Shown here: positions 1 through 64,000 of the stretch, piece by piece
Position numbering within the stretch: the first letter of the stretch is position 1
How the letters are laid out: each line of letters opens with the position of its first letter
Position numbers and translations under genes: made by a program
The notes under the pieces: generated by a model
Databases searched by the model: none
Seen by the model: only the letters and a program-made list of their open reading frames with translations
What the model was told of the DNA's origin: nothing
Origin: Streptosporangium lutulentum
Lineage (GTDB): Bacteria; Actinomycetota; Actinomycetes; Streptosporangiales; Streptosporangiaceae
DNA: 64,000 nucleotides
Direction: 5' to 3'
Assembly: GCF_030811455.1 (NCBI RefSeq)
Contig: NZ_JAUSQU010000001.1
Coordinates: 4,216,001-4,280,000, forward strand

Positions 1-611
1 AGCCCGTCGAGCACCTGTGGTCGCTGCGCGCCATCCCCGGCCTCGACGTGGTCCGTCCCGCCGACGCCAACGAGACGGCCGCCGCGTGGCGGACCGTGCT
101 GGAGCACAACGACCGGCCGGCCGCGCTGGCCCTGACCCGGCAGAACCTGCCCGTCTACGAGGGCACCGCGGACGCCGCGAAGGTCGCCAAGGGCGGTTAC
201 GTCCTGCAGGACGCCTCCAACGGCCAGCCGTCGGTGATCCTGATCGGCACCGGCTCCGAGGTCGAGCTGGCCGTCCAGGCCCGCGAACTCCTGGAGGCCG
301 AGGGCATCCCGGCCCGGGTCGTGTCGATGCCGTGCGTCGAGTGGTTCCAGGCCCAGGACTCCGCCTACCGGCAGACGGTGCTGCCCCCCGCGGTCCGCGC
401 GCGTGTCGCCGTGGAGGCGGGAATCGCACTGGGCTGGCGGGAGTTCGTGGGAGATGAGGGGGAAGTAGTCAGCTTGGAGCACTTCGGTGCTTCGGCTCCC
501 TACAAGACCCTTTACGAGCAGTTCGGTCTCACCGCCGAGCGAGTCGCTGCCGCCGCCAAGGCCAGCCTCGCGAAGACCGGGGCCGACAAGGGCGAGACGA
601 CGGGAAACTGA
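1..611 (+). CDS. tkt: Transketolase, C-terminal part (5' end outside window)
   Basis: Thiamine-diphosphate enzyme of the non-oxidative pentose phosphate pathway that moves two-carbon ketol units between sugar phosphates in the cytoplasm. The reading frame is open from base 3, giving about 202 C-terminal residues. They include the end of the pyrimidine-binding domain ([11 protein letters not shown]) and the C-terminal domain ([39 protein letters not shown]), all typical of transketolases. The stop lies 2 bases before the tal start, so the genes are cotranscribed. The catalytic N-terminal part cannot be checked because it is cut by the window edge. Confidence 0.95.
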
Positions 612-613
612 TC

Positions 614-1717
614 ATGACTGAGATCCTGAAGAGACTTTCCGAGCAGGGCGTCTCCATCTGGCTGGACGACATCAGCCGCGAGCGCCTGCGTACCGGCAAC
701 CTGGAGGCGCTGATCCGCGAGAAGTCGATCGTCGGCGTCACCTCCAATCCGACGATCTTCGCTTCGGCGCTGAGCAAGGGCGACGCCTACGACACCCAGC
801 TTCACGACCTGAAGGTGCGTGGAGTGGACCTCGAGGAGTCGGTGCGTGCCATCACCACCTACGACATCCGCTGGGCCGCCGACGTGCTGAAGCCCGTCTA
901 CGACGCCACCCGCGGCGTGGACGGCCGGGTCTCGATCGAGGTCGACCCCCGGCTGGCCAGGGAGACCGACAAGACGATCGCCGAGGCCCGCGCGCTGTGG
1001 TGGATGGTCGACCGGCCCAACCTGTTCATCAAGATCCCGGCCACGGTCGAGGGCCTGCCCGCGATCGCCCAGGCGATCTCCGAGGGCATCAGCGTCAACG
1101 TCACGCTGATCTTCTCCCTCGAGCGCTACCGCGCCGTGATGGAGGCGTGGCTGACCGGCCTGGAGCGGGCGAAGGCGAACGGCCTGGACCTGTCGGGCAT
1201 CGAGTCGGTGGCCTCGTTCTTCGTCAGCCGGGTGGACGGCGAGATCGACAAGCGCCTGGACAAGATCGGGACTCCCGAGGCCCTGGCGCTCAGGGGCAAG
1301 GCCGCGGTCGCCAACGCCCGCCTGGCCTTCGCCGCCTTCGAGGACGTCATGAACTCCGCGCGCTGGCAGGCCCTGGCCGCCGCCGGCGCCCGCCCGCAGC
1401 GCCCGCTGTGGGCCTCCACCGGGACCAAGAACCCCGAGTACCCCGACACCCTCTACGTCGACGAGCTGGTCGCGCCCGGCACGGTCAACACGATGCCGGA
1501 GAAGACCCTCAACGCCGTGGCCGATCATGGCAGGATCAGCGGAGACACCGTCCGCCCCTTCTACGAGCAGGCCTGGAACACCATGGCCGCGCTCAAGGAG
1601 ATCGGCATCGACTACGACGACGTCGTGAGGTTCCTGGAAGAGGACGGCGTGGCCAAGTTCGAGACGTCCTGGACCGAGCTCCTGTCCACAATCGCCGCCG
1701 AGCTGAAGAAGGCATGA
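614..1717 (+). CDS. tal: Transaldolase
   Basis: Transfers a dihydroxyacetone unit between sedoheptulose 7-phosphate and glyceraldehyde 3-phosphate in the non-oxidative pentose phosphate pathway. The 367 residues fit the long actinobacterial TalB-like type. The Schiff-base lysine is Lys140 in [21 protein letters not shown] near the N-terminus and [12 protein letters not shown] near residue 260 are family blocks. It starts just after tkt, and its stop overlaps the pgi start in an ATGA, so translation of the three genes is probably coupled. Confidence 0.97.
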
Positions 1718-3351
1718 AAGACATGTCAGTGTCCGTAACGTTCGACGACGAGAATCTGGCCGACCTGGCCTCGGAGGCGGTGGGCCGGCTCGTCGCCGAA
1801 GGGGTCCCCGCGGCCCTGGCGAACGGTGACCCCACGCTGTGGGGTTCGGAGGCCGAGCCCGAGGCGGCGGTCCGCCTCGGCTGGCTCACCCTCCCGCTGA
1901 CGAGCCGGGAGCTGCTTCCCGAGATCGAGAAGCTGGTCGAGCGGGCCCGCGCGGAGAACCTGAACCACGTGGTCCTCGCGGGCATGGGCGGCTCCTCGCT
2001 CGCCCCCGAGGTCATCACGGCGAGCGCCGACGTACCGCTGACCGTGCTCGACACCACCGACCCCGGTCAGGTGGCCCGCGCGCTCGAAGATCGGCTGGAG
2101 AACACGATCCTGGTGGTCGCCAGCAAGAGCGGCGGCACGGCCGAGACCGACAGCCACCGGCGCATCTACGAGAAGGCCTTCCGGGACGCGGGGATCGACC
2201 CGGCCGACCGGATCGTCGTGGTCACCGACCCCGGCTCCCCGCTGGAGCAGAGCGCCATCGAGGCGGGCTACACGGTCATCCTGGCCGATCCCACCGTGGG
2301 CGGTCGCTACAGCGCCCTGTCGGCGTTCGGCCTGGTGCCCAGCGCCCTGGCGGGGGCCGACGTCAAGGAGCTGCTCGACGACGCGGCCGCCGTGCAGCCG
2401 CTGCTGTCGCAGACCGAGGGCAACCCCGGCCTGGACCTCGGCGCCGCCCTCGGCGCCGCAGCGGCCGAGGGACGCGACAAGCTCGTGATCGAGGACGACC
2501 TCTCGGAGATCAACGGCCTGCCCGACTGGATCGAGCAGCTCGTCGCCGAGTCCACCGGCAAGTCCGGCAAGGGCCTCCTGCCCGTCGTCGGCGCCGACCC
2601 GACCGGCGCAGGCGACGAGCTGGTCGTCGGGATCGACACCGACGGCGCGGTGACCGTCACCGGCCCGCTGGGCGCGCAGTTCCTCGTCTGGGAGTACGCC
2701 ACGGCCATCGCCGGCCGCGTGCTCGGCATCGACCCGTTCAACCAGCCGAACGTGGCCGAGTCCAAGCAGAACACCGGCGAGCTGCTGGAGGAGGCCGAGC
2801 TGCCGGTCGGCACGCCGATCCTGGTCGACGGCCCGGTCGAGGTGTACGGCGAGCTGCCGGGGGCGGAGGCTCCCCAGGACCTGTCCGACGTGCTCACCCG
2901 GCTGCTGGAGACGATCCCCGAGGACGGCTATCTCACGATCATGGCCTACCTCGACCGGGAGGCGGCGTTCGACGCCCCCTACCCCGAGGGCGCCTCGTTC
3001 GAGGAGATGACCGACGCGTGGAGCGGGGCCGACCCGGTCACGCTGCGCGGGCGGCTGGCGGCGCGGACCGAGCGCCCGATCACCTTCGGGTGGGGCCCCC
3101 GGTTCCTGCACTCCACCGGCCAGTACCACAAGGGTGGCCCGCAGAACGGAGTGTTCCTGCAGATCACCGGGGCCGTCAAGGACGACCTCGACGTTCCCGG
3201 CAAGCCGTACACCCTGGGCCGCCTGCAGCTCGCCCAGGCCCTGGGCGACCAGGGCGCCCTGGCCAAGCGCGGGCGTCCCACCGTACGGCTGCACCTGACC
3301 GATCGCGTGGCCGGGGTCGAGCGGCTGCTCGCCGCCGCCCGGCAGGCCTGA
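1714..3351 (+). CDS. pgi: Glucose-6-phosphate isomerase
   Basis: Interconverts glucose 6-phosphate and fructose 6-phosphate, returning pentose-pathway carbon to the oxidative branch or to glycolysis. The 545 residues contain the SIS-type sugar-phosphate motif ([17 protein letters not shown]), [10 protein letters not shown], and the C-terminal [19 protein letters not shown] seen in pgi domains, including those of fused transaldolase/isomerase proteins (recalled). The ATG at 1714 overlaps the tal stop. A second in-frame ATG at 1723 has better spacing from the upstream AAGAAGG, so the true start could be three codons later. Confidence 0.93.
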
Positions 3352-3371
3352 ACGGGCCGCTGGAGGTCTGA

Positions 3372-5027
3372 ATGAACAAGGAAAACTCCGGGGTGAAAGC
3401 CGAAGAGCCCATAACCTCGGCAGCGAAGGAAGACTCCGAGGTGAATGCCGGCGGGCCCGTGACCACGGCCGCGGCGGCCTCGGTCACCTCCACCACCGAG
3501 GCGGTGGCGGAGGCCAACCCGCTGCGCGACCCGCGCGACAAGCGCATTCCCCGTGTGGCGGGGCCGTCCGTGCTGGTGCTGTTCGGCGTGACCGGCGACC
3601 TGGCGCGTAAGAAGCTGCTGCCGGCGATCTACGACCTGGCCAACCGGGGGCTGCTGCCCCCGGGGTTCTCCCTGGTGGGCTTCGCCCGCCGCGACTGGAA
3701 GGACCAGGACTTCGCGGAGCTCACCCACGCGGCGGTCAAGGAGCACGCGCGGACGCCGTTCCGCGAGGAGGTCTGGAAGCAGCTCTCGGAGGGCATCTTC
3801 TTCTGCCCGGGCGAGTTCACCGACGACGGCGCGTTCGACGCGCTGGCCATGATGCTCAAGGAGATCGACGAGACCCGGGGCACCGGCGGCAACTACGGCT
3901 TCTACCTGTCGGTGCCGCCGAAGTTCTTCCCTCTCGTGGTCCAGCAGCTCAAGCGGACCGGCCTCGCGGACGCCCCTCCCGGGAGCTGGCGCCGCGTGGT
4001 GATCGAGAAGCCCTTCGGGCACGACCTGAAGAGCGCCCAGGAGCTGAACGCGATCACCAGCGCGGTCTTCCCGGAGAGTTCGGTGTTCCGCATCGACCAC
4101 TACCTGGGCAAGGAGACCGTCCAGAACATTCTGGCGCTGCGGTTCGCCAACAACCTGTTCGAGCCGATCTGGAACCGGGGTTACGTCGACCACGTTCAGA
4201 TCACGATGGCCGAGGACATCGGCATCGGCGGCCGGGCGGGTTACTTCGACGGCATCGGCGCGGCCCGTGACGTGATCCAGAACCACCTGCTGCAGCTGCT
4301 GGCCCTGGTCGGTATGGAGGACCCGACGTCGTTCGGCGCCGACTCCCTGCGCAGGGAGAAGGAGAAGGTCCTCAAGGCGGTCCGGCTGCCGGCGGACCTG
4401 TCGCTGTCCACCGCCCGGGGCCGTTACGGGCCGGGCTGGCAGGGCGGCGAACCGGTCATCGGCTACACGCAGGAGGAGGGCATCCAGCCCGACTCGATCA
4501 CCGAGACCTACGCCGCCGTCAAGCTGGAGATCGCCAACCGCCGCTGGGCCGGGGTGCCGTTCTACCTGCGCACCGGCAAGCGGCTCGGCCGCCGGGTGAC
4601 CGAGGTCGCCGTGGTGTTCCAGCGCGCGCCCCACCTTCCGTTCAGCAAGGACGACACCGAGATATTGGGGCAGAACGCCCTGGTCATCCGGGTGCAGCCG
4701 GACGAGGGCATCACGGTGCGGTTCGGCTCCAAGGTGCCCGGCACCGCGATGGAGGTCAGGGACGTCTCGATGGACTTCGCCTACGGCGAGTCGTTCATGG
4801 AGTCCTCCCCCGAGGCCTACGAGCGGCTGCTGCTGGACGTGCTGATCGGCGACCCGCCGCTCTTCCCGCACCAGCGCGAGGTCGAGCTGTCGTGGCAGAT
4901 CCTCGACCCGATCGAGGAGTTCTGGGCCTCCCAGGGCGCGCCGGAGGAATACCCGGCGGGCACGTGGGGTCCCAAGTCTGCCGACGAACTGATGGCCCGC
5001 GACGGCCGCGTCTGGAGGAGGCTCTAA
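3372..5027 (+). CDS. zwf: Glucose-6-phosphate dehydrogenase with an N-terminal extension
   Basis: NAD(P)-dependent oxidation of glucose 6-phosphate to 6-phosphogluconolactone, the entry step of the oxidative pentose phosphate pathway. The nucleotide-binding motif is VLFGVTGDLARKKLLPA. The substrate motif RIDHYLGKE begins at residue 240, with His243 and Lys247. The start has a clear GGAGG. The protein has 551 residues, about 40-50 more than usual. The excess is an Ala/Thr/Glu-rich, probably disordered N-terminus of about 55 residues that contains an imperfect 16-residue tandem duplication (residues 3-18 and 19-34). The stop TAA abuts the opcA ATG. Confidence 0.97.
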   Translation: MNKENSGVKAEEPITSAAKEDSEVNAGGPVTTAAAASVTSTTEAVAEANPLRDPRDKRIPRVAGPSVLVLFGVTGDLARKKLLPAIYDLANRGLLPPGFSLVGFARRDWKDQDFAELTHAAVKEHARTPFREEVWKQLSEGIFFCPGEFTDDGAFDALAMMLKEIDETRGTGGNYGFYLSVPPKFFPLVVQQLKRTGLADAPPGSWRRVVIEKPFGHDLKSAQELNAITSAVFPESSVFRIDHYLGKETVQNILALRFANNLFEPIWNRGYVDHVQITMAEDIGIGGRAGYFDGIGAARDVIQNHLLQLLALVGMEDPTSFGADSLRREKEKVLKAVRLPADLSLSTARGRYGPGWQGGEPVIGYTQEEGIQPDSITETYAAVKLEIANRRWAGVPFYLRTGKRLGRRVTEVAVVFQRAPHLPFSKDDTEILGQNALVIRVQPDEGITVRFGSKVPGTAMEVRDVSMDFAYGESFMESSPEAYERLLLDVLIGDPPLFPHQREVELSWQILDPIEEFWASQGAPEEYPAGTWGPKSADELMARDGRVWRRL

Positions 5028-5939
5028 ATGACGAGTTTCATGCTCAGCGGCACGAACGCGTCGAAGATCTCCTCCCAGCTCACCGCGCTGCGGCACCAGA
5101 TGGGCACCCCGGCGGTCGGCATGGTGCTGACCCTGGTGGTGATCTGCGACGAGAGCGAGCAGTACGACGCGGTACGGGCCGCGACCGAGGCGGCCAGGGA
5201 GCACCCCTCCCGGATACTGGTCGTCATCTCCCGCGACCCGAAGGAGTCGAACCGGCTCGACGCCGAACTGCGGTTCGGCGAGTCCACGCCCGGCGAGGTG
5301 ATCCTGCTCCGCCTGTACGGCGAGCTCACCAAGCACGCCGAATCGGTGGTCAGCCCGCTGCTGCTCACCGACACCCCGGTGGTGGCCTGGTGGCCGGGCG
5401 ACTGCCCCGACATCCCGGCCAAGGATCCGATCGGCATGCTCGCCCAGCGGCGCATCGTCGACGCGCGGGCGGCGGCCGACTCGGTCGCGGCGATCGCCGG
5501 CCGGGCTCGCGGTTACGTGCCCGGTGACACCGACCTGGCCTGGACCCGGCTGACGACGTGGCGGAGCCTGCTGGCCGCCGCGTTCGACCAGCCGGTGGGC
5601 AAGGTCAAGAAGGGCACCGTGGAGGCTGTGACCGGTCACGCCAGCGCCCTGCTGCTGGCGGCCTGGCTCGGCGAGCGTCTCGGCGCCCCGGTGAAGGTCG
5701 TCGAATCGGCGGGCCCGGGACTGACCGCGGTGAAACTGGCCACGGCCGACGGCGACATCGTCATCGCCCGCGGCGACGGCCGCATGGCCATGCTGTCCCG
5801 CCCGGGCCAGCCTGACCGCCGGGTCGCCCTGACCCGGCGCCCGAAGTCGGAACTGCTCGCCGAGGAGCTCCGGCGACTGGATCCCGACGAGATCTACGAG
5901 GCCGCGATCCGGCGACTCGCCCGGAACCACAAGTCCTGA
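5028..5939 (+). CDS. opcA: Glucose-6-phosphate dehydrogenase assembly protein OpcA
   Basis: Actinobacterial and cyanobacterial partner protein needed for assembly or activation of glucose-6-phosphate dehydrogenase. The 303 residues show the family blocks: an N-terminal TLVVICDESEQYDAV region, PLLLTDTPVVAWWPGDCP in the middle, and DIVIARGDGRMAMLSRPGQP near the C-terminus. The gene starts immediately after the zwf stop, with GGAGGAG 7 bases upstream inside zwf. That fits tight translational coupling of enzyme and assembly factor. A strong hairpin follows the stop. Confidence 0.95.
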   Translation: MTSFMLSGTNASKISSQLTALRHQMGTPAVGMVLTLVVICDESEQYDAVRAATEAAREHPSRILVVISRDPKESNRLDAELRFGESTPGEVILLRLYGELTKHAESVVSPLLLTDTPVVAWWPGDCPDIPAKDPIGMLAQRRIVDARAAADSVAAIAGRARGYVPGDTDLAWTRLTTWRSLLAAAFDQPVGKVKKGTVEAVTGHASALLLAAWLGERLGAPVKVVESAGPGLTAVKLATADGDIVIARGDGRMAMLSRPGQPDRRVALTRRPKSELLAEELRRLDPDEIYEAAIRRLARNHKS

Positions 5940-5944
5940 CCTGT

Positions 5945-5974
5945 GAGCGCCCCGCGGCCTGCCGCGGGGCGCTC
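5945..5974 (+). terminator. Strong GC hairpin between opcA and pgl
   Basis: A perfect 13-bp inverted repeat (arms 5945-5957 and 5962-5974, 4-base loop) starts 5 bases after the opcA stop. Only a weak T-rich stretch follows. It could be an attenuator, a partial terminator or an mRNA-stabilising hairpin that lowers pgl relative to zwf-opcA. Its position also argues against the GTG at 5943 as the pgl start. Confidence 0.7.
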
Positions 5975-6008
5975 GTCCTTTGAACTCGTCCTTCGAAAGA
6001 GACCCACC

Positions 6009-6782
6009 GTGAGTGTTCCCACTGTGATCATCCATCGTGACGCCGACGTGCTCGCCAAGGCGGTCGCCGCCCGGGTGATCACCCGCATGGTCGACGACCA
6101 GTCGGCGAAGGGGTCGGCCTCACTGGTGCTGACCGGCGGCACCATCGGCCTCGCCACCCTGGCCGAGATCGCCGCCTCCCCGGCCCGCGACGCCGTCGAC
6201 TGGCGCAACCTGGACATCTGGTGGGGCGACGAGCGCTTCCTGCCCGGCGGCGACTCCGAGCGCAACGAGACCGGGGCCCGCAAGGCCCTCCTCGACCACG
6301 TCGACGTGGATCCGGCCCGGGTTCACGTGATGCGCGGCCCCGACTCGGGCATGAGCGCGGAGGAGTCGGCCGAGGCGTACGCCGAGGAGCTCCGCAGGGC
6401 CTCGCGCCCCGAGGACCACGGCCCCGCGCCGTCCTTCGACGTCCTGATGCTGGGCATGGGCCCGGACGGCCACGTGGCCTCGCTGTTTCCCGGCATGCCC
6501 GCGCTGTACGACACGCGCCCGGCGATGGCGGTGCACGGATCGCCGAAGCCGCCGCCCACCCGGATCTCGCTGTCGCTGCCGGTCATCCAGGCCGCGCGCG
6601 AGGTCTGGGTGATCGCCGCCGGTGAGGAGAAGGCCTCCGCCGTACGACTGGCCCTGTCGGAGTCGGGATCCATGCAGGTTCCGGCGGCCGGTGCCCGCGG
6701 GCGCCAGCGCACCCTTTTCCTGCTGGACAGGGCCGCCGCCTCCAAGATCCCCGCTTCCCTGGGCCGCATCTCCTCCCCCTGA
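6009..6782 (+). CDS. pgl: 6-phosphogluconolactonase
   Basis: Hydrolyses 6-phosphogluconolactone, the product of Zwf, to 6-phosphogluconate. The GTG at 6009 gives 257 residues beginning MSVPTVIIHRDADVLA, the usual family start and length. An upstream in-frame GTG at 5943 would translate through the GC hairpin and is rejected. Diagnostic blocks are LTGGTIGLATL, WWGDERFLPGGDSERNE and LGMGPDGHVASLFPG. It is the last gene of the pentose-phosphate cassette and is followed by an intrinsic terminator. Confidence 0.95.
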   Translation: MSVPTVIIHRDADVLAKAVAARVITRMVDDQSAKGSASLVLTGGTIGLATLAEIAASPARDAVDWRNLDIWWGDERFLPGGDSERNETGARKALLDHVDVDPARVHVMRGPDSGMSAEESAEAYAEELRRASRPEDHGPAPSFDVLMLGMGPDGHVASLFPGMPALYDTRPAMAVHGSPKPPPTRISLSLPVIQAAREVWVIAAGEEKASAVRLALSESGSMQVPAAGARGRQRTLFLLDRAAASKIPASLGRISSP

Positions 6783-6794
6783 TTCGAACACGGG

Positions 6795-6832
6795 AAATCC
6801 TCGCAAATGACACCTCGTTTGCGGGGATTTTT
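6795..6832 (+). terminator. Rho-independent terminator after pgl
   Basis: A 13-bp stem with one G-T pair (arms 6795-6807 and 6818-6830, loop of 10) is followed by a short T run. It begins 12 bases after the pgl stop and closes the tkt-pgl transcription unit. Confidence 0.85.
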
Positions 6833-6876
6833 CATATACCGCCGCTCCACATCCGAGCCCCTGCCGCACGGCCCCG

Positions 6877-7015
6877 AAGGGGTACGTCGTCGACGCGATC
6901 GATGGTCGTGCGGCTGACTTCTACGCCTTCCACGGGTTCCTCCCGGTCAAGGACAACCCCCGGCCGGCTGGTGATGAAGACGTCCACGGCGCGGGCCGCG
7001 CTCACCGCTCCCTGA
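6877..7015 (+). pseudogene. Remnant of a GNAT acetyltransferase, frameshifted
   Basis: Reading from 6880, one frame gives YVVDAIDGRAADFYAFHGF followed by LPVKDNPR. This is the C-terminal acetyl-CoA-binding end of small GNAT proteins of the type paired with DUF1778/RHH antitoxins. At 6961-6965 (CGGCCGGCTG) the frame breaks. The next frame continues with RLVMKTSTARAALTAP and a stop at 7013-7015, the usual tail of the family. One extra C explains the break. No N-terminal half and no antitoxin gene are present, so this is a decayed fragment of about 45 codons. The frame pairing is seen directly; the toxin assignment is inferred. Confidence 0.7.
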
Positions 7016-7036
7016 CCGTCGGCCGTGCGCGGCGGT

Positions 7037-8065
7037 TCACGGTGTCACCGGGGCGGTGGGCAGGCCGTCGATCTCGGCGAGGATCTCCTTCTTGCCGGTC
7101 TGGTCGAGGGAGGACGCGTTGACGGCGTTGCGGGCCAGCCCGGCGAGGGCCTCCCGGTCCAGGCCGAAGACCTCGGCGGCGACCCGGTACTCACCGCTGA
7201 GGGTGGTGGCGAACATGGGCGGGTCGTCGCTGTTGAGGGTGACGAACAGTCCTTCGGCCAGCATGCGGGGCAGCGGGTGGTCCTCGATGCGGCCCACTTG
7301 GCCGGTGCACACGTTGGAGGTGGGGCAGACCTCCAGGGGGATCCGGGTCTCGCGCAGGTGCGCGACGAGACGGGGGTCGTCCAGGCAGGCGATGCCGTGG
7401 CCGATCCGCTCGGCGCCCAGGTGGTCGAGAACCTCCCAGATCGTCTCGGGGCCGCTCATCTCCCCCGCGTGCGGCAGGCTGCGCAGCCCGGCGGCGGTGG
7501 CGGCGCGGAAGGCGTCCCTGAAGGCGTCGCGATACTGCGGGCGCTCCTGCTCGATTCCCGCCAGCCCGAAACCTACCAATGCCCGGGGAGGTTCCTGCAG
7601 GGCATGGTTCAGGGTGATCCGGGCCGCCTCGACGCCGTACTCGCCGGGGATGTCGAAGATGTAGGCCACCTGGACGCCGTGCTCGTCGCGGGAGCGCCGG
7701 GCCGCCGAATCCAGCGCCTCGGTGACCTCTCGCATCGGCATGCCCATGATGTGGTGCGCGTACGGCGTGACGGTCAGCTCGACGTAGCGCGCGTTCTGCC
7801 GGGCCAGGTCCCGGGTCAGTCCGGTCACCAGGGTCGCGACGTCCTCGGGGTCGCGGACCAGGGCGTTGACCGCCTGGTAGACCTCGGCGAAGTGCGGGAA
7901 GTCGCGGAACCCGTAGAAGGCGCGCAGTTCCTCCTCGGTGGTGGGCACCCGGCTGCCGGGGTGACGGCGGGAGAGCTCCAGCACGGTGGGGACCGAGGCG
8001 GAGCCGATCAGGTGAACGTGGAGCTCGACCTTGGGGAGCGCGTCGATGAACGCGTTGATCGTCAT
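7037..8065 (-). CDS. Adenosine deaminase family amidohydrolase (adenosine or 6-aminodeoxyfutalosine deaminase)
   Basis: Zinc-dependent deaminase of the amidohydrolase superfamily, 342 residues. Metal and catalytic motifs are ELHVHLIG (His16, His18), SLPHAGE near residue 200, ERIGHGIA and TLNSDDPPMF near residue 277. The ATG at 8065 is preferred over an upstream GTG because of the AGGG eight bases before it. Streptomyces-type members with this pattern include enzymes that deaminate 6-aminodeoxyfutalosine in menaquinone synthesis. The sequence alone does not separate that role from adenosine deamination. The gene stands alone and faces the end of the pentose-phosphate cassette. Confidence 0.85.
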   Translation of the reverse strand: MTINAFIDALPKVELHVHLIGSASVPTVLELSRRHPGSRVPTTEEELRAFYGFRDFPHFAEVYQAVNALVRDPEDVATLVTGLTRDLARQNARYVELTVTPYAHHIMGMPMREVTEALDSAARRSRDEHGVQVAYIFDIPGEYGVEAARITLNHALQEPPRALVGFGLAGIEQERPQYRDAFRDAFRAATAAGLRSLPHAGEMSGPETIWEVLDHLGAERIGHGIACLDDPRLVAHLRETRIPLEVCPTSNVCTGQVGRIEDHPLPRMLAEGLFVTLNSDDPPMFATTLSGEYRVAAEVFGLDREALAGLARNAVNASSLDQTGKKEILAEIDGLPTAPVTP

Positions 8066-8466
8066 GCGGCCGACCCTACGCACGCTCCGCCGATCTCAAA
8101 AGACATTTGCCGTCAATCTAACAAGAAAATGTAAGCTTGCTCTCGCAAGGGTCCGAGAACGGCTGAAACGATCACGAGATGCCGGTTTTCGATCGGTGCG
8201 CCGCTCCACCGATTCACCGATCCGCCGGTCGAGCACACGGCACCTCGCTCCCGGCCTCGGCTCTCGGCCCTCGCCCCGGCCGAGCCCGCGACGTCACGGA
8301 GACCGCGCCGGGCCTCCTCTCTTTTGAGGACCCCGGAAGTCGCCAGGAAAACGTGCGTCCGGCCACGGTTTCAACGGGATTCCGTGGCGTATATCCCCTC
8401 GCTCACCGAGCCCTCTGACGCATAGTGGGATACAAGAGCAACTCGACACCTCTCCCGGAGGCCCTC
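8066..8466. other. Intergenic region between two divergent genes
   Basis: No convincing gene in 400 bases; the open frames here have non-coding composition. It must hold the promoters of the deaminase gene (-) and the Clp_N gene (+). A GGAAA at 8346-8350 and GTT at 8368-8370, 17 bases apart, resemble the Streptomyces SigR pattern (GGAAT, 18 bases, GTT) but match imperfectly, so I treat this only as a lead. Confidence 0.5.
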
Positions 8467-9039
8467 GTGTTCGAGCGCTTCACCGACCGTGCCCGCCGCG
8501 TCGTGGTCCTGGCCCAGGAAGAGGCCCGGCAGCTCAGCCACGACCACATCGGCACCGAGCACATCCTGCTCGGGCTGATCGGTGAGGAGGGCGGCGTCGC
8601 CGGCCAGACCCTGCGGAACTTCGGCATCGGCGGCGAGCAGATACGAAACGACGTAGAAGAGATCATCGGCAGGGGCGAGGAGAGCCCCGGCGGCCACATC
8701 CCCTTCACCCCTCGGGCCAAGAAAGTGCTGGAGCTGTCCTTGCGGGAGGCGCTCAACCTGCATCACGGCTACATCGGCACCGAGCACATCCTGCTCGGGC
8801 TGATCCGTGAGGGCGAGGGGATCGCGGCGCAGGTGCTCGTCAACCGGGGTGCGCGACTGGAGGCCGTACGCGCCCAGGTGATCGCGCTGACCGGACGGCG
8901 CAGGGACCGCCCCCTGAAGGCCGAGGAGGGCTTCGGGGGCATCGGGTCGCCGCTCACCACCAGGCTGGAGCGGATCCAGGAGAGCCTCGATCGGATCGAG
9001 CGCCGCCTGGACGCCCTGGAGCAGCCGCGAGACCCCTGA
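8467..9039 (+). CDS. Clp N-terminal-domain protein lacking ATPase domains
   Basis: The 190-residue protein contains two copies of the Clp_N (ClpA/ClpC amino-terminal) repeat, marked by HIGTEHILLGLIGEEGG near residue 30 and YIGTEHILLGLIREGEG near residue 105. A C-terminal amphipathic helix follows (ERIQESLDRIERRLDALEQ). There are no Walker motifs, so it is not a ClpC unfoldase. Clp_N domains bind adaptors and substrates, so it may be an adaptor, decoy or stress protein. The GTG at 8467 has GGAGG five bases upstream. Single-gene unit ended by a perfect 17-bp hairpin. Confidence 0.9.
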   Translation: MFERFTDRARRVVVLAQEEARQLSHDHIGTEHILLGLIGEEGGVAGQTLRNFGIGGEQIRNDVEEIIGRGEESPGGHIPFTPRAKKVLELSLREALNLHHGYIGTEHILLGLIREGEGIAAQVLVNRGARLEAVRAQVIALTGRRRDRPLKAEEGFGGIGSPLTTRLERIQESLDRIERRLDALEQPRDP

Positions 9040-9045
9040 GCCGCG

Positions 9046-9090
9046 GTCTCTCCGGTTCGCGAGCCCCGAACGATCGCGAACCGGAGAGAC
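9046..9090. terminator. Bidirectional terminator hairpin
   Basis: A perfect 17-bp inverted repeat (9046-9062 and 9074-9090, 11-base loop) lies between the convergent Clp_N and ACT-GNAT genes. There is no T tract, as is usual for GC-rich actinobacterial terminators. Confidence 0.8.
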
Positions 9091-9104
9091 GACCAGGTGA
9101 TGGC

Positions 9105-10133
9105 TTACGGGGCCGCCGTCGCCATCACGCCCACGGCCAGCCTGGCCTCCACCACGCCGGGGTCCTCGGTGTAGCCCAGGGTCGCGCCGAGCGAGACCAG
9201 GAGCCTGCGCATGCGCGCGTTGTCGGAGAGCAGGGTGGCCCTGACCTCGGCGAACCCCAGGTCGCGGGCCTCGCGGACGAGCATCCTGGCCAGCACGGTT
9301 CCCAGCCCCCTGCCCTGCCAGCGGTCCTCGACCAGGAAGGCCATCTCGGCGATCCCGGGATCCGGGGTGAACATCAGGTTGGCCAGCGCGATCACCTGCC
9401 CGTCGTGCCCGGCGACGAGCGAGTAGCCGCGGCTGCGGTCGCAGAACCGGTCGAAGGCCCTGGGCGGCAGCAAGGGCATCGAGGTGAAGTAGCGGAACCT
9501 GCGAGCCTCGGGTGAGCAGCGGTCGTGCAGGTCGCGGACGGCTTCGCGGTAGACCTGGGTGAGCGGCCGGATCTGGACCTCGACGCCGTCGGACAGCTTG
9601 ATGTCGCGACCGGTCCCGGCCTGGTGGACGGGGGGCTGCGCCAGCCGTACGAAGGAGGCGGCGCGGGCGGCCTCGGTCAGGGTGAAGGGCAACTCGGCCC
9701 TGCGCACCCGGATCGCCCGGCGCGCGGCCACGGGAACGGTCAGCAGCGTCGGGTCCGGAAGATCGCTCATCTCTGAACCGTAGACCCAGCGGGAGTCGTC
9801 GGCGCGCAGCAACTCTCCGAGCAGTTCGGGCAGCCTCCAGGGCGCCGCCCGCAGCCGGGAGGCGAGCAGGAGCACGCGGGTGGGCTCGTCGGTCAGCTCG
9901 TGGGCGGTGGCGGTGACGACCTGGACCCGCCGTCCGCCGGCCGCCTCCAGTGCCTCACGCACCGCCTCGGCACCGGCGGGGATGTCCGTGACGAACTCGT
10001 CCACCGTGCCGTCGGCGTCGGTCTGCACACTCAGACCCAGGATGTTGCCGCCCTTGGCCGCGAGTGCGGCGGTCAGCGAGGCCAGGCGTCCCGGCCGCTC
10101 ATCGACAGTCGTACGAATCCGTAGAAACCCCAT
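9105..10133 (-). CDS. ACT-domain / GNAT N-acetyltransferase fusion
   Basis: 342 residues. The first 75 form an ACT-like ligand-binding domain (LRIRTTVDERPGRLASLTAA, then GGNILGLSVQTD). The C-terminal half (about 190-340) is a GNAT domain with the acetyl-CoA loop QGRGLGTVLARML and VRATLLSDNARMRRLLVSLG. The ATG at 10133 has a GGAG upstream. ACT domains usually sense amino acids, so this may be an amino-acid-regulated acetyltransferase; substrate unknown. Actinobacterial cyclic-nucleotide- or amino-acid-controlled protein acetyltransferases offer a precedent for such fusions, but no substrate lysine or partner can be inferred here. Confidence 0.88.
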   Translation of the reverse strand: MGFLRIRTTVDERPGRLASLTAALAAKGGNILGLSVQTDADGTVDEFVTDIPAGAEAVREALEAAGGRRVQVVTATAHELTDEPTRVLLLASRLRAAPWRLPELLGELLRADDSRWVYGSEMSDLPDPTLLTVPVAARRAIRVRRAELPFTLTEAARAASFVRLAQPPVHQAGTGRDIKLSDGVEVQIRPLTQVYREAVRDLHDRCSPEARRFRYFTSMPLLPPRAFDRFCDRSRGYSLVAGHDGQVIALANLMFTPDPGIAEMAFLVEDRWQGRGLGTVLARMLVREARDLGFAEVRATLLSDNARMRRLLVSLGATLGYTEDPGVVEARLAVGVMATAAP

Positions 10134-10252
10134 CAAAACACTCCCTCTGTTGTGCACAGCTTCGCCCAGCCCTGTTACGGGACTGCTACACAGGAGTGAG
10201 CCCGTCGTTACGTCTGCAAAGATCCCTTATGGGCCGTTCCACGGCGGTTTTA

Positions 10253-10267
10253 CAACGGTTTCCGTTG
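10253..10267. promoter_or_regulatory. Inverted repeat upstream of the FAD oxidoreductase
   Basis: CAACGGTTTCCGTTG, a 6-bp inverted repeat around TTT, lies 43 bases before the oxidoreductase start, next to an AT-rich stretch (AATTAACGGATATAG). This is a plausible operator/promoter position. No regulator is encoded next to it. Confidence 0.4.
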
Positions 10268-10309
10268 GAAGATGAACTCTAATTAACGGATATAGAAGGA
10301 TATGAATCC

Positions 10310-11710
10310 ATGAGCACGCGTGTTCCCCTGGCTGGGGACTTTGTCAACGGAGACGTCTCCTTCTGGTACCGCTCCCTCGGCGTTCCCGTGCCGGCGAACC
10401 CCCTGGAGGGCGACCGCGAGGCCGACGTGGTCATCGTCGGCGCCGGTTACACCGGCCTGTGGACCGCCTACTACCTGAAGAAGGCCAGCCCGGGACTGCG
10501 GATCGTCGTGCTGGAGAAGGAGTTCGCCGGGTACGGCGCGTCCGGGCGCAACGGCGGCTGGCTGGTCGGCGAGCTCGCGGGCACCCCCGAGCGCTACGCG
10601 AAGACCCACGGTGTGGACGCGGCCAGGAGGCTCCAGCGGATGATGTTCGAGTCCGTCGACGAGGTCATCGCCGTCGCCGCGAACGAGGGCATCGACGCCG
10701 ACGTCGTCAAGGGCGGCGTCACCACGGTCGCCACCAACGCCGCCCAGGACCGGCGGCTGCGCGAGCTGCTCGCCCATGAGCGCCACTGGGGCTGGACCGA
10801 GGAGGACGTCCGGCTGCTCGACCCGGCCGAGCGGGAGAGCCGCCTGCGGGTGAAGGGCGCGGTCAGCGCGATCTGGAGCCCGCACTGCGCCCGGATCCAG
10901 CCCGCCAAACTGGCCGTCGGCCTGGCGCGGACCGTACGGAACCTGGGGGTGGAGATCTTCGAGCGCACCCCGGTCACCAAGATCGTCCCCCGGGAGGCCC
11001 GCACGCCGTACGGCACGGTCCGCGCCGAGTACGTCATCCGCGCCACCGAGGGCTTCACCGCCGAGCTGAAGCAGTACCACCGCGCGTGGCTGCCGATGAA
11101 CAGCTCGATGATCGTCACCGAACCGCTGGGCGACCTGTGGGACGCGATCGGCTGGGAGGGCAACGAACTGCTCGGCGACATGGCGCACTACTACATGTAC
11201 GCCCAGCGCACCGCCGACGGCAGGATCGCGTTCGGCGGACGCGGCAAGCCCTACCTGTACGGCTCGCGCGTGGACGACCGCGGCCGCACCCACCGGTGGA
11301 CGATCGAGGCGCTCTGGGATCTGCTGACCGGGATGTTCCCCGCGGTGAAGGACTCCACGGTGGCGCACACCTGGTCGGGGGTGCTCGGCGTGCCGCGCGA
11401 CTGGTGCGCCACCGTGCACGTGGACCACTCCACCGGCATCGGCTGGGCGGGCGGCTACACCGGCCACGGGGTCACCACGACCAACCTCGCCGGCCGCACC
11501 CTGCGCGACCTGATCCTGCGCGAGGACACCGAGCCGGCGTCCATGCCCTGGGTGGGCCGCAAGGTGCGAGGCTGGGAAGTGGAGCCGCTTCGCTGGATCG
11601 GCGTGCACGCCATGTACGACCTGTACCGCCGGGCCGACGCCCGGGAGAACGCCGGACTCGGCCGCACCTCCGTGCTGGCACGCATCGCGGATTCCATCAC
11701 CGGACGCTGA
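10310..11710 (+). CDS. FAD-dependent oxidoreductase (DAO / PuuB-like)
   Basis: 466-residue flavoprotein of the D-amino-acid-oxidase fold. The dinucleotide-binding motif ADVVIVGAGYTGLWTAYYL sits near residue 40, followed by YGASGRNGGWLVGEL. GWAGGYTGHGVTTTNLAGRT near residue 385 is the C-terminal FAD contact. The closest characterised relatives by pattern are gamma-glutamylputrescine and glycine-type oxidases, so an amine or amino acid is the likely substrate. It is followed by a 31-codon ORF and an amidohydrolase, probably one operon for catabolism of an N-containing compound. The ATG is preceded by AGAAGGA. Confidence 0.88.
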   Translation: MSTRVPLAGDFVNGDVSFWYRSLGVPVPANPLEGDREADVVIVGAGYTGLWTAYYLKKASPGLRIVVLEKEFAGYGASGRNGGWLVGELAGTPERYAKTHGVDAARRLQRMMFESVDEVIAVAANEGIDADVVKGGVTTVATNAAQDRRLRELLAHERHWGWTEEDVRLLDPAERESRLRVKGAVSAIWSPHCARIQPAKLAVGLARTVRNLGVEIFERTPVTKIVPREARTPYGTVRAEYVIRATEGFTAELKQYHRAWLPMNSSMIVTEPLGDLWDAIGWEGNELLGDMAHYYMYAQRTADGRIAFGGRGKPYLYGSRVDDRGRTHRWTIEALWDLLTGMFPAVKDSTVAHTWSGVLGVPRDWCATVHVDHSTGIGWAGGYTGHGVTTTNLAGRTLRDLILREDTEPASMPWVGRKVRGWEVEPLRWIGVHAMYDLYRRADARENAGLGRTSVLARIADSITGR

Positions 11711-11718
11711 GGAGAGAC

Positions 11719-11814
11719 ATGACCTGCTTGTACGAAGGCCGCGAGTTCGCGGGGCCGCTGGGCGACGACGGCCGTGGCCCGCGAGCGACTTTCCTCCCGG
11801 CGGTGATCCGGTGA
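11719..11814 (+). CDS. Short ORF (31 aa) between oxidoreductase and amidohydrolase
   Basis: ATG at 11719 with GGAGAG two bases upstream. The product starts MTCLYEGREFAGPLGDDGRG, and the stop overlaps the amidohydrolase GTG (GTGA). I do not recognise the peptide. The Shine-Dalgarno sequence and overlap suggest it is translated, possibly only to couple translation of the next gene, because the amidohydrolase GTG itself lacks a strong ribosome-binding site. Confidence 0.45.
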   Translation: MTCLYEGREFAGPLGDDGRGPRATFLPAVIR

Positions 11815-13424
11815 GCGACCTCCTCTTCCGAGGCGGCAGGGTGTTCCTCGCCGCCGACGCCTTCGCCGAGGCGGTGCTGGTCAGGGACGGCCGGATCAGC
11901 GCCGTGGGCGGGGAGGCCGACCTCGCACGGCTGGCGGCCCCCGGCCACGAGACCGTGGACCTCGGCGGCGGCCTGCTGACCCCCGGTTTCACCGACGCCC
12001 ACATCCACCCGGTTCAGGCGGGGCTGGAACGGGCCAAGTGCGACCTGGCCGAGGTGTACGGCCTGCCGGAGTACCTGGAGCGGATCGCCGCCTACGCCGG
12101 ATCCCATCCCGGCCACGCGTGGATCGACGGCGGCGGCTGGGACATGGCGGCCTTCCCCGGCGGCCTCCCCCACCGCTCGCAGATCGACTTCCTCGATCGG
12201 CCCGTCTACCTGATCCAGCGCGACCACCACGCCGCCTGGGTGAACACCCGGGCGCTGGAGATCGCCGGGATCACCCGCGACACCCCCGACCCCGCCGACG
12301 GCAGGATCGAACGCGACGCCGACGGCACGCCGAGCGGGGTACTGCACGAGGGCGCGATGGACCTGGTGGGCCTGCTCACCCCGCGTCCCACCGCCCAGGA
12401 CCGGACCGACGCGCTGCTGGAGGCCCAGCGGTACCTGTTCTCCCAGGGCGTCACCGGCTGGCAGGACGCCATCGTCGGCTCCTACGCCGGCTCCGTCGAC
12501 CACCTGTCCACCTACGTCTCGGCCGCGGCCTCGGGGCTGCTGAAGGCCCGGGTCGTGGGCGCGCTCTGGTGGGACCGCACGCGCGGAGCCGAGCAGATCC
12601 CCGAGCTCCTGAAGCGCCGTGAGTCGGCCGAGGGCCTGGAGCGTTTCCAGGCCACGTCGGTGAAGATCATGCAGGACGGCATCACCGAGAACTTCACCGC
12701 CGCGGTGATCGAGCCCTACTGCCGCTGCGGCGGGACCGGCCTGTCCTACATCGATCCCGTGGAGCTGAACAAGCACGTCGCCGAGCTGGACCGGCACGGC
12801 TTCCAGGTGCACTTCCACGCGATCGGCGAGCGGGCCGTCCGCGAGGCGCTGGACAGCCTGGAGGGCAGCGACCCGGCCAACCGGCACCACATCGCGCACC
12901 TGCAGATCATCGAGCCCTCCGACGTGCCGCGCTTCAACCGGCTCGGCGTCACCGCCAACCTGCAGCCGCTCTGGGCCACCCACCACGCCCAGATGGACGA
13001 GCTGACCATCCCGTTCCTGGGCGACGAGCGGTCCTCCTGGCAGTATCCGTTCGCCGACCTGCTGCACGCCGGCACCCGTTTCTGCGCGGGCAGCGACTGG
13101 CCGGTCTCCAGCGCGGACCCGATCCAGGGCATGCACGTGGCCGTGAACCGCACCGAGCCGGGCGGCTCGGTGCACGCGGGCTACCCGACGGCGCAGATCC
13201 CGTTCCTGCCCGGCCAGAAGCTGGACCTGGCCACCGCGCTGACGGCGTACACCGCGGGGTCGGCCTGGATCAACCGCGACGACGACGCGGGAACCGTCAT
13301 CCCCGGCAACCGCGCCGACCTGGTCGTCCTGGACCGCGACCCGTTCGCCGAGCCCCAGGCCGACATCTGGCGGACGAAGGTCGCCATGACCTTCGTCGGC
13401 GGCCAGGAGGTCTACCACCGCTGA
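11811..13424 (+). CDS. Amidohydrolase family protein (YtcJ-like)
   Basis: 537-residue metal-dependent hydrolase. The N-terminal beta-sandwich segment leads into GFTDAHIHPVQAG, the first metal pair. Later motifs are HFHAIGERAVREAL, RHHIAHLQIIEPSD and FCAGSDWPVSSADPIQGMH with the metal/catalytic Asp. This is the amidohydrolase_3 / YtcJ layout, which includes N-substituted formamide deformylase and exo-acting amidases. Substrate is unknown; with the upstream amine-oxidase-like enzyme it may open an amide or cyclic imide. The GTG start overlaps the 31-codon ORF. Confidence 0.9.
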   Translation: MSDLLFRGGRVFLAADAFAEAVLVRDGRISAVGGEADLARLAAPGHETVDLGGGLLTPGFTDAHIHPVQAGLERAKCDLAEVYGLPEYLERIAAYAGSHPGHAWIDGGGWDMAAFPGGLPHRSQIDFLDRPVYLIQRDHHAAWVNTRALEIAGITRDTPDPADGRIERDADGTPSGVLHEGAMDLVGLLTPRPTAQDRTDALLEAQRYLFSQGVTGWQDAIVGSYAGSVDHLSTYVSAAASGLLKARVVGALWWDRTRGAEQIPELLKRRESAEGLERFQATSVKIMQDGITENFTAAVIEPYCRCGGTGLSYIDPVELNKHVAELDRHGFQVHFHAIGERAVREALDSLEGSDPANRHHIAHLQIIEPSDVPRFNRLGVTANLQPLWATHHAQMDELTIPFLGDERSSWQYPFADLLHAGTRFCAGSDWPVSSADPIQGMHVAVNRTEPGGSVHAGYPTAQIPFLPGQKLDLATALTAYTAGSAWINRDDDAGTVIPGNRADLVVLDRDPFAEPQADIWRTKVAMTFVGGQEVYHR

Positions 13425-13426
13425 AC

Positions 13427-13503
13427 GAGCGGGGCCCGTCTCACGACGGGCCCGCTCTCGCCGTACGCCGCCGGGCGCCGCTCATCGGCCGGCGGCGTAC
13501 GGC
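13427..13503 (+). terminator. Two tandem hairpins after the amidohydrolase gene
   Basis: The first hairpin (13427-13440 with 13445-13457) has 13 bp and one bulged G. The second (13460-13472 with 13491-13503) is a perfect 13-bp stem. They lie directly behind the amidohydrolase stop. The rest of the 236-base gap to the next gene shows nothing else. Confidence 0.75.
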
Positions 13504-13660
13504 CTGCTCCGCACCGGCCACGCCCTGCTCACCGACCTGTAGTGTCTCGTCCGTGAGACCCGGACCGTCGCGGTGGCCTCCCCCGCGATTCCTCCGGCCC
13601 GCCTCGGGACATCGGGTGTCTCCGTCCGCGCCGATCACCTGATGACCGAGGGAGCACGCC

Positions 13661-14503
13661 GTGAACGATCTGCCCATCTGTGTCACCTGCGGGGTCCAGT
13701 ACGCCGGCCCGCGGGAGAACTGCCCGATCTGCGATGACGAACGCCAGTACGTCGGCTGGGAGGGCCAGCGGTGGACCTCCCTCGACGAGCTGCGCCGTAC
13801 CGGGCACAGGACAAAAATCGCCGAGGAGGGCGCCGGGGTGGTCGGGGTCGGCACCGACCCCGCCACGGCCATCGGGCAGCGCGCGCTGCTGGTCCGCACG
13901 CCCGCGGGCAACGTGCTGTGGGACATGGTCACCCATCTCGACGACGACGTGATCAGGCAGGTCACGGAGCTCGGCGGGATCGACGCCATCGCGATCAGCC
14001 ATCCGCACTTCTACGGCTCGATGGTCGAGTGGGCGCACGTCTTCGACGCACCGGTCTACATCCACGCGGCCGACCGCCCGTGGGTGGCCCGCCCCGACGA
14101 GTCCGTCGTGTTCTGGGAGGGCGACACCCACGAGATCCGCGAGGGGCTGACACTGATCAACGCGGGCGTGCACTTCGACGGCGGCCAGGTGATGCACTGG
14201 CGCGACGGCGAGGAGGGCCGGGGCGCCCTGTTCTCCGGCGACATCCTCCAGGTGGTGGCGGACCGCCGCTGGGTCGGCTTCATGTACAGCTACCCGAACC
14301 TCATCCCCGAACGTCCCCGCACGGTCCGCCGGGCCCTGTCGCTGCTGGAGCCCTACCCCTTCGAACGCGTCTACGGCGGCTGGTGGAACCGGGTCGTGCA
14401 CACCGGCGGCGCCGAGGCCGTCCGCCGCTCCGCCGACCGCTACCTGGCCTTCGCCCTGGACGACTCCCGGCAAGAACGCCCCCCGGCGCCGCCTCAGAAG
14501 TAG
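13661..14503 (+). CDS. Divergent metallo-beta-lactamase-fold protein with N-terminal Cys-rich motif
   Basis: 280 residues. It begins with a rubredoxin/zinc-ribbon-like pair of knuckles, CVTCG and CPICDDERQYV, within the first 30 residues. The body has MBL-fold features (ALLVRTPAGNVLWD; LFSGDILQV). In place of the usual HxHxDH it has SHPHFYGSM, so the aspartate and last histidine are missing and a binuclear site may be absent or altered. The GTG start has GGGAG upstream. It overlaps the convergent serine-hydrolase gene by 10 bases at their 3' ends. Function unknown. Confidence 0.82.
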   Translation: MNDLPICVTCGVQYAGPRENCPICDDERQYVGWEGQRWTSLDELRRTGHRTKIAEEGAGVVGVGTDPATAIGQRALLVRTPAGNVLWDMVTHLDDDVIRQVTELGGIDAIAISHPHFYGSMVEWAHVFDAPVYIHAADRPWVARPDESVVFWEGDTHEIREGLTLINAGVHFDGGQVMHWRDGEEGRGALFSGDILQVVADRRWVGFMYSYPNLIPERPRTVRRALSLLEPYPFERVYGGWWNRVVHTGGAEAVRRSADRYLAFALDDSRQERPPAPPQK

Positions 14504-15771
14504 TTCGGGGTGAGGTCGGTCGTCGGCCACGAGGTCACCGCGCCGGCCGCCTGACCGAGGAGCGGGTCGATCACATCGAAGTCGAGCGACCCCTCCTCCT
14601 CGCGGCGGTTGAACACGGCGCAGTAGGAGACGCCGCTGCTCAGCCGGGCCAGGAAGGAGAACGTGCCGGGCATCGACCCGTTGTGCCAGGTGTTGATGCC
14701 GCTGCCCGCGGTCCGGACCCACCAGCCGCCGCCGTACCAGGACCCGTTGCCGTTGACCCCGGTCTCGGGCTTGGCGAACACCTTGGCGATCGAGGCCGCG
14801 TTCAGCACCGGGCCCGCGGCGTCGAAGACCTCGGCGAACTTCAGCAGGTCGACCGCCGAGGCCGTCCAGCCGCCGTTGGCGTCCTGGTTGGGCATGTTGA
14901 AACCGCCGTAGGGGTACGGCACGACGGTGCCCGACCCGTCCATCACGGATTTATTGGTGTACTTCGAGACGTAGCCGACCTCGCTGGGGAAACGCTCCGT
15001 CTTGAGACTGCGGCCGAGCCGCATCCTGCTGATCCCGACCGGGGCGAGGAGCTTCTGCTTGACGTACGACTCGTAGCTCTGGCCGGAGACCTTCTCGATG
15101 ATCCGGCCGAGCAGCATGTAGCCGTAGTTGCTGTAGACCATCTTGGAGCCGGGGGTGAAGTCGAGGGGACGGGCCGTGGAGTAACGCATGATGTCCGCGT
15201 GATCGATCGGCAGTGGCACGTCGAGCGCCGCGGAGATCGTGTGGTCCATCCAGAGCCGGTCCGGTGAGACGCTCGTGTCCCAGCCGCCCAGGTGCTGCAT
15301 CAGGCGGAGCACGGTCACCTGCTGCAGCCGGGGATCGGCCGCCGCGGACAGGCCCAGCAGCGTGGTGACCGGGGCGGACAGGCTGAGCTTGCCGTCCTGG
15401 ACCAAGCGCATGATCGCGGCCGACGTGATGTGCTTGCTCAGGCTCGCGATGCGGAACAGCGAGGTCGGCTGCACGTGCGACATGATCGACGGGCCGCTCG
15501 TACTGGTGCTGGACAGGTAGAGACCGTAGCCACGCGCCAGCAGGAGCTTGCCCTTCCGCGCGACCGCGAGCTGCGCGCAGCTGATCTCGCGCTCCGTGAT
15601 GTATTTCTGCATCATGGTGTCGAAGCCCTTCAGCGCCACGGGAACCGTCCCGCTGACCAGGGCTGTCGCGGCAGCTCGCGCGGGCCCCGCACCCAGGACG
15701 AGGGCGGGGACGGCCCCGGCTCCCGCCTGAAGAAGACGACGGCGCGTAAGTCCGGTCTTGTCTGCTGTCAC
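14494..15771 (-). CDS. Tat-exported serine hydrolase (beta-lactamase / D-alanyl-D-alanine carboxypeptidase family)
   Basis: 425 residues from a GTG at 15771. The N-terminus holds a twin-arginine signal (LTRRRLLQAGAGA) with an ARA cleavage site, so it acts outside the membrane. The catalytic motif is S110-L-S-K113 in IASLSKHITSA, with the Y-x-N motif in VYSNYGYMLLGR and a third-strand HNG in WHNGSMPGT. The class C beta-lactamase/carboxypeptidase fold covers penicillin-binding proteins, esterases and D-aminopeptidases; the exact reaction is open. A longer form from a GTG at 15810 is possible but less likely. Confidence 0.9.
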   Translation of the reverse strand: MTADKTGLTRRRLLQAGAGAVPALVLGAGPARAAATALVSGTVPVALKGFDTMMQKYITEREISCAQLAVARKGKLLLARGYGLYLSSTSTSGPSIMSHVQPTSLFRIASLSKHITSAAIMRLVQDGKLSLSAPVTTLLGLSAAADPRLQQVTVLRLMQHLGGWDTSVSPDRLWMDHTISAALDVPLPIDHADIMRYSTARPLDFTPGSKMVYSNYGYMLLGRIIEKVSGQSYESYVKQKLLAPVGISRMRLGRSLKTERFPSEVGYVSKYTNKSVMDGSGTVVPYPYGGFNMPNQDANGGWTASAVDLLKFAEVFDAAGPVLNAASIAKVFAKPETGVNGNGSWYGGGWWVRTAGSGINTWHNGSMPGTFSFLARLSSGVSYCAVFNRREEEGSLDFDVIDPLLGQAAGAVTSWPTTDLTPNYF

Positions 15772-15786
15772 TGCCGACCCCCAAGT

Positions 15787-15814
15787 CACATATGTGGCAC
15801 GAAGCCCCACATAT
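15787..15814. promoter_or_regulatory. Palindromic operator candidate upstream of the serine hydrolase
   Basis: A perfect 10-bp palindrome CACATATGTG (15787-15796) is part of a larger 8-bp inverted repeat (ATATGTGG at 15790-15797, CCACATAT at 15807-15814), 16-43 bases before the serine-hydrolase GTG. AT content is unusual for this DNA. No adjacent regulator gene is present. Confidence 0.45.
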
Positions 15815-15975
15815 TACGGACATACCTTTCTTATCGCATGGTCCCGCTTGAAACCGGACCGGCTCCGGCCTCCGCGGGCACCGGTCGGCCGGGTGGCCAC
15901 ACGGACGGACTCGCGATCGGGGCCGGAGCGCTCATCCTCGATGTCCGCCGGACGAGGCCGGGCCGGCGGCCGGGA

Positions 15976-17247
15976 TCACCCCAGATCCGCGGCGGGGGTC
16001 AGGGGCGCGGCCGGCGTCGTCACAGGCTGGGCCACGGGCTGGGCCGCGGCCTCCGCGTCGGACACCGAGCGCGTCGTGACGGTCCGGGAGACGACGGCGA
16101 CGGCGACGACGCACAGGACGGCGGATGTGCAGAACACGGCGGGCAGCCCGGCGGCCGCGCCGAGGAACCCTCCGGCCGCCGAGCCCAGGGGCATGGCCCC
16201 CATGCCGATCAACCTGTTGGTCGCGTTGACGCGGCCGAGCAGCTCATCCGGGACGAGCCGCTGCCTCAGCGAGACCACGAGGACGTTGGAGACGGCGCTG
16301 GTCAGGCCGAGGACCACCGCGGCGACGCCGATGGCGGCGACGGTGGGAAGGAGGACGGGCACGAGCAGGAAAACGCCGTTGACCAGGTTGGCGGCGATCA
16401 GCACCCGCACCTGACCGGCATGCCGCGCCAGGCGTTCGGCCAGCAGGGAACCCGTCACCGCCCCGAGGGCCAGCATCGCCGCGAGAACCCCGTAGCCGCT
16501 GGGCGAGAGCCCCACCCGCGACTCCTCACCGACGACCCACAGGATGAAGACCGCGAAGTAGGCCGCGTTCGCGAAGTTGAGCACGCCCGCGAAGACGGAG
16601 AGCGCACGCAGGACCCGGTGGTTCCACAGATAGCGCAGGCCGTCGGCGATGTCGGAGCGCAGGGGACGCGTGGACGGGTTCTCGACGCGGAAACGCCCGC
16701 GCATGCCGAGCAGGGCGAGCCCCGACACCGCGTAGAGCAGGGCGGGCGCCCCCACCGTGACGGCGGCGCCGAATCCGATGAGGAGGCCGGCCAGCGGTGC
16801 CCCGAGGAAGTTGTTGCCGATCGTCTGCACCGCGATGAGCTTGCCGTTGGCGCCGGAGAGTTCCTCACGCGGCACCGCCATCGGCAGCACGGACTGCGCC
16901 GAGGTGTCGGCGAAGACCTCGGCGATGCCGATCAGGAACGCTCCGGCCAGCAGCACCGGCAGGCTCAGCACTCCCAGCCACGCGGCCAGGGCCACCGCGG
17001 CCAGCACACCCGCACGCGTCCAGTTGGCCGTGACCATGATCCGCCGCCGGTCGTGCCGGTCGGCGAGCGCGCCCGCGTGCAGCGTCAACAGCAGCCACGG
17101 CAGCGATGCCGCCGCGCTGACCAGCGAGATCAGCAGCGGCGAGCGCGTCAGGGTCACCGCGATGAGTGACACGCCGACGACCGCGACGCCGTCTGCGACG
17201 TTGGACAGGCCCGAGGCCGTCCACAACCAGCGGAAAGATCGTCCCAT
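15976..17247 (-). CDS. MFS transporter
   Basis: 423-residue integral membrane protein with about 12 hydrophobic helices. The MFS loop motif ADRHDRRRIMVTANWTRAG follows TM2. WVVGEESRVGLSPSGYG and LLGRVNATNRLIGMGAMPLG resemble the MFS_3 group (enterobactin-exporter and macrolide-efflux type). I place the start at the ATG at 17247 (MGRSFRWLW) because GGAGG sits 6 bases upstream; the ATG at 17253 is too close to it. Divergent from, and probably repressed by, the ArsR-type regulator at 17308. Substrate unknown. Confidence 0.9.
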   Translation of the reverse strand: MGRSFRWLWTASGLSNVADGVAVVGVSLIAVTLTRSPLLISLVSAAASLPWLLLTLHAGALADRHDRRRIMVTANWTRAGVLAAVALAAWLGVLSLPVLLAGAFLIGIAEVFADTSAQSVLPMAVPREELSGANGKLIAVQTIGNNFLGAPLAGLLIGFGAAVTVGAPALLYAVSGLALLGMRGRFRVENPSTRPLRSDIADGLRYLWNHRVLRALSVFAGVLNFANAAYFAVFILWVVGEESRVGLSPSGYGVLAAMLALGAVTGSLLAERLARHAGQVRVLIAANLVNGVFLLVPVLLPTVAAIGVAAVVLGLTSAVSNVLVVSLRQRLVPDELLGRVNATNRLIGMGAMPLGSAAGGFLGAAAGLPAVFCTSAVLCVVAVAVVSRTVTTRSVSDAEAAAQPVAQPVTTPAAPLTPAADLG

Positions 17248-17270
17248 CGCCATGCCTCCGGTATCGTGTA

Positions 17271-17295
17271 AAGGAAAGTATGCAAACGTTCCTTT
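17271..17295. promoter_or_regulatory. Shared operator between MFS and ArsR-type genes
   Basis: AAAGGAA (17271-17277) and TTCCTTT (17289-17295) form an inverted repeat in the 60-base divergent gap, followed by GCAAAG. The AT-rich symmetry is the expected place for the ArsR-like protein to bind and control both genes. Confidence 0.5.
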
Positions 17296-17307
17296 GCAAA
17301 GATACGG

Positions 17308-17904
17308 ATGCACATGACGAATGACAAGTCCAACGACCTCGGCGCCTCGGCGCTCAAGGGGCTCGCCCACCCCGTACGGCTCCGCCTGCTGGAGCTGCTC
17401 GACCACCACGGCCCCGCGACGGCGACCCAGCTCGCCGCCCAGACCGGCGAGAACACCGGCTCGACGAGCTACCACCTGCGCATACTCGCCCGGCACGGAC
17501 TCATCGAGGACGTTCCGGAGCGCGGCAAGGGCAAGGAGCGCTGGTGGCGCAGCCGCGCTTACGGCTTCGACGGTGACCGGTTCCGCCGCGACCCGAAGAC
17601 CGCTGACGCCGCCGAGTTCCTGCTCTCGGACATGATTCGCCAGCGAGGTACCGAGCTCACCCGCTGGATGGAGGAGTCACGGACCACCTCCCGGCCGTGG
17701 ATCGAGGCCGGGGCCCACAATCACACGGCGCTGCGCCTCACCCGGGAGGAACTCGCCGACCTGACGCGGGAGGTCTTACAGGTCCTGGACGCGCATCATC
17801 GGAAGGTCAGGGGACGGGACGAGGAGACACCGGACACCGCCCGTGTCATCGTCCACTTCGACGCCTTCCCCGTCGGCCTCGGGGAGCAGGACTCACCCGA
17901 ATGA
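17308..17904 (+). CDS. ArsR/HTH_20-type winged-helix transcriptional regulator
   Basis: 198 residues. The N-terminal winged helix (SALKGLAHPVRLRLLELLDH; STSYHLRILARHGLIEDV) is of the ArsR/HTH_20 type that often represses a divergent MFS exporter. The C-terminal half has no metal-binding cysteines, so it probably senses a drug or metabolite rather than metal. The start is ATG at 17308 or 17314. There is no Shine-Dalgarno sequence, so the transcript may be leaderless. Confidence 0.9.
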   Translation: MHMTNDKSNDLGASALKGLAHPVRLRLLELLDHHGPATATQLAAQTGENTGSTSYHLRILARHGLIEDVPERGKGKERWWRSRAYGFDGDRFRRDPKTADAAEFLLSDMIRQRGTELTRWMEESRTTSRPWIEAGAHNHTALRLTREELADLTREVLQVLDAHHRKVRGRDEETPDTARVIVHFDAFPVGLGEQDSPE

Positions 17905-17930
17905 CGTACGGCCCCGCCTCGCGTGAGGAA

Positions 17931-17962
17931 GGCCGCCGTCTCGCATGAGGAAGACGGCGGCC
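17931..17962. terminator. Hairpin terminator after the ArsR-type gene
   Basis: An 11-bp perfect stem (17931-17941 with 17952-17962) between the convergent regulator and arabinanase genes, likely serving both. Confidence 0.75.
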
Positions 17963-18081
17963 GTACCCCTCCGGGAGGTCTCACCGCGGACACGATCGCG
18001 CCCGGACACTTCCGCGGGCGTCCGCCTCCGGCCCGAGAACCGGAGCACCGGCCGCCCGCGTCGCGGCGGCCGTGCCGGTCG

Positions 18082-19179
18082 TCAGTAGACGTACGGCCAG
18101 CCGCCGGAGTCCCAGCCGAGCAGGTTGATGCCGAGCCGGGCGGAGCCGTTGTCGGCGTAGTAGTGATAGACGAGAACGTCGCCGTCGGAATCGGACAGCA
18201 CGGCGTTGTGCCCGGGACCGTGAACACCGCCGTGGCCCGCGAGGATCTCCGTTCCCCCACCCGATGTCATCCGGGTCCCGTTGCGGTCGGCGAACGGACC
18301 CGTGATCGACGTCGAACGGCCGACCATGGTGCGGTAGGTGCTCTGGGCGCCCCTGCAGCACAGGTCGAAGGAGACGAACAGGTAGTGGTAACCGCCGTGC
18401 CGGTAGATGAACGGCGCCTCGACCGCGCCGGAGGCGGTGGTCCGCTGCGCCAGGGCGCGGACGGCGGTGTCGGAGGTCGACCTCCTGCCCGTCGCGGGGT
18501 CGAGCCGGATCATCTTGATGCCGGACCAGAAGGAGCCGAAGGACAGCCACCACCCGTTCTGGGCGTCGACGACGAGGTTGGGGTCGATGGCGTTGTAGCC
18601 GCTGCCGGAGGTGGTCTCGATGATCATCCCCTGGTTCGTCCAGGACCCCGAGGCCCCGGTCGTGCTGGTGGCCAGGAAGATCGCCGAGTGGGACGACCCG
18701 AAGCTGGAGGCCGAGTAGTACAGGTAGTACCGGCCGTTGCGGTAGGAGATGTCGGGCGCCCACAGGTTGCGGCTCCCGCCGGTGTAGGCGGTGGTCCAGG
18801 GCGCCCCGTTCGGCCAGACGACCCCGGCGTTGCGGAAGGCCGTCCGATCGGTGGACGTCTTGATGCCGAGACCGTCGGCGGTGTGGACCAGGAGATAGCG
18901 GCCGTCGGGGGTCTTCACCATCGAGGGGTCGTGGACCAGGACGTCCCCGGTGACCCGTCCGGGTCCCGGATACTCCGCGAGCGAGGCGCCGGCGGCGGAA
19001 CTCCGGGCGGTGGCCGCTCCGCCGGAGCCCCCTGCCGCGAACGCGGACTCCGCGCCGCCGGACCCCTGAGTGACGGTCGCCGCCGGAGGGCCGGGGGCGG
19101 CCGTCGCGGATCGCGGGATTCCCAGCGTCGCGACGGCGAGCACGCACGCCACGATCAGTCCTCGGCTGGGGCGTTTCAT
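18082..19179 (-). CDS. Secreted GH43 arabinanase (endo-1,5-alpha-L-arabinosidase)
   Basis: 365 residues beginning with an export signal (MKRPSRGLIVACVLAVATLG then SATAA). The five-bladed propeller catalytic domain shows VHDPSMVKTPDGRYLL (catalytic-base Asp), NLWAPDISYRNGRYYLYYS, AIDPNLVVDAQNGWWLSFGS, EAPFIYRHGGYHYLF (general acid Glu) and GPGHNAVLSDSDGDVLVYH. This is the endo-arabinanase pattern of GH43, so it should cut alpha-1,5-arabinan from plant cell walls outside the cell. Two palindromic operators and a LacI-type box upstream suggest sugar-controlled expression. A longer frame to 19344 lacks a plausible signal. Confidence 0.92.
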   Translation of the reverse strand: MKRPSRGLIVACVLAVATLGIPRSATAAPGPPAATVTQGSGGAESAFAAGGSGGAATARSSAAGASLAEYPGPGRVTGDVLVHDPSMVKTPDGRYLLVHTADGLGIKTSTDRTAFRNAGVVWPNGAPWTTAYTGGSRNLWAPDISYRNGRYYLYYSASSFGSSHSAIFLATSTTGASGSWTNQGMIIETTSGSGYNAIDPNLVVDAQNGWWLSFGSFWSGIKMIRLDPATGRRSTSDTAVRALAQRTTASGAVEAPFIYRHGGYHYLFVSFDLCCRGAQSTYRTMVGRSTSITGPFADRNGTRMTSGGGTEILAGHGGVHGPGHNAVLSDSDGDVLVYHYYADNGSARLGINLLGWDSGGWPYVY

Positions 19180-19320
19180 GTCATCACATCCCGATCTCGA
19201 CAGGGTGGAGATGTCCCCTCCTGCGGCCGGGTGGGGGGTGGACCGGCCGCAGGGCTCAGCGGGCGCCGTGATGACGGAAGCGGCGGTCAGACCAGGATCC
19301 GCGAGCACCACCGGCTTGCC

Positions 19321-19357
19321 ATGTTTTGTAACATCGACTAACAATGTTTCTTAACAT
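19321..19357. promoter_or_regulatory. Pair of identical palindromic operators ATGTTnnnnAACAT
   Basis: Two copies of ATGTT-4-AACAT at 19321-19334 and 19344-19357, centres 23 bp apart, sit 142-178 bases upstream of the arabinanase start. Two symmetric sites about two helical turns apart are typical of cooperative dimer binding. The DNA here is AT-rich against its surroundings. Confidence 0.6.
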
Positions 19358-19393
19358 GGAGTTGCGTTGCATGTAACGAACTGACTGCACGCT

Positions 19394-19408
19394 ATGGAAA
19401 GCGCTTAC
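19394..19408. promoter_or_regulatory. LacI-family-like box
   Basis: ATGGAAAGCGCTTAC resembles the TGGAAAGCGCTTnCCA-type operators of LacI/CcpA-family sugar regulators, with a central palindromic AAGCGCTT. It lies about 220 bases upstream of the arabinanase start. Confidence 0.45.
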
Positions 19409-19724
19409 TTGCGTCAACCCTCTCCGGGCGATCTCCCCGGACAGGTGCCTGTCGCCGCGCTCCGGCCTGCGATACCCGCCGTACACCCGAGCCTCCGACC
19501 GTGAAACTTTCACCCGGCGCGGCGGACACTCCGATCAGGGCCGTGACCGCCAGGCCACTCCACGCCTGCGCGTGCTTCCGGGTGGCGGGGTCGGGCAGCG
19601 TCACAGGCTCCCCACGGCGGACGTCGAGATCGAGATCCGGCCGGGTCCGCAGCGGGGAGGGCGCCCGGCCCTTCCCGATCTCCGTGAATCAGACAGGAGG
19701 CGACGGCCGGTCGCCCGCCGCCTC

Positions 19725-20612
19725 CTACCGGGGGCTGAGCAGGTCTTCCATGCCGATCCTGCGGTAGAACTCGGCGCGGATCCGGTCGCCGACGGCGTTG
19801 ACCACCTCGGCGCCGTCGTCGGCCGGGTCGACGTGAACGCGAAACGGCCGCCTGCCGTGCGGCAGGTCCACGATCCGCACGATCGCCTCGGCCACCTCCG
19901 CGACGTCGGCGTCAGGTGGGGCGAGCGCCGCCAGACGCCGCCCCACCTGGTCGAGCAGTCCCGCGTAGTGCTCTTCGTAGGCATCGGCCGTCTTCTTGTC
20001 CGCCGGGTGCCCGGCGTGCAGGAAGTGGTTGGTCCCCGAGGTGAACGAGCCGGGCACGACGATCGAGGTCTCGATGCCGAAGCGGGCCAGCTCCGCGGCA
20101 TAGCCGACCGCGAGTGAGTCCATCGCGGCCTTGGCCGCGAAGTAGGGCCCGAGGTAGGGCGGGGTTCCGCCCCTGGCGCTGGAGCTGGAGTTCCACACCA
20201 GCAGGCCCTGCCCCCTGCCACGCAGGTGCGGCAGGGCCGCCCTGTTGACCCGCTGGGTGCCCAGTACGTTGACGTCGTAGACGTGGGCGATCTCCTCGGG
20301 GGTGAAGGCCTCCGTGGGACCGAGCACCATGTGCCCGGCGTTGTGCACGATCACGTCGACGCGTCCGTGCTCGGCGATGATCGCGGCCACCGCGGCGTCC
20401 GCCGACTCCTGGGACAGGACGTCCAGCTCGATCGTGCGCAGGTCGACGCCGTGCTCGGCGGCGTAGGCGGCCGCCTCGGCGACGTGGGACGCGCCACGGC
20501 CCTCGGTCTGGCGCATGCTCGCGTAGACGGTGTGCCCGGCATCGGCCAGGGCCCGCGCCGTGAGCGCGCCGAACCCGCTGGACGCGCCGGTGATAAGGAT
20601 GACCTTGTTCAT
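19725..20612 (-). CDS. Short-chain dehydrogenase/reductase
   Basis: 295 residues with the classical SDR layout: TGASSGFGALTARALADAGH (cofactor loop), LDVLSQESADAAVAAI, VHNAGHMVLGP (NAG motif), WNSSSS and the YFAAK catalytic Tyr/Lys pair. The dinucleotide is probably NADP(H). It starts 10 bases after the preceding SDR gene in the same direction, so the two form an operon under the divergent TetR regulator. Substrate unknown. Confidence 0.92.
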   Translation of the reverse strand: MNKVILITGASSGFGALTARALADAGHTVYASMRQTEGRGASHVAEAAAYAAEHGVDLRTIELDVLSQESADAAVAAIIAEHGRVDVIVHNAGHMVLGPTEAFTPEEIAHVYDVNVLGTQRVNRAALPHLRGRGQGLLVWNSSSSARGGTPPYLGPYFAAKAAMDSLAVGYAAELARFGIETSIVVPGSFTSGTNHFLHAGHPADKKTADAYEEHYAGLLDQVGRRLAALAPPDADVAEVAEAIVRIVDLPHGRRPFRVHVDPADDGAEVVNAVGDRIRAEFYRRIGMEDLLSPR

Positions 20613-20622
20613 GCCCGGCCCC

Positions 20623-21363
20623 TCAGATGATTCCGCCGTTGACCAGCAGCACCTGTCCGTTGACCCAGCGGGCCGGACCCGCGAGGAAGGCCACGACCTC
20701 GGCGATGTCCGCGGGCTGCCCCAGCCGCTCCAGCGGCGGCTGGGCCGCCAGCCTGGCGATGGCCTCCTCGGTGTTGGCCCCCAGGAAGAGGTCGGTGGCG
20801 GTGGGCCCGGGTGCGACGGTGTTGACCGTGATGTCCCTGCCGCGCAGCTCGCGGGCCAGGATGAGGGTCATTCCCTCGACGGCACTTTTGGATGCGTTGT
20901 AGGCGCTGTAGCCGGGGTGGGCCAGTTTTGTGACCGAGGTCGAGAAGGTGATCAGGGCGCCTCCCCGGCGCAGGCGGCGGGCGGCCTGCTGGGCCACGAC
21001 GAAGGCGCCGCGCATGTTGACCCGCATCACACGGTCCAGCACGTTCAGGTCGAGATCGACGAGCGGGGTGCCCGGAGTCATGACACCGGCCGCGTTGACG
21101 ACGACGTCGACGCCGCCGAAGGCCTCCTCTGCGGCGTCGAAGAGCGCGGCGACCGCCACCTCGTCGCTGACGTCGGCCCGGATGGCGAGCGCCTGCCCGC
21201 CCTTCGCGATGACCTCTTCGGCGGCCGACCGGCCCTCGGCGTCGTTGCTCGCGTAGTTGACCACGACGGCGTACCCGTCGGCGGCGAGCCGGCTCACGAC
21301 CTGGCGGCCGATCCCCCGCGAGCCTCCGGTGACGATGGCGACGCGAGCTGTTGTAGCGCTCAT
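20623..21363 (-). CDS. Short-chain dehydrogenase/reductase (FabG-like)
   Basis: 246 residues, the FabG-like size. Motifs are VTGGSRGIGRQVVSRLAADG, VVNAAGVMTPG, and YSAYNASKSAVEGMTL with the catalytic Tyr and Lys. The ATG at 21363 has AAGGAG eight bases upstream; the open frame continues to 21639 but without coding character. First gene of a two-SDR operon, divergent from tetR at 21452. It may act with the second SDR in a detoxification or secondary-metabolism step. Confidence 0.92.
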   Translation of the reverse strand: MSATTARVAIVTGGSRGIGRQVVSRLAADGYAVVVNYASNDAEGRSAAEEVIAKGGQALAIRADVSDEVAVAALFDAAEEAFGGVDVVVNAAGVMTPGTPLVDLDLNVLDRVMRVNMRGAFVVAQQAARRLRRGGALITFSTSVTKLAHPGYSAYNASKSAVEGMTLILARELRGRDITVNTVAPGPTATDLFLGANTEEAIARLAAQPPLERLGQPADIAEVVAFLAGPARWVNGQVLLVNGGII

Positions 21364-21396
21364 GGTGAGGTGCTCCTTCGCAAATATGTGTACGCT

Positions 21397-21410
21397 ATGT
21401 ACATATACAT
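21397..21410. promoter_or_regulatory. TetR operator candidate
   Basis: ATGTACATATACAT is a 14-bp inverted repeat (ATGTA-4-TACAT) in the 88-base divergent gap between the SDR operon and tetR. A further GTGTAC lies just left of it, and a TATAAC -10-like element for tetR at 21431-21436. Its position suits autoregulated control of both promoters. Confidence 0.6.
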
Positions 21411-21451
21411 GATTATGAACACAGTGTCCATATAACCCCTGGAGGTAGACG

Positions 21452-22054
21452 GTGACGCAGTCCACGGAGCCGGCCCGCCGCGGGCGCGGGCGCCGCCCGG
21501 CCGACGAGGTGCGCCGCGAGGTCCTGCGAGCGGCAGGCGAGCTCCTGCTCGCGGAGGGGATGGCCTCCTTCACCATCGAGAAGGTCGCGGCCCTCGCGGG
21601 CGCGAGCAGGGTGACGCTCCACAAGTGGTGGCCGTCCAAGGGGGCGTTGGCACTCGACGGCTACTTCAGCGTCGTCGGCCCCACCCTGGCCTTCCCCGAC
21701 ACCGGCGACCTCGCCGCCGACCTCACCGCGCAGCTGCGGGCGTTCGTCCACCTGATGATTGATACCCAGGCCGGGCGCGTCATGCCCGAGCTCATCGGCC
21801 AGGGCCAGACCGACCCCGAGCTCATGGCCGCCTTTCGTGAGCGCTATTCGGCCCCACGCAGAGCGCTCGCCGTCGAGATCCTGGAGCGGGCCGGACGGCG
21901 CGGCGAACTCCGTGAGGGCCTCGACCTCGAAGTGGTCGTCGACCAGCTCTGGGGCGCCTGCTACCACCGGCTCCTCATCCCCGACCTGCCGCTGACCGAC
22001 GAGTTCGCCGAGGCTCTCGTCAGGAACCTGCTGAACGGGATCAGACGCCCCTGA
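21452..22054 (+). CDS. TetR family transcriptional regulator
   Basis: 200 residues. The N-terminal HTH (VRREVLRAAGELLLAEGMAS; IEKVAALAGASRVTLHKWW) is typical of TetR/AcrR. The C-terminal ligand domain resembles the TetR_C_11/C_33 groups. GTG start with GGAGG upstream and a very short leader. It faces the SDR operon across a palindromic gap, so it probably represses the SDRs and itself. Confidence 0.93.
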   Translation: MTQSTEPARRGRGRRPADEVRREVLRAAGELLLAEGMASFTIEKVAALAGASRVTLHKWWPSKGALALDGYFSVVGPTLAFPDTGDLAADLTAQLRAFVHLMIDTQAGRVMPELIGQGQTDPELMAAFRERYSAPRRALAVEILERAGRRGELREGLDLEVVVDQLWGACYHRLLIPDLPLTDEFAEALVRNLLNGIRRP

Positions 22055-22181
22055 GCGGCCGTCGAACGGTGCCGGACGGCCCAGCGCCCCGGCCCCGGTT
22101 CGTGATCTTCATGCATCCGGAGCCGTCTCCGGCCACCGGCCCGGCGTCGGATCGGGGCCGTGGGCGGGTGCCGATCACGTA

Positions 22182-22979
22182 CTACGGCATCGCGGGTTCG
22201 TCGACCGAGAAGACCTCACCGTTGCCGGGCACTCCGACGCCGCGCCAGGAGAAGGGAACTCCGTGGGCCACGTCCAGGTCAGGGTTGTCCATCAGCTGGA
22301 AGTGCACATGCGGTTCGGTGGAGTTGCCGGAGTTTCCGCAGCGGGCCAGCAGTTGGCCCGCGCGGACCCGGTCACCCTCGCGGACGGCCAGCGAACCGCG
22401 CTGGAGGTGGGCGTACATGGCGTACGTTCCCTCGCCCAGGTCGATGACGACGTGGTTGCCGACGACCTGGCCGGGGCCGCCCATCTCACGGAACATCCCC
22501 TCGACGAGTAGGTAGAGCAGAGCCGGAAACGAGTTGCGGCTGAGGTGGTCGCGGTTGCGGTCGACGGCACGTACGACGGTGGCGTCGGCGACAGCCAGGA
22601 GCGGGGCGCCGAAGGCCGGGAAGTCGCGGTTGCGGCGGACGACGGGCCACCAGCCGAAGCCGGGACGGGCTCGGCCCTCCGGTTCCGCCGTGATGTCGAT
22701 GGCGTACGCCTGGCCGTAGACGCGGGTGCCGTGACTGGGGACCTTGTCAGCCGGGCTGTTGAGAGCCGACCAGCGACCGGTGACCGGTGGGTCGACCTCG
22801 ACGGCCGGCGGAGTGCCGGGCGAGGCGGGTCTCCTGTTCAGCACGATCGGCAGGACCACCGCCAACCCCAGCGGGATCCAGCCCCACCACCGGGAGAAGT
22901 CGAAGAAGTATCCCGCCACGAGTTGCGCGAAGAACACCACCAGGCAGCAGCGGAACAGAACCATGGATATTTTGCGCAT
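22182..22979 (-). CDS. Membrane-anchored M23 (LytM-type) metallopeptidase
   Basis: 265 residues. The N-terminus has two hydrophobic segments (VLFRCCLVVFFAQLVAGYFF; GWIPLGLAVVLPIVL) that anchor it. The peptidase domain has SHGTRVYGQAYAIDI with the first zinc ligands and EPHVHFQLM with the HxH pair, so zinc ligands look intact. Such enzymes cut peptidoglycan cross-links. The ATG at 22979 has GGGGG upstream. It lies 33 bases after the wHTH regulator gene in the same direction, so they are probably one operon. Confidence 0.88.
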   Translation of the reverse strand: MRKISMVLFRCCLVVFFAQLVAGYFFDFSRWWGWIPLGLAVVLPIVLNRRPASPGTPPAVEVDPPVTGRWSALNSPADKVPSHGTRVYGQAYAIDITAEPEGRARPGFGWWPVVRRNRDFPAFGAPLLAVADATVVRAVDRNRDHLSRNSFPALLYLLVEGMFREMGGPGQVVGNHVVIDLGEGTYAMYAHLQRGSLAVREGDRVRAGQLLARCGNSGNSTEPHVHFQLMDNPDLDVAHGVPFSWRGVGVPGNGEVFSVDEPAMP

Positions 22980-23012
22980 GAGCACCCCCAGGTAATCGTG
23001 TGCCGATCAGGT

Positions 23013-23522
23013 TCAGGGTCGAGACGCGGCCAGCGCCACCAGCAACGGGACCACCCGTCCCGGAGGGACCTCGTAGCGGCCTCGACCCGCGGTGTGCAGC
23101 CAGCCCGCGGACGTCAGTTGACGCAGGTGGTGGTAGACCTGACCGGTGGTGCCGAGGCCGTCGAGCGCGGCCAGGTCGGCGACGGCGCGACGTCCGCCGA
23201 GGATCTCCCGGAGCAGGCGCATCCGTACGGCATGCCCCAGTGCCGCGAAGGACTCCGCGGCGTCCGACCAATCCTCATCAAGGAGGGCGCCGGCGGGCAG
23301 TGCCTGCTGCCACTCGTATCGTTCGTTCGTCGGCAGCCGGACCGCCCCGGCGAACAGAACGCCACCGTCGGCGGCTTCACTCTCGGCGAGTTTCGCCTTC
23401 AGACCTTCCAGGGCCCAGAAGTCGGTGTCCTCCGGGGGGACCGCGCGACTCCCCTCGCGGTCCACCCCCTCAAGCGCCTCAATCCGGCGTTCCAACGCGG
23501 CTACGCGTTCCTCAAGCTTCAT
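23013..23522 (-). CDS. Winged-helix regulator with N-terminal coiled coil
   Basis: 169 residues. The first 20 (MKLEERVAALERRIEALEG) form a short coiled coil. The C-terminal 90 carry an ArsR-like winged helix (AALGHAVRMRLLREILGGRR; TTGQVYHHLRQLTSAGWLH). There is no obvious ligand-binding domain. The gene precedes the M23 peptidase, and a perfect 14-bp palindrome lies just upstream of its start codon, so it probably controls itself and the peptidase. Confidence 0.85.
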   Translation of the reverse strand: MKLEERVAALERRIEALEGVDREGSRAVPPEDTDFWALEGLKAKLAESEAADGGVLFAGAVRLPTNERYEWQQALPAGALLDEDWSDAAESFAALGHAVRMRLLREILGGRRAVADLAALDGLGTTGQVYHHLRQLTSAGWLHTAGRGRYEVPPGRVVPLLVALAASRP

Positions 23523-23927
23523 CTTTTTATTTTACGTAATTACGTACAAACGTCAAAAAGCGTGAAAACGGGGCTGATGGCTTGGCGCGGAAGGAGCCTG
23601 CACGCTGGATCGCGCACCACGCCCGCGCCGGCCATGGCAAGCGACCCACCCCAGGTCACGGCCCCGCCCTCATCCGTCGAGGCCCTTATCCGCTGAGATC
23701 CTCGGCGAGGTCGTCCGCCCTCCGCGCCCCGCGATGCCCATGCGAATCGGCACCCGACGTCCCGGCTCGCGTGACGGGGCGTGCTCGGCGAAACCCCGCG
23801 CCGGGATGGCCGTCGGACCGGTCGTCCGCCAGGCGGCCGCCTCCTCGAACTCCATCCACGGGTGGAGAGAAGAATCTCCACCGCCGCACCGATCCGCTCT
23901 GAGCTGCGCCTTTCTATCGTCTGACGC
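23523..23927. other. Intergenic region, 405 bases
   Basis: Apart from the palindrome at 23533-23546 and a hairpin at 23861-23882 (8-bp stem GGTGGAGA/TCTCCACC, loop of 6), I see no gene. The open frames have non-coding composition. Confidence 0.5.
23533..23546. promoter_or_regulatory. Perfect 14-bp palindrome upstream of the wHTH gene
   Basis: TACGTAATTACGTA lies 11-24 bases before the regulator ATG within an AT-rich patch. The position would block transcription or translation initiation, as expected for an autoregulatory operator. Confidence 0.6.
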
Positions 23928-24422
23928 ATGGACCCGATACAGATCGCAGCCCTCACCCTCGTCCTGACCGTCTTCGTTCTCTACCGCCAGATGAAGACCC
24001 GGCTCGTCTCCGGACACGGTCTTCGCTACACCGCCATAGCCATGATCGCGATAGGCCTTCTCTCCGGGGGGCTCATCGACACGCGCCACCCTGTTCTCAG
24101 CGTGACGTTGCTGATCGTGGAGGCCGCCCTGGCCGTGGCCTTCGGCGTCGTGCGCGCCGCGACCGTACGGGTCTGGCGGGATGAGACGGGAGCGGCGTGG
24201 TCCAGGGCCACCGGCTGGACCCTGGTGGGCTGGCTGGCCTCACTCGCCACGCGCGTCGCCCTGCTCGGCGTCGGCCCCGCCCTCGGCCTCGACCTCGCCT
24301 TCGCCCCCACCGCCCTGCTGTTCTTCGTCGGCCTGACCATCGGCGCCCAGTCGCTCTTCGTCGCCCGGCGTGCCCGCGCCCTGCCGCTCTCCCCCTCCCC
24401 CGTCACCCCGGTCGGCTCGTGA
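23928..24422 (+). CDS. Small integral membrane protein (CcdC/DUF1453-like)
   Basis: 164 residues with four or five hydrophobic helices: one at 5-20, MIAIGLLSGGLI near 40-55, LLIVEAALAVAFGVVRAATV, then WTLVGWLASLATRVALLGVG and LLFFVGLTIGAQSLFVARRA. The pattern resembles DUF1453 / CcdC-like proteins, but the match is by general form and I would not assign a function. It lies just upstream of the histidine kinase operon on the same strand. Confidence 0.75.
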   Translation: MDPIQIAALTLVLTVFVLYRQMKTRLVSGHGLRYTAIAMIAIGLLSGGLIDTRHPVLSVTLLIVEAALAVAFGVVRAATVRVWRDETGAAWSRATGWTLVGWLASLATRVALLGVGPALGLDLAFAPTALLFFVGLTIGAQSLFVARRARALPLSPSPVTPVGS

Positions 24423-24557
24423 TCGCCTCCCAGGTCCCCGCCCCCGTACGGCCACGCCCGCTCACGGCCGTCGTTCACCGCTCCCCCGACCCCGGCGTCG
24501 CCGTACGGCGAGCGGCCCGAAGCGGGAGGCCACCCGCCTTCTCGGTATCTTTCTGAC

Positions 24558-25733
24558 ATGACCGCGATCCGCCCGAAAGCCGTGATCATCCCGGTCATTG
24601 CACGTCTGGTGGCAATCACGGTATTCGCCGTGGCCCAGGTCGAACAGGAGCTCGGCTCCACCTCGGCCAGGCGCGGGCTTCTCATCGCGGGCCTGGTCGT
24701 GATCATCGTCGGTGCTCTGGCGCTCGCCCCCCTGCGCCGGGCGCACGAGGTGCGGCCCCCGGTCACGATCCTGGGGATTCCGGTCAGGCTCGGCGCCGCC
24801 GTGGCGGCCTCGATCGGGCTTTTGGCCGTCTCCCCTGACGGTAGCCCCGCCATCACCGCCCTGCTCATCGCCGTCGGAGTCGCGGCCTTCAGGTATCCGC
24901 TCGTTCGCGCGCTTCCGGTCGGGCTTCTCGCCCTGGCCGGTCTGCTGATGGTCGGCGTGGCCGATCGCCGCTGGGACCAGGAGCTCAGCCTCGGTTTCAG
25001 CGTCTGCTTGGTCTTCCTGGCCGTCCACTCGATCCGGCAGCGCAGGGCGGTCAGGAACGCCGAGGAGAGGGAGGCCGTGCTCGCCGAGCGGGCGCGGATC
25101 GCCAGGGAGATCCATGACATCCTGGCCCACTCCCTGTCCGCGCAGATCGTCCACCTGGAGGGCGCGCGCCTGCTGCTGCAGGCCGAACGGTCCGGGGAAG
25201 CCCTTGACCGGGTCGAGCGCGCCAGAGAACTGGCCAAGACCGGCCTGGAGGAGGCCCGCAGAGCGGTGTCCGCGCTGCGCGAGGACAGCCCACCGCTGCC
25301 CGTGGCGCTCAGGACACTGGCCGAGGAGTTCCGCTCCACGAACGGCCAGGCGTGCGTGCTCACCGTGACGGGCCCCGAGCGCCGCCTGACCCCCGAGGCC
25401 GAACTGACGATGATCCGTACCGCGCAGGAGGCTCTCACCAACGTCGGCCGCCACGCCCCCGGGGCGCCCGCGGCCGTACGGCTGAGCTTCGAGGACGGGG
25501 CGTGTGAGCTGGAGGTGACCAATCCCGCCGGTGACGGCCCCGGAACGCCGGGCGGAGGATACGGACTCGTGGGAATGGCGGAACGGGCCGAGTTGCTCGG
25601 CGGAGTCCTGGAGGCCGGAGAACGGGACGGAGGATTCCGGGTCCGGCTGAGACTGCCGGTGACGGTTGACCCCGCACCGGGGAAAGGCGCCGTCATGGCC
25701 GGTGGCCGGACCTCGCCCGGGCGGCCCGCATGA
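24558..25733 (+). CDS. Sensor histidine kinase (NarL-type, HisKA_3)
   Basis: 391 residues. The N-terminal half (1-160) has about five membrane helices and no large extracellular domain, so sensing is probably within the membrane. The HisKA_3 dimerisation box REIHDILAHSLSAQIVHLEG carries phospho-acceptor His186. The ATP-binding domain shows EALTNVGRHAPGAPAAV (N box) and GGGYGLVGMAERAELLGG (G boxes). Its stop overlaps the response regulator start by ATGA, so the pair is cotranslated. Stimulus unknown; Streptomyces relatives sit in antibiotic- or envelope-stress circuits. Confidence 0.94.
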   Translation: MTAIRPKAVIIPVIARLVAITVFAVAQVEQELGSTSARRGLLIAGLVVIIVGALALAPLRRAHEVRPPVTILGIPVRLGAAVAASIGLLAVSPDGSPAITALLIAVGVAAFRYPLVRALPVGLLALAGLLMVGVADRRWDQELSLGFSVCLVFLAVHSIRQRRAVRNAEEREAVLAERARIAREIHDILAHSLSAQIVHLEGARLLLQAERSGEALDRVERARELAKTGLEEARRAVSALREDSPPLPVALRTLAEEFRSTNGQACVLTVTGPERRLTPEAELTMIRTAQEALTNVGRHAPGAPAAVRLSFEDGACELEVTNPAGDGPGTPGGGYGLVGMAERAELLGGVLEAGERDGGFRVRLRLPVTVDPAPGKGAVMAGGRTSPGRPA

Positions 25734-26401
25734 CCGCCCGGGTGCTCGTGGTCGACGACCAGACGGTCGTGCGCGAAGGGCTCACCTTGCTGCTCGGACT
25801 GCTGCCGGGCATCGAGGTGGTCGGTTCGGCGGGTGACGGCGAAGCCGCGCTGCGGCTGATCGAAGCAGAGCGCCCGGACGTGGTCCTGATGGACCTGCGG
25901 ATGCCCAGAATGGACGGCGTCGAGGCCACCAGGCGGATCCGCGCCGCGTATCCGGACACTCAGGTCGTCGTCCTGACCACCTACTCCGACGACGAGTCGG
26001 TGTTCGCCGCCCTCCAGGCCGGGGCCAGGGGCTTCCTCACCAAAAGCGCCGGCGCGGAGGAGATCTCCCGGGCCGTCGCCACCGTGATGAGGGGCGACGC
26101 CCAACTGGATCCCACGGTCCAGCGCCGTCTCCTGGAGACCATGACCCCGCCCGCCTCATCCGGCCGGGGCCGGGAGCAGAGGCAGCGGAAGGGCGATCCG
26201 CCCGACGGCCTGACCAGGCGGGAGACCGAGGTCCTGCGTCTCATCGCCCAGGGCCACTCCAACGCCGAGATCTCCGCCGTCCTGTTCATCAGCGAGGCCA
26301 CGGTCAAGACCCACATCAACAACCTCTTCGCCAAGATCGGGGTCCGCGACCGCGCCCAGGCCGTCACCTACGCCTATCGCCGCGGCATCGCCGACACCTG
26401 A
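25730..26401 (+). CDS. LuxR/NarL family response regulator
   Basis: 223 residues. The receiver domain (VLVVDDQTVVREGL, phosphorylated Asp55 in VVLMDLRMPRMDGVEA, then TYSD and the KSAGAEE switch lysine) is followed by an LuxR-type HTH (LTRRETEVLRLIAQGHSNAE; SEATVKTHINNLFAKIGVRD). Partner of the kinase just upstream. Targets are not identifiable from the window. The gene is followed by a 35-bp-period tandem repeat and a hairpin. Confidence 0.95.
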   Translation: MTARVLVVDDQTVVREGLTLLLGLLPGIEVVGSAGDGEAALRLIEAERPDVVLMDLRMPRMDGVEATRRIRAAYPDTQVVVLTTYSDDESVFAALQAGARGFLTKSAGAEEISRAVATVMRGDAQLDPTVQRRLLETMTPPASSGRGREQRQRKGDPPDGLTRRETEVLRLIAQGHSNAEISAVLFISEATVKTHINNLFAKIGVRDRAQAVTYAYRRGIADT

Positions 26402-26403
26402 GA

Positions 26404-26535
26404 CCGACCGGCCCGCGCGAACCACCTCACCACCGGGCCCGACCGGCCCGAGCGAACCACCTCACCACCGTGACCGACCGGCCCGCGCAGATCATCTCAC
26501 CACCGGGTCCGACCGGCCCGAGCAGGTCGCGTCTC
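26404..26535. repeat. 35-bp tandem repeat with 70-bp higher-order period
   Basis: Units start at 26404, 26439, 26474 and 26509, exactly 35 bp apart, each beginning CCGACCGGCCCG and carrying CTCACCACCG (last unit truncated). Units 1 and 3 have CGC and units 2 and 4 AGC after the core, so the array looks like a duplicated 70-bp dimer. It lies between the response regulator stop and the following terminator. Confidence 0.9.
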
Positions 26536-26578
26536 CGTCTGGAGCCGATCTCGACGGACCCGGCACGGACATACGGAA

Positions 26579-26607
26579 GGCCCCCGTGGACGAGTTCCAC
26601 GGGGGCC
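26579..26607. terminator. Bidirectional terminator between response regulator and rbpA
   Basis: A perfect 12-bp stem (26579-26590 with 26596-26607) and 5-base loop, between convergent genes, ending 18 bases before the rbpA stop. Confidence 0.85.
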
Positions 26608-26625
26608 CTGCGAGCTTGGCCGTAC

Positions 26626-26973
26626 CTAGTAGATCGGGCGCGAGGAGGAGCGCAGGCGCTCCAGTGCCTCAGCCAGAATCTGAGCGCCGTCCTTGTCGCT
26701 ACGACGCTCCTTCACATAGGCGAGGTGCGTCTTGTACGGCTCGTTACGCGGCGGCGCGGGCGGGTTGGCCTCGTCCTGACCGGCAGGGAGACCACACCGG
26801 GGGCAGTCCCAGAATTCCGGGACGGCCGCGTCGCTGGCGAAACTGGGACGCGTCTCATGCATGTTCGCGCACCAGAAGGGGACCCTTACACGGGGAGCCG
26901 CCTCGCCGCGCTCCGCCTCCCCCATAGGGCCGGCGCCGACACGGCTGCCACGGATCGCGTTGCCACTACCCAC
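26626..26973 (-). CDS. rbpA: RNA polymerase-binding protein RbpA
   Basis: Actinobacterial essential-type transcription factor that binds sigma-A/HrdB and RNA polymerase and stabilises open complexes. 115 residues from a GTG with AAGGAG upstream. Zinc-binding-type cysteines lie in FWCANMHETRPSF and FWDCPRCGLPAGQD, with the basic linker PRNEPYKTHLAYVKERRS and the sigma-interaction domain at the C-terminus. It ends the gap-pgk-tpiA-secG direction of transcription but may have its own promoter (81 bases after secG). Confidence 0.95.
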   Translation of the reverse strand: MGSGNAIRGSRVGAGPMGEAERGEAAPRVRVPFWCANMHETRPSFASDAAVPEFWDCPRCGLPAGQDEANPPAPPRNEPYKTHLAYVKERRSDKDGAQILAEALERLRSSSRPIY

Positions 26974-27054
26974 GGATGAACTCCTTGCTCGATGGCCCCT
27001 CCGCTCAGGATGGATGCGGGGGGCTGAACCACTGTCACGCCTGTCGAAGCCGGG

Positions 27055-27285
27055 TCAGGGCCTCAGGAGCAGGCCCAGCGCGATGATGCAGACAAACCAG
27101 ACCACACCAGTGATGATCGTGAGGCGGTCGAGGTTGCGCTCCACCACGGAAGAACCTCCGAACGACGACGAGAAACCGCCACCGAAGAGGTCCGACAGAC
27201 CGCCGCCCTTGCCCTTGTGGAGCAGGACGAGCAGCATCATCAGCAAGCTCGACAACATGAGGGCGATGGAAATTCCGATTGTCAC
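27055..27285 (-). CDS. secG: Preprotein translocase subunit SecG
   Basis: 76-residue component of the SecYEG channel. Two membrane helices flank a Gly/Ser-rich loop (ISIALMLSSLLMMLLVLLHK; GLSDLFGGGFSSSFGGSS; ITGVVWFVCIIALGLLL). The start GTG at 27285 gives the normal length and has an AGG seven bases upstream. It lies downstream of tpiA, as in many actinobacteria, behind its own TTGACA promoter. Confidence 0.93.
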   Translation of the reverse strand: MTIGISIALMLSSLLMMLLVLLHKGKGGGLSDLFGGGFSSSFGGSSVVERNLDRLTIITGVVWFVCIIALGLLLRP

Positions 27286-27367
27286 GGTTGACCTGTTCCC
27301 TATTTCGCGCGGCCCGCGTCCGGGCGCGACCCTTGTTATGACGCCTACGGCGTGACGATTCAAACTT

Positions 27368-27395
27368 GCTCTACGAGGGTATGACCTGTTGTCAA
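27368..27395 (-). promoter_or_regulatory. Candidate secG promoter
   Basis: On the minus strand TTGACA (27395-27390) is followed after 16 bases by TAGAGC (27373-27368), in the tpiA-secG gap. This is close to a housekeeping sigma consensus and separates secG from the glycolytic genes. Confidence 0.5.
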
Positions 27396-27418
27396 GTCAC
27401 ACCCCCCGAATAGCCGAG

Positions 27419-28195
27419 TCAGGCAGATATTTCGCCAAAACGACAGATCTTGACGAACTCTCCCGGGTCGAGGCTCGCGCCACCGACCAGGACACCGTCG
27501 ACATCAGTCTGAGCCATGATGCCTGCGATGTTGTCAGACTTGACCGATCCACCGTAAAGGATACGGACAGCGGCGGCCACCTCGCCGTCATACAGCTCGG
27601 CGAGTCGGGCACGCAATGCGCCGCAGACCTCCTGAGCGTCGGCCGGAGTGGCCACCTCACCGGTACCGATCGCCCAGACCGGCTCATAGGCGAGCACAAT
27701 GGACGCGGCCTGCTCGGCCGTGACCTTGTGGAGCGCGCCGTCGAGCTGGGAGACGGTGTAGGCCACCTGGCCGCCGGCCTGGCGGATCGCCAGCCCCTCC
27801 CCCACGCACAGGATCGGCGTGAGCGAGTTGCGGTAGGCGGCCTGCACCTTCGCGTTGACGAGGTCGTCGTCTTCGTGGTGATACTGCCGCCGCTCCGAGT
27901 GCCCGGCCAGGACGAAGGTGCAGCCGAGCTTGGCGAGCATCGCCCCGGAGACGTCTCCGGTGTAGGCGCCGCCGTCGTGCTGCGACAGGTCCTGCCCGCC
28001 GTACTCGATCCGCAGCTTGTCGCCGTCGATCAGGGTCTGCACGCTGCGCAGATCCGTGAACGGCGGGAGCACCGCCACCTCGACCCTGTCGAAGTCCTTG
28101 TCGTTCAGTCCGAACGCCAGCTTCTGGGTGGTGATGATGGCCTCAAGATGGTTGAGGTTCATCTTCCAGTTACCGGCGATGAGCGGCTTGCGCAC
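27419..28195 (-). CDS. tpiA: Triosephosphate isomerase
   Basis: Interconverts dihydroxyacetone phosphate and glyceraldehyde 3-phosphate. 258 residues with [13 protein letters not shown] (Lys catalytic), [17 protein letters not shown] (His electrophile), [17 protein letters not shown] (catalytic Glu) and [11 protein letters not shown]. The GTG start immediately follows the pgk stop with no gap, and GGAGG inside the pgk end serves as ribosome-binding site. Third gene of the gap-pgk-tpiA operon. Confidence 0.97.
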
Positions 28196-29382
28196 CTATT
28201 CCTCCAAGGCGACGAGTCCGGGCAGGGTCTTGCCCTCCAGGTATTCCAGACTGGCACCGCCACCGGTGGAGATGTGCGAGAACCCGTCCTCGGGCAGACC
28301 GAGCCGTCGCACCGCGGCGGCGGAGTCTCCCCCGCCGACGACCGTGAACGCCTCCGCTCGGATCAACGCCTCGGCGATCGCGCGTGTTCCGTCCGAGAAC
28401 GCCTCGAATTCGAAGACGCCCATCGGGCCGTTCCAGAACACGGTCTTGGCGTCGGCCAGCTTGCTCGCGAACAACTCGCGGGTTCGCGGGCCGATGTCGA
28501 GACCCTCCCTGTCGGCCGGGATCGCGGTGGCGTCGACCACCTCGTACTCGGCGTCCTCGGCGAAGTGCGTGGCCGCCAGCACGTCGACCGGGAGGACGAG
28601 CTCCACGCCGCGCTTGACCGCCTCGGAGAGGAAGCCCCGCACCTGGTCGAGCTGGTCCTTCTGGAGAAGCGACTGCCCGACCTCGTAGCCCTGGGCCGCC
28701 AGGAAGGTGTAGGCCATGCCTCCTCCGATGAGGAGCCGGTCGACCTTGCCGAGCAGGTTGCCGATGACGCCGAGCTTGTCGGAGACCTTGGCGCCGCCCA
28801 GCACCACGACGTACGGCCTGGCGGGTTCGTCGGTCAGCTTCTTCAGCACCGCGACCTCGGCCAGGACCAGCCTGCCCGCGGCGTGCGGCAGGAGCTTCGG
28901 CACGTCGTAGACGCTGGCGTGCTTGCGGTGCACCGCGCCGAAGCCGTCGCCGACGTAGACGTCGCCGAAGGCGGCCAGTTTCGCCGCGAACTCCGCGCGC
29001 TCGGCGTCGTCCTTGGACTCCTCGCCCGGCTCGAAGCGCAGGTTCTCCAGCAGGGCCACCTGGCCGCCCTGCAGGGCCCCCACGACGGCCTGGGCCGAAT
29101 CCCCGATGACATCGGTCGCGAAGGCGATCTCGGCGCCCAGGAGCTCACCCAGCCGCTTGGCGACGGGGGCGAGGGAGTACTTCGGGTTCGGCTGCCCCTT
29201 GGGGCGTCCCAGGTGCGCCATGACGACCACCCGGGCGCCCTTGCCGACGAGCTCCTCGATCATCGGCACCGAGGCGCGGATCCGGCCGTCGTCGGTGATG
29301 ACGTCCCCTTCGAGGGGGACGTTGAGGTCGGCGCGCAGGAGAACGCGCCGGCCGTCCACGTCGAACTCGGAGATGTCCTTCA

Positions 29383-29383
<1 letters not shown>
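28196..29383 (-). CDS. pgk: Phosphoglycerate kinase
   Basis: Transfers phosphate from 1,3-bisphosphoglycerate to ADP. 395 residues with the N-terminal [60 protein letters not shown] and the C-terminal [13 protein letters not shown] nucleotide region. The ATG overlaps the gap stop (ATGA), so the first two enzymes of the lower glycolytic payoff phase are translationally coupled. The TAG stop abuts tpiA. Confidence 0.97.
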
Positions 29384-30465
<1,082 letters not shown>

Positions 30466-30601
30466 CTATAGGACCCAAATTGGTTTAGACCACTGGGAGG
30501 GTCGGGTCGGTTCTTCCCTAACCCATGAACAGGTATCGCACCATTCAAGTAAAGTGCCCGACTCGTCACTTTAAACACCGCTATCCCCCCAAGGACCAGC
30601 C

Positions 30602-31108
30602 ATGACAGACAATGATCGTCTTTTGACGAAGGGGCTCTTACCCGGCGTCCTCACCGGTCTCGGCGCCATGGTCCTGGGCGCCGCAGCCTACGGCGCGCTC
30701 CTCGGCTTCAGCGGCTACGGGTTCGGGTACGTCGGCGCCGGCGTCGGCGTCCTCGTCGGGCTCGCCATGACGGCGGCCGAGCCCACGAGCCCGGTTCTGC
30801 CCCCGCTGGCCGCCCTCTTCTCACTGGCCGGCGCCGCACTCGGGCAGCTGGCCGGAAGCACCGTCAGCTGGGCGCAGAGGTCCGGCAGCGATTACGGCGC
30901 CGCCCTCCGCGACACGTACACGGCCTTCCCCCAGCAGCTCGGGGATCGACCCGTCTGGATCCTGTTCTGGGTGATCGCCGCCTGCGCGGGCTTCGGCTTC
31001 GTGCGCAAGCACGTCACGTCCGCCCGCAGAGCGCTCGCCGCCCCGTCCCTCCCGCAGCGGGACGAGGCCGGGCACGCGGACGACGTCACCCCGCGGAAGC
31101 GGGCCTAG
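30602..31108 (+). CDS. Hypothetical membrane protein
   Basis: 168 residues with Gly/Ala-rich membrane helices (LTGLGAMVLGAAAYGALLGF; YVGAGVGVLVGLAMTA; LAALFSLAGAALGQLAG; VWILFWVIAACAGFGFV) and a charged C-terminal tail. I do not recognise a family. It is divergent from gap across a 214-base gap with AT-rich patches. Coding bias and a plausible ATG at 30602 support it. Confidence 0.8.
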   Translation: MTDNDRLLTKGLLPGVLTGLGAMVLGAAAYGALLGFSGYGFGYVGAGVGVLVGLAMTAAEPTSPVLPPLAALFSLAGAALGQLAGSTVSWAQRSGSDYGAALRDTYTAFPQQLGDRPVWILFWVIAACAGFGFVRKHVTSARRALAAPSLPQRDEAGHADDVTPRKRA

Positions 31109-31162
31109 CCGTACCCTCGCCCGAAGAGACGCCTGCCGGCGAACGAGGCGCGGGCCGTACGA

Positions 31163-31201
31163 GCGGAGAGCCCGGACCCGCACGGGGCGCCGGCTCTCCG
31201 C
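31163..31201. terminator. Hairpin between the membrane protein and whiA genes
   Basis: A 10-bp perfect stem (31163-31172 with 31192-31201, loop of 19 that is itself GC-rich), between convergent genes. Confidence 0.65.
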
Positions 31202-31228
31202 CGCTCGCGGACTCGCCCACGGGCTCGT

Positions 31229-32209
31229 CTACGGCGCCAGCATGTCGACCGTGAGGTTGGCCTCGGTGTTGGGGATGCCGATGTCCTGGGCCCGCTTGTC
31301 GGCCATGGCGAGCAGGCGCCGGATCCGGCCGGCGATGGCGTCCTTGGTCAGCGGCGGATCGGCGAGCTGGCCGAGCTCCTCCAGGGAGGCCTGCTTGTGC
31401 TCCACCCGGAGACGACCGGCGATCACCAGATGCTCGGGAGCCTCCTCGCCGAGGATCTCCAGGGCCCGCTGGACCCTGGCCCCCGCGGCGACCGCGGCGC
31501 GAGCGGAGCGGCGCAGGTTGGCGTCGTCGAAGTTGGCCAGACGATTGGCCGTCGCCCGCACCTCGCGGCGCATTCGCCGCTCCTCCCAGGCCAGCACGCT
31601 GTCATGGGCGCCCAGCCGGGTCAGCAGCGCGCCGATGGCGTCGCCGTCACGGACCACGACCCGGTCGACACCGCGGACCTCGCGGGCCTTGGCGTGGATC
31701 TTCAGTCTCCGGGCGGACCCGACCAGCGCGAGCGCCGCCTCCGGCCCCGGGCAGGTGACCTCCAGCGACATCGAACGCCCCGGCTCGGTGAGGGAGCCGT
31801 GAGCCAGGAAAGCCCCTCGCCAGGCCGCCTCGGCGTCACAGGTGGCTCCCGCGACGACCTGACGGGGCAGGCCGCGGACCGGGCGTCCGTGGTTGTCGAT
31901 CAACCCGGTCTGCCGTGCCAGCGCCTCCCCGTCGCGGTAGACGCGCACCAGGTATCGCGACCCCTTGCGCAACCCCGCGGGGGCCAGGACGAGCACCTCG
32001 GCCTTGTGCCCGAACACCTCGTTGATGTCCTTGATGAGTCGCCGGGCCGTGACGTTGGTGTCCAGCTCCGCCTCGATCACAATTCGCCCGCTCACCAGGT
32101 GCAACCCGCTCGCGAACCGAAGGAGTGTCGACACCTCGGCCTTACGGCAGCAAGGCTTCAGGACCGGCAGCCGGCTCAGCTCGTCCTTCACCACACCTGT
32201 CATCGCCAT
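31229..32209 (-). CDS. whiA: Sporulation / cell-division regulator WhiA
   Basis: LAGLIDADG-like fold plus HTH DNA-binding protein. In Streptomyces it works with WhiB to start sporulation septation; homologues occur throughout Gram-positives. 326 residues, the family length. The N-terminus [21 protein letters not shown] and the C-terminal HTH ([39 protein letters not shown]) are diagnostic. The ATG at 32209 has GGAGG upstream. Last gene of the uvrC-rapZ-yvcK-whiA set, 96 bases from yvcK. Confidence 0.95.
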
Positions 32210-32305
32210 GTGCGTTCGTCCTCCCCCATACAGACCCCCATGCGGCCCGAGATAAAAATCAGGCTCACAGAAGTTTCTCGCACTCCTGAGCACCGCTGAC
32301 CAGGA

Positions 32306-33241
32306 TCAACGCTTCTCACGGAAAATCTCGTCCAGGACGGAGGCAAGACGTTGTGCATCGTGTCGCGGCGAACCGTCCTCGTCCGCGACGGAGGCCATGA
32401 CGAGCCGCCCGCCGAGCTCGGCGGCGGCCTTGTCGAGTTCTTCCTGGTCGTCGGCCACCCCGGTGTCGGCGAGCACCACGTCGATCTCCAGGGCGGGTGC
32501 GTGCTGCCGCAGCACCTCCAGGTGTTTCTGGGGCGAGAAACCGTCGGTCTCCCCGGCCTGGGGTGCCAGGTTCAGCGCCACCAGACGGCGCGCGCGGGTG
32601 CTGTGCAGCGCCTCGGCCAACTCGGGCACCTTGAGGTGGGGCAGCACGCTGGTGAACCAGGATCCCGGACCGAAGACGACCCAGTCGGCGTCCAGGACGG
32701 CCTGAACCGCCTCGGGGCAGGCGGGCGGATCTTCCGGGACCAGCGAGATGGCCCGGACCCGGCCCGGGGTGAGCGCGCAGGCCACCTGGCCGCGCACCGT
32801 GCTCACCTGGCCGTCCAGCTCCACCTCGGCGGCGATGTCGAGCGGTACGGAGGCCATCGGCAGCACCCGCCCGTGCGCGCCGAGCAGCCGCCCGACCCAG
32901 TCGAGCCCGGCGACCGTGTCGCCCAGCCGTTCCCACAGCGCCACGATCAGCAGGTTGCCCACCGCGTGCCCGTGCAGGTCTCCCTCACTGCGGAAACGGT
33001 GCTGGACGACCTCGCTCCAGGTCCGTCCCCACTCGTCGTCACCGCAGAGCGCGGCCAGGGCCATCCTCAGATCTCCCGGGGGCAGCACGCCGAGCTCGCG
33101 GCGGAGCCGCCCGCTCGATCCCCCGTCGTCGGCGACGGTGACCACCGCCGTCAGCTGGGAGGTGACCCTCCGAAGCGCGGTCAGTGAGGCGTACAACCCA
33201 TGCCCGCCACCCAGCGCGACGATCTTGAGATCTTCATTCAC
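32306..33241 (-). CDS. yvcK: YvcK/CofD-like gluconeogenesis factor
   Basis: 311 residues with the CofD/YvcK nucleotide-sugar-binding fold: IVALGGGHGLYASLTALRR at the N-terminus, VTVADDGGSSGRLRRELGVL and FGPGSWFTSVLPHL. In Bacillus YvcK binds UDP-GlcNAc and is needed for normal cell shape on gluconeogenic substrates. The GTG start overlaps the rapZ stop (GTGA). Its place between rapZ and whiA is conserved in Firmicutes and Actinobacteria. Confidence 0.95.
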   Translation of the reverse strand: MNEDLKIVALGGGHGLYASLTALRRVTSQLTAVVTVADDGGSSGRLRRELGVLPPGDLRMALAALCGDDEWGRTWSEVVQHRFRSEGDLHGHAVGNLLIVALWERLGDTVAGLDWVGRLLGAHGRVLPMASVPLDIAAEVELDGQVSTVRGQVACALTPGRVRAISLVPEDPPACPEAVQAVLDADWVVFGPGSWFTSVLPHLKVPELAEALHSTRARRLVALNLAPQAGETDGFSPQKHLEVLRQHAPALEIDVVLADTGVADDQEELDKAAAELGGRLVMASVADEDGSPRHDAQRLASVLDEIFREKR

Positions 33242-34110
33242 TCCCGGCCCACATCCCGATGACTCACCTGCACCTCCATGCCACCCCGGTCTCGCAGGCG
33301 GCCGCCGATCTGCTCGGCCATCGCGACACTGCGGTGCTTGCCGCCGGTGCAGCCGACGGCGAGCGTGGCGTAGCTCTTGCCCTCGCGGGTGTAGCCGGAG
33401 GCGATGATGCCGAACACCTCTTCGTAGGCGTCGAGGAGCTCCTTTGCACCCGCTTGGTTGAGAACGTACTCCCGAACGGGAGCGTCGAGACCGTTCATCG
33501 GGCGAAGTTCGGGAACCCAGTGCGGATTGGGCAGGAACCGGCAGTCGACGACCAGGTCCGCGTCGACGGGCAGGCCGTACTTGTAACCGAAGGAGACCAC
33601 GTTGACGCGCAGGCCAGGCCGGTCCTCGCCGCCGAAGAAGGCGACGATCTTGCCGCGGAGCTCGTGGACGTTGAGGTTGGAGGTGTCGATGACCAGATCG
33701 GCGTTCGCCCGGACCTCACGCAGGATGCCGCGCTCGCGGGCGATCCCGTCGACCAGGCGGCCGTCTCCCTGAAGCGGGTGCGGACGGCGGACGTTCTCGA
33801 ATCGGCGGACCAGTTCCTCGTCGCTGGCCTCGAGGAACACCACGCGCACGGCGACGCCGCGCCCTTCCAGCTCCTCGATCGCGGCGTTGAGGTCGGTGGT
33901 GAAGGCCAGGCTGCGCACGTCGACCACCGCGGCCACCTTGTCGGCGGCCAGCTTGACCCGCCCGGCCTCCTCGGCCATGGCGAACAACAGGCCCGGTGGC
34001 AGGTTGTCGATGACGAACCAGCCCAGGTCCTCAAGTGCCTTGGCGGCGGTGCTCCGTCCGGCCCCCGACATTCCGGTGACGAGGACGAACGCGGGTTCTC
34101 TTTCGCTCAT
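33238..34110 (-). CDS. rapZ: RNase adapter RapZ / YvcJ-type NTPase
   Basis: 290 residues. Walker A is [16 protein letters not shown] (residues 11-26), then [11 protein letters not shown]. The C-terminal domain ([40 protein letters not shown]) is the RapZ UDP-sugar/phosphate-binding region. In E. coli RapZ targets the GlmZ small RNA; in actinobacteria the partner is unknown. The ATG start overlaps the uvrC stop. Confidence 0.95.
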
Positions 34111-36188
34111 GTGCTCTGCCCTTTCAAGGCCGACACGATCGTCTCGGCCGTCAGCGGGCCGATCCCGGGAACCTCGCAGATCTGCGCCGCGGTCGCCTCC
34201 CGCAGCCGTTTTACCGACCCGAAATGCTTGATCAGCGCCTGTCTGCGGGCCGGACCAAGACCGGGGACCTCATCCAGAGCGCTTTCCTTCACGCTCTTCG
34301 ACCGCTTGGAACGATGGTAGGTGATGGCGAAGCGATGAGCCTCGTCACGTACCCGCTGAAGGAGGTAAAGGGCCTCGCTGGAACGGGCGAGGATCACCGG
34401 CAGGTCCTCACCGGGAAGCCAGACCTCCTCCAGCCTCTTGGCCAGACCGCAGACCGCCACGTCGTCCACGCCCAGTTCGTCGAGCGCCCTCCGGGCCGCC
34501 GCCGCCTGCGCGGGCCCGCCGTCCACGACGACCAGGTTCGGTGGATAGGCGAATTTGCGCGGCCGGCCGGTCTCCGGGTCGATGCCCGGTTGGACGTCGA
34601 ACTCACCTTCGGCCTCGGGCTCAGCCCCCGCCTCAGACTCGGACCCGGCTCCGCCGTCGAACTCACCCCCGGCCTCGGGCTCAGCCCCCGCCCCAGACTC
34701 GGGCTCGGCTCCGCCGTCGAACTCACCTTCGGCCTTGGGCTCGGCTCCGCCGCCGAACTCGGCCCCGGCCTCGGCGTCGAGCTCCCCGGTGGCGGAGCGC
34801 TCCTCCAGGTATCGCTTGAACCTGCGCGAGATCACCTCGTGGATCGAGGCGACGTCGCCCTCGGTGGACCGCACGGAGAACCTGCGGTATTCGCTCTTGC
34901 GGGCCAGGCCGTCCTCGAACACCACCATGGAGGCCACCACGTTGGTGCCCTGGATGTGGGAGACGTCGTAGCACTCGATGCGGAGCGGCACCTGGTCCAG
35001 CTCAAGCGCGTCGGCGATCTCCTGCAGTGCCTTGCTCCGCGCGGTCAGGTCACTGGCGCGCTTGAGCTTGTGCTGCTTGAGAGACTCCCCGGCGTTGCGC
35101 TCGACGGTCTCCATCAGCGCCTTCTTGTCACCGCGCTGCGGAACGCGGATCTCCACCCGGGCCTTTCGGTGCTCTCCGAGCAGTTCCGCGACCGCCTCGG
35201 TCTCGGGCAGCGGGACGGGCACCAGCACCTCCCTGGGCAGGGTCTCGGCGCTCGCGTCGCCGTACATCTGCAGCAGGAACTGCTCGACCAGCTCGCCCGG
35301 CCCGACCTCCTCGACCTTGTCGACCACCCATCCGCGCTGGCCCCTGATGCGCCCGCCACGGACGTAGAACACCTGGACCGCCGCCTCCAGCGGATCCTCC
35401 GCCAGCGCGACCACGTCGCAGTCGGTGTTGTCGCTCAGCACCACGGCCTGCTTCTCCAGCGCCCGCTGCAGGGCCTGGAGGTCGTCGCGCAGCCTGGCCG
35501 CCCTCTCGTACTCCTGCTCGACGGCCGCCTGGCGCATCTCACTCTCCAGCCGCTTGATGAAGCGGCCGGTGTTGCCCGACATGAAGTCGCTGAAATCCTC
35601 CGCCAGCGACCTGTGCTCCTCGGCGGTGACCCGGCCGACGCAGGGCGCGGAGCACTTGTCGATGTATCCCAGCAGGCACGGCCGGCCGATCTGCGCGGCC
35701 CGCTTGAACACCCCCGACGAGCAGCTCCTGATCGGGAACACCCGCAGCAGCAGGTCGACCGTCTCCCTGATCGCCCAGGCGTGGGAGTAGGGGCCGAAGT
35801 AGCGGGTGCCCTTGCGCTTCGCGCCGCGCAGCACCTGGACCCGGGGGAACTCCTCCCCCATGGTGACCGCGAGATAGGGATAGGACTTGTCGTCGCGGTA
35901 TTTGACGTTGAAGCGCGGGTCGTACTCCTTGATCCAGGAGTATTCGAGCTGGAGCGCCTCGACCTCGGTGCCGACGACCGTCCAGTCGACGCCGACGGCG
36001 GTCGTGAGCATGGTCTGGGTGCGCGGATGCAGTCCGGCGAAGTCCGCGAAGTAGGAGTTGAGCCGCTGGCGCAGGCTCTTGGCCTTGCCCACATAGATGA
36101 CCCGGCCACCGTCATCTTTGAATCGGTAGACACCGGGCGATTCGGGAATCGACCCCGATTTTGGCCGAAAACTTATCGGGCCACCCAT
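34107..36188 (-). CDS. uvrC: Excinuclease ABC subunit C with acidic repeat insertion
   Basis: Dual-incision nuclease of nucleotide excision repair. GIY-YIG domain at about 15-95 ([20 protein letters not shown]), Cys-rich region at about 150-175 ([10 protein letters not shown]), UVR motif near 205-240, RNase-H-like endonuclease domain, and a C-terminal HhH pair ([31 protein letters not shown]). It has 693 residues, longer than the about 610 of E. coli. Residues about 466-533 form a Glu/Gly-rich insertion made of 20-residue repeats. ATG at 36188 chosen; a GTG at 36200 is an alternative. Confidence 0.95.
34596..34775 (-). repeat. Three tandem 60-bp repeats inside uvrC
   Basis: Copies start at 34596, 34656 and 34716, exactly 60 bp apart, and encode 20-residue units such as [20 protein letters not shown]. 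The tract lies just before the conserved [15 protein letters not shown] of the endonuclease domain, so it is probably a surface loop. Confidence 0.9.
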
Positions 36189-36236
36189 AGATCTCGCCAC
36201 ACTGCAAGCCTATCGGCCTTCACCGACAGGATCCCT

Positions 36237-36268
36237 TTCCCTGTTCGTGGGATTCCCTGTTCGTGGGA
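36237..36268. repeat. 16-bp tandem duplication upstream of uvrC
   Basis: TTCCCTGTTCGTGGGA occurs twice in direct succession (36237-36252 and 36253-36268), about 50-80 bases upstream of the uvrC start codon, in its likely promoter region. Confidence 0.85.
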
Positions 36269-36277
36269 TTCACACGA

Positions 36278-36310
36278 CACCGCCGCCGGGATCGCGGCCC
36301 GGCGGCGGTG
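36278..36310. terminator. Terminator after the Rieske gene
   Basis: A perfect 13-bp stem (36278-36290 with 36298-36310, loop of 7) directly behind the Rieske stop. It separates that gene from the uvrC promoter region. Confidence 0.85.
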
Positions 36311-36322
36311 ACCCGGCCGGGT

Positions 36323-36769
36323 TCAGGCGAGGCTGATCGAGTCGCCGTTGACCTTGATCGGCTTCTCGGCGAGCGGCTGGCTGGCCGGGCCGTTCGCCAC
36401 CGAGCCGTCCGCGATGTTGAACTTGCTGCCGTGGCACGGGCAGTTGATCGTTCCGCCGTCGACGGCGTCGACGTCGCACCCCTGGTGGGTGCAGACGGAG
36501 GTGAAGCATTTGAACTCCCCGGCCTTCGGCTGGGTCACCACGAGCTTCTCGTCCTTGAAAATCTTGCCGCCGCCCTCGGGGATGTCGGCGGTCTTGGCGA
36601 AACCCGTCGCCGCGGCGCCCGCGTCCGCGCCGCCTCCGGTGGTGGCCGGCGCCGCGGCGCCGCCGTCCGTCGCAGACGTGTCGCCGTAACCCGAGCAAGC
36701 GGTCAGCACGACGGCCATCCCGGCGCCTCCCGCGCCCAGCATCACCGCACGACGTGTTGTATCTGTCAT
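36323..36769 (-). CDS. Rieske [2Fe-2S] Tat/lipoprotein
   Basis: 148 residues. Signal: TTRRAVMLGAGGAGMAVVLT followed by the lipobox Cys (LTAC), so it is probably exported by Tat and lipid-anchored outside the membrane. An Ala/Gly/Thr-rich linker (about 30-60) leads to the Rieske domain with cluster ligands in CTHQGCDVDAVDGGTINCPC and the following HG. Small free Rieske proteins of this type carry electrons; the partner is not apparent here. Start ATG at 36769 with GGAGG six bases upstream. The gap to uvrA (36797-37073) holds inverted repeats but no gene. Confidence 0.92.
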   Translation of the reverse strand: MTDTTRRAVMLGAGGAGMAVVLTACSGYGDTSATDGGAAAPATTGGGADAGAAATGFAKTADIPEGGGKIFKDEKLVVTQPKAGEFKCFTSVCTHQGCDVDAVDGGTINCPCHGSKFNIADGSVANGPASQPLAEKPIKVNGDSISLA

Positions 36770-37019
36770 GGTCACCCTCCCAGGATCATTCATCATTTGG
36801 TACGGCTGGCACCCCGATGAGGGTTCAGCCTGCCGTAAGGCTTGTTGAATGACTGTGAAGAATTACGCCCTCGGCCGTCGTATCCGACAGTGGCCGAAAC
36901 CGCGCGCCCGAAACCCCGCGCGCCGGACCTCGCGGTTCGGAGCGCGCCGCGAACCGCCCGGGGCGGGCCGTGGGTTCGCGGACCGCGAGGCTGGCTCTCA
37001 CTCACGAAGATCTCCCCGT

Positions 37020-37064
37020 CAGGGCCGGCCCCATCGAGGATGCCGATGGAGGGGGCCGGCCCTG
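37020..37064. terminator. Terminator after uvrA
   Basis: A perfect 13-bp stem (37020-37032 with 37052-37064) and a partly paired loop (ATCG/CGAT), just behind the uvrA stop. Confidence 0.85.
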
Positions 37065-37073
37065 ACGCCGGTC

Positions 37074-39914
<2,841 letters not shown>

Positions 39915-40434
39915 AGCAGTCCCGACGTCGATGTAGAAGGGTCAAAAGCAGTCGCGGGAAGGATAGCGATGGGGTCCGACAATTTCCGGAGCCTCATGGG
40001 GCCCAGGATTTCCCCGCCATCTCCAGACTACGGTCCTCCCCCGAGCACGATGAGGGCGTTCGTGGTTTCAACCACGTGAACACCGCTGTTTATGCCCGGC
40101 ACACCCCTCACCCCCCGGCACGACCGCTCCATGTCGCCCCAGCCGGGACGTCCGGATGTGCCCCGGCACGCAGTCTTGAAGGAGATCACGACGTGCGAGG
40201 GCAGATGTCCCGGACCCGGCCCGGGCCGGACTCGCCGCCTTCGCCGACCGGCGCCCCCACTCTCCACCCCCGCGGAGCGCGTCCCGCCCGTCACCGGCCG
40301 TCGGCCGGGCTTAGGGTGATGCCCGGGGACCAAGGGCAACCGGCCCGCCACGGCCGGCGTGGGCCCGCCCGCGCCACTGCGGCCGATCATGCTCGTGCCC
40401 CTCGCCTTCCCGCCCATCCGCTCGAGGAGTATCC
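39915..40434. other. Intergenic region between uvrA and the divergent MBL gene
   Basis: 520 bases. It contains the inverted repeat GTGGTT-TC-AACCAC (40062-40075) and GC-rich sequence. A frame from a GTG at 40193 (81 codons, AAGGAG upstream, stop overlapping the next GTG) has poor codon bias and Pro/Arg-rich composition, so I do not call it a gene. Confidence 0.45.
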
Positions 40435-41076
40435 GTGACGTACACAGGTGACGTGCAGGTCGGCGGCCCCGCCGACGTGCGCGAACTGCCCGCCCTGACG
40501 ATCGCCAAACTGGCGGTCGGCCCGTTCGACAACAACGCCTACCTGCTCCGATGCGCCATGACCGGCGACGGCCTGCTCATCGACGCCGCCGCCGAGGCCG
40601 ACTGGCTGCTGGCGCTCATCGGCGACCGGCCGATCAGCAAGATCGTCACAACCCACCAGCACGGCGACCACTGGCAGGCCCTGCAGGAGGTCGCCGGGGC
40701 GACCGGCGCCACGGTGATCGCCCATCCGCTCGACGCCCCCGCCCTGCCGGTGCCGGTGGACCTGGAGGTCGAACGCGGCGACGTGGTCACCGTGGGCGCG
40801 GTCGCCCTGGACGTGATCCACCTGCGCGGGCACACGCCGGGCTCGATCGCCCTGCACCATGCCGGCCACCTGTTCACCGGCGACTCGCTCTTCCCCGGCG
40901 GGGTCGGCAACACCAACAAGGATCCCGAGCGGTTCGCCCAGCTCTTCACGGATGTGTCGGAGCGGATCTTCGATCGGCTTCCCGACGACACCTGGGTCTA
41001 TCCGGGCCACGGCAAGGACACCACGCTCGGCGCCGAACGCCCGTCCCTGCCCGAATGGCGCGAACGCGGCTGGTGA
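40435..41076 (+). CDS. MBL-fold metallohydrolase (glyoxalase-II-like)
   Basis: 213 residues with the complete metal motif THQHGDHWQAL, RGHTPGSIALHH, FTGDSLFPGG (metal Asp) and VYPGHGKDTTLG (last His), giving a binuclear MBL site. It resembles hydroxyacylglutathione-hydrolase-like enzymes found next to uvrA in actinobacteria (recalled); a mycothiol-linked thioester or glyoxal substrate is plausible but unproven. The GTG start has GAGGAG upstream. Confidence 0.92.
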   Translation: MTYTGDVQVGGPADVRELPALTIAKLAVGPFDNNAYLLRCAMTGDGLLIDAAAEADWLLALIGDRPISKIVTTHQHGDHWQALQEVAGATGATVIAHPLDAPALPVPVDLEVERGDVVTVGAVALDVIHLRGHTPGSIALHHAGHLFTGDSLFPGGVGNTNKDPERFAQLFTDVSERIFDRLPDDTWVYPGHGKDTTLGAERPSLPEWRERGW

Positions 41077-41082
41077 CCCCTT

Positions 41083-41108
41083 CCGTGCACGGGCGTCCCC
41101 GTGCACGG
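41083..41108 (+). terminator. Terminator after the MBL gene
   Basis: An 11-bp stem (41083-41093 with 41098-41108), each arm containing the palindrome CCGTGCACGG, with GGTGA/TCACC flanks that can extend the pairing. Confidence 0.75.
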
Positions 41109-41231
41109 TCACCGGCTCTTCTCCGATCCCCGTGAGCACGGCCTCCGGCGCCTCTCCGGGTACGGCCGGCGCCCGAAGGCGTCAGCCGTACGTCCGGCCG
41201 CCGAAGGCCCCGGCGATCCGCTCCTCCGGCA

Positions 41232-42035
41232 TCAGGTGATGCTCTCGGCCTCTTTGCGCTCCTTGCGCTTCTCCCGCTTGAACATCAGGACACGCAGCGG
41301 AATCGTGGCCACGATGGTCATCTGCATGATGGCCCCGACCTTGATCAGCGTGTCGCCGCCGGCCAGACCCGCGGCCCAGATGGTCAGGCAGGCCACGTTG
41401 ATCATCATCCAGGCGAGCACGGCGGCGGCCAGATTGCCCTTGGGCTTGGGATATTCGATCCGGCTCACCATCAGGTAGGCCACCCCGAAAATGGGCAGCA
41501 CGGTCCAGATGGACGGCGGGAACAGCAACACGACGGAGACCACGGTCATGGCGCCCATCGGGATGGGCAGGCCCATGAAGTCGCCGCTCTTGGTCTTCAC
41601 GCAGGCGAAGCGCGCGAGCCGGATGACCCCGGCCAGCAACACCGACGCCGCCGCGACCATGACCAGCAGAAACGGGATCTGCTGATTGAATCCAGCCCAG
41701 ATGACCACCATGAAGGCGGGTGCGAAGCCGAAGCTGATCACATCCGCCAGGTTGTCCAGCTCGGCGCCCATGGCCGAGGCCCGGAACTTCCGGGCCACCA
41801 GGCCGTCGAACAGGTCGCAGATGGCACCGATCAGCAGCAGCACCACGGCGGTGCCGAAGAACCGCGGGTCCGCCGCGAAGCCCTTGCCCTCCTGCAGCGA
41901 GCTGATGGCCGACCAGGCGAGTATGCAGACGGCCAGAAAGCCGCAGAGAGCGTTGCCGAGCGAGAGAGAGTCGGCGGCGGAGAGACGAAACGCCTTACCT
42001 ACGGGTCCCCGGGGTTCGTCGTCGGTCTCGTCCAT
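41232..42035 (-). CDS. pssA: CDP-diacylglycerol-serine O-phosphatidyltransferase
   Basis: Makes phosphatidylserine from CDP-diacylglycerol and serine at the membrane. 267 residues with seven or eight helices and the CDP-alcohol phosphotransferase signature in DLFDGLVARKFRASAMGAEL followed by DNLADVISFG, with the required aspartates intact. I use the ATG at 42035. A TTG at 42062, overlapping the psd stop, is possible. Downstream of psd, so the two steps to phosphatidylethanolamine share an operon. Confidence 0.93.
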   Translation of the reverse strand: MDETDDEPRGPVGKAFRLSAADSLSLGNALCGFLAVCILAWSAISSLQEGKGFAADPRFFGTAVVLLLIGAICDLFDGLVARKFRASAMGAELDNLADVISFGFAPAFMVVIWAGFNQQIPFLLVMVAAASVLLAGVIRLARFACVKTKSGDFMGLPIPMGAMTVVSVVLLFPPSIWTVLPIFGVAYLMVSRIEYPKPKGNLAAAVLAWMMINVACLTIWAAGLAGGDTLIKVGAIMQMTIVATIPLRVLMFKREKRKERKEAESIT

Positions 42036-42048
42036 CGGCCAGCTGGCG

Positions 42049-42696
42049 TCAGCCGTGGTCAAGACCCGTCACCCCCGCGATGGTCTTCTCCCCGACGGAC
42101 ACCGCCGGAACGATTCCCTCGGGAAGGTAGACATCCACTCGCGAGCCGAGCCTGATGAGCCCGATCCGCTCCGCCCGGCCCACCTTCGCTCCGACGTTCA
42201 CGTACGGCACGATGCGACGCGCGACCGCGCCGGCTATCTGGACCAGCTCGATGTCGCCGAGCGCGGTGTCCAGATGCCACACGACCCGCTCGTTCGTGTC
42301 GCTGTCCTTGTTGAAGGCGGGCAGGAACCCTCCGGGCATGTGCTGCATCGAGGTGACCGTACCGGCCAGCGGTGCGCGGTTGACGTGCACGTCGAGCGGG
42401 CTCATGAAGATGGCCACCCTCGTACGGCCGTCCGGCCACGGGTCGATGCTCTGTACCACGCCGTCCGCGGGCGACAGGATCCGCCCGGTTCCCGGCGTGC
42501 GCTCGGGATCGCGGAAGAACCAGAGCATGCCTCCGGTGAGCGCGGTCAGCGGGGCCGCTGCCAGCGCCCAGCGCCGATCACGGCGGCTGAGCAGCGATGT
42601 CACAGCGGCAGCGGCCGCGGTAGGAAGCAACCACGGGGAGACGCCACGCGCCAGCCGTACCCGGCCTGGCTGGTGGCTTGCTGAATCGTGGGACAC
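42049..42696 (-). CDS. psd: Phosphatidylserine decarboxylase proenzyme
   Basis: Decarboxylates phosphatidylserine to phosphatidylethanolamine. 215 residues of the short, soluble-type (PSD-A) class. Blocks are FFRDPERTPGTGRILSPADG, FMSPLDVHVNRAP (His of the active site), and LIRLGSRVDVYLPEG. The Gly-Ser in LGSRVD is the self-cleavage site that creates the pyruvoyl group. GTG start with AAAGG upstream; pssA follows immediately. Confidence 0.95.
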   Translation of the reverse strand: MSHDSASHQPGRVRLARGVSPWLLPTAAAAAVTSLLSRRDRRWALAAAPLTALTGGMLWFFRDPERTPGTGRILSPADGVVQSIDPWPDGRTRVAIFMSPLDVHVNRAPLAGTVTSMQHMPGGFLPAFNKDSDTNERVVWHLDTALGDIELVQIAGAVARRIVPYVNVGAKVGRAERIGLIRLGSRVDVYLPEGIVPAVSVGEKTIAGVTGLDHG

Positions 42697-42823
42697 AGGG
42701 AACCTTTGTGATGTCTTGCGGCATTAGACCGGTATGTCTACCCGCGCTGGGGCAGGATGCTACCTATCTCTCAGCCCTTATATGGCGGAACGAGACAAGC
42801 AAAGCGTCTCACGCGCCAATCCG

Positions 42824-43816
42824 CTAGCCCTGTTTAGCACTCGCGGGGGTGGTGTTTCCCTTGCTTGCGCGCACGTCACGCCGGGCCTTGATCAGGCTTG
42901 CCACGGTAGTGATCACCATGGTGATGCCGATGACCGACAAAGACACCCAGATCGGCACTTCAGGTGCCCACGAAACGCCGCTGGTGTGCAGAGCCTCAGC
43001 AATCAGCTTAACCCCGATGAAACCAAGGATGAACGCGAGACCGTAGCTCAGGTAGACCAGTCGCTGGAGCAGACCGCCCAGGAGGAAGTACAGCTGACGC
43101 AGGCCCATCAGGGCGAACGCGTTCGCGGTGAAGACGATGAAGGCGTCGGTGGTCAGACCGAAGATCGCCGGAATCGAGTCGAGCGCGAACAGCAGGTCGG
43201 TGGTGCCGATCGCGATCATCACGATCAGCAGCGGGGTGACCATTCGCTTGCCGTTGACCTTAACGACGATCTTGGAACCCACGTAGTCGTCGGTGTGGGG
43301 CAGCACCCGCCGGGCCCAGCGCAGGACCGCGTTCTCCGCGACCTCGTCATCGTCACGGCCGTGCTGGCGGACGAGCTGCACCGCGGTGTAGATCAGGAAC
43401 AGGCCGAAGACGTAGAACAGCCAGCTGAAGTTCGCCAGCGCCGCCGCGCCGATGGCGATGAAGATGCCTCGCATGACCAGGGCCATCAGGATGCCGATCA
43501 GCAGCACCTTGTGCTGGTGGATCTTCGGCACCGCGAAGCGGGTCATAATGATGTAGAAGACGAAGAGGTTGTCGATGCTTAGGCTGTACTCGGTGAGGTA
43601 GCCGGCGAAGAACTGACCTGCGTGGGTCGGCCCGTCGAACACCCACAGGATGATGCCGAAGATCACAGCGAGCGTGACGTAGAAACCGACCCAGAAACCG
43701 GCCTGCTTCAGGGAGAACTCTCGTGGCTCACCCCGGTCGACGATCCAGAGATCGAAGGCGAGGACGACGAGAAGACCGCCGATGACGGCGAACCATGCCC
43801 AAACAGGAACGCTCAC
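42824..43816 (-). CDS. TerC/Alx family membrane protein (probable Mn2+ exporter)
   Basis: 330 residues with about nine helices. TerC hallmarks are EYSLSIDNLFVFYIIMTRFA and GTTDLLFALDSIPAIFGLTT, whose acidic residues in the membrane form the ion site, and VNGKRMVTPLLIVMI. Members export manganese, sometimes loading secreted enzymes. The GTG start at 43816 has GGAGG ten bases upstream that lies inside a hairpin. The leader matches the yybP-ykoY riboswitch, which supports manganese as ligand and substrate. Confidence 0.93.
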   Translation of the reverse strand: MSVPVWAWFAVIGGLLVVLAFDLWIVDRGEPREFSLKQAGFWVGFYVTLAVIFGIILWVFDGPTHAGQFFAGYLTEYSLSIDNLFVFYIIMTRFAVPKIHQHKVLLIGILMALVMRGIFIAIGAAALANFSWLFYVFGLFLIYTAVQLVRQHGRDDDEVAENAVLRWARRVLPHTDDYVGSKIVVKVNGKRMVTPLLIVMIAIGTTDLLFALDSIPAIFGLTTDAFIVFTANAFALMGLRQLYFLLGGLLQRLVYLSYGLAFILGFIGVKLIAEALHTSGVSWAPEVPIWVSLSVIGITMVITTVASLIKARRDVRASKGNTTPASAKQG

Positions 43817-43826
43817 AATGAACTAC

Positions 43827-43859
43827 CCTCCGGCGGAATGCGTGACAAACTGCCGGAGG
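43827..43859 (-). promoter_or_regulatory. Shine-Dalgarno-sequestering hairpin of terC
   Basis: On the minus strand CCTCCGGC (43859-43852) can pair with GCCGGAGG (43834-43827), which contains the terC ribosome-binding site. The same CCTCC is the 3' strand of riboswitch stem P1. The two folds are mutually exclusive, giving a translational on-switch when the riboswitch is bound. Confidence 0.75.
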
Positions 43860-43967
43860 TCTCTCCCGCCCGCCTGAAAAATGGTGCGGACCGACAGCCC
43901 CGGGGGCCTCGTGGGGCGAGGCAGCACCGTGATGACGAGACTGTCACGAAGGGATACTCCCCTCCTC
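43855..43967 (-). promoter_or_regulatory. yybP-ykoY (Mn2+) riboswitch
   Basis: Reading the minus strand: GGAGGGGAGTATCCC (43965-43951) matches the conserved GGGGAGUA of the class. CTCGTCATCACGG follows at the place of the GUCAUCA loop. GGGAGAGACCTCC (43867-43855) matches the conserved AGACCU end. P1 pairs GGAGG (43965-43961) with CCTCC (43859-43855). Located directly upstream of a TerC gene, the classic target. Match made by eye against remembered consensus. Confidence 0.8.
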
Positions 43968-44064
43968 AACCATGTCAGTATAAGCATCCGGCATGGTCTC
44001 GCCTAATCCAACCGTGTGGGGCAACCCCTTGTTCCGCTCGCCCCGCGGTCCGCGAGAGATCGCG

Positions 44065-45186
44065 TCACGCCCTTCGGTCCGCCGGCGGCAAAGTCTCGTA
44101 AACCGCCAGTACGGCGTTCACCGCCTGCTCCTCTCCCGGCAGCTCACGACCTCGTCCGGCGGCCGCGCCGGCCAGGGCCCGTACGAGGTCGTCGTCGGCG
44201 AGCACCCTGCCGATCGCGTCACGCATCGCGCCGACGTCTCCGTACGGCACCAGCAGCCCGGCGTCGCCCACCATCGCGGGGATCCCACCCACCTCGGTGG
44301 CGATGACCGGTGTCCCCGCCCGCAACGCCTCCTGAACGTTGAGCGGCTGCCCCTCCCAGCGGCTGGGCACCAGCAGGGCCCTGGTCACCCGGAGCAGATC
44401 CTCGACGTCGCCGCGGTTGCCCAGCAGCCGCACCGGCAGGTTCTCCCTGTCGATCCGTCCCTGCAACGCCCCCCGCAGCGGCCCCTCTCCCGCGACCAGG
44501 AACACGGGCCGCCGGGTGAGCTCCTGGGCCCGGCCCTCGCCGAAGGCGCCGGCGACCTCCAGCAGGGTCTCCAGGCCCTTCTGCTGGGCGAGCCTGGCCA
44601 CCGTCAGGAAGACGGCCCTGTCGCCCGCGCCGAGTTCCTCCCTGATCTCCCGCGGCTCGCGTCCCGTCGGGACCGGCGCGGGCGCGGGGACGACGGCTGC
44701 CTCGACGTGCCTCGCGCCCAGTCCGGCCATCCGCTCTCCCAGATCGGGGGAGACAACCAGGATCCGGTCGGCCCGGCGGGCGACGATCCGTTCGAGGAGG
44801 CTGTAGACCGCCCCGATCGCGCCGCCCGCGGTGGCGGCGTTGTGCAGGGTCACCACCAGGCCGGTCCCGGTTCCGGTCAGAGCGAGCGCGGCCAGGGCTC
44901 CGGCCCTCAGGCCGTGGGCGTGCACGGCGTGCGCCCCGCGCAACGCCCTGAGCGCTCGCATCGCCCGCAGGTCGTTGAGCGGATGAGGCCGATCGGAGAT
45001 CGGCACGGGCACGAACCGGGCCCCGAGGTCGCCGAACCCGAACGCCTCCTCGGTGCCGGGCGGCCCGGCCACGATCACACGGTGCCCCCCGCGCACCAGC
45101 CCTCCCGCCAGCATGGCCACATGCCGTCCGACCCCACCCGCGCTCGTCCCCAGCACGAAGGCCACGCGCGATCCCTGGTCAGCCAT
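44065..45186 (-). CDS. Glycosyltransferase family 4 protein
   Basis: 373 residues of GT-B fold: N-terminal FVLGTSAGGVGRHVAMLAGG, middle VFLTVARLAQQKGLETLLEV, and the donor-binding VPSRWEGQPLNVQEALRAGT with the E-x7-E type motif. A retaining transferase using an activated sugar or lipid-linked acceptor. The start overlaps the murJ stop by 8 bases, so it belongs to the steA-steB-murJ operon and probably modifies an envelope polymer or lipid carrier. Last gene of that operon. Confidence 0.92.
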   Translation of the reverse strand: MADQGSRVAFVLGTSAGGVGRHVAMLAGGLVRGGHRVIVAGPPGTEEAFGFGDLGARFVPVPISDRPHPLNDLRAMRALRALRGAHAVHAHGLRAGALAALALTGTGTGLVVTLHNAATAGGAIGAVYSLLERIVARRADRILVVSPDLGERMAGLGARHVEAAVVPAPAPVPTGREPREIREELGAGDRAVFLTVARLAQQKGLETLLEVAGAFGEGRAQELTRRPVFLVAGEGPLRGALQGRIDRENLPVRLLGNRGDVEDLLRVTRALLVPSRWEGQPLNVQEALRAGTPVIATEVGGIPAMVGDAGLLVPYGDVGAMRDAIGRVLADDDLVRALAGAAAGRGRELPGEEQAVNAVLAVYETLPPADRRA

Positions 45187-46837
45187 CCGAACGGTTCCCT
45201 TCTGACGTGGAGACCCGCCGCAGCCGCCCCAGCAGCACCCGGGCGTCGGGCCCGTCGATCACGACGGCCACGGCCGCGAACACCGCCGCGCCGACCGCCG
45301 CCGCACCCACCCCGACCGCCACGCACTCCCACCTGGACACCGCGCTGAAGACCTTGGTCACGACCAGCCCGGCGCCCCAGGCCGCGACGCCACCGGCCAC
45401 GGCGGCGAGCAGGGCGCGCAACATCCCGTCCAGCGCGGAGAGCCCCCTGGCCCTGAGCACGGCGAGCCCCAGCAGCACCCCGCCCACCGTCATGCCGATC
45501 GTGCTGCCCAGAGCCAGTTGTCCCACCACCTCCGACGGACGGTCGGCGGCGTGGGCGAGCAGGACCTGGGCCGCGAGCGCGACCCCCCATCCGACCACCG
45601 AGGCCGCGGCGGCCGACCGGCCCCTTCCACAGGCGTACAGGACCCGCGCGAGGTGGAACAGGAGGGCGTATCCCAGCAGACCGGGCGCGAAAAGCGTGAC
45701 GGCCCTGGCCATCTCCTCGATCTCCGCGACTCCTCCGCCGGGCGTGCCCTCCAGGAACACCCGCGACACGGGCACGGCGACCGCCGCCATCACCCCGGCC
45801 GCGAGCCCCGTGATCAGCAGGATGACCCGCGTGGTGGACGAGGTCAGGCCGTCGAATCCTGCCGTGTCCCCGTCGGTGGCCCGGGTGGACAGCAGGGGGA
45901 AGGAACTGGTGGCGATCGGCACCGCGAGCACCGCGAGGGGAAGCTGGTACAGCGCCCAGGCATAGGTGTAGACGCCCACCGCCCCCTTCCCGCCCAGATC
46001 GTTGGCCAGGCGGATCACGATGATCAGCGCCAGTTGCTGCGCGATCAGCACGGCGATGCCGGCGGTCGCGAGCCCCCGCGCCCGGGCCGCGACGCCCGGC
46101 GGGAAGGACAGCGAGGGCCGCAGGCGCAGGCCGAGCCTGCTCACCGGGCCGATCACGGTGAACACCATCGCCGCGGCGGCGACCGTGGCGCCGAGCGAGA
46201 GCGCCAGCTGTCCCGGAGTGGTGAGATCCGCCAGCTCCTGGGCCCCGCCGTCGCCGATCTGATCGAACACCAGGTAGGAGACGATGATGAGCAGGCTGGA
46301 GACCAGCGGCGCCAGGGCCGGGCCCATGAAACGCCGGTGGGCCTGGAGCACGCCGTACAGGACCACCGCGAGCCCGAAGAAGATCATTCGGGGGGCGAAC
46401 ACGACGAGCATGCCCGTGCCGACCCTGACGACCTCGGCCAGGTCGCACGAGTTCGGGTCGCCCAGGAGCAGCACGACGACCGGCCCGGCGAACACGACGA
46501 TGAGCAGCGTCAGCGGCACCAGGGCGAGCATCACCCAGGTGAGCAGTGCCGAGGTGGTCCGGCCGACCTCCGCCCTGGCCTCGGGGTCCGTATCGGCCCG
46601 GGACGCGGCCGAGGCCAGCACCGGCACCACCATCCCGGCCAGCGCACCGCCCGCCACCAGCTCGAAGACGATGTTGGGCACGTAGTTGGCGGTGTTGTAG
46701 GCGGTGCTCAGGCAGAGGTTGCCGACGTTCTGCGACTGAAAGAGATAGCGGCTAAATCCGACAATTCGGGCCACCATCGTCACGATTCCGATGAGGAGTG
46801 CCGCCCCCGCGACCCCCTGCCCGACCTTGGTGATCAT
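45179..46837 (-). CDS. murJ: Lipid II flippase MurJ (MviN family)
   Basis: 552 residues with about 14 membrane helices. N-terminal VGQGVAGAALLIGIVTMVAR, IVGFSRYLFQSQNVG, and TAYNTANYVPNIVFELVAGG are MviN/MurJ blocks, with APRMIFFGLAVVLYGVLQAH in the middle. The family flips lipid II for peptidoglycan synthesis. This copy sits in the SteA/SteB operon rather than with the dif-proximal murJ common in actinobacteria, so it may be a paralogue. It overlaps both neighbours. Confidence 0.88.
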   Translation of the reverse strand: MITKVGQGVAGAALLIGIVTMVARIVGFSRYLFQSQNVGNLCLSTAYNTANYVPNIVFELVAGGALAGMVVPVLASAASRADTDPEARAEVGRTTSALLTWVMLALVPLTLLIVVFAGPVVVLLLGDPNSCDLAEVVRVGTGMLVVFAPRMIFFGLAVVLYGVLQAHRRFMGPALAPLVSSLLIIVSYLVFDQIGDGGAQELADLTTPGQLALSLGATVAAAAMVFTVIGPVSRLGLRLRPSLSFPPGVAARARGLATAGIAVLIAQQLALIIVIRLANDLGGKGAVGVYTYAWALYQLPLAVLAVPIATSSFPLLSTRATDGDTAGFDGLTSSTTRVILLITGLAAGVMAAVAVPVSRVFLEGTPGGGVAEIEEMARAVTLFAPGLLGYALLFHLARVLYACGRGRSAAAASVVGWGVALAAQVLLAHAADRPSEVVGQLALGSTIGMTVGGVLLGLAVLRARGLSALDGMLRALLAAVAGGVAAWGAGLVVTKVFSAVSRWECVAVGVGAAAVGAAVFAAVAVVIDGPDARVLLGRLRRVSTSEGNRSDG

Positions 46838-47700
46838 CGGCTGACGGGAGCCTGCTCCACAGGGCGCCGGCCGAGCATGTCGATGCCGTTGAGCACCGGA
46901 TTACCGGCGATGACGCGGGTGAAACTGATCTTCTCGGAGGCGGCGGTCAGCGCGACCACGGTGCCGAGCACGACCAGACGCCCGGGACGGCCCAGGGTGA
47001 CGGTGGCGGCCAGGCCGAGAAGCGCGCCCAGCGCGTTGGCCCCCGCGTCGCCCAGCATCGCCCGCTCCCCGAGATCCTCGGACAAAAGCGCGGCCGCGGC
47101 GCCCATGGGGAGCGCGGCCAGGGTGGCCGAGACCGGGTCGGCGCGGCGGAGACCCATCGCGAGCACGGGCGCGCCGGCGAGCAGGCCGACCTTGACGGCA
47201 CGGCCGGGACGCAGGTCGAAGAGATTGGCCAGGTTCGCGCCGCCGGCGACCAGCGCACCGTTGACCACGGTGTCGACGGGGCCGCGGGAGGTGAGGGCCG
47301 CGGCGGCCAGGCCCGTCACGCCGATACCGAGGATCTTCACCGCTCCGCTGGTGACCTCGCCCTTGGCCAGGGCGCTCAGGTGTCCCTTGAACCCCTTGGA
47401 CGACGTCGCGCCGTACAGGTCGTCGTAGGCGCCGAGACCGCCGCTGCCGGCCACGGCCAGCAGTGCGGCCGCGCGGATCCTGGCGGGCAGACCGGGGATC
47501 ACCGCGGCGGTCACACCGGCGCCCGCGACGAAGGCCGGACCTTCGAGCAGGGTGATCGGCTCGCCTCGGTGGTTCGTCCTGGTCCAGGTCTCCGCGTCAC
47601 CGACCGGCGGCCTTCGGGTGAAGGCCGCATACGCGGCGCGGGCGGCCACCGCTCCGAGGAGAGCACCGGCCAGAGCACTGAAAAAAGCGCGACGAGCCAT
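46834..47700 (-). CDS. MraY/WecA-like polyprenyl-phosphate sugar-phosphate transferase homologue (short)
   Basis: 288 residues, shorter than the about 320-360 of MraY or WecA. It retains family marks: GLGAYDDLYGATSSKGFKGH (the DD pair), NLANLFDLRPGRAVK and MLGDAGANALGALLG. About eight helices. It probably acts on undecaprenyl phosphate or has become a regulatory/flippase partner. Between steB and murJ; the 4-base ATGA overlap with murJ suggests joint function in lipid-linked precursor handling. Start ATG at 47700 with GGAGG. Confidence 0.82.
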   Translation of the reverse strand: MARRAFFSALAGALLGAVAARAAYAAFTRRPPVGDAETWTRTNHRGEPITLLEGPAFVAGAGVTAAVIPGLPARIRAAALLAVAGSGGLGAYDDLYGATSSKGFKGHLSALAKGEVTSGAVKILGIGVTGLAAAALTSRGPVDTVVNGALVAGGANLANLFDLRPGRAVKVGLLAGAPVLAMGLRRADPVSATLAALPMGAAAALLSEDLGERAMLGDAGANALGALLGLAATVTLGRPGRLVVLGTVVALTAASEKISFTRVIAGNPVLNGIDMLGRRPVEQAPVSR

Positions 47701-47704
47701 CGAG

Positions 47705-48697
47705 TCATCCTCCGGTGGTGGCCGTGGTGGCCGTGGGGGCCGGGGTTGCGCTGGGCTCGACATTCGCGGCACCGGGGCCGATGCCGTACTGGCCGGCGAG
47801 CCCGGACAGTTGCTCCCGCAGAGCGTAGACCATGACGACCCGGCCTGAGGGCATATCGGCGGTGTCGACGGTGGACACCTTCTCCGTGAAGGAGGTCTCC
47901 TCGCGGAGCGCGGCGATGGTCCCACCGGCCGCGGCGGAGCCCTGCGTGCCGACCAGCACGGTGCCCTGGCCGGCCTCGTCGAGACCCAGGGCCATCGACA
48001 CGATCGCGCTCGCCTGCTCGGCCGCGCTCGCCTGCTCCGCGGTGGTCTCCCCCACGTACGGCTCCGCCGGGGCGATCAGCACGGCCAGGTCCGCGTGTTC
48101 GGCGGGCTTGTCGGTGACGGTGAGCAGCCCGCCGCGCTGGAACGCGTCAAGCACCCCGGCCGCGGCCGGGTCTTCCTTGCCCACCTGCCCGGGGTCGCTG
48201 GTCACGATCGCGCTGGCGAGCACCGCGGCCGCCTTGTCGTACGGCGTGCCCACGGCAGGGAAGATCATCTCTGCGGGCTTGGCCGCGGCGGCCAGCTTGT
48301 CGACGAAGGTCGACTGGCTGACGTCAACGTATCGGTCGGCCAGGGTGACCCGGCCGGTCACGCTCGCCCCCGCGTCGAGGATCACCTGCTGCACCGCCTC
48401 GCGTACGGCCGTCGTGGCGCCCGGGGCCTCCACGATCACGACACTCTTGCCGATGAGCGCGTCTTTGACGAGCTTGGGGGTGTCGGCGGCGATGACGGCG
48501 TCATTGGCCGCCCCGCGCTTCTGCAGCACCTGCACCTCGTCGCGGAGCGCGGTGTTTCCTTCGCGCAACTGGTTGGCGAGGGTCTCGGCCGCGTCTATGG
48601 CCGGCTCCTTCAGCAGGGTGGTGCCCAGCACGATGCCCACCGACAGCGCGAGGAAGATCGCGACGATGGAGACGAGGTGATAGCGGAAATCAATCAC
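47705..48697 (-). CDS. steB: SteB/MctB-type membrane-anchored protein (copper transporter family)
   Basis: 330 residues. One N-terminal helix (YHLVSIVAIFLALSVGIVLG), a coiled coil (ETLANQLREGNTALRDEVQV), then an extracellular alpha/beta domain and an Ala/Thr tail. Homologous by position and form to Rv1698 (MctB, outer-membrane/copper) and corynebacterial SteB, which works with SteA at the septum. The GTG start at 48697 overlaps the steA stop (GTGA). Confidence 0.9.
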   Translation of the reverse strand: MIDFRYHLVSIVAIFLALSVGIVLGTTLLKEPAIDAAETLANQLREGNTALRDEVQVLQKRGAANDAVIAADTPKLVKDALIGKSVVIVEAPGATTAVREAVQQVILDAGASVTGRVTLADRYVDVSQSTFVDKLAAAAKPAEMIFPAVGTPYDKAAAVLASAIVTSDPGQVGKEDPAAAGVLDAFQRGGLLTVTDKPAEHADLAVLIAPAEPYVGETTAEQASAAEQASAIVSMALGLDEAGQGTVLVGTQGSAAAGGTIAALREETSFTEKVSTVDTADMPSGRVVMVYALREQLSGLAGQYGIGPGAANVEPSATPAPTATTATTGG

Positions 48698-49905
48698 GAG
48701 AACAGTCCGACCAGCCAGAAGATGAAGCCGTTCCAGACGTCGCGGACGCTGTCCAGCCAGATCTTGCCCACCGGAGAGACGATGATCGCCACTCCCATGG
48801 TGATCAGCGTGGTGGCGACGAGCAGGAGCAGAGACGGAGTGGAGATCCGGCTGCGATAGAGCCGGCTGACGCCCTTCGCGTCGACGAGTTTGCTGCCCAC
48901 CCGCAGGCGGGTGAGGAAGGTGCTGGCCATCCCCGAACGGCCCTTGTCGAGGAATTCCACCAGGGTCGCGTGGGTGCCGACGGCGACGATCAGATCGGCG
49001 CCCTTGTCGTCGGCGAGCAGCATGGCGATGTCCTCGCTGGTGCCGATCGCCGGGAAGAGCACGGCGGTGCGGCCGAGCTGCTGGACCCGCTCCAGGCCCG
49101 GCGCCCTGCCGTCCCGGTAGGCGTGCACGACCAGCTCGGCGCCCGAGAGGAGCACCTTGGTGGAAACCGAGTCGAAGTCGCCCACGATGATGTCCGGCAC
49201 GTAGCCGGCCTCCATCAGCGCGTCGGCCCCGCCGTCCACTCCGATCATGATCGGGCGGTATTCGCGGATGTACGGACGAAGGGCGGCGATGTCCTCCTTG
49301 TAGTGGTAGCCCCGCACCACGATGAGGACGTGACGTCCCTCCATGACGGTCTGGATGTCGGGCACGCCGACCCCGTCGATGAGAAGGTCTCGCTCGCGCT
49401 TGATGTACTCCATCGTGTTGGCGGCGAACGCCTCGATCTGGACGGTCAGCCCGGCCCGCGCCTCGATCATCGCGGCCTCGATGGACTCGACCGTCTGCAC
49501 GTCGCCCTTGCCGACCACCTCGTCGTCGAGGTAGATGACGCCCTCGTGCACCCTGACCAGGTCGCCGTCCTTGACGCGCTCGAACAGCTCGGCGGTCGCG
49601 TTGTCGACGAACGGCACCCCGGCATCGACGATGATCTGCGGGCCCAGGTTGGGATAACGGCCGCTGATACCCGCGGCGATGTTGACCACGCCCGCCACTC
49701 CGCACGCGACAAGCGCCTCCGCGCTCACCCGGTCAACGTCAACATGATCGATAATCGCGACTTCTCCTGACCGGAGGCGCTTGGTCAGCCCCTTGGTCCG
49801 CCGATCGATTCTCGCCACTGCCGTCACCCCGGGAAGGTCCGTGACCTTCCTCCGGCGGAGGTAACCGTTGAGCTTGCGGTGAAGCTCGTCAATCGGCACC
49901 TTCAT
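48694..49905 (-). CDS. steA: Putative cytokinetic ring protein SteA
   Basis: 403 residues. The N-terminal domain (KVTDLPGVTAVARIDRRTKG) leads to a thiamine-pyrophosphokinase-like domain (IMIGVDGGADALMEAGYVPD; IIVGDFDSVS) and ends in a membrane helix with an IWLDSVRDVWNGFIFWLVG tail. Corresponds to Rv1697/SteA, needed with SteB for cell separation in Corynebacterium. I use the ATG at 49905 because the AGGATGG is best spaced for it; an ATG at 49914 is also in frame. Follows recN. Confidence 0.92.
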   Translation of the reverse strand: MKVPIDELHRKLNGYLRRRKVTDLPGVTAVARIDRRTKGLTKRLRSGEVAIIDHVDVDRVSAEALVACGVAGVVNIAAGISGRYPNLGPQIIVDAGVPFVDNATAELFERVKDGDLVRVHEGVIYLDDEVVGKGDVQTVESIEAAMIEARAGLTVQIEAFAANTMEYIKRERDLLIDGVGVPDIQTVMEGRHVLIVVRGYHYKEDIAALRPYIREYRPIMIGVDGGADALMEAGYVPDIIVGDFDSVSTKVLLSGAELVVHAYRDGRAPGLERVQQLGRTAVLFPAIGTSEDIAMLLADDKGADLIVAVGTHATLVEFLDKGRSGMASTFLTRLRVGSKLVDAKGVSRLYRSRISTPSLLLLVATTLITMGVAIIVSPVGKIWLDSVRDVWNGFIFWLVGLFS

Positions 49906-50033
49906 TACGACCATCCTGCCAGAGGGAACGACCAGGAGAGCCAGACACCCGGCGGCGTGTCAGATTCGTCATCGGGATCTCCGGCGATCCTGCTGCCCCA
50001 GAACAACCGAAACAGTCCTTACCGCCCCGCCTG

Positions 50034-51749
50034 TCAATCGCCCTTGTCGGCGGCGGCGATCGCGAGGAGCTCCTCCGCGTGCGCCCGTCCCAGTTCGGAA
50101 TCCTCAAGACCGGCGAACATGCGCGAGAGTTCCCGTGCCCGGCTGTCCTTGTCGAGCGCGATCACCCCGCTGCGCACCACGCTGCCGTCATCCGCCTTCT
50201 CCACGACCAGGTGCTGGTCGGCGAACGCCGCGACCTGGGGCAGATGGGTGACGACGATGACCTGGGCGGTGCGGGCCAGCCGAGCCAGCCGGCGACCGAT
50301 CTCCACCGCGGCCTTACCGCCCACACCCGCGTCGACCTCGTCGAACACGAACGTCGGCACCGGGTCCGCTCCGGCGAACACCACCTCGATGGCGAGCATC
50401 ACCCGGCTCAGCTCACCGCCGGAGGCGCCCTTGTTCAGCTGCAGGAGGGGCGAGGCGGGATGCGGCGCCATGCGCAGCTCGATCTCGTCGACGCCGTGCG
50501 CGCCGAAGTCGTCGGTGGGGGTCACGATGACCACCACCCGGGCATGCGGCATGGCCAGCGCCGTGAGCTCCTCGGTGACGGCCTGCCCGAATCTCTCGGC
50601 CGCCGCTGTCCTGACCCTGGTCAGCTCGGCGGCCAACTCGGTGAGCCGCGCGGTGACCTCCTCGTGCTCACGGGTGAGCTCGCCGATGCGCTCGTCGTCG
50701 CCCTCGAGCTCGGCGACACGCAGCGCGGCCTTCGCCGCCCAGTCGAGCACCACACCGGTGTCCTCGCCGTACCTGCGGATGAGGTGGGTGAGCACGGCCT
50801 GACGTTCCTGCACCGCCGCGAGCCTGCCCGGATCGGCCTCGACCGACTCGGCGTAGGAGGCCAGGTCGGTGGCGACATCGGAGATCAGGTATCCCGCCTC
50901 CGCGAGCCGGTCGGCGATTTCGCCGAGCGTCGGGTCGAAGTCACGCACCGCCTCCACGGCCGTACGAGCCTCGCCGACCAGTGCGATGGCGTCCTGGCTG
51001 ACCTGCTCGCCGGACATCGGATCGCCGAGCAGCGCCCGGTGCGCCGTCTCCGCCGCGTTTCTGAGGGAGTCGGCGTGAGAAAGCCGCTCCTGCTCCTCGC
51101 GGAGCGAGGACTCCTCCCCCGGCTTGGGGTCGGCCTGCTCGACCTCGTTGAGCCCGAATCTGAGCTGGTCGGCCTCCTGGGCTCGCTCCCTGGCCCTGGT
51201 CGTCAGCTCGGTCAGCTGCTCCGAGATTCGCTTATGCCGTTTGTAAGCCTGTTCGTAGGCCCGCAGCGGCTTGACCAGTTCCTCGCCCGCGTACCGGTCG
51301 AGAGCGGCGCGCTGGCGACTGGGCTGGAGCAGCCGCTGCTGGTCCATCTGGCCGTGCACGGCGACGAGATCCTCGGCCAGGTAGGTGAGCGTTCCGACGG
51401 GAACCGTACGCCCGCCCAGCCAGGCGCGGCTGCGCCCCTCGCCGGAGACCGTGCGTGAGATGATCAGCTCGCCGTCCTCGATCTCACCGCCCACGTCCTG
51501 GACCTGCTGGGCCACCCGGCCCGCCGGGTCGACCCGGAGCGTGCCCTCGATGGTGGCCTTGTCCGCGCCAGGACGGACCCGCGCGGGGTCGGCCCGGCCG
51601 CCGAACAGCAGCCCCAGGCCGGTCACCACCATGGTCTTTCCCGCACCTGTTTCGCCTGTGACCACGGTGAATCCCGGTGATAGCACCAGGACGGCCTCGT
51701 CGATCACACCGAGCCCTCGGATGCGGACCTCCTCGACCCTAGGTCGCAC
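50034..51749 (-). CDS. recN: DNA repair protein RecN
   Basis: SMC-like ATPase of double-strand break repair. 571 residues. Walker A is GETGAGKTM (32-40). A long coiled-coil middle follows (residues about 150-360, for example EHEEVTARLTELAAELTRVR), then GASGGELSRVMLAIEVV signature and FVFDEVDAGVGGKAAVEIG (Walker B). GTG start with GGAGGG five bases upstream. Downstream of nadK, as in mycobacteria and Streptomyces. The 128-base gap to steA shows no strong terminator. Confidence 0.97.
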   Translation of the reverse strand: MRPRVEEVRIRGLGVIDEAVLVLSPGFTVVTGETGAGKTMVVTGLGLLFGGRADPARVRPGADKATIEGTLRVDPAGRVAQQVQDVGGEIEDGELIISRTVSGEGRSRAWLGGRTVPVGTLTYLAEDLVAVHGQMDQQRLLQPSRQRAALDRYAGEELVKPLRAYEQAYKRHKRISEQLTELTTRARERAQEADQLRFGLNEVEQADPKPGEESSLREEQERLSHADSLRNAAETAHRALLGDPMSGEQVSQDAIALVGEARTAVEAVRDFDPTLGEIADRLAEAGYLISDVATDLASYAESVEADPGRLAAVQERQAVLTHLIRRYGEDTGVVLDWAAKAALRVAELEGDDERIGELTREHEEVTARLTELAAELTRVRTAAAERFGQAVTEELTALAMPHARVVVIVTPTDDFGAHGVDEIELRMAPHPASPLLQLNKGASGGELSRVMLAIEVVFAGADPVPTFVFDEVDAGVGGKAAVEIGRRLARLARTAQVIVVTHLPQVAAFADQHLVVEKADDGSVVRSGVIALDKDSRARELSRMFAGLEDSELGRAHAEELLAIAAADKGD

Positions 51750-51839
51750 TGGTCCCTCCTGTCACATCGAATTCACCGAACATCAGTGCGGTGCGCGGGC
51801 ACGATCCTACGCTCTTGAGACGTGAATCGTCCGGACGCG

Positions 51840-52745
51840 CTACGACCTCACACGGCCATGCCATCCCTGGACTGGAAGGTTGAACTTGGCGACCAGCCTG
51901 TCGGTGAACGGCGCCCCGGTGTCCTCCAGGCCGTGCAGCCGTGCCAGCCGTACGGGCAGCTCGGCCCGGCGGACCTCGACCCGCGCTCCGGCCGGCAGGT
52001 CGAACCTGCGCCGGCCGTCACACCACAGCACTGCCCCCGCCGTGTGCGGCTGAACCTCCATCGCGAGCCTGGACCGGGGGGAGACCACCAGCGGCCGGGA
52101 GAACAGCGCGTGAGCGCTGATCGGGACCAGCAGCAGCGCCTCCACCTCGGGCCAGACGACCGGCCCGCCGGCCGAGAAGGCGTACGCGGTCGAGCCGGTC
52201 GGCGTGGCGCAGATGACCCCGTCGCACCCCCAGCGCGACAGCGGACGCCCGTCGATCTCGGCGACCACCTCGAGCATCCGCTCGCGCTTCTCCACGGTGG
52301 CCTCGTTGAGCGCCCAGCTGTCGGCCAGCACCTGACCGTTGAGACGGGCGGTGACCTCGATGGTCATCCGCTCCTCGACGTCGTAGCGGCCGTCGACCAC
52401 GCAGTCGACCGCGTCGGACAGGTCCTCCACCTCGGCCTCGGCCAGGAAGCCGACGTGTCCCAGGTTGACGCCCAGCAGCGGCACCCCTGCCGGACGGGCG
52501 AGCTCGGCGGCCCGCAGAAGGCTCCCGTCGCCACCGAGAACGATCATCATCTCCGCGTCCTCGACGGCCGCCGACCCCGTGGAGACCACGTCGACGCCCG
52601 CACACGCGATCTCCTCCGCCTCGGCCCTCAGGACGCGGACCGTCAGGCCCGCCTTCAGAAGCCTGCCGATCACCATGCGAGCGCTGTCGACAGCCGCTCC
52701 TCGCCCGGTGTGGGCGGTGACCAGCACAGTGCGCTTGGCAGTCAT
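51840..52745 (-). CDS. nadK: NAD kinase
   Basis: Phosphorylates NAD to NADP. 301 residues with the GGDGSLLRAAELARPAGVPL motif (catalytic Asp), NLGHVGFLAEAEVEDL, TPTGSTAYAFSAGGPVVWPE (substrate site) and WALNEATVEKRERMLEV. The ATG at 52745 has GGGAG six bases upstream. Lies 23 bases after tlyA; supplies NADP for the pentose-phosphate enzymes elsewhere in this window. Confidence 0.96.
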   Translation of the reverse strand: MTAKRTVLVTAHTGRGAAVDSARMVIGRLLKAGLTVRVLRAEAEEIACAGVDVVSTGSAAVEDAEMMIVLGGDGSLLRAAELARPAGVPLLGVNLGHVGFLAEAEVEDLSDAVDCVVDGRYDVEERMTIEVTARLNGQVLADSWALNEATVEKRERMLEVVAEIDGRPLSRWGCDGVICATPTGSTAYAFSAGGPVVWPEVEALLLVPISAHALFSRPLVVSPRSRLAMEVQPHTAGAVLWCDGRRRFDLPAGARVEVRRAELPVRLARLHGLEDTGAPFTDRLVAKFNLPVQGWHGRVRS

Positions 52746-52768
52746 ATTCCACTCCCTGGTGGCCAAAA

Positions 52769-53587
52769 CTACTGGGGGCCTTCCGCCACCGCTCGCTCGA
52801 TCTCGGCGACGAGATCCGAGACCGGTGGAGCGCCGTCTCCCTTGCCCAGCCAGATGACGTACTCCACGTTTCCGGCCGGGCCCGGCAGCGGGCTCGCGGT
52901 GACGCCCCGCACGATCAGACCGAGCGTTTGCGCGGCTTCGGCCACATCCTGTACGGCTTGCGCCCTCAGCGCGGGATCCCGGACGACCCCGCCCGCGCCG
53001 ACCCGCTCCTTGCCGACCTCGAACTGGGGTTTGACCAGCATCGCGAAGTCCGCGTGCTCGGCGGCGCATCGGATGAGAGCGGGCAGCACCAGGCGCAGCG
53101 AGATGAAGGAGAGGTCACCGACGATCAGGGAGGGCGCCTCACCGACCATGTCAGGGGTCAGTTCCCTGACGTTGACCCGATCCATCACCGTGACCCTCTC
53201 GTCGGTCCGCAGGGACCACGCGAGCAGACCGCGTCCGACGTCGACGGCGAGCACGTGCGCCGCGTCGTTGCGCAGCAGCACATCGGTGAAGCCTCCGGTC
53301 GAGGCCCCGGCGTCCAGGCAGCGACGCCCCGCGACGGTGAGGCCCCGCGGCCCGAAGGCCTTCAGCGCACCGAGAAGCTTGTGCGCCCCCCTCGACACGT
53401 AGTCGGGCCCCTCGGCGGCCTCAGTGACCACGATCGCCGAGGCCGTGTCGACCTGGGTCGCGGGTTTCGCCGCCAGCTGACCACCGACGCTGACCCGGCC
53501 GGCCTCGATGAACTGGGCGGCCTGTTCCCTGGATCGGGCCAGTTTCCGGCGCACGAGCTCACTGTCGAGACGTGTCCGCCGGCTCAC
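52769..53587 (-). CDS. tlyA: TlyA family rRNA (cytidine-2'-O)-methyltransferase
   Basis: 272 residues: N-terminal S4 RNA-binding domain (RRKLARSREQAAQFIEAGRV) and an FtsJ-like methyltransferase domain with CLDAGASTGGFTDVLLRN (SAM loop) and LIVGDLSFISLRLVLPALIR. TlyA methylates 16S and 23S rRNA and affects capreomycin sensitivity in mycobacteria. The GTG start overlaps the stop of the preceding 57-codon gene (GTGA). Confidence 0.96.
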   Translation of the reverse strand: MSRRTRLDSELVRRKLARSREQAAQFIEAGRVSVGGQLAAKPATQVDTASAIVVTEAAEGPDYVSRGAHKLLGALKAFGPRGLTVAGRRCLDAGASTGGFTDVLLRNDAAHVLAVDVGRGLLAWSLRTDERVTVMDRVNVRELTPDMVGEAPSLIVGDLSFISLRLVLPALIRCAAEHADFAMLVKPQFEVGKERVGAGGVVRDPALRAQAVQDVAEAAQTLGLIVRGVTASPLPGPAGNVEYVIWLGKGDGAPPVSDLVAEIERAVAEGPQ

Positions 53588-53757
53588 CGCTGCCGGTCCG
53601 GGGTGTCGTCCACCGAGGCGAGCGCCTGCTCCAACCCGGTGAACACCTCCTCGAACACACCCACGTGTGCCGACACGGGCAAGGCCCCGAGCCGGGCGAG
53701 CCCGCCCAGCGCGGCGTTCGCCCGCTCGTCGCCTGTCTCTTCCGGCAGGTCTGTCAT
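53584..53757 (-). CDS. Small conserved-type protein upstream of tlyA (57 aa)
   Basis: ATG at 53757 with GGAGG(GG) four bases upstream; 57 residues: MTDLPEETGDERANAALGG, then LARLGALPVSAHVGVFEEVF, then TGLEQALASVDDTPDRQR. Its stop overlaps the tlyA GTG and its start overlaps the stop of the gene before, so it is translated within a chain of coupled genes. Corresponds in place and size to Rv1693 of M. tuberculosis (recalled). Function unknown. Confidence 0.8.
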   Translation of the reverse strand: MTDLPEETGDERANAALGGLARLGALPVSAHVGVFEEVFTGLEQALASVDDTPDRQR

Positions 53758-54221
53758 ACGCCCCCTCCGGAGGTGCTTTTCACCGTCTCGATCGTCCCAC
53801 GGGCACGCGGCACGCGAGCCGCATCACCCATGGATTCCCCGACCGTATCGGAACCCGCGCCGCTCGTCGCCTCGGAACCCGTGTCGCTCATCGCCCCCGT
53901 CGTCGCCTCGGCCGCGGCGAGACCGGCCTCCGGCTCCGCCGCGCGGCATCGCGGCCGGTCGGCATCCCCGGAACGAACCGGGCCGCGCGCGTCGCTCAGG
54001 CGACCGGCCTCGACCTTGACGATCTTCTTGTGCTCGGTCCGATCGGCCCTGCCCGTCGCGACGAGCTCTCCGGCCGGTTCGCCGACGTGGTCGGACATCT
54101 GGGGCCGTCCGGTTTCCTCATAGGTAAGGGGATCGCGAACTATCGCCCGTGCCTTGCTCGTTGTTGTTTCCATGAGACCCGTGGCCCTTTGCACATGCCC
54201 CCGCAGCGATTTGAACACCAT
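53754..54221 (-). CDS. Hypothetical protein, basic N-terminus and low-complexity C-terminus
   Basis: 155 residues from the ATG at 54221 (GGAAGGGGG upstream); a GTG at 54230 is also possible. The N-terminal part (MVFKSLRGHVQRATGLMETT) has an amphipathic helix. The C-terminal 60 residues are Ala/Gly/Ser/Glu-rich and probably disordered (TGAMSDTGSEATSGAGSDT). The stop overlaps the 57-codon gene start (ATGA). I recognise no family. Lies where mycobacteria have nothing between Rv1692 and Rv1693, as I recall the order. Confidence 0.7.
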   Translation of the reverse strand: MVFKSLRGHVQRATGLMETTTSKARAIVRDPLTYEETGRPQMSDHVGEPAGELVATGRADRTEHKKIVKVEAGRLSDARGPVRSGDADRPRCRAAEPEAGLAAAEATTGAMSDTGSEATSGAGSDTVGESMGDAARVPRARGTIETVKSTSGGGV

Positions 54222-54344
54222 GGCGGACACCCCCCTTCCGGCTTACCCCCCGCGTGCCGGATTGCGCGTCCCACCCATGTGAAACGCTACCGTCCGTAAG
54301 TGCAGAGGTTCGGGCCGGTCCTGAACGGAAGGGAGTGCCACGCG

Positions 54345-54692
54345 ATGGCGAGCGTCGACGAGTGCCGAACGGCATTACGCAAACTCAGCGAGCAGTTCGA
54401 CGAGGTCGACCAGGAGAGTCGTGCCAGGCACGTGGTCGAACGCAGCATCAGCTGTCACATCAGCGACCTTGGTGTCACCTTTCACGGCCGCATCCATCAC
54501 GGCGGCCTCGGCCCGTTCGGCGATCTGCCCCCCGCTGACGGCAAACCGGCCGATGTGAAGCTGACCATCGGCAGTGACGATCTCGTTTCCCTGGTCAACG
54601 GCGAGCTCGACATGGGAAGGGCCGTGTTCGGCGGCCGGGTCAAGGTCGACGCCAGCTTCGGCGACCTTCTCCGTCTCCGCAAGCTCCTCTGA
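54345..54692 (+). CDS. SCP2 sterol-binding-type domain protein
   Basis: 115 residues. The latter half (DVKLTIGSDDLVSLVNGELD; MGRAVFGGRVKVDASFGDLL) is the typical end of an SCP2 fold, which binds lipids in a hydrophobic tunnel. GGAAGGGAG lies 9 bases before the ATG at 54345. It is the only plus-strand gene inside the minus-strand TPR-HAD-tlyA block, divergent from the 155-residue gene. Target lipid unknown. Confidence 0.85.
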   Translation: MASVDECRTALRKLSEQFDEVDQESRARHVVERSISCHISDLGVTFHGRIHHGGLGPFGDLPPADGKPADVKLTIGSDDLVSLVNGELDMGRAVFGGRVKVDASFGDLLRLRKLL

Positions 54693-54717
54693 GGTCCACG
54701 CTCCTCTGAGGTCCACG
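54684..54717. repeat. 17-bp tandem duplication over the SCP2 gene stop
   Basis: CTCCTCTGAGGTCCACG occurs at 54684-54700 and again at 54701-54717. The first copy contains the gene's stop codon and the second leads into the long hairpin, so the duplication repeats the gene end. Confidence 0.9.
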
Positions 54718-54765
54718 CCGACGGCGAGGGGCGGAGATCCGCCCCTCGCCGTCGGCGTGGACCTC
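54708..54765. terminator. Perfect 27-bp hairpin (bidirectional terminator)
   Basis: Arms 54708-54734 and 54739-54765 are exact reverse complements, with a 4-base AGAT loop. Lies between convergent SCP2 and HAD genes. The stem is unusually long for a terminator here. Confidence 0.9.
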
Positions 54766-54830
54766 ACCGCTTTTCGCCGGCCGTACCTTCACCTGGGCCG
54801 ACGGAAGACGGGCCGCTTGAAGGATGCTCG

Positions 54831-55847
54831 CTATCTGGGGGACATCCGCCCTGCGAGCGAGGAGTCGAGCACCGCCTTCACGGCGTCCTCATCCGCCTGC
54901 CCGTCGCCGGCGGCCTCCCATGTCGCGGCGGAGGCCGCCCGGAGTCCGTCAATCGGCTTGCCCCCGCCGTCGAGGTGGAGACGACCCCCTTCCCATCGGG
55001 CCGTCCACCCCTCGCAGGCCCACCCGCTCTCACCACGTCGCACCTGCGGGTACGGCTGATGCAGAGCCGACAGGCCATCGGCGACATAGGTGGGCCGGTG
55101 CCGGGGCGCGGCGGTCAGCAGGTCCAGTGGGGTGGACACTCCGGTCAGCACCAGCAGGCTGTCCACTCCCGCGTTGGTCGCCCCCTCGATATCGGTGTCG
55201 AGCCGATCACCGACCACCAGCGGCCGTTTCGACCCGGTCCGCAATATCGACTCGCGATGCAGGGGCGGCTCCGGTTTTCCCGCGACGATCGGCTCCACAC
55301 CGGTCGCCGCGGCGATGACCCGGGTCATCGCGCCGTTGCCGGGCAGCTCGCCCCGGGCCACCGGCATGGTCAAGTCCTCGTTCGCGGCCACGAACAGGGC
55401 GCCCTGCCGTACGGCGAGCGTGCCCTCGGCCAGCAGGCCGTACGAGAGATCGGGCGCGATTCCCTGGACCACCGCGACGGGCGCGTCCATGGCGGTGCTG
55501 ACCGGACGCAGGCCGTGGACACGCAGGGCGCTGCGCAACCCCATTCCGCCGACCACCAGCACCGCCGCCCCCGGCTCGACCCGCTCGGCCACCAGCCGTG
55601 CGGCCGCCTGGGCCGAGGTGACCACGTCATCGGGAGTCGCCGGGGCCCCGAGTGCGCTCAGGTGCTGGGCGATGGCGCCGGGGGTGCGTGAGGCGTTGTT
55701 GGTCACGTAGGCGAGCCGCACGCCGCGTTCCGCCGCCAGCCGTAATGCCTCTGGAGCCCCCGGCACGGCGTTACGCCCGAGATACACCACCCCATCTAGA
55801 TCAAGGAGAAGGGTGTCGTACGGGTAGATCAGCGCTTTTATGTCCAC
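54831..55847 (-). CDS. HAD-superfamily (IIA) phosphatase
   Basis: 338 residues of the NagD/PGP-like class. Motif I LLLDLDGVVYLGRNAVPGA (nucleophile Asp), VTNNASRTPGAIA, motif KPEPP and VVGDRLDTDIEGATNAGVDS (motif IV acidic residues). C-terminal region about 60 residues longer than typical NagD. Corresponds to Rv1692, a glycerol-3-phosphate phosphatase in M. tuberculosis; that activity is a reasonable but untested guess. GTG start; follows the TPR gene by 25 bases. Confidence 0.92.
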   Translation of the reverse strand: MDIKALIYPYDTLLLDLDGVVYLGRNAVPGAPEALRLAAERGVRLAYVTNNASRTPGAIAQHLSALGAPATPDDVVTSAQAAARLVAERVEPGAAVLVVGGMGLRSALRVHGLRPVSTAMDAPVAVVQGIAPDLSYGLLAEGTLAVRQGALFVAANEDLTMPVARGELPGNGAMTRVIAAATGVEPIVAGKPEPPLHRESILRTGSKRPLVVGDRLDTDIEGATNAGVDSLLVLTGVSTPLDLLTAAPRHRPTYVADGLSALHQPYPQVRRGESGWACEGWTARWEGGRLHLDGGGKPIDGLRAASAATWEAAGDGQADEDAVKAVLDSSLAGRMSPR

Positions 55848-55872
55848 TGACCCATTTCATCACCCACCCGGA

Positions 55873-56304
55873 TCACATCCGCCGGGCGCGCAATGTGGCG
55901 CGGACACTTTTCAGCGCCGACACGTAGTGTCGATGATCAGGCCGCATGGCGACGGCGATGGCCAGGGGTTCCTGCGCCCCCTTCATGTCTCCGGTTCGCC
56001 ACAGAGCGAGACCGAGTCCGAAATAAGCGTAATCCTCGGCCGGATTGGCGTCGATGATCCAGCGAAAGCTGTCGGCGGCATCGGCGTACTGCCGTGAGTT
56101 GAACTGGGCGCGGGCGAGCGCCTCACGGATGCTCCGCGACTCCGGCTCCGCCTCGACCGCACGCTCCAGCAGTGCGGCGGCCGCCGCGGGGCTGCCCTCC
56201 GCCAGAAGTTTCATCCCTCGTTGGAACCATTCGTATACGTCCCCGACCGGAGCGCCCGTCTCAGGGCTGGGGGAATCAGACGGACCACTACGTCCTTGGA
56301 CCAT
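55873..56304 (-). CDS. Tetratricopeptide repeat protein
   Basis: 143 residues with three TPR-like helical pairs: GMKLLAEGSPAAAAALLERA, AVEAEPESRSIREALARAQF and DYAYFGLGLALWRTGDMKGA. Corresponds to Rv1691. A protein-interaction module; partner unknown. First gene of the TPR-HAD unit, divergent from the DUF1015 gene. Confidence 0.88.
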   Translation of the reverse strand: MVQGRSGPSDSPSPETGAPVGDVYEWFQRGMKLLAEGSPAAAAALLERAVEAEPESRSIREALARAQFNSRQYADAADSFRWIIDANPAEDYAYFGLGLALWRTGDMKGAQEPLAIAVAMRPDHRHYVSALKSVRATLRARRM

Positions 56305-56424
56305 TGTGTGAGGCCTCCTTCATCGACAGACGACAGATCTGACCGATTCCCTGACGGACCAAGCGCCACCGCGCCATCGGGGTGGCCCCTGGACGTTTCA
56401 GGCCTTTATGGCAGCATGCCCCCT

Positions 56425-57726
56425 ATGGCGAATCCTGAACTGCCGGTGCCCGATGGGCTGGTGCTACGCCCGTTTCACGGCGTACGGTTCACGGTCAACG
56501 ATCTGGCCGAGGTAACTTCCCCGCCTTACGACCTCATCGGAGAAGCCGATGTGCGAGCTCTGCTCGATGCTCATCCCAACAACGTGGTGCGCCTGATCCT
56601 TCCCGGCACCGACCGTCACCGGTACGCCGAAGCGCGGAAAACCCTTGATGACTGGCTCTCCTCCGGAGTTCTCGCCGCCGACGAGACACCCGCGGTGTAC
56701 GTCTACGAACAGTCCGGCCCGGGGGTCCTGCAGCGCGGTCTCATCGGCGACGTCGGCCTGGCCGGTCCCGAACTTCGCATCATCCTGCCGCACGAGAACG
56801 TGATGCCGGGACCGGTCGCCGACCGGCTGGCCCTCATGCGCACGACCGAGGCGAACCTGGAACCCATCTTCCTGCTCTACGACGGCACGGACGGCGCCGC
56901 CACCCGCCTCGTCGATCAGATCGCAGGCACCCGCCCCCCACTGATGGAGACGGAGACCCGCGACGGGATCAGGCACCGGCTGTGGGCCATCACCGACTCC
57001 GGCGAACTCGCCTCCCTCGACGCCGACCTCCGTCCCCGTCAGGCCCTCATCGCGGACGGTCACCACCGCTACGCCACCTACCTCGCACTTCAGCGCGAAC
57101 ACCACGCCGCGACCGGCGGCGACAGCACAGAGATTACGCCTGGTCTCCCCGTGGAACCAGGGCCGTGGGATTTCGGTCTCGCGCTCCTGGTGGACTCCAG
57201 CTCCTATCCGCCGGACCTTAAGGCCATCCACCGGGTCATCCCCGGCCTGCCGCTCGAAGACGCGCTGGCCAGGGCCAGAGGCTCATGGCAGGTGCACGAT
57301 CACACGGACCTCGCCGAAGGTCTGATCGCGCTGGAGGACGCCACAGGACCGGCCTACCTGTTGTCCGCCGGAGATTCCGCGCACCTGCTCACCCACCCGG
57401 ATCCGACTCAGCTTGAGCACGCCATGCCGGCCGAGCGCTCGGCCGGGTGGCGCGCGCTCAACACCTCCATCCTCGCGGAGTTCCTGCTCCCCAAGGTCTG
57501 GGGGATGCGCGACGACGAGCAGGCGGTGCGGATCGTGCACCATGATCCGAAGACCGCGGTACGGATCGCGCAGGAGTCAGGAGGGACAGCGGTGCTGCTG
57601 AATCCCCTGGCCGTCGACGACGTGCTCTCGGTCGCGGCCCACGGGGAGCGGGTGCCGCGCAAGTCCACCTCCTTCGGCCCCAAGCCCCGCACCGGGCTGG
57701 TCCTGCGCACGTTCACGCTTGACTGA
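56425..57726 (+). CDS. DUF1015 domain-containing protein
   Basis: 433 residues. Conserved DUF1015 blocks are VLRPFHGVRFTVNDLAEVTS, PPYDLIGEADVRALLDAHPN, LIADGHHRYATYLALQREHH and AVLLNPLAVDDVLSVAAHGE, ending PRKSTSFGPKPRTGLVLRTF. The function of the family is not established; the HHRY block suggests an enzyme. The start is uncertain: ATG at 56425 or 56416, neither with a good Shine-Dalgarno sequence. Divergent from the TPR gene. Confidence 0.88.
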   Translation: MANPELPVPDGLVLRPFHGVRFTVNDLAEVTSPPYDLIGEADVRALLDAHPNNVVRLILPGTDRHRYAEARKTLDDWLSSGVLAADETPAVYVYEQSGPGVLQRGLIGDVGLAGPELRIILPHENVMPGPVADRLALMRTTEANLEPIFLLYDGTDGAATRLVDQIAGTRPPLMETETRDGIRHRLWAITDSGELASLDADLRPRQALIADGHHRYATYLALQREHHAATGGDSTEITPGLPVEPGPWDFGLALLVDSSSYPPDLKAIHRVIPGLPLEDALARARGSWQVHDHTDLAEGLIALEDATGPAYLLSAGDSAHLLTHPDPTQLEHAMPAERSAGWRALNTSILAEFLLPKVWGMRDDEQAVRIVHHDPKTAVRIAQESGGTAVLLNPLAVDDVLSVAAHGERVPRKSTSFGPKPRTGLVLRTFTLD

Positions 57727-57838
57727 GCTCTCGCGATCCGGGTTTTCCCTCCGGTCCCTTGAACCTCTCACGACACTTGGCCCTCGTGCCGAACGATCGG
57801 GAAACGGTGGGCCTCGGCTGAGCTGTCATGGGCGCTCG

Positions 57839-58357
57839 TCACCCGGGGGACGAGGCTTCCAGACGTCGCGGGACGGGCGTCGGCCCGCCGTCTCCGGTGG
57901 GATGCGCCGGCGCCGGACCGGCGAGCTGGGGCGCCTCCTCCTCCCCGGCCATGGCGCCCCTGGCACGCAGGAGTGAGCGCACCGGCCTCGGCGGGGCCGG
58001 CTGCGGAACCAGGCCGTCCTCGTCACCGTTCAGGACCGCGGCGGCCTGCCGTTCGAGGCGTCTTCCCGAGCTCACCTCGACCTCGTAGCCGGACGCCTTG
58101 GACCCCTCACTCCCCCACCAGCGGCGACGCAACGAACCCACCACTTCGACCATGTCGTCCGGCAGCCAGTCGGCCGCGGCCACAGTGACCTCGGGCTCGA
58201 ATGACATGCAGGGAATGGTGTCCACCCGGCCGCCACGGCCGCGGTGCTGCCTCCGGACGATCAGTCGCCAGGTGCCGAGCGTGCTTCCGCTCTGCAGCGA
58301 CCTGATGTGCACCGCTTCGGGCAGGCGGCCCACCAGCACGACCTCGTTGCGATCCAT
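57839..58357 (-). CDS. Single-stranded DNA-binding-like OB-fold protein
   Basis: 172 residues. N-terminal OB fold like SSB (MDRNEVVLVGRLPEAVHIRS; LGTWRLIVRRQHRGRGGRVD; DDMVEVVGSLRRRWW). The C-terminal 60 residues are Pro/Arg/Ala-rich and lack the acidic DDDIPF-type tip of true SSB, so it is an SSB paralogue rather than the replication SSB. Single gene divergent from the MBL gene at 58468. Confidence 0.82.
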   Translation of the reverse strand: MDRNEVVLVGRLPEAVHIRSLQSGSTLGTWRLIVRRQHRGRGGRVDTIPCMSFEPEVTVAAADWLPDDMVEVVGSLRRRWWGSEGSKASGYEVEVSSGRRLERQAAAVLNGDEDGLVPQPAPPRPVRSLLRARGAMAGEEEAPQLAGPAPAHPTGDGGPTPVPRRLEASSPG

Positions 58358-58467
58358 CGAATCCTCCTTCGATCTCTGCTGATCGAGGATGACTCTCTAC
58401 GATGTGAGCTATGCCGGAATGGCCGAATGCCATTCTGGGGACGCCGGTTCCAGTTCTGAGGTGGCCT

Positions 58468-59394
58468 GTGGACAACATCACCGCCCTCGGCGGAGACGTC
58501 TATGAGATCGACACAAGGATGGCCGGATACTCCGGTATCACGGCGGGTTATCTGATTCTCGGAGACCGTCCCTGTCTGGTGGAGACAGGGACCTCCACCT
58601 CCGCCCCCGTGGTGCGCGACGCCCTGACCTCCCTGGGCGTCGGCGCGGGCGACCTCGCCACGGTCGTTGTGACGCACATCCATCTGGATCACGCCGGTGG
58701 GGTCGGCGACATCGCCGGGTTCTACCCCGAGGCGGAGATCGTGGTCCATGAGAAGGGCGCCCGGCACCTCGCCGATCCATCCCGGTTGATGTCCAGCGCC
58801 CGGATGGTCTGGGGCGACAAGCTGGACACGCTGTTCGGCGAGCTCTCCCCCACCGAACCCTCGCGGATCCGTGCGCTGGGCGACACCGGAGTCGTCGATC
58901 TCGGCAACGGGCGCATGCTGAGCAGCCACTACTCCCCCGGGCACGCCAAACACCATGTGGGATTGATCGACTCGGGCACCGGCGACCTCTACGTCGGCGA
59001 CGCCGCCGGGGTCTACCTGCCGCAGACGGGCGACCTGCGCCCCGCCACACCGCCACCGGACTTCGACCTGCAGACCGCGCTGGACTCGATCGCCCTGTTC
59101 GAGGCACTGGGCCCGCAACGACTCCTCTTCAGCCACTACGGGCCGGTCACGGACGTGGAGGAGACCCTGGGGCGTTCCGCGGAGGAACTACGCATCTGGG
59201 TCGACCTGACTCGTCAGGCCCACTCGCAGGGAATGGACCTGGACCACGCGGTGGCCATGGTCAGGGAACGCACGCAAGAACGTTACGCGGCGCTGAAAGC
59301 CGACGAGGCCACCGCCGAGCGGTTCGAGTTGCTCAGCGGTGCCCCGTCCAACGTGGCCGGAATCCTGCACTGGCTGGATCGAGTCCAACCGTAG
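58468..59394 (+). CDS. MBL-fold metallohydrolase
   Basis: 308 residues from the GTG at 58468 (GAGG six bases upstream), so the protein begins at the conserved LGGDVYEIDTRMAGYSGITA. Metal motif THIHLDHAGG, LSSHYSPGHAKHHVGLIDSG, DLYVGDAAGVYLP and LFSHYGPVTDVEETLG give a full binuclear site. A C-terminal helical extension (about 230-308) is typical of this actinobacterial group. An ATG at 58411 would add 19 residues. Substrate unknown. Confidence 0.9.
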   Translation: MDNITALGGDVYEIDTRMAGYSGITAGYLILGDRPCLVETGTSTSAPVVRDALTSLGVGAGDLATVVVTHIHLDHAGGVGDIAGFYPEAEIVVHEKGARHLADPSRLMSSARMVWGDKLDTLFGELSPTEPSRIRALGDTGVVDLGNGRMLSSHYSPGHAKHHVGLIDSGTGDLYVGDAAGVYLPQTGDLRPATPPPDFDLQTALDSIALFEALGPQRLLFSHYGPVTDVEETLGRSAEELRIWVDLTRQAHSQGMDLDHAVAMVRERTQERYAALKADEATAERFELLSGAPSNVAGILHWLDRVQP

Positions 59395-59407
59395 AAAGCC
59401 CGGTTGT

Positions 59408-59445
59408 CCCGTCTTGGGTGAGCCCGTTCATTCACCCAAGACGGG
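59408..59445. terminator. Bidirectional terminator
   Basis: A perfect 14-bp stem (59408-59421 with 59432-59445) between the convergent MBL and repeat-protein genes; the latter's stop is 8 bases away. Confidence 0.9.
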
Positions 59446-59452
59446 CACGCGA

Positions 59453-62197
59453 CTACTTCTTCTCGACCTTGTCCGGGCCCTCGTCCTCGTCCTCGTCGTC
59501 GTCGTCGTCCTCGTCGTCGATATTGGCGGGATCGCTGAGGATGTCGCCGAAATCAGGCTCGATGAAGGCCGGGCCGACACCTGCTTCGACCTTCTCCGGC
59601 TTCTCTTCGGCCTTCTGCTCCACGGGGGGAGACTGGACTTCGGGAGCGTTGTCGATGACGGGCTCGTCCTCCTCGTCATCGAGGTCGTCATCGCTTTCGA
59701 TCTGCTCGTCGAGGGTGGCGACATCGTCGATGTCGACGTCGAGTTCGTCGTCGATATCCGCCTCCCCCTCGTCGTCGTCCTCGTCGTCGTCCTCGTCATC
59801 GCCGAGTTCGTCGTTGACGAGCTCGCCGTCCTCGCCGTCCTCGTCTTCTTCGAGGTCTTCGATCACGGCGCCGGTCAACTCCGCGTAGCGCTCGGCGGCG
59901 TCGGTCTCACCGTCCTCGTCGAAGGCCATCGAACGACCGAACCACTCGGCGGCGGGACCTTCATGACCCGCTTCCGCCAGGGCGTCGGCGTAGGCGAAGG
60001 CGAGGCGAGCCGACCAGGGCTGCGGACGAGTGTCACGCAGCTCGGGCAGGCGCTGGAGGGTGATGACCGCGGCGTCCTTCTGCCCGAGATCCCGGCGAGC
60101 GCCGGACTCCACGATGGCGAGCTCGATCTTGCCCATACGGTCGAGGTGCTCGGCCTCCTTGGAGCGGACCAGGTCAAGCGCACGCTCAGGACGGCCGAGA
60201 CCGCGCTCGCAATCCGCCATGACCGGCAGGAACGCGTCAGAACCCGTCATACGACGGGCGGCTCGCAGGTCGCTGAGCGCCTCGGCGAAGTGCCCCGCAT
60301 GATAGGCGGCGATACCGACGGCCTCGCGGATCACACCGATCCTGGCCGCGAAGCGACGGGCAACCTTGGTGTGCTCGTACGCCTCCTCGGCGTTGCCGTC
60401 GCCAAGGGCCCGCTCGGCCGCCACGAGGTGACGGGAGATCAGGTCGGCGAGATCGAGCGGAAGGGAACGCAGCTCTTCGCGGATCTCCTTGTCGAGCTCC
60501 TCCGCGGTGATGTCCGGCGCGAGGGGAGGCAGTTCTTCACGCTCCCGGCTCGGAGCCTCATCGCGGCTGTTAGGCCGTTCGTCCCGGCTGTAACGGGTAC
60601 GGGAACCATCGCCTTCACTGCGGAATCCACCGTCGCGGTAACCGGAGGGGCGTCCACCACGGTCATCGCGGTTGAAGGAAGGACGATCGCCGCCACGATC
60701 GTCGCGGTTGAAGGGAGGCCTGTCCCCACCGCGGCTGTCGCGGTTGAACGGAGGACGGTCACCACCACGGTTATCCCGATTAAACGGAGGACGGTCACCG
60801 CCACGGCTGTCGCGATTGAACGCCGGTCGGTCACCGCCACTGCCGCCGTACTGGCTACGGGACTGGTCACGGTCACCGTAACGCGGACCACTTTCACGCG
60901 GCCCGGAAGGCCTCTGCCCACCACCGAAACGATCGTCGCGGTTGAACGCGGGACGATCACCCCCACGGCTGTCCCGGTTGAACGGAGGACGGTCACCACC
61001 ACGGTTATCCCGATTAAACGGAGGACGGTCACCGCCACGGTTGTCGCGGTTGAAGGGAGGCCTGTCCCCACCGCGGCTGTCGCGGTTGAACGGAGGACGA
61101 TCACCGCCACGGTTATCCCGATTGAACGGAGGCCTCTGCCCACCACCGGAACGGTCATCACGGTTAAACGGGGGACGATCACCCCCACGGTTATCCCGGT
61201 TGAACGCGGGACGGTCACCACCACGATCGTCGCGGTTGAACGCCGGCCTGTCACCACCACGGTTATCCCGATTGAACGGAGGCCTCTGCCCACCACCGGA
61301 ACGATCGTCCCGGTTGAACGGAGGACGGTCGCCCCCACGGCTGTCGCGGTTGAACGGAGGACGGTCACCACCACGGTTATCCCGATTAAAGGGAGGACGG
61401 TCCCCGCCACGGCTGTCGCGGTTGAACGGGGGACGGTCACCACCACGGTTATCCCGATTGAACGCGGGACGGTCCCCACCACGGTTATCGCGATTAAACG
61501 GGGGACGGTCCCCACCACGGTTATCCCGATTGAACGCGGGACGGTCCCCACCACGGTTATCCCGGTTGAAGGGAGGCCTCTGCCCACCACCGGAACGGTC
61601 ATCACGGTTAAACGGGGGACGGTCGCCGCCACGGCTGTCGCGGTTGAACGCCGGTCGGTCACCGCCACTGCCGCCGTACTGGCTACGGGACTGGTCACGG
61701 TCACCGTAACGCGGACCACCTTCACGCGGCCCAGAAGACCTCTGCCCACCACCGGAACGATCGTCACGGTTGAACGGAGGACGATCACCACCACGGTTAT
61801 CCCGATTGAACGCGGGACGGTCACCGCCACGGCTGTCACGGTTGAACGGAGGACGATCACCACCGCGGTTATCCCGATTGAACGGGGGCCTCTGCCCACC
61901 ACCGGAACGGTCATCACGGTTGAACGGGGGACGGTCGCCACCACGGCTGTCACGGTTGAACGGGGGACGATCACCGCCGCGGTTATCCCGGTTGAAGGGA
62001 GGCCTTTCGCCCCTATCACGAGACCCGTACGAACCGCCCGAATTCCCTTCACGGCGCTCGCCATATCGGGGGCCATCACCCGGCCGCCCCCTGTCACTGC
62101 CTGCGCGGTCGCCGCGCTGGCCTCCCCTATCACCGTATCCGCGGCTTTCGCCTTCTTCGCGTCGGCCTGCGTCGTCGCGCCCGTTATCACTGTTCAC
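59453..62197 (-). CDS. Giant repeat protein: RGG-like repeat IDR + TPR-like core + acidic tail (914 aa)
   Basis: Three parts. (1) Residues 1 to about 550: disordered, first a Gly/Arg/Asp-rich segment, then about 32 tandem 12-residue units RP(P/A/S)FNRD(N/S/D)RGGD, some ending RSGGGQ instead. A 28-residue spacer (GPRYGDRDQSRSQYGGSGGD inside) occurs twice. (2) About 550-770: helical/TPR-like core beginning LPPLAPDITAEELDKEIREE, with SRHLVAAERALGDGNAEEAY and HAGHFAEALSDLRAARRMTG. (3) About 770-914: very acidic Asp/Glu runs ending in EKVEKK. The tract is basic and aromatic, the tail acidic. Similar TPR proteins with RG-rich N-termini occur in other actinomycetes (recalled), but none has a described role known to me. 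GTG start with weak Shine-Dalgarno sequence. Confidence 0.88.
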   Translation of the reverse strand: MNSDNGRDDAGRREEGESRGYGDRGGQRGDRAGSDRGRPGDGPRYGERREGNSGGSYGSRDRGERPPFNRDNRGGDRPPFNRDSRGGDRPPFNRDDRSGGGQRPPFNRDNRGGDRPPFNRDSRGGDRPAFNRDNRGGDRPPFNRDDRSGGGQRSSGPREGGPRYGDRDQSRSQYGGSGGDRPAFNRDSRGGDRPPFNRDDRSGGGQRPPFNRDNRGGDRPAFNRDNRGGDRPPFNRDNRGGDRPAFNRDNRGGDRPPFNRDSRGGDRPPFNRDNRGGDRPPFNRDSRGGDRPPFNRDDRSGGGQRPPFNRDNRGGDRPAFNRDDRGGDRPAFNRDNRGGDRPPFNRDDRSGGGQRPPFNRDNRGGDRPPFNRDSRGGDRPPFNRDNRGGDRPPFNRDNRGGDRPPFNRDSRGGDRPAFNRDDRFGGGQRPSGPRESGPRYGDRDQSRSQYGGSGGDRPAFNRDSRGGDRPPFNRDNRGGDRPPFNRDSRGGDRPPFNRDDRGGDRPSFNRDDRGGRPSGYRDGGFRSEGDGSRTRYSRDERPNSRDEAPSREREELPPLAPDITAEELDKEIREELRSLPLDLADLISRHLVAAERALGDGNAEEAYEHTKVARRFAARIGVIREAVGIAAYHAGHFAEALSDLRAARRMTGSDAFLPVMADCERGLGRPERALDLVRSKEAEHLDRMGKIELAIVESGARRDLGQKDAAVITLQRLPELRDTRPQPWSARLAFAYADALAEAGHEGPAAEWFGRSMAFDEDGETDAAERYAELTGAVIEDLEEDEDGEDGELVNDELGDDEDDDEDDDEGEADIDDELDVDIDDVATLDEQIESDDDLDDEEDEPVIDNAPEVQSPPVEQKAEEKPEKVEAGVGPAFIEPDFGDILSDPANIDDEDDDDDEDEDEGPDKVEKK
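60655..62005 (-). repeat. Minisatellite tract of 36-bp units within the repeat protein gene
   Basis: About 32 imperfect 36-bp units (some 42 bp) encode RP(P/A)FNRDxRGGD. Units differ mainly at synonymous or N/S/D positions and at P/A. Near-identical longer blocks around 60835-60920 and 61660-61745 show segment duplication, so recombination or slippage has shaped the tract. Confidence 0.93.
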
Positions 62198-62589
62198 TTC
62201 TGGTCCATTCGTTTGCTCACTCGGCGAGCGCGTCCCGTCTCCTCATATGGATGGGACGATTCGCTGTGCGGGCGGTCTCCGGCCGCGGGGTGCGCCCCGT
62301 TCGCTATCGCTGCCCCGCCCTATCGTGGTCTGGCGCGACGAAGGCCATCCTCGGTGGGATGGCCCGGCCCCTCCAGCCTAGCAAGCTCACGAAAGTCCAC
62401 ACGCCTTATCCCTTGTGTATCCCTTATGCCCACAGGCGATCATGCACCCTGAAGTCAGCCATCAGGCATACTCGGCACCCACGTCAGCCGAGGGATGAGC
62501 CCCCACATCGCAGCCCGTTAACTCGGACGACGAGCCGGCGGTAGTCCCCCTCCGATACTGAGCGGGTGGCAGTGAGCGCCAGGCCTGGC
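62198..62589. other. Intergenic region upstream of the repeat-protein gene
   Basis: 392 bases. On the minus strand an ATG at 62209-62207 starts the four-codon ORF MDQK, whose stop overlaps the repeat-protein GTG. On the plus strand TATCCCTTGTGTATCCCTTAT-like repeats occur near 62406-62427. No gene is supported. Confidence 0.4.
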
Positions 62590-63537
62590 TCAGTTCGCGA
62601 AGCCGTCCAGAGCAGCAGGAACCGCCTTGGCCATGGTACTGCTGCCGGTATGCCCCGAATCATCCACTACAACGAGCCGTGCATCAGGCCAGGCCTGGGC
62701 CAACTGCCAGGCGTTCTCCAGGGGGCAGCCCAGGTCGAAGCGTCCGTGGACAAGCACGCCCGGGATGCCGGCCAGCATGTACGCATCGCGCAACAAGATG
62801 CCTTCCTCCAGCCAGGCGGCGTTGGAGAAATAGTGAGCGCAGATGCGGGTGAAGGCCAGCAAATCTGCCTCTGGCCGGTCGCTGTAGGCGTTCGGCTTGC
62901 CGTTGACCTCCAGGGAGATCACCGCGTCCTCCCAGTCCGCCCAGTCGTGAGCGGCCTTGGCGCGTACGGCGAGGTCGGGGTCGGACATGAGCCGTGCGTA
63001 GGCGGCCAGCAGGTCACCGTCGCGTTCGGCCTCGGGAACGCCCTCGCGGAAGCGCTGCCACTGCTCGGGGAAGAAACGGCCCACACCGTGGTAGAGCCAG
63101 TCGATCTCAGAGCGGCGGGTCATACTGACCCCGCAGATGACCATCTCCGACACCCGCGTCGGGTGAGCTTCGGCGTAAGCAAGCATCAGCGTGGATCCCC
63201 ACGATCCGCCATAGAGCAACCATCGGTCGACTTCGAGATGCTCGCGCAACCGTTCCATGTCAGCGACCAGGCGCTGGGTGGTGTTGGTGCTCAGATCGGC
63301 GGCCGGGTCGCTGGCGTGCGGCAGACTCCGACCGCAGTTGCGCTGATCGAACAGGATGATGCGGTAGCGCTCGGGATCGAATCCGCGGCGTTGACCAGGC
63401 GTACAGCCCGCGCCGGGACCGCCGTGGACGACGAGCGCGGGCTTACCCTCGGGGTTGCCGCAGACCTCCCAGTAGACGAGGTGGCCGTCACCGGTATCGA
63501 GGTGCCCATGGTCGTAGGGCTCGATCGGGGGATACAT
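62590..63537 (-). CDS. pip: Prolyl aminopeptidase (proline iminopeptidase)
   Basis: Alpha/beta-hydrolase that removes N-terminal proline from peptides. 315 residues from the ATG at 63537. VVHGGPGAGCTPGQRRGFD (oxyanion loop), DQRNCGRSLPHASDPAADLS, nucleophile Ser in LLYGGSWGSTLMLAYAEAHP, acid in VHGRFDLGCPLENAWQLA and His in VVDDSGHTG. All family marks are intact. Cytoplasmic, no signal. Single gene between the repeat-protein gene and the rRNA terminator. Confidence 0.95.
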   Translation of the reverse strand: MYPPIEPYDHGHLDTGDGHLVYWEVCGNPEGKPALVVHGGPGAGCTPGQRRGFDPERYRIILFDQRNCGRSLPHASDPAADLSTNTTQRLVADMERLREHLEVDRWLLYGGSWGSTLMLAYAEAHPTRVSEMVICGVSMTRRSEIDWLYHGVGRFFPEQWQRFREGVPEAERDGDLLAAYARLMSDPDLAVRAKAAHDWADWEDAVISLEVNGKPNAYSDRPEADLLAFTRICAHYFSNAAWLEEGILLRDAYMLAGIPGVLVHGRFDLGCPLENAWQLAQAWPDARLVVVDDSGHTGSSTMAKAVPAALDGFAN

Positions 63538-63675
63538 CGCTCCAAGATACAAGCGCCACCGAAGGCCCAGACCGGGAAGCGGTCCACCCTCTGGAAATGC
63601 ATCCCAAGAGAGGAAAAGCCCTCAAGGGGACCCCCGGGAAAAGCCCTCAACGAAAAAAAGGGGGCTGAAAATGAA

Positions 63676-63708
63676 AGAAGGGCCACCCCGCATGGGGTGA
63701 CCCTTCTT
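63676..63708 (-). terminator. Rho-independent terminator of the rRNA operon
   Basis: A stem of about 14 bp with one G-T pair (63676-63689 with 63694-63708) just beyond the 5S 3' end. On the minus strand it is followed by TTTCATTTTC. Confidence 0.88.
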
Positions 63709-63718
63709 ATCAAAGATT

Positions 63719-63837
63719 GTCCGGCGGCGACCTACTCTCCCACACCGTCCCCGGTGCAGTACCATCGGCGCTGAAGAGCTTAACTTCCGGGTTCGGAATG
63801 TAACCGGGTGTTTCCCCTTCGCCATAACCGCCGTAAC
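63719..63837 (-). rRNA. rrf: 5S ribosomal RNA
   Basis: The minus strand carries the 5S hallmarks: TTACGGCGGTTATGGC at the 5' end, GGTTACATTCCGAACCCGG and AGCGCCGATGGTACTGC in the middle, GGGAGAGTAGGTCGCCGCCG at the 3' end pairing with the start. About 119 nt. Last gene of an rRNA operon that enters from the right edge. Confidence 0.95.
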
Positions 63838-64000
63838 ACTATGAAACTATCAACACCACACACCCCCACCAACTCTGCCGTGGGGGGCGGTGTTTGCTGT
63901 TTCAGAATCACATAGTGGACGCGGGCAACACTGCCCTCCTACCAACCAACCCCAGCGGTCACGCGCTGCTCCGGACCCGGCGAAGGATACAGAGCGCAGC
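63838..64000 (-). other. 23S-5S rRNA internal spacer (23S end not reached)
   Basis: 163 bases upstream of 5S. GTTTCATAGTG-type and CACTATG...GAAAC segments (63838-63848 and 63899-63917) can pair into a bulged helix next to the 5S, probably a processing stalk. No recognisable 23S 3' end before base 64000. Confidence 0.65.

Follow-up and report, generated by a model that had tools for sequence, protein, structure and literature searches.

An arginine-rich repeat protein with a TPR core, from a family usually encoded just behind an rRNA operon in Actinomycetota

What might a protein do that joins a long array of Arg/Phe/Gly/Asp repeats to a helical core and an acidic tail, and whose gene lies behind an rRNA operon? 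The gene occupies positions 59453..62197 on the minus strand of the window (the whole 64,000-nt stretch of DNA analysed here), begins with GTG and encodes 914 residues. An earlier note on this DNA had proposed its product as a candidate bacterial condensate scaffold that may organise RNA or protein assemblies. Here we weigh the reading that we tentatively favour, namely that this rRNA-operon-linked TPR protein may be a multivalent RNA/RNP scaffold acting at rRNA synthesis or early ribosome assembly. The main rival, which we regard as rather doubtful, holds that the TPR core serves an unrelated protein-protein task, that the tandem repeats of the tract expanded because they were tolerated and retain their composition for the sake of solubility, and that the neighbouring rRNA reflects inherited gene order.

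The protein has a three-part architecture, all of it read from the minus strand. The repeat tract (residues 65-545; 60563..62005) comprises 32 RP[PAS]FNRD units, and motif counts over the 914 residues gave 32 FNRD, 25 RGGD and 27 RGG. Repeat units are mostly 12 aa long, with a longer SGGGQ or FGGGQ linker after six units, and two longer inserts interrupt the tract. Residues 1-553 contain 23.5% R, 19.5% G, 15.2% D and 6.1% F and carry a net charge of +34. There follow a 225-aa TPR solenoid core (residues 554-778; 59864..60538) and a 136-aa tail (residues 779-914 plus the stop codon; 59453..59863) set apart by its composition (30% D, 21% E, net -64). The approximately 32 tandem units rich in Arg, Phe and Gly and the terminal Asp/Glu-rich tail of the earlier note were thus borne out. 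GC3 is 0.59 in the N part versus 0.82 in the core and 0.84 in the tail. No second copy of the tract was found in its own genome, the sole other match being the same DNA on the opposite strand.

Among the 32 units, variation affects 9/9 third, 3/9 first and 1/9 second codon columns. Between units pN is 0.079 and pS 0.601 in the frame of the gene, and this pN/pS of 0.13 places the repeats under protein-level selection. On the opposite strand, the one frame with the same wobble position has a ratio of 0.16; the conserved core is reached only by the minus frame, not by this competitor. Synonymous-biased variation and frame continuity into the core together identify the tract as a coding feature, neither chance nor a reading artefact. 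The selection on the units favours the scaffold reading and argues against a merely tolerated tract.

Arg and Asp are unusually well mixed in the tract, which is a polyampholyte with a charge patterning of 0.0116 versus 0.0666 in shuffles and a net charge of +0.07 per residue. The epithet "charge-segregated" previously given to the protein holds at long range, charge decoration of the whole protein being -30.9 versus +14.5 in shuffles because of the acidic tail, whereas the local patterning measure is at shuffle level (0.070 versus 0.068) and the tract itself is well mixed. Di- and tri-RGG motifs are defined as RGG repeats with 0-4 residues between them; the window protein contains 0 di-RGG, 0 tri-RGG and one tri-RG, so that its RGG-like tract is not a classical RGG box, and tri-RGG is present in 8/164 tails of the family. 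No RRM appeared among the Pfam matches of the whole protein at E <= 1. A weak match to the Spt5 CTD (E 0.0032, 18.4 versus 25.4 bits) was taken as low-complexity chance. The lack of both an RNA-binding fold and an RGG box counts against an RNA scaffold, as does the Asp content, which largely offsets Arg and should weaken RNA binding.

For the core, residues 554-780 (59858-60538 in the window) served as query. AlphaFold2, given an alignment of 47 sequences, modelled it as all helical (pLDDT 95.2, pTM 0.89), and Foldseek with this model returned consensus TPRs, a Rap regulator (TM 0.73 by query) and TTC0263 (0.65). The modelled solenoid of paired helices and these best matches agree with the helical TPR-like core described from the sequence earlier. 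The core is thus predicted to be a TPR solenoid whose nearest structural relatives are uninformative: since the matches are generic TPR proteins, the fold does not point to a partner. The window core scores below the Pfam TPR gathering threshold (best 16.1 versus 30.1 bits), and TPR_12 matches 28/32 relatives at E <= 0.01 but not the window core. Searches with Pfam, NCBIfam and PADLOC assigned the protein to no specific family, and the core had no NCBIfam match near the cut-off.

A profile of 32 cores matched 259/396 Actinomycetota genomes at E <= 1e-3, with bimodal E-values (by our reading, 174 strong and 85 weak, E > 1e-12). On sequence grounds, the core is a member of a family spread across the Actinomycetota. 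The separate searches of core and tract recommended in the earlier note thus yielded TPR relatives across the phylum but no Pfam or NCBIfam family above cut-off, and a tract that is single in its genome. The window is placed in or beside Streptosporangium, the core of S. subroseum being 96% identical, and each of the 16/16 genomes searched in the genus has one copy; identity to the window core is 47-50% in the genomes of family f4, genus g4. The core is the most conserved portion of the protein, as would be expected if it alone carried the function and the tract were tolerated.

The place of the gene is one reason to think of rRNA. The 5S rRNA gene found by rRNA search at 63719..63835 (minus strand) is the last gene of a 16S-23S-5S operon that extends past the window end and lies upstream of the repeat-protein gene on the same strand. 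Between the two is a prolyl aminopeptidase gene (62590..63552, minus strand; TIGR01249 above cut-off), which had no match in 20 regions from other genomes. In these regions rRNA lies directly upstream of the gene in 6/6 Streptosporangium and 4/4 members of family f3, and also in f5, f6, f14, f27 (L143) and 2/3 f4 g4 genomes; the L140 region has no upstream rRNA and the L138 region stops at a contig edge. BLAST missed the core in L144 and L145; by the profile, the distance to the rRNA is 12.3 kb in the former and 0.7 kb in the latter. The 16S gene went undetected in two of the four f3 regions. Where starts are clear, the start codon lies 80-133 nt behind the 5S gene in f3 (L135), f4, f5 and f6, and it lies 238-668 nt behind it in Streptosporangium. 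The remaining f3 regions and those of f14 and f27 have a first in-frame start codon that overlaps or adjoins the 5S gene; it is probably not the real start. A terminator-like hairpin follows the operon in the window (63675..63708, minus strand) and the 5S gene in several other intergenic sequences.

For a count across the phylum we used 53 genomes of at most 10 contigs with a strong core match in a known place, all searched for 5S; contig-edge matches (G297, G394) and matches without a recorded place (G229, G306) were excluded. With those genomes set aside whose 5S is on another contig (G100, G269, G275, G054) or has no recorded place (G411), 48 were determinable. In 44 of the 48, and in 17 of 19 families, a 5S gene on the same strand is found no more than 3.5 kb upstream (117-3184 nt from the core), the genomes being non-independent (8 each from f1 and f3); the chance of such adjacency is about 0.0003-0.0016 per genome. 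Draft genomes agree, with 47 of 62 plus-strand matches within 3.5 kb of the rRNA-side contig edge where 9.1 are expected. A place just behind the rRNA operon is thus a conserved trait of the family gene and supports the scaffold reading. We found no description of this link in the excerpts available from the open-licence literature. Adjacency is missing in G165, G031, G095 and G260, and G165 keeps the gene nonetheless; the position is therefore not essential.

Conserved gene order can be inherited, which weakens the inference from position. In a control with the same 48 genomes, tlyA follows on the same strand, at most 10 kb downstream, in 41, almost as often as rRNA lies upstream, as inherited order around a TPR protein would have it. 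On the other hand, tyrS was found in 46 genomes and lies no more than 12 kb upstream in 26 of these, and the rRNA link persists where tyrS has moved away; G230, moreover, has two rRNA operons with the gene behind each, the copies being identical over 3661 nt from the fetched-stretch edge to about 10 nt past the core. That the rRNA link outlasts the tyrS link speaks against inherited order and, like the gene behind both G230 operons, for a scaffold connected with rRNA.

The neighbourhood also connects the gene with a mycobacterial counterpart. Its own genome has the order tyrS, rRNA operon, gene, HAD, tlyA, NAD kinase, RecN; the window contains, on the minus strand, a HAD-IIA hydrolase gene recognised by domain search (54831..55847) and a TlyA-family rRNA methyltransferase gene (52769..53587), then NAD kinase, RecN and SteA. 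The f4 g4 genomes have tyrS, rRNA, core and HAD in that order. For mycobacteria, passages of PMC3072309 give the operon genes lprJ, Rv1691, Rv1692, Rv1693, tlyA, ppnK and recN, and passages of PMC10218544 place rrnB behind tyrS. The portions available of PMC4721953 and PMC3779251 number TyrRS as MSMEG_3758 and 16S and 23S as MSMEG_3757 and 3756, so that by locus number MSMEG_3754 follows rrnB. From the order common to both neighbourhoods (tyrS, rrnB, gene, Rv1692 HAD, tlyA, ppnK, recN), the gene is by synteny the orthologue of Rv1691/MSMEG_3754, an uncharacterised protein that likewise bears a TPR annotation.

According to passages of PMC7092591, MSMEG_3754, the Rv1691 orthologue, co-purifies with the cross-linked RNA polymerase beta subunit and was picked from the 214 proteins, out of 275 co-purified, that count as high-confidence; its FLAG pull-down yielded no DNA, and the authors consider that it may be RNA associated. 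It also stands in a table of ClpC1 interactors in the available part of PMC10433963, and the passages of PMC5741613 and PMC13118837 hold nothing more on the gene. Association with RNA polymerase and not with DNA, together with the rRNA-operon position, lends support to an RNA-related role; this part of the condensate and RNA-organiser idea gained ground, and the classical RGG box was lost to it. The breadth of the 275-protein pull-down set tempers the support. Co-purification with the beta subunit could also reflect a general RNA polymerase-associated factor working at many genes and not at rRNA specifically, which we consider quite unlikely, as it leaves the rRNA operon link unexplained and sits poorly with the pull-down without DNA and with the ribosome components that, in the same passages, are also in the set (PMC7092591).

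A partnership with the neighbouring HAD-IIA phosphatase in glycerol-3-phosphate metabolism is highly improbable. Excerpts of PMC12722247 describe Rv1692 as a glycerol-3-phosphate phosphatase, HAD is the next gene in L137-L142 (f2, f4, f5, f6), 0.65-1.2 kb after the core start, and in L156 the open frame continues from the core into the HAD domain. Other genes intervene in the window, however, and such a partnership would leave both the Arg-rich tails and the rRNA link without a role.

Tails of the orthologues were compared in 127 complete ORFs, 37 open-ended ORFs having been dropped. Net charge of the N-tail is positive in all 127, a regularity in favour of the scaffold and against a tolerated tract. 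Arg and Gly make up 18-33% and 11-36% of the N-tails in group medians, and the repeat units differ by lineage (RDGDRPYAKRDGE in f58, GGFRGGDRRE in f56, GGKPADTRGG in f57, GGFRRDD in f3); judged from these sequences, Arg-rich N-tails recur, built from different repeats. Such comparable tails across the phylum exclude the lineage-specific artefact that the earlier note had allowed for. The lineage-specific units and tract lengths from about ten to 690 aa are what the main rival would predict, and this variability, with N-tails of just 39-77 aa in f4 g4 and 11-77 aa in a group of MAG lineages, weighs against the scaffold. The 3-aa N-tail of L093 probably reflects a wrong start. A seemingly Arg-poor tract in L046 was dismissed, a run of N inside the tract accounting for the low value; low Arg values also occur in L082, L102 and L118. 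Of 120 aromatic tails, 78 have more Phe than Tyr.

Acidic C-tails, whose group medians go down to a net charge of -60, are a feature of f1, f2, f3, f6, f56, f58, f60 and Micromonosporaceae. No such tail, or one of no more than 2 residues, is found in f4 g4 (whose orthologues differ in this, as in their short N-tails, from the window protein), f4 g5, f14, f21, f27, f29, f36, f42, f43, f67, f72 and f74, so that the acidic tail does not belong to the minimal design of the family. Over 30 group medians, which are phylogenetically non-independent, tail net charge correlates with the acidic (rho -0.73) and aromatic (rho -0.72) content of the tract and not with its net charge (rho -0.09); acidic C-tails thus accompany acidic, aromatic tracts. 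Strongly acidic tails could also suit a chaperone of basic ribosomal proteins, in which TPR core and acidic tail keep hold of the client up to its encounter with rRNA, where the tract directs it, and yeast has TPR chaperones of ribosomal proteins. Many lineages lack the acidic tail, however, and we know of no ribosomal-protein partner, so that this alternative seems very unlikely.

Upstream of the gene is a conserved 177-nt leader (62198..62374, minus strand), probably a transcribed 5' UTR, which runs from TAGGCT (62375..62380, minus strand), a putative -10 element of an own promoter conserved in the aligned leaders, to the GTG start; it includes a 5' hairpin (62343-62365, minus strand). At 16 other loci, some of them the same genome fetched twice, the leader recurs with 82-97% identity over 193-220 nt, and other Streptosporangiaceae give shorter matches. 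Among 13 leaders from Streptosporangium and near genera 97.4% of cells stay paired, and both partners have changed in 6 pairs (10 cells) versus 2.3 (2.6) in shuffles; further pair types in this alignment show no excess (19 versus 17.6, a value reached by 104/500 shuffles). In 23 Nonomuraea leaders 4 pairs (6 cells) changed on both sides versus 1.2 (1.3). Single-sequence folding is weak (z -1.7), and it is the covariation that supports the structure. Rfam had no match to the leader. A Nonomuraea model run on 48 loci gave five clear matches, all in Streptosporangiaceae, the best match beyond these being L142 (E 0.02), and the structured leader was probably added in that family. As it is single copy in its own genome, the idea of a wider regulon was rejected. 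It is also not an rRNA mimic (longest shared word 9 nt versus about 10 in shuffles), and this unlikeness to rRNA counts against the scaffold reading.

If the protein is a multivalent RNA/RNP scaffold, some 32 Asp-spaced Arg/Phe stickers could each bind weakly, and together at many points, to nascent rRNA or the surfaces of RNPs, and the TPR solenoid could dock one particular protein, perhaps close to RNA polymerase during elongation or on an intermediate of assembly. Tuning of the tract may fall to the acidic tail in lineages with acidic, aromatic tracts, synthesis beside the operon may help the protein to reach its RNA, and the structured leader may provide feedback control in Streptosporangiaceae. 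We infer, in this scheme, RNA contact, specificity for rRNA, a function of the tail and condensation.

Nucleolin and C. elegans NUCL-1 combine, like the window protein with its presumably disordered tract, Arg/Gly/Phe-rich disordered repeats, an acidic domain and a link to rRNA. Passages of PMC9633708 describe a nucleolar RG/RGG motif, FRGGDRGGFR, and an acidic domain in the nucleolin layout. FRGGDR is found in 12/164 tails of the family, with up to 28 in L155 (0.04 expected in shuffles), and its arrays in the tails of Micromonosporaceae and f56 resemble this F-rich motif (PMC9633708), in favour of the scaffold. The window protein itself lacks FRGGDR, which counts against it, and differs from the nucleolar type in having a TPR core instead of RRMs, no tri-RGG and Asp-rich units. 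The likeness appears to be a convergent low-complexity resemblance, with no homology claimed, and the most economical reading is an RNA/RNP scaffold that may act like nucleolar RG/RGG proteins, yet is not a member of them. Bolder, and in our estimate unlikely, is a nucleolus-like phase for rRNA synthesis and ribosome assembly in Actinomycetota, with a dedicated, nucleolin-convergent scaffold encoded just behind an rRNA operon, a sticker tract whose sequence turns over while its composition is kept, and leader autocontrol in Streptosporangiaceae. Parts of PMC5996182 report that in E. coli RNA polymerase gathers at rRNA operons in nucleolus-like foci, and such a scaffold could act in a compartment of this kind, where rRNA is made; those foci involve NusA and NusB, whereas the repeat-protein family was sought only in Actinomycetota.

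The new result here is the genomic context, a place that across the phylum is usually just behind an rRNA operon, and from this position the protein may be a helper, so far overlooked, in making rRNA or assembling ribosomes. The spatial organisation of bacterial rRNA synthesis is still called unclear in the available text of PMC10450203, and the family would offer a concrete protein to tag, delete and truncate. Its orthologues, whose repeats differ while Arg, Gly and positive charge are kept, would provide an evolutionary test of sticker-spacer ideas, to which the acidic tail carried by several lineages adds a further comparison. Should a role in rRNA metabolism prove true, a phylum to which both antibiotic producers and major pathogens belong would have a conserved factor for rRNA synthesis or the assembly of ribosomes that has gone unrecognised.

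Among orthologues of the gene for the 914-aa protein (window 59453-62197, minus strand), the length of the repeat tract in public records is unreliable, because the tract of L046, an orthologue from a draft assembly, contains a run of N extending from about 1706 to 2232 and because contig ends fall within or close to the tract in several draft assemblies. In genome G230, which has two rRNA operons and in which the gene is also present twice (L158 and L159), the gene copies share 3661 identical nt reaching to about the end of the TPR core; judged from sequence, gene copies and rRNA operons look as if they had been homogenised jointly. The orthologue L156 of genome G281 combines the TPR core and a HAD hydrolase domain within a single open frame, in which the N-tail preceding the core is short.

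Codon choice is unusual in the N-terminal part of the gene (window 60539-62197), where GC3 is 0.59, as against 0.82 in the core and 0.84 in the acidic tail. On the opposite strand, an open frame of 1037 aa (window 59339-62452, plus strand) spans the tract and has its wobble position in common with the main gene frame; this frame is probably an artefact.

Elsewhere in the window, a small divergent SSB-fold protein is encoded at 57839-58357 (minus strand; Pfam match of 30 bits, cut-off 26). A prolyl aminopeptidase gene (window 62590-63552, minus strand) is located between the 5S rRNA and the main gene; a search for it in 20 regions from other genomes gave no match.

Immediately 5' of the main gene lies a putative structured leader RNA (window 62198-62374, minus strand), which is conserved in Streptosporangiaceae and shows covarying base pairs in the aligned leaders of this family. 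A search of Rfam with this leader returned no match. It is possible that the leader acts as an autoregulatory element of the main gene.
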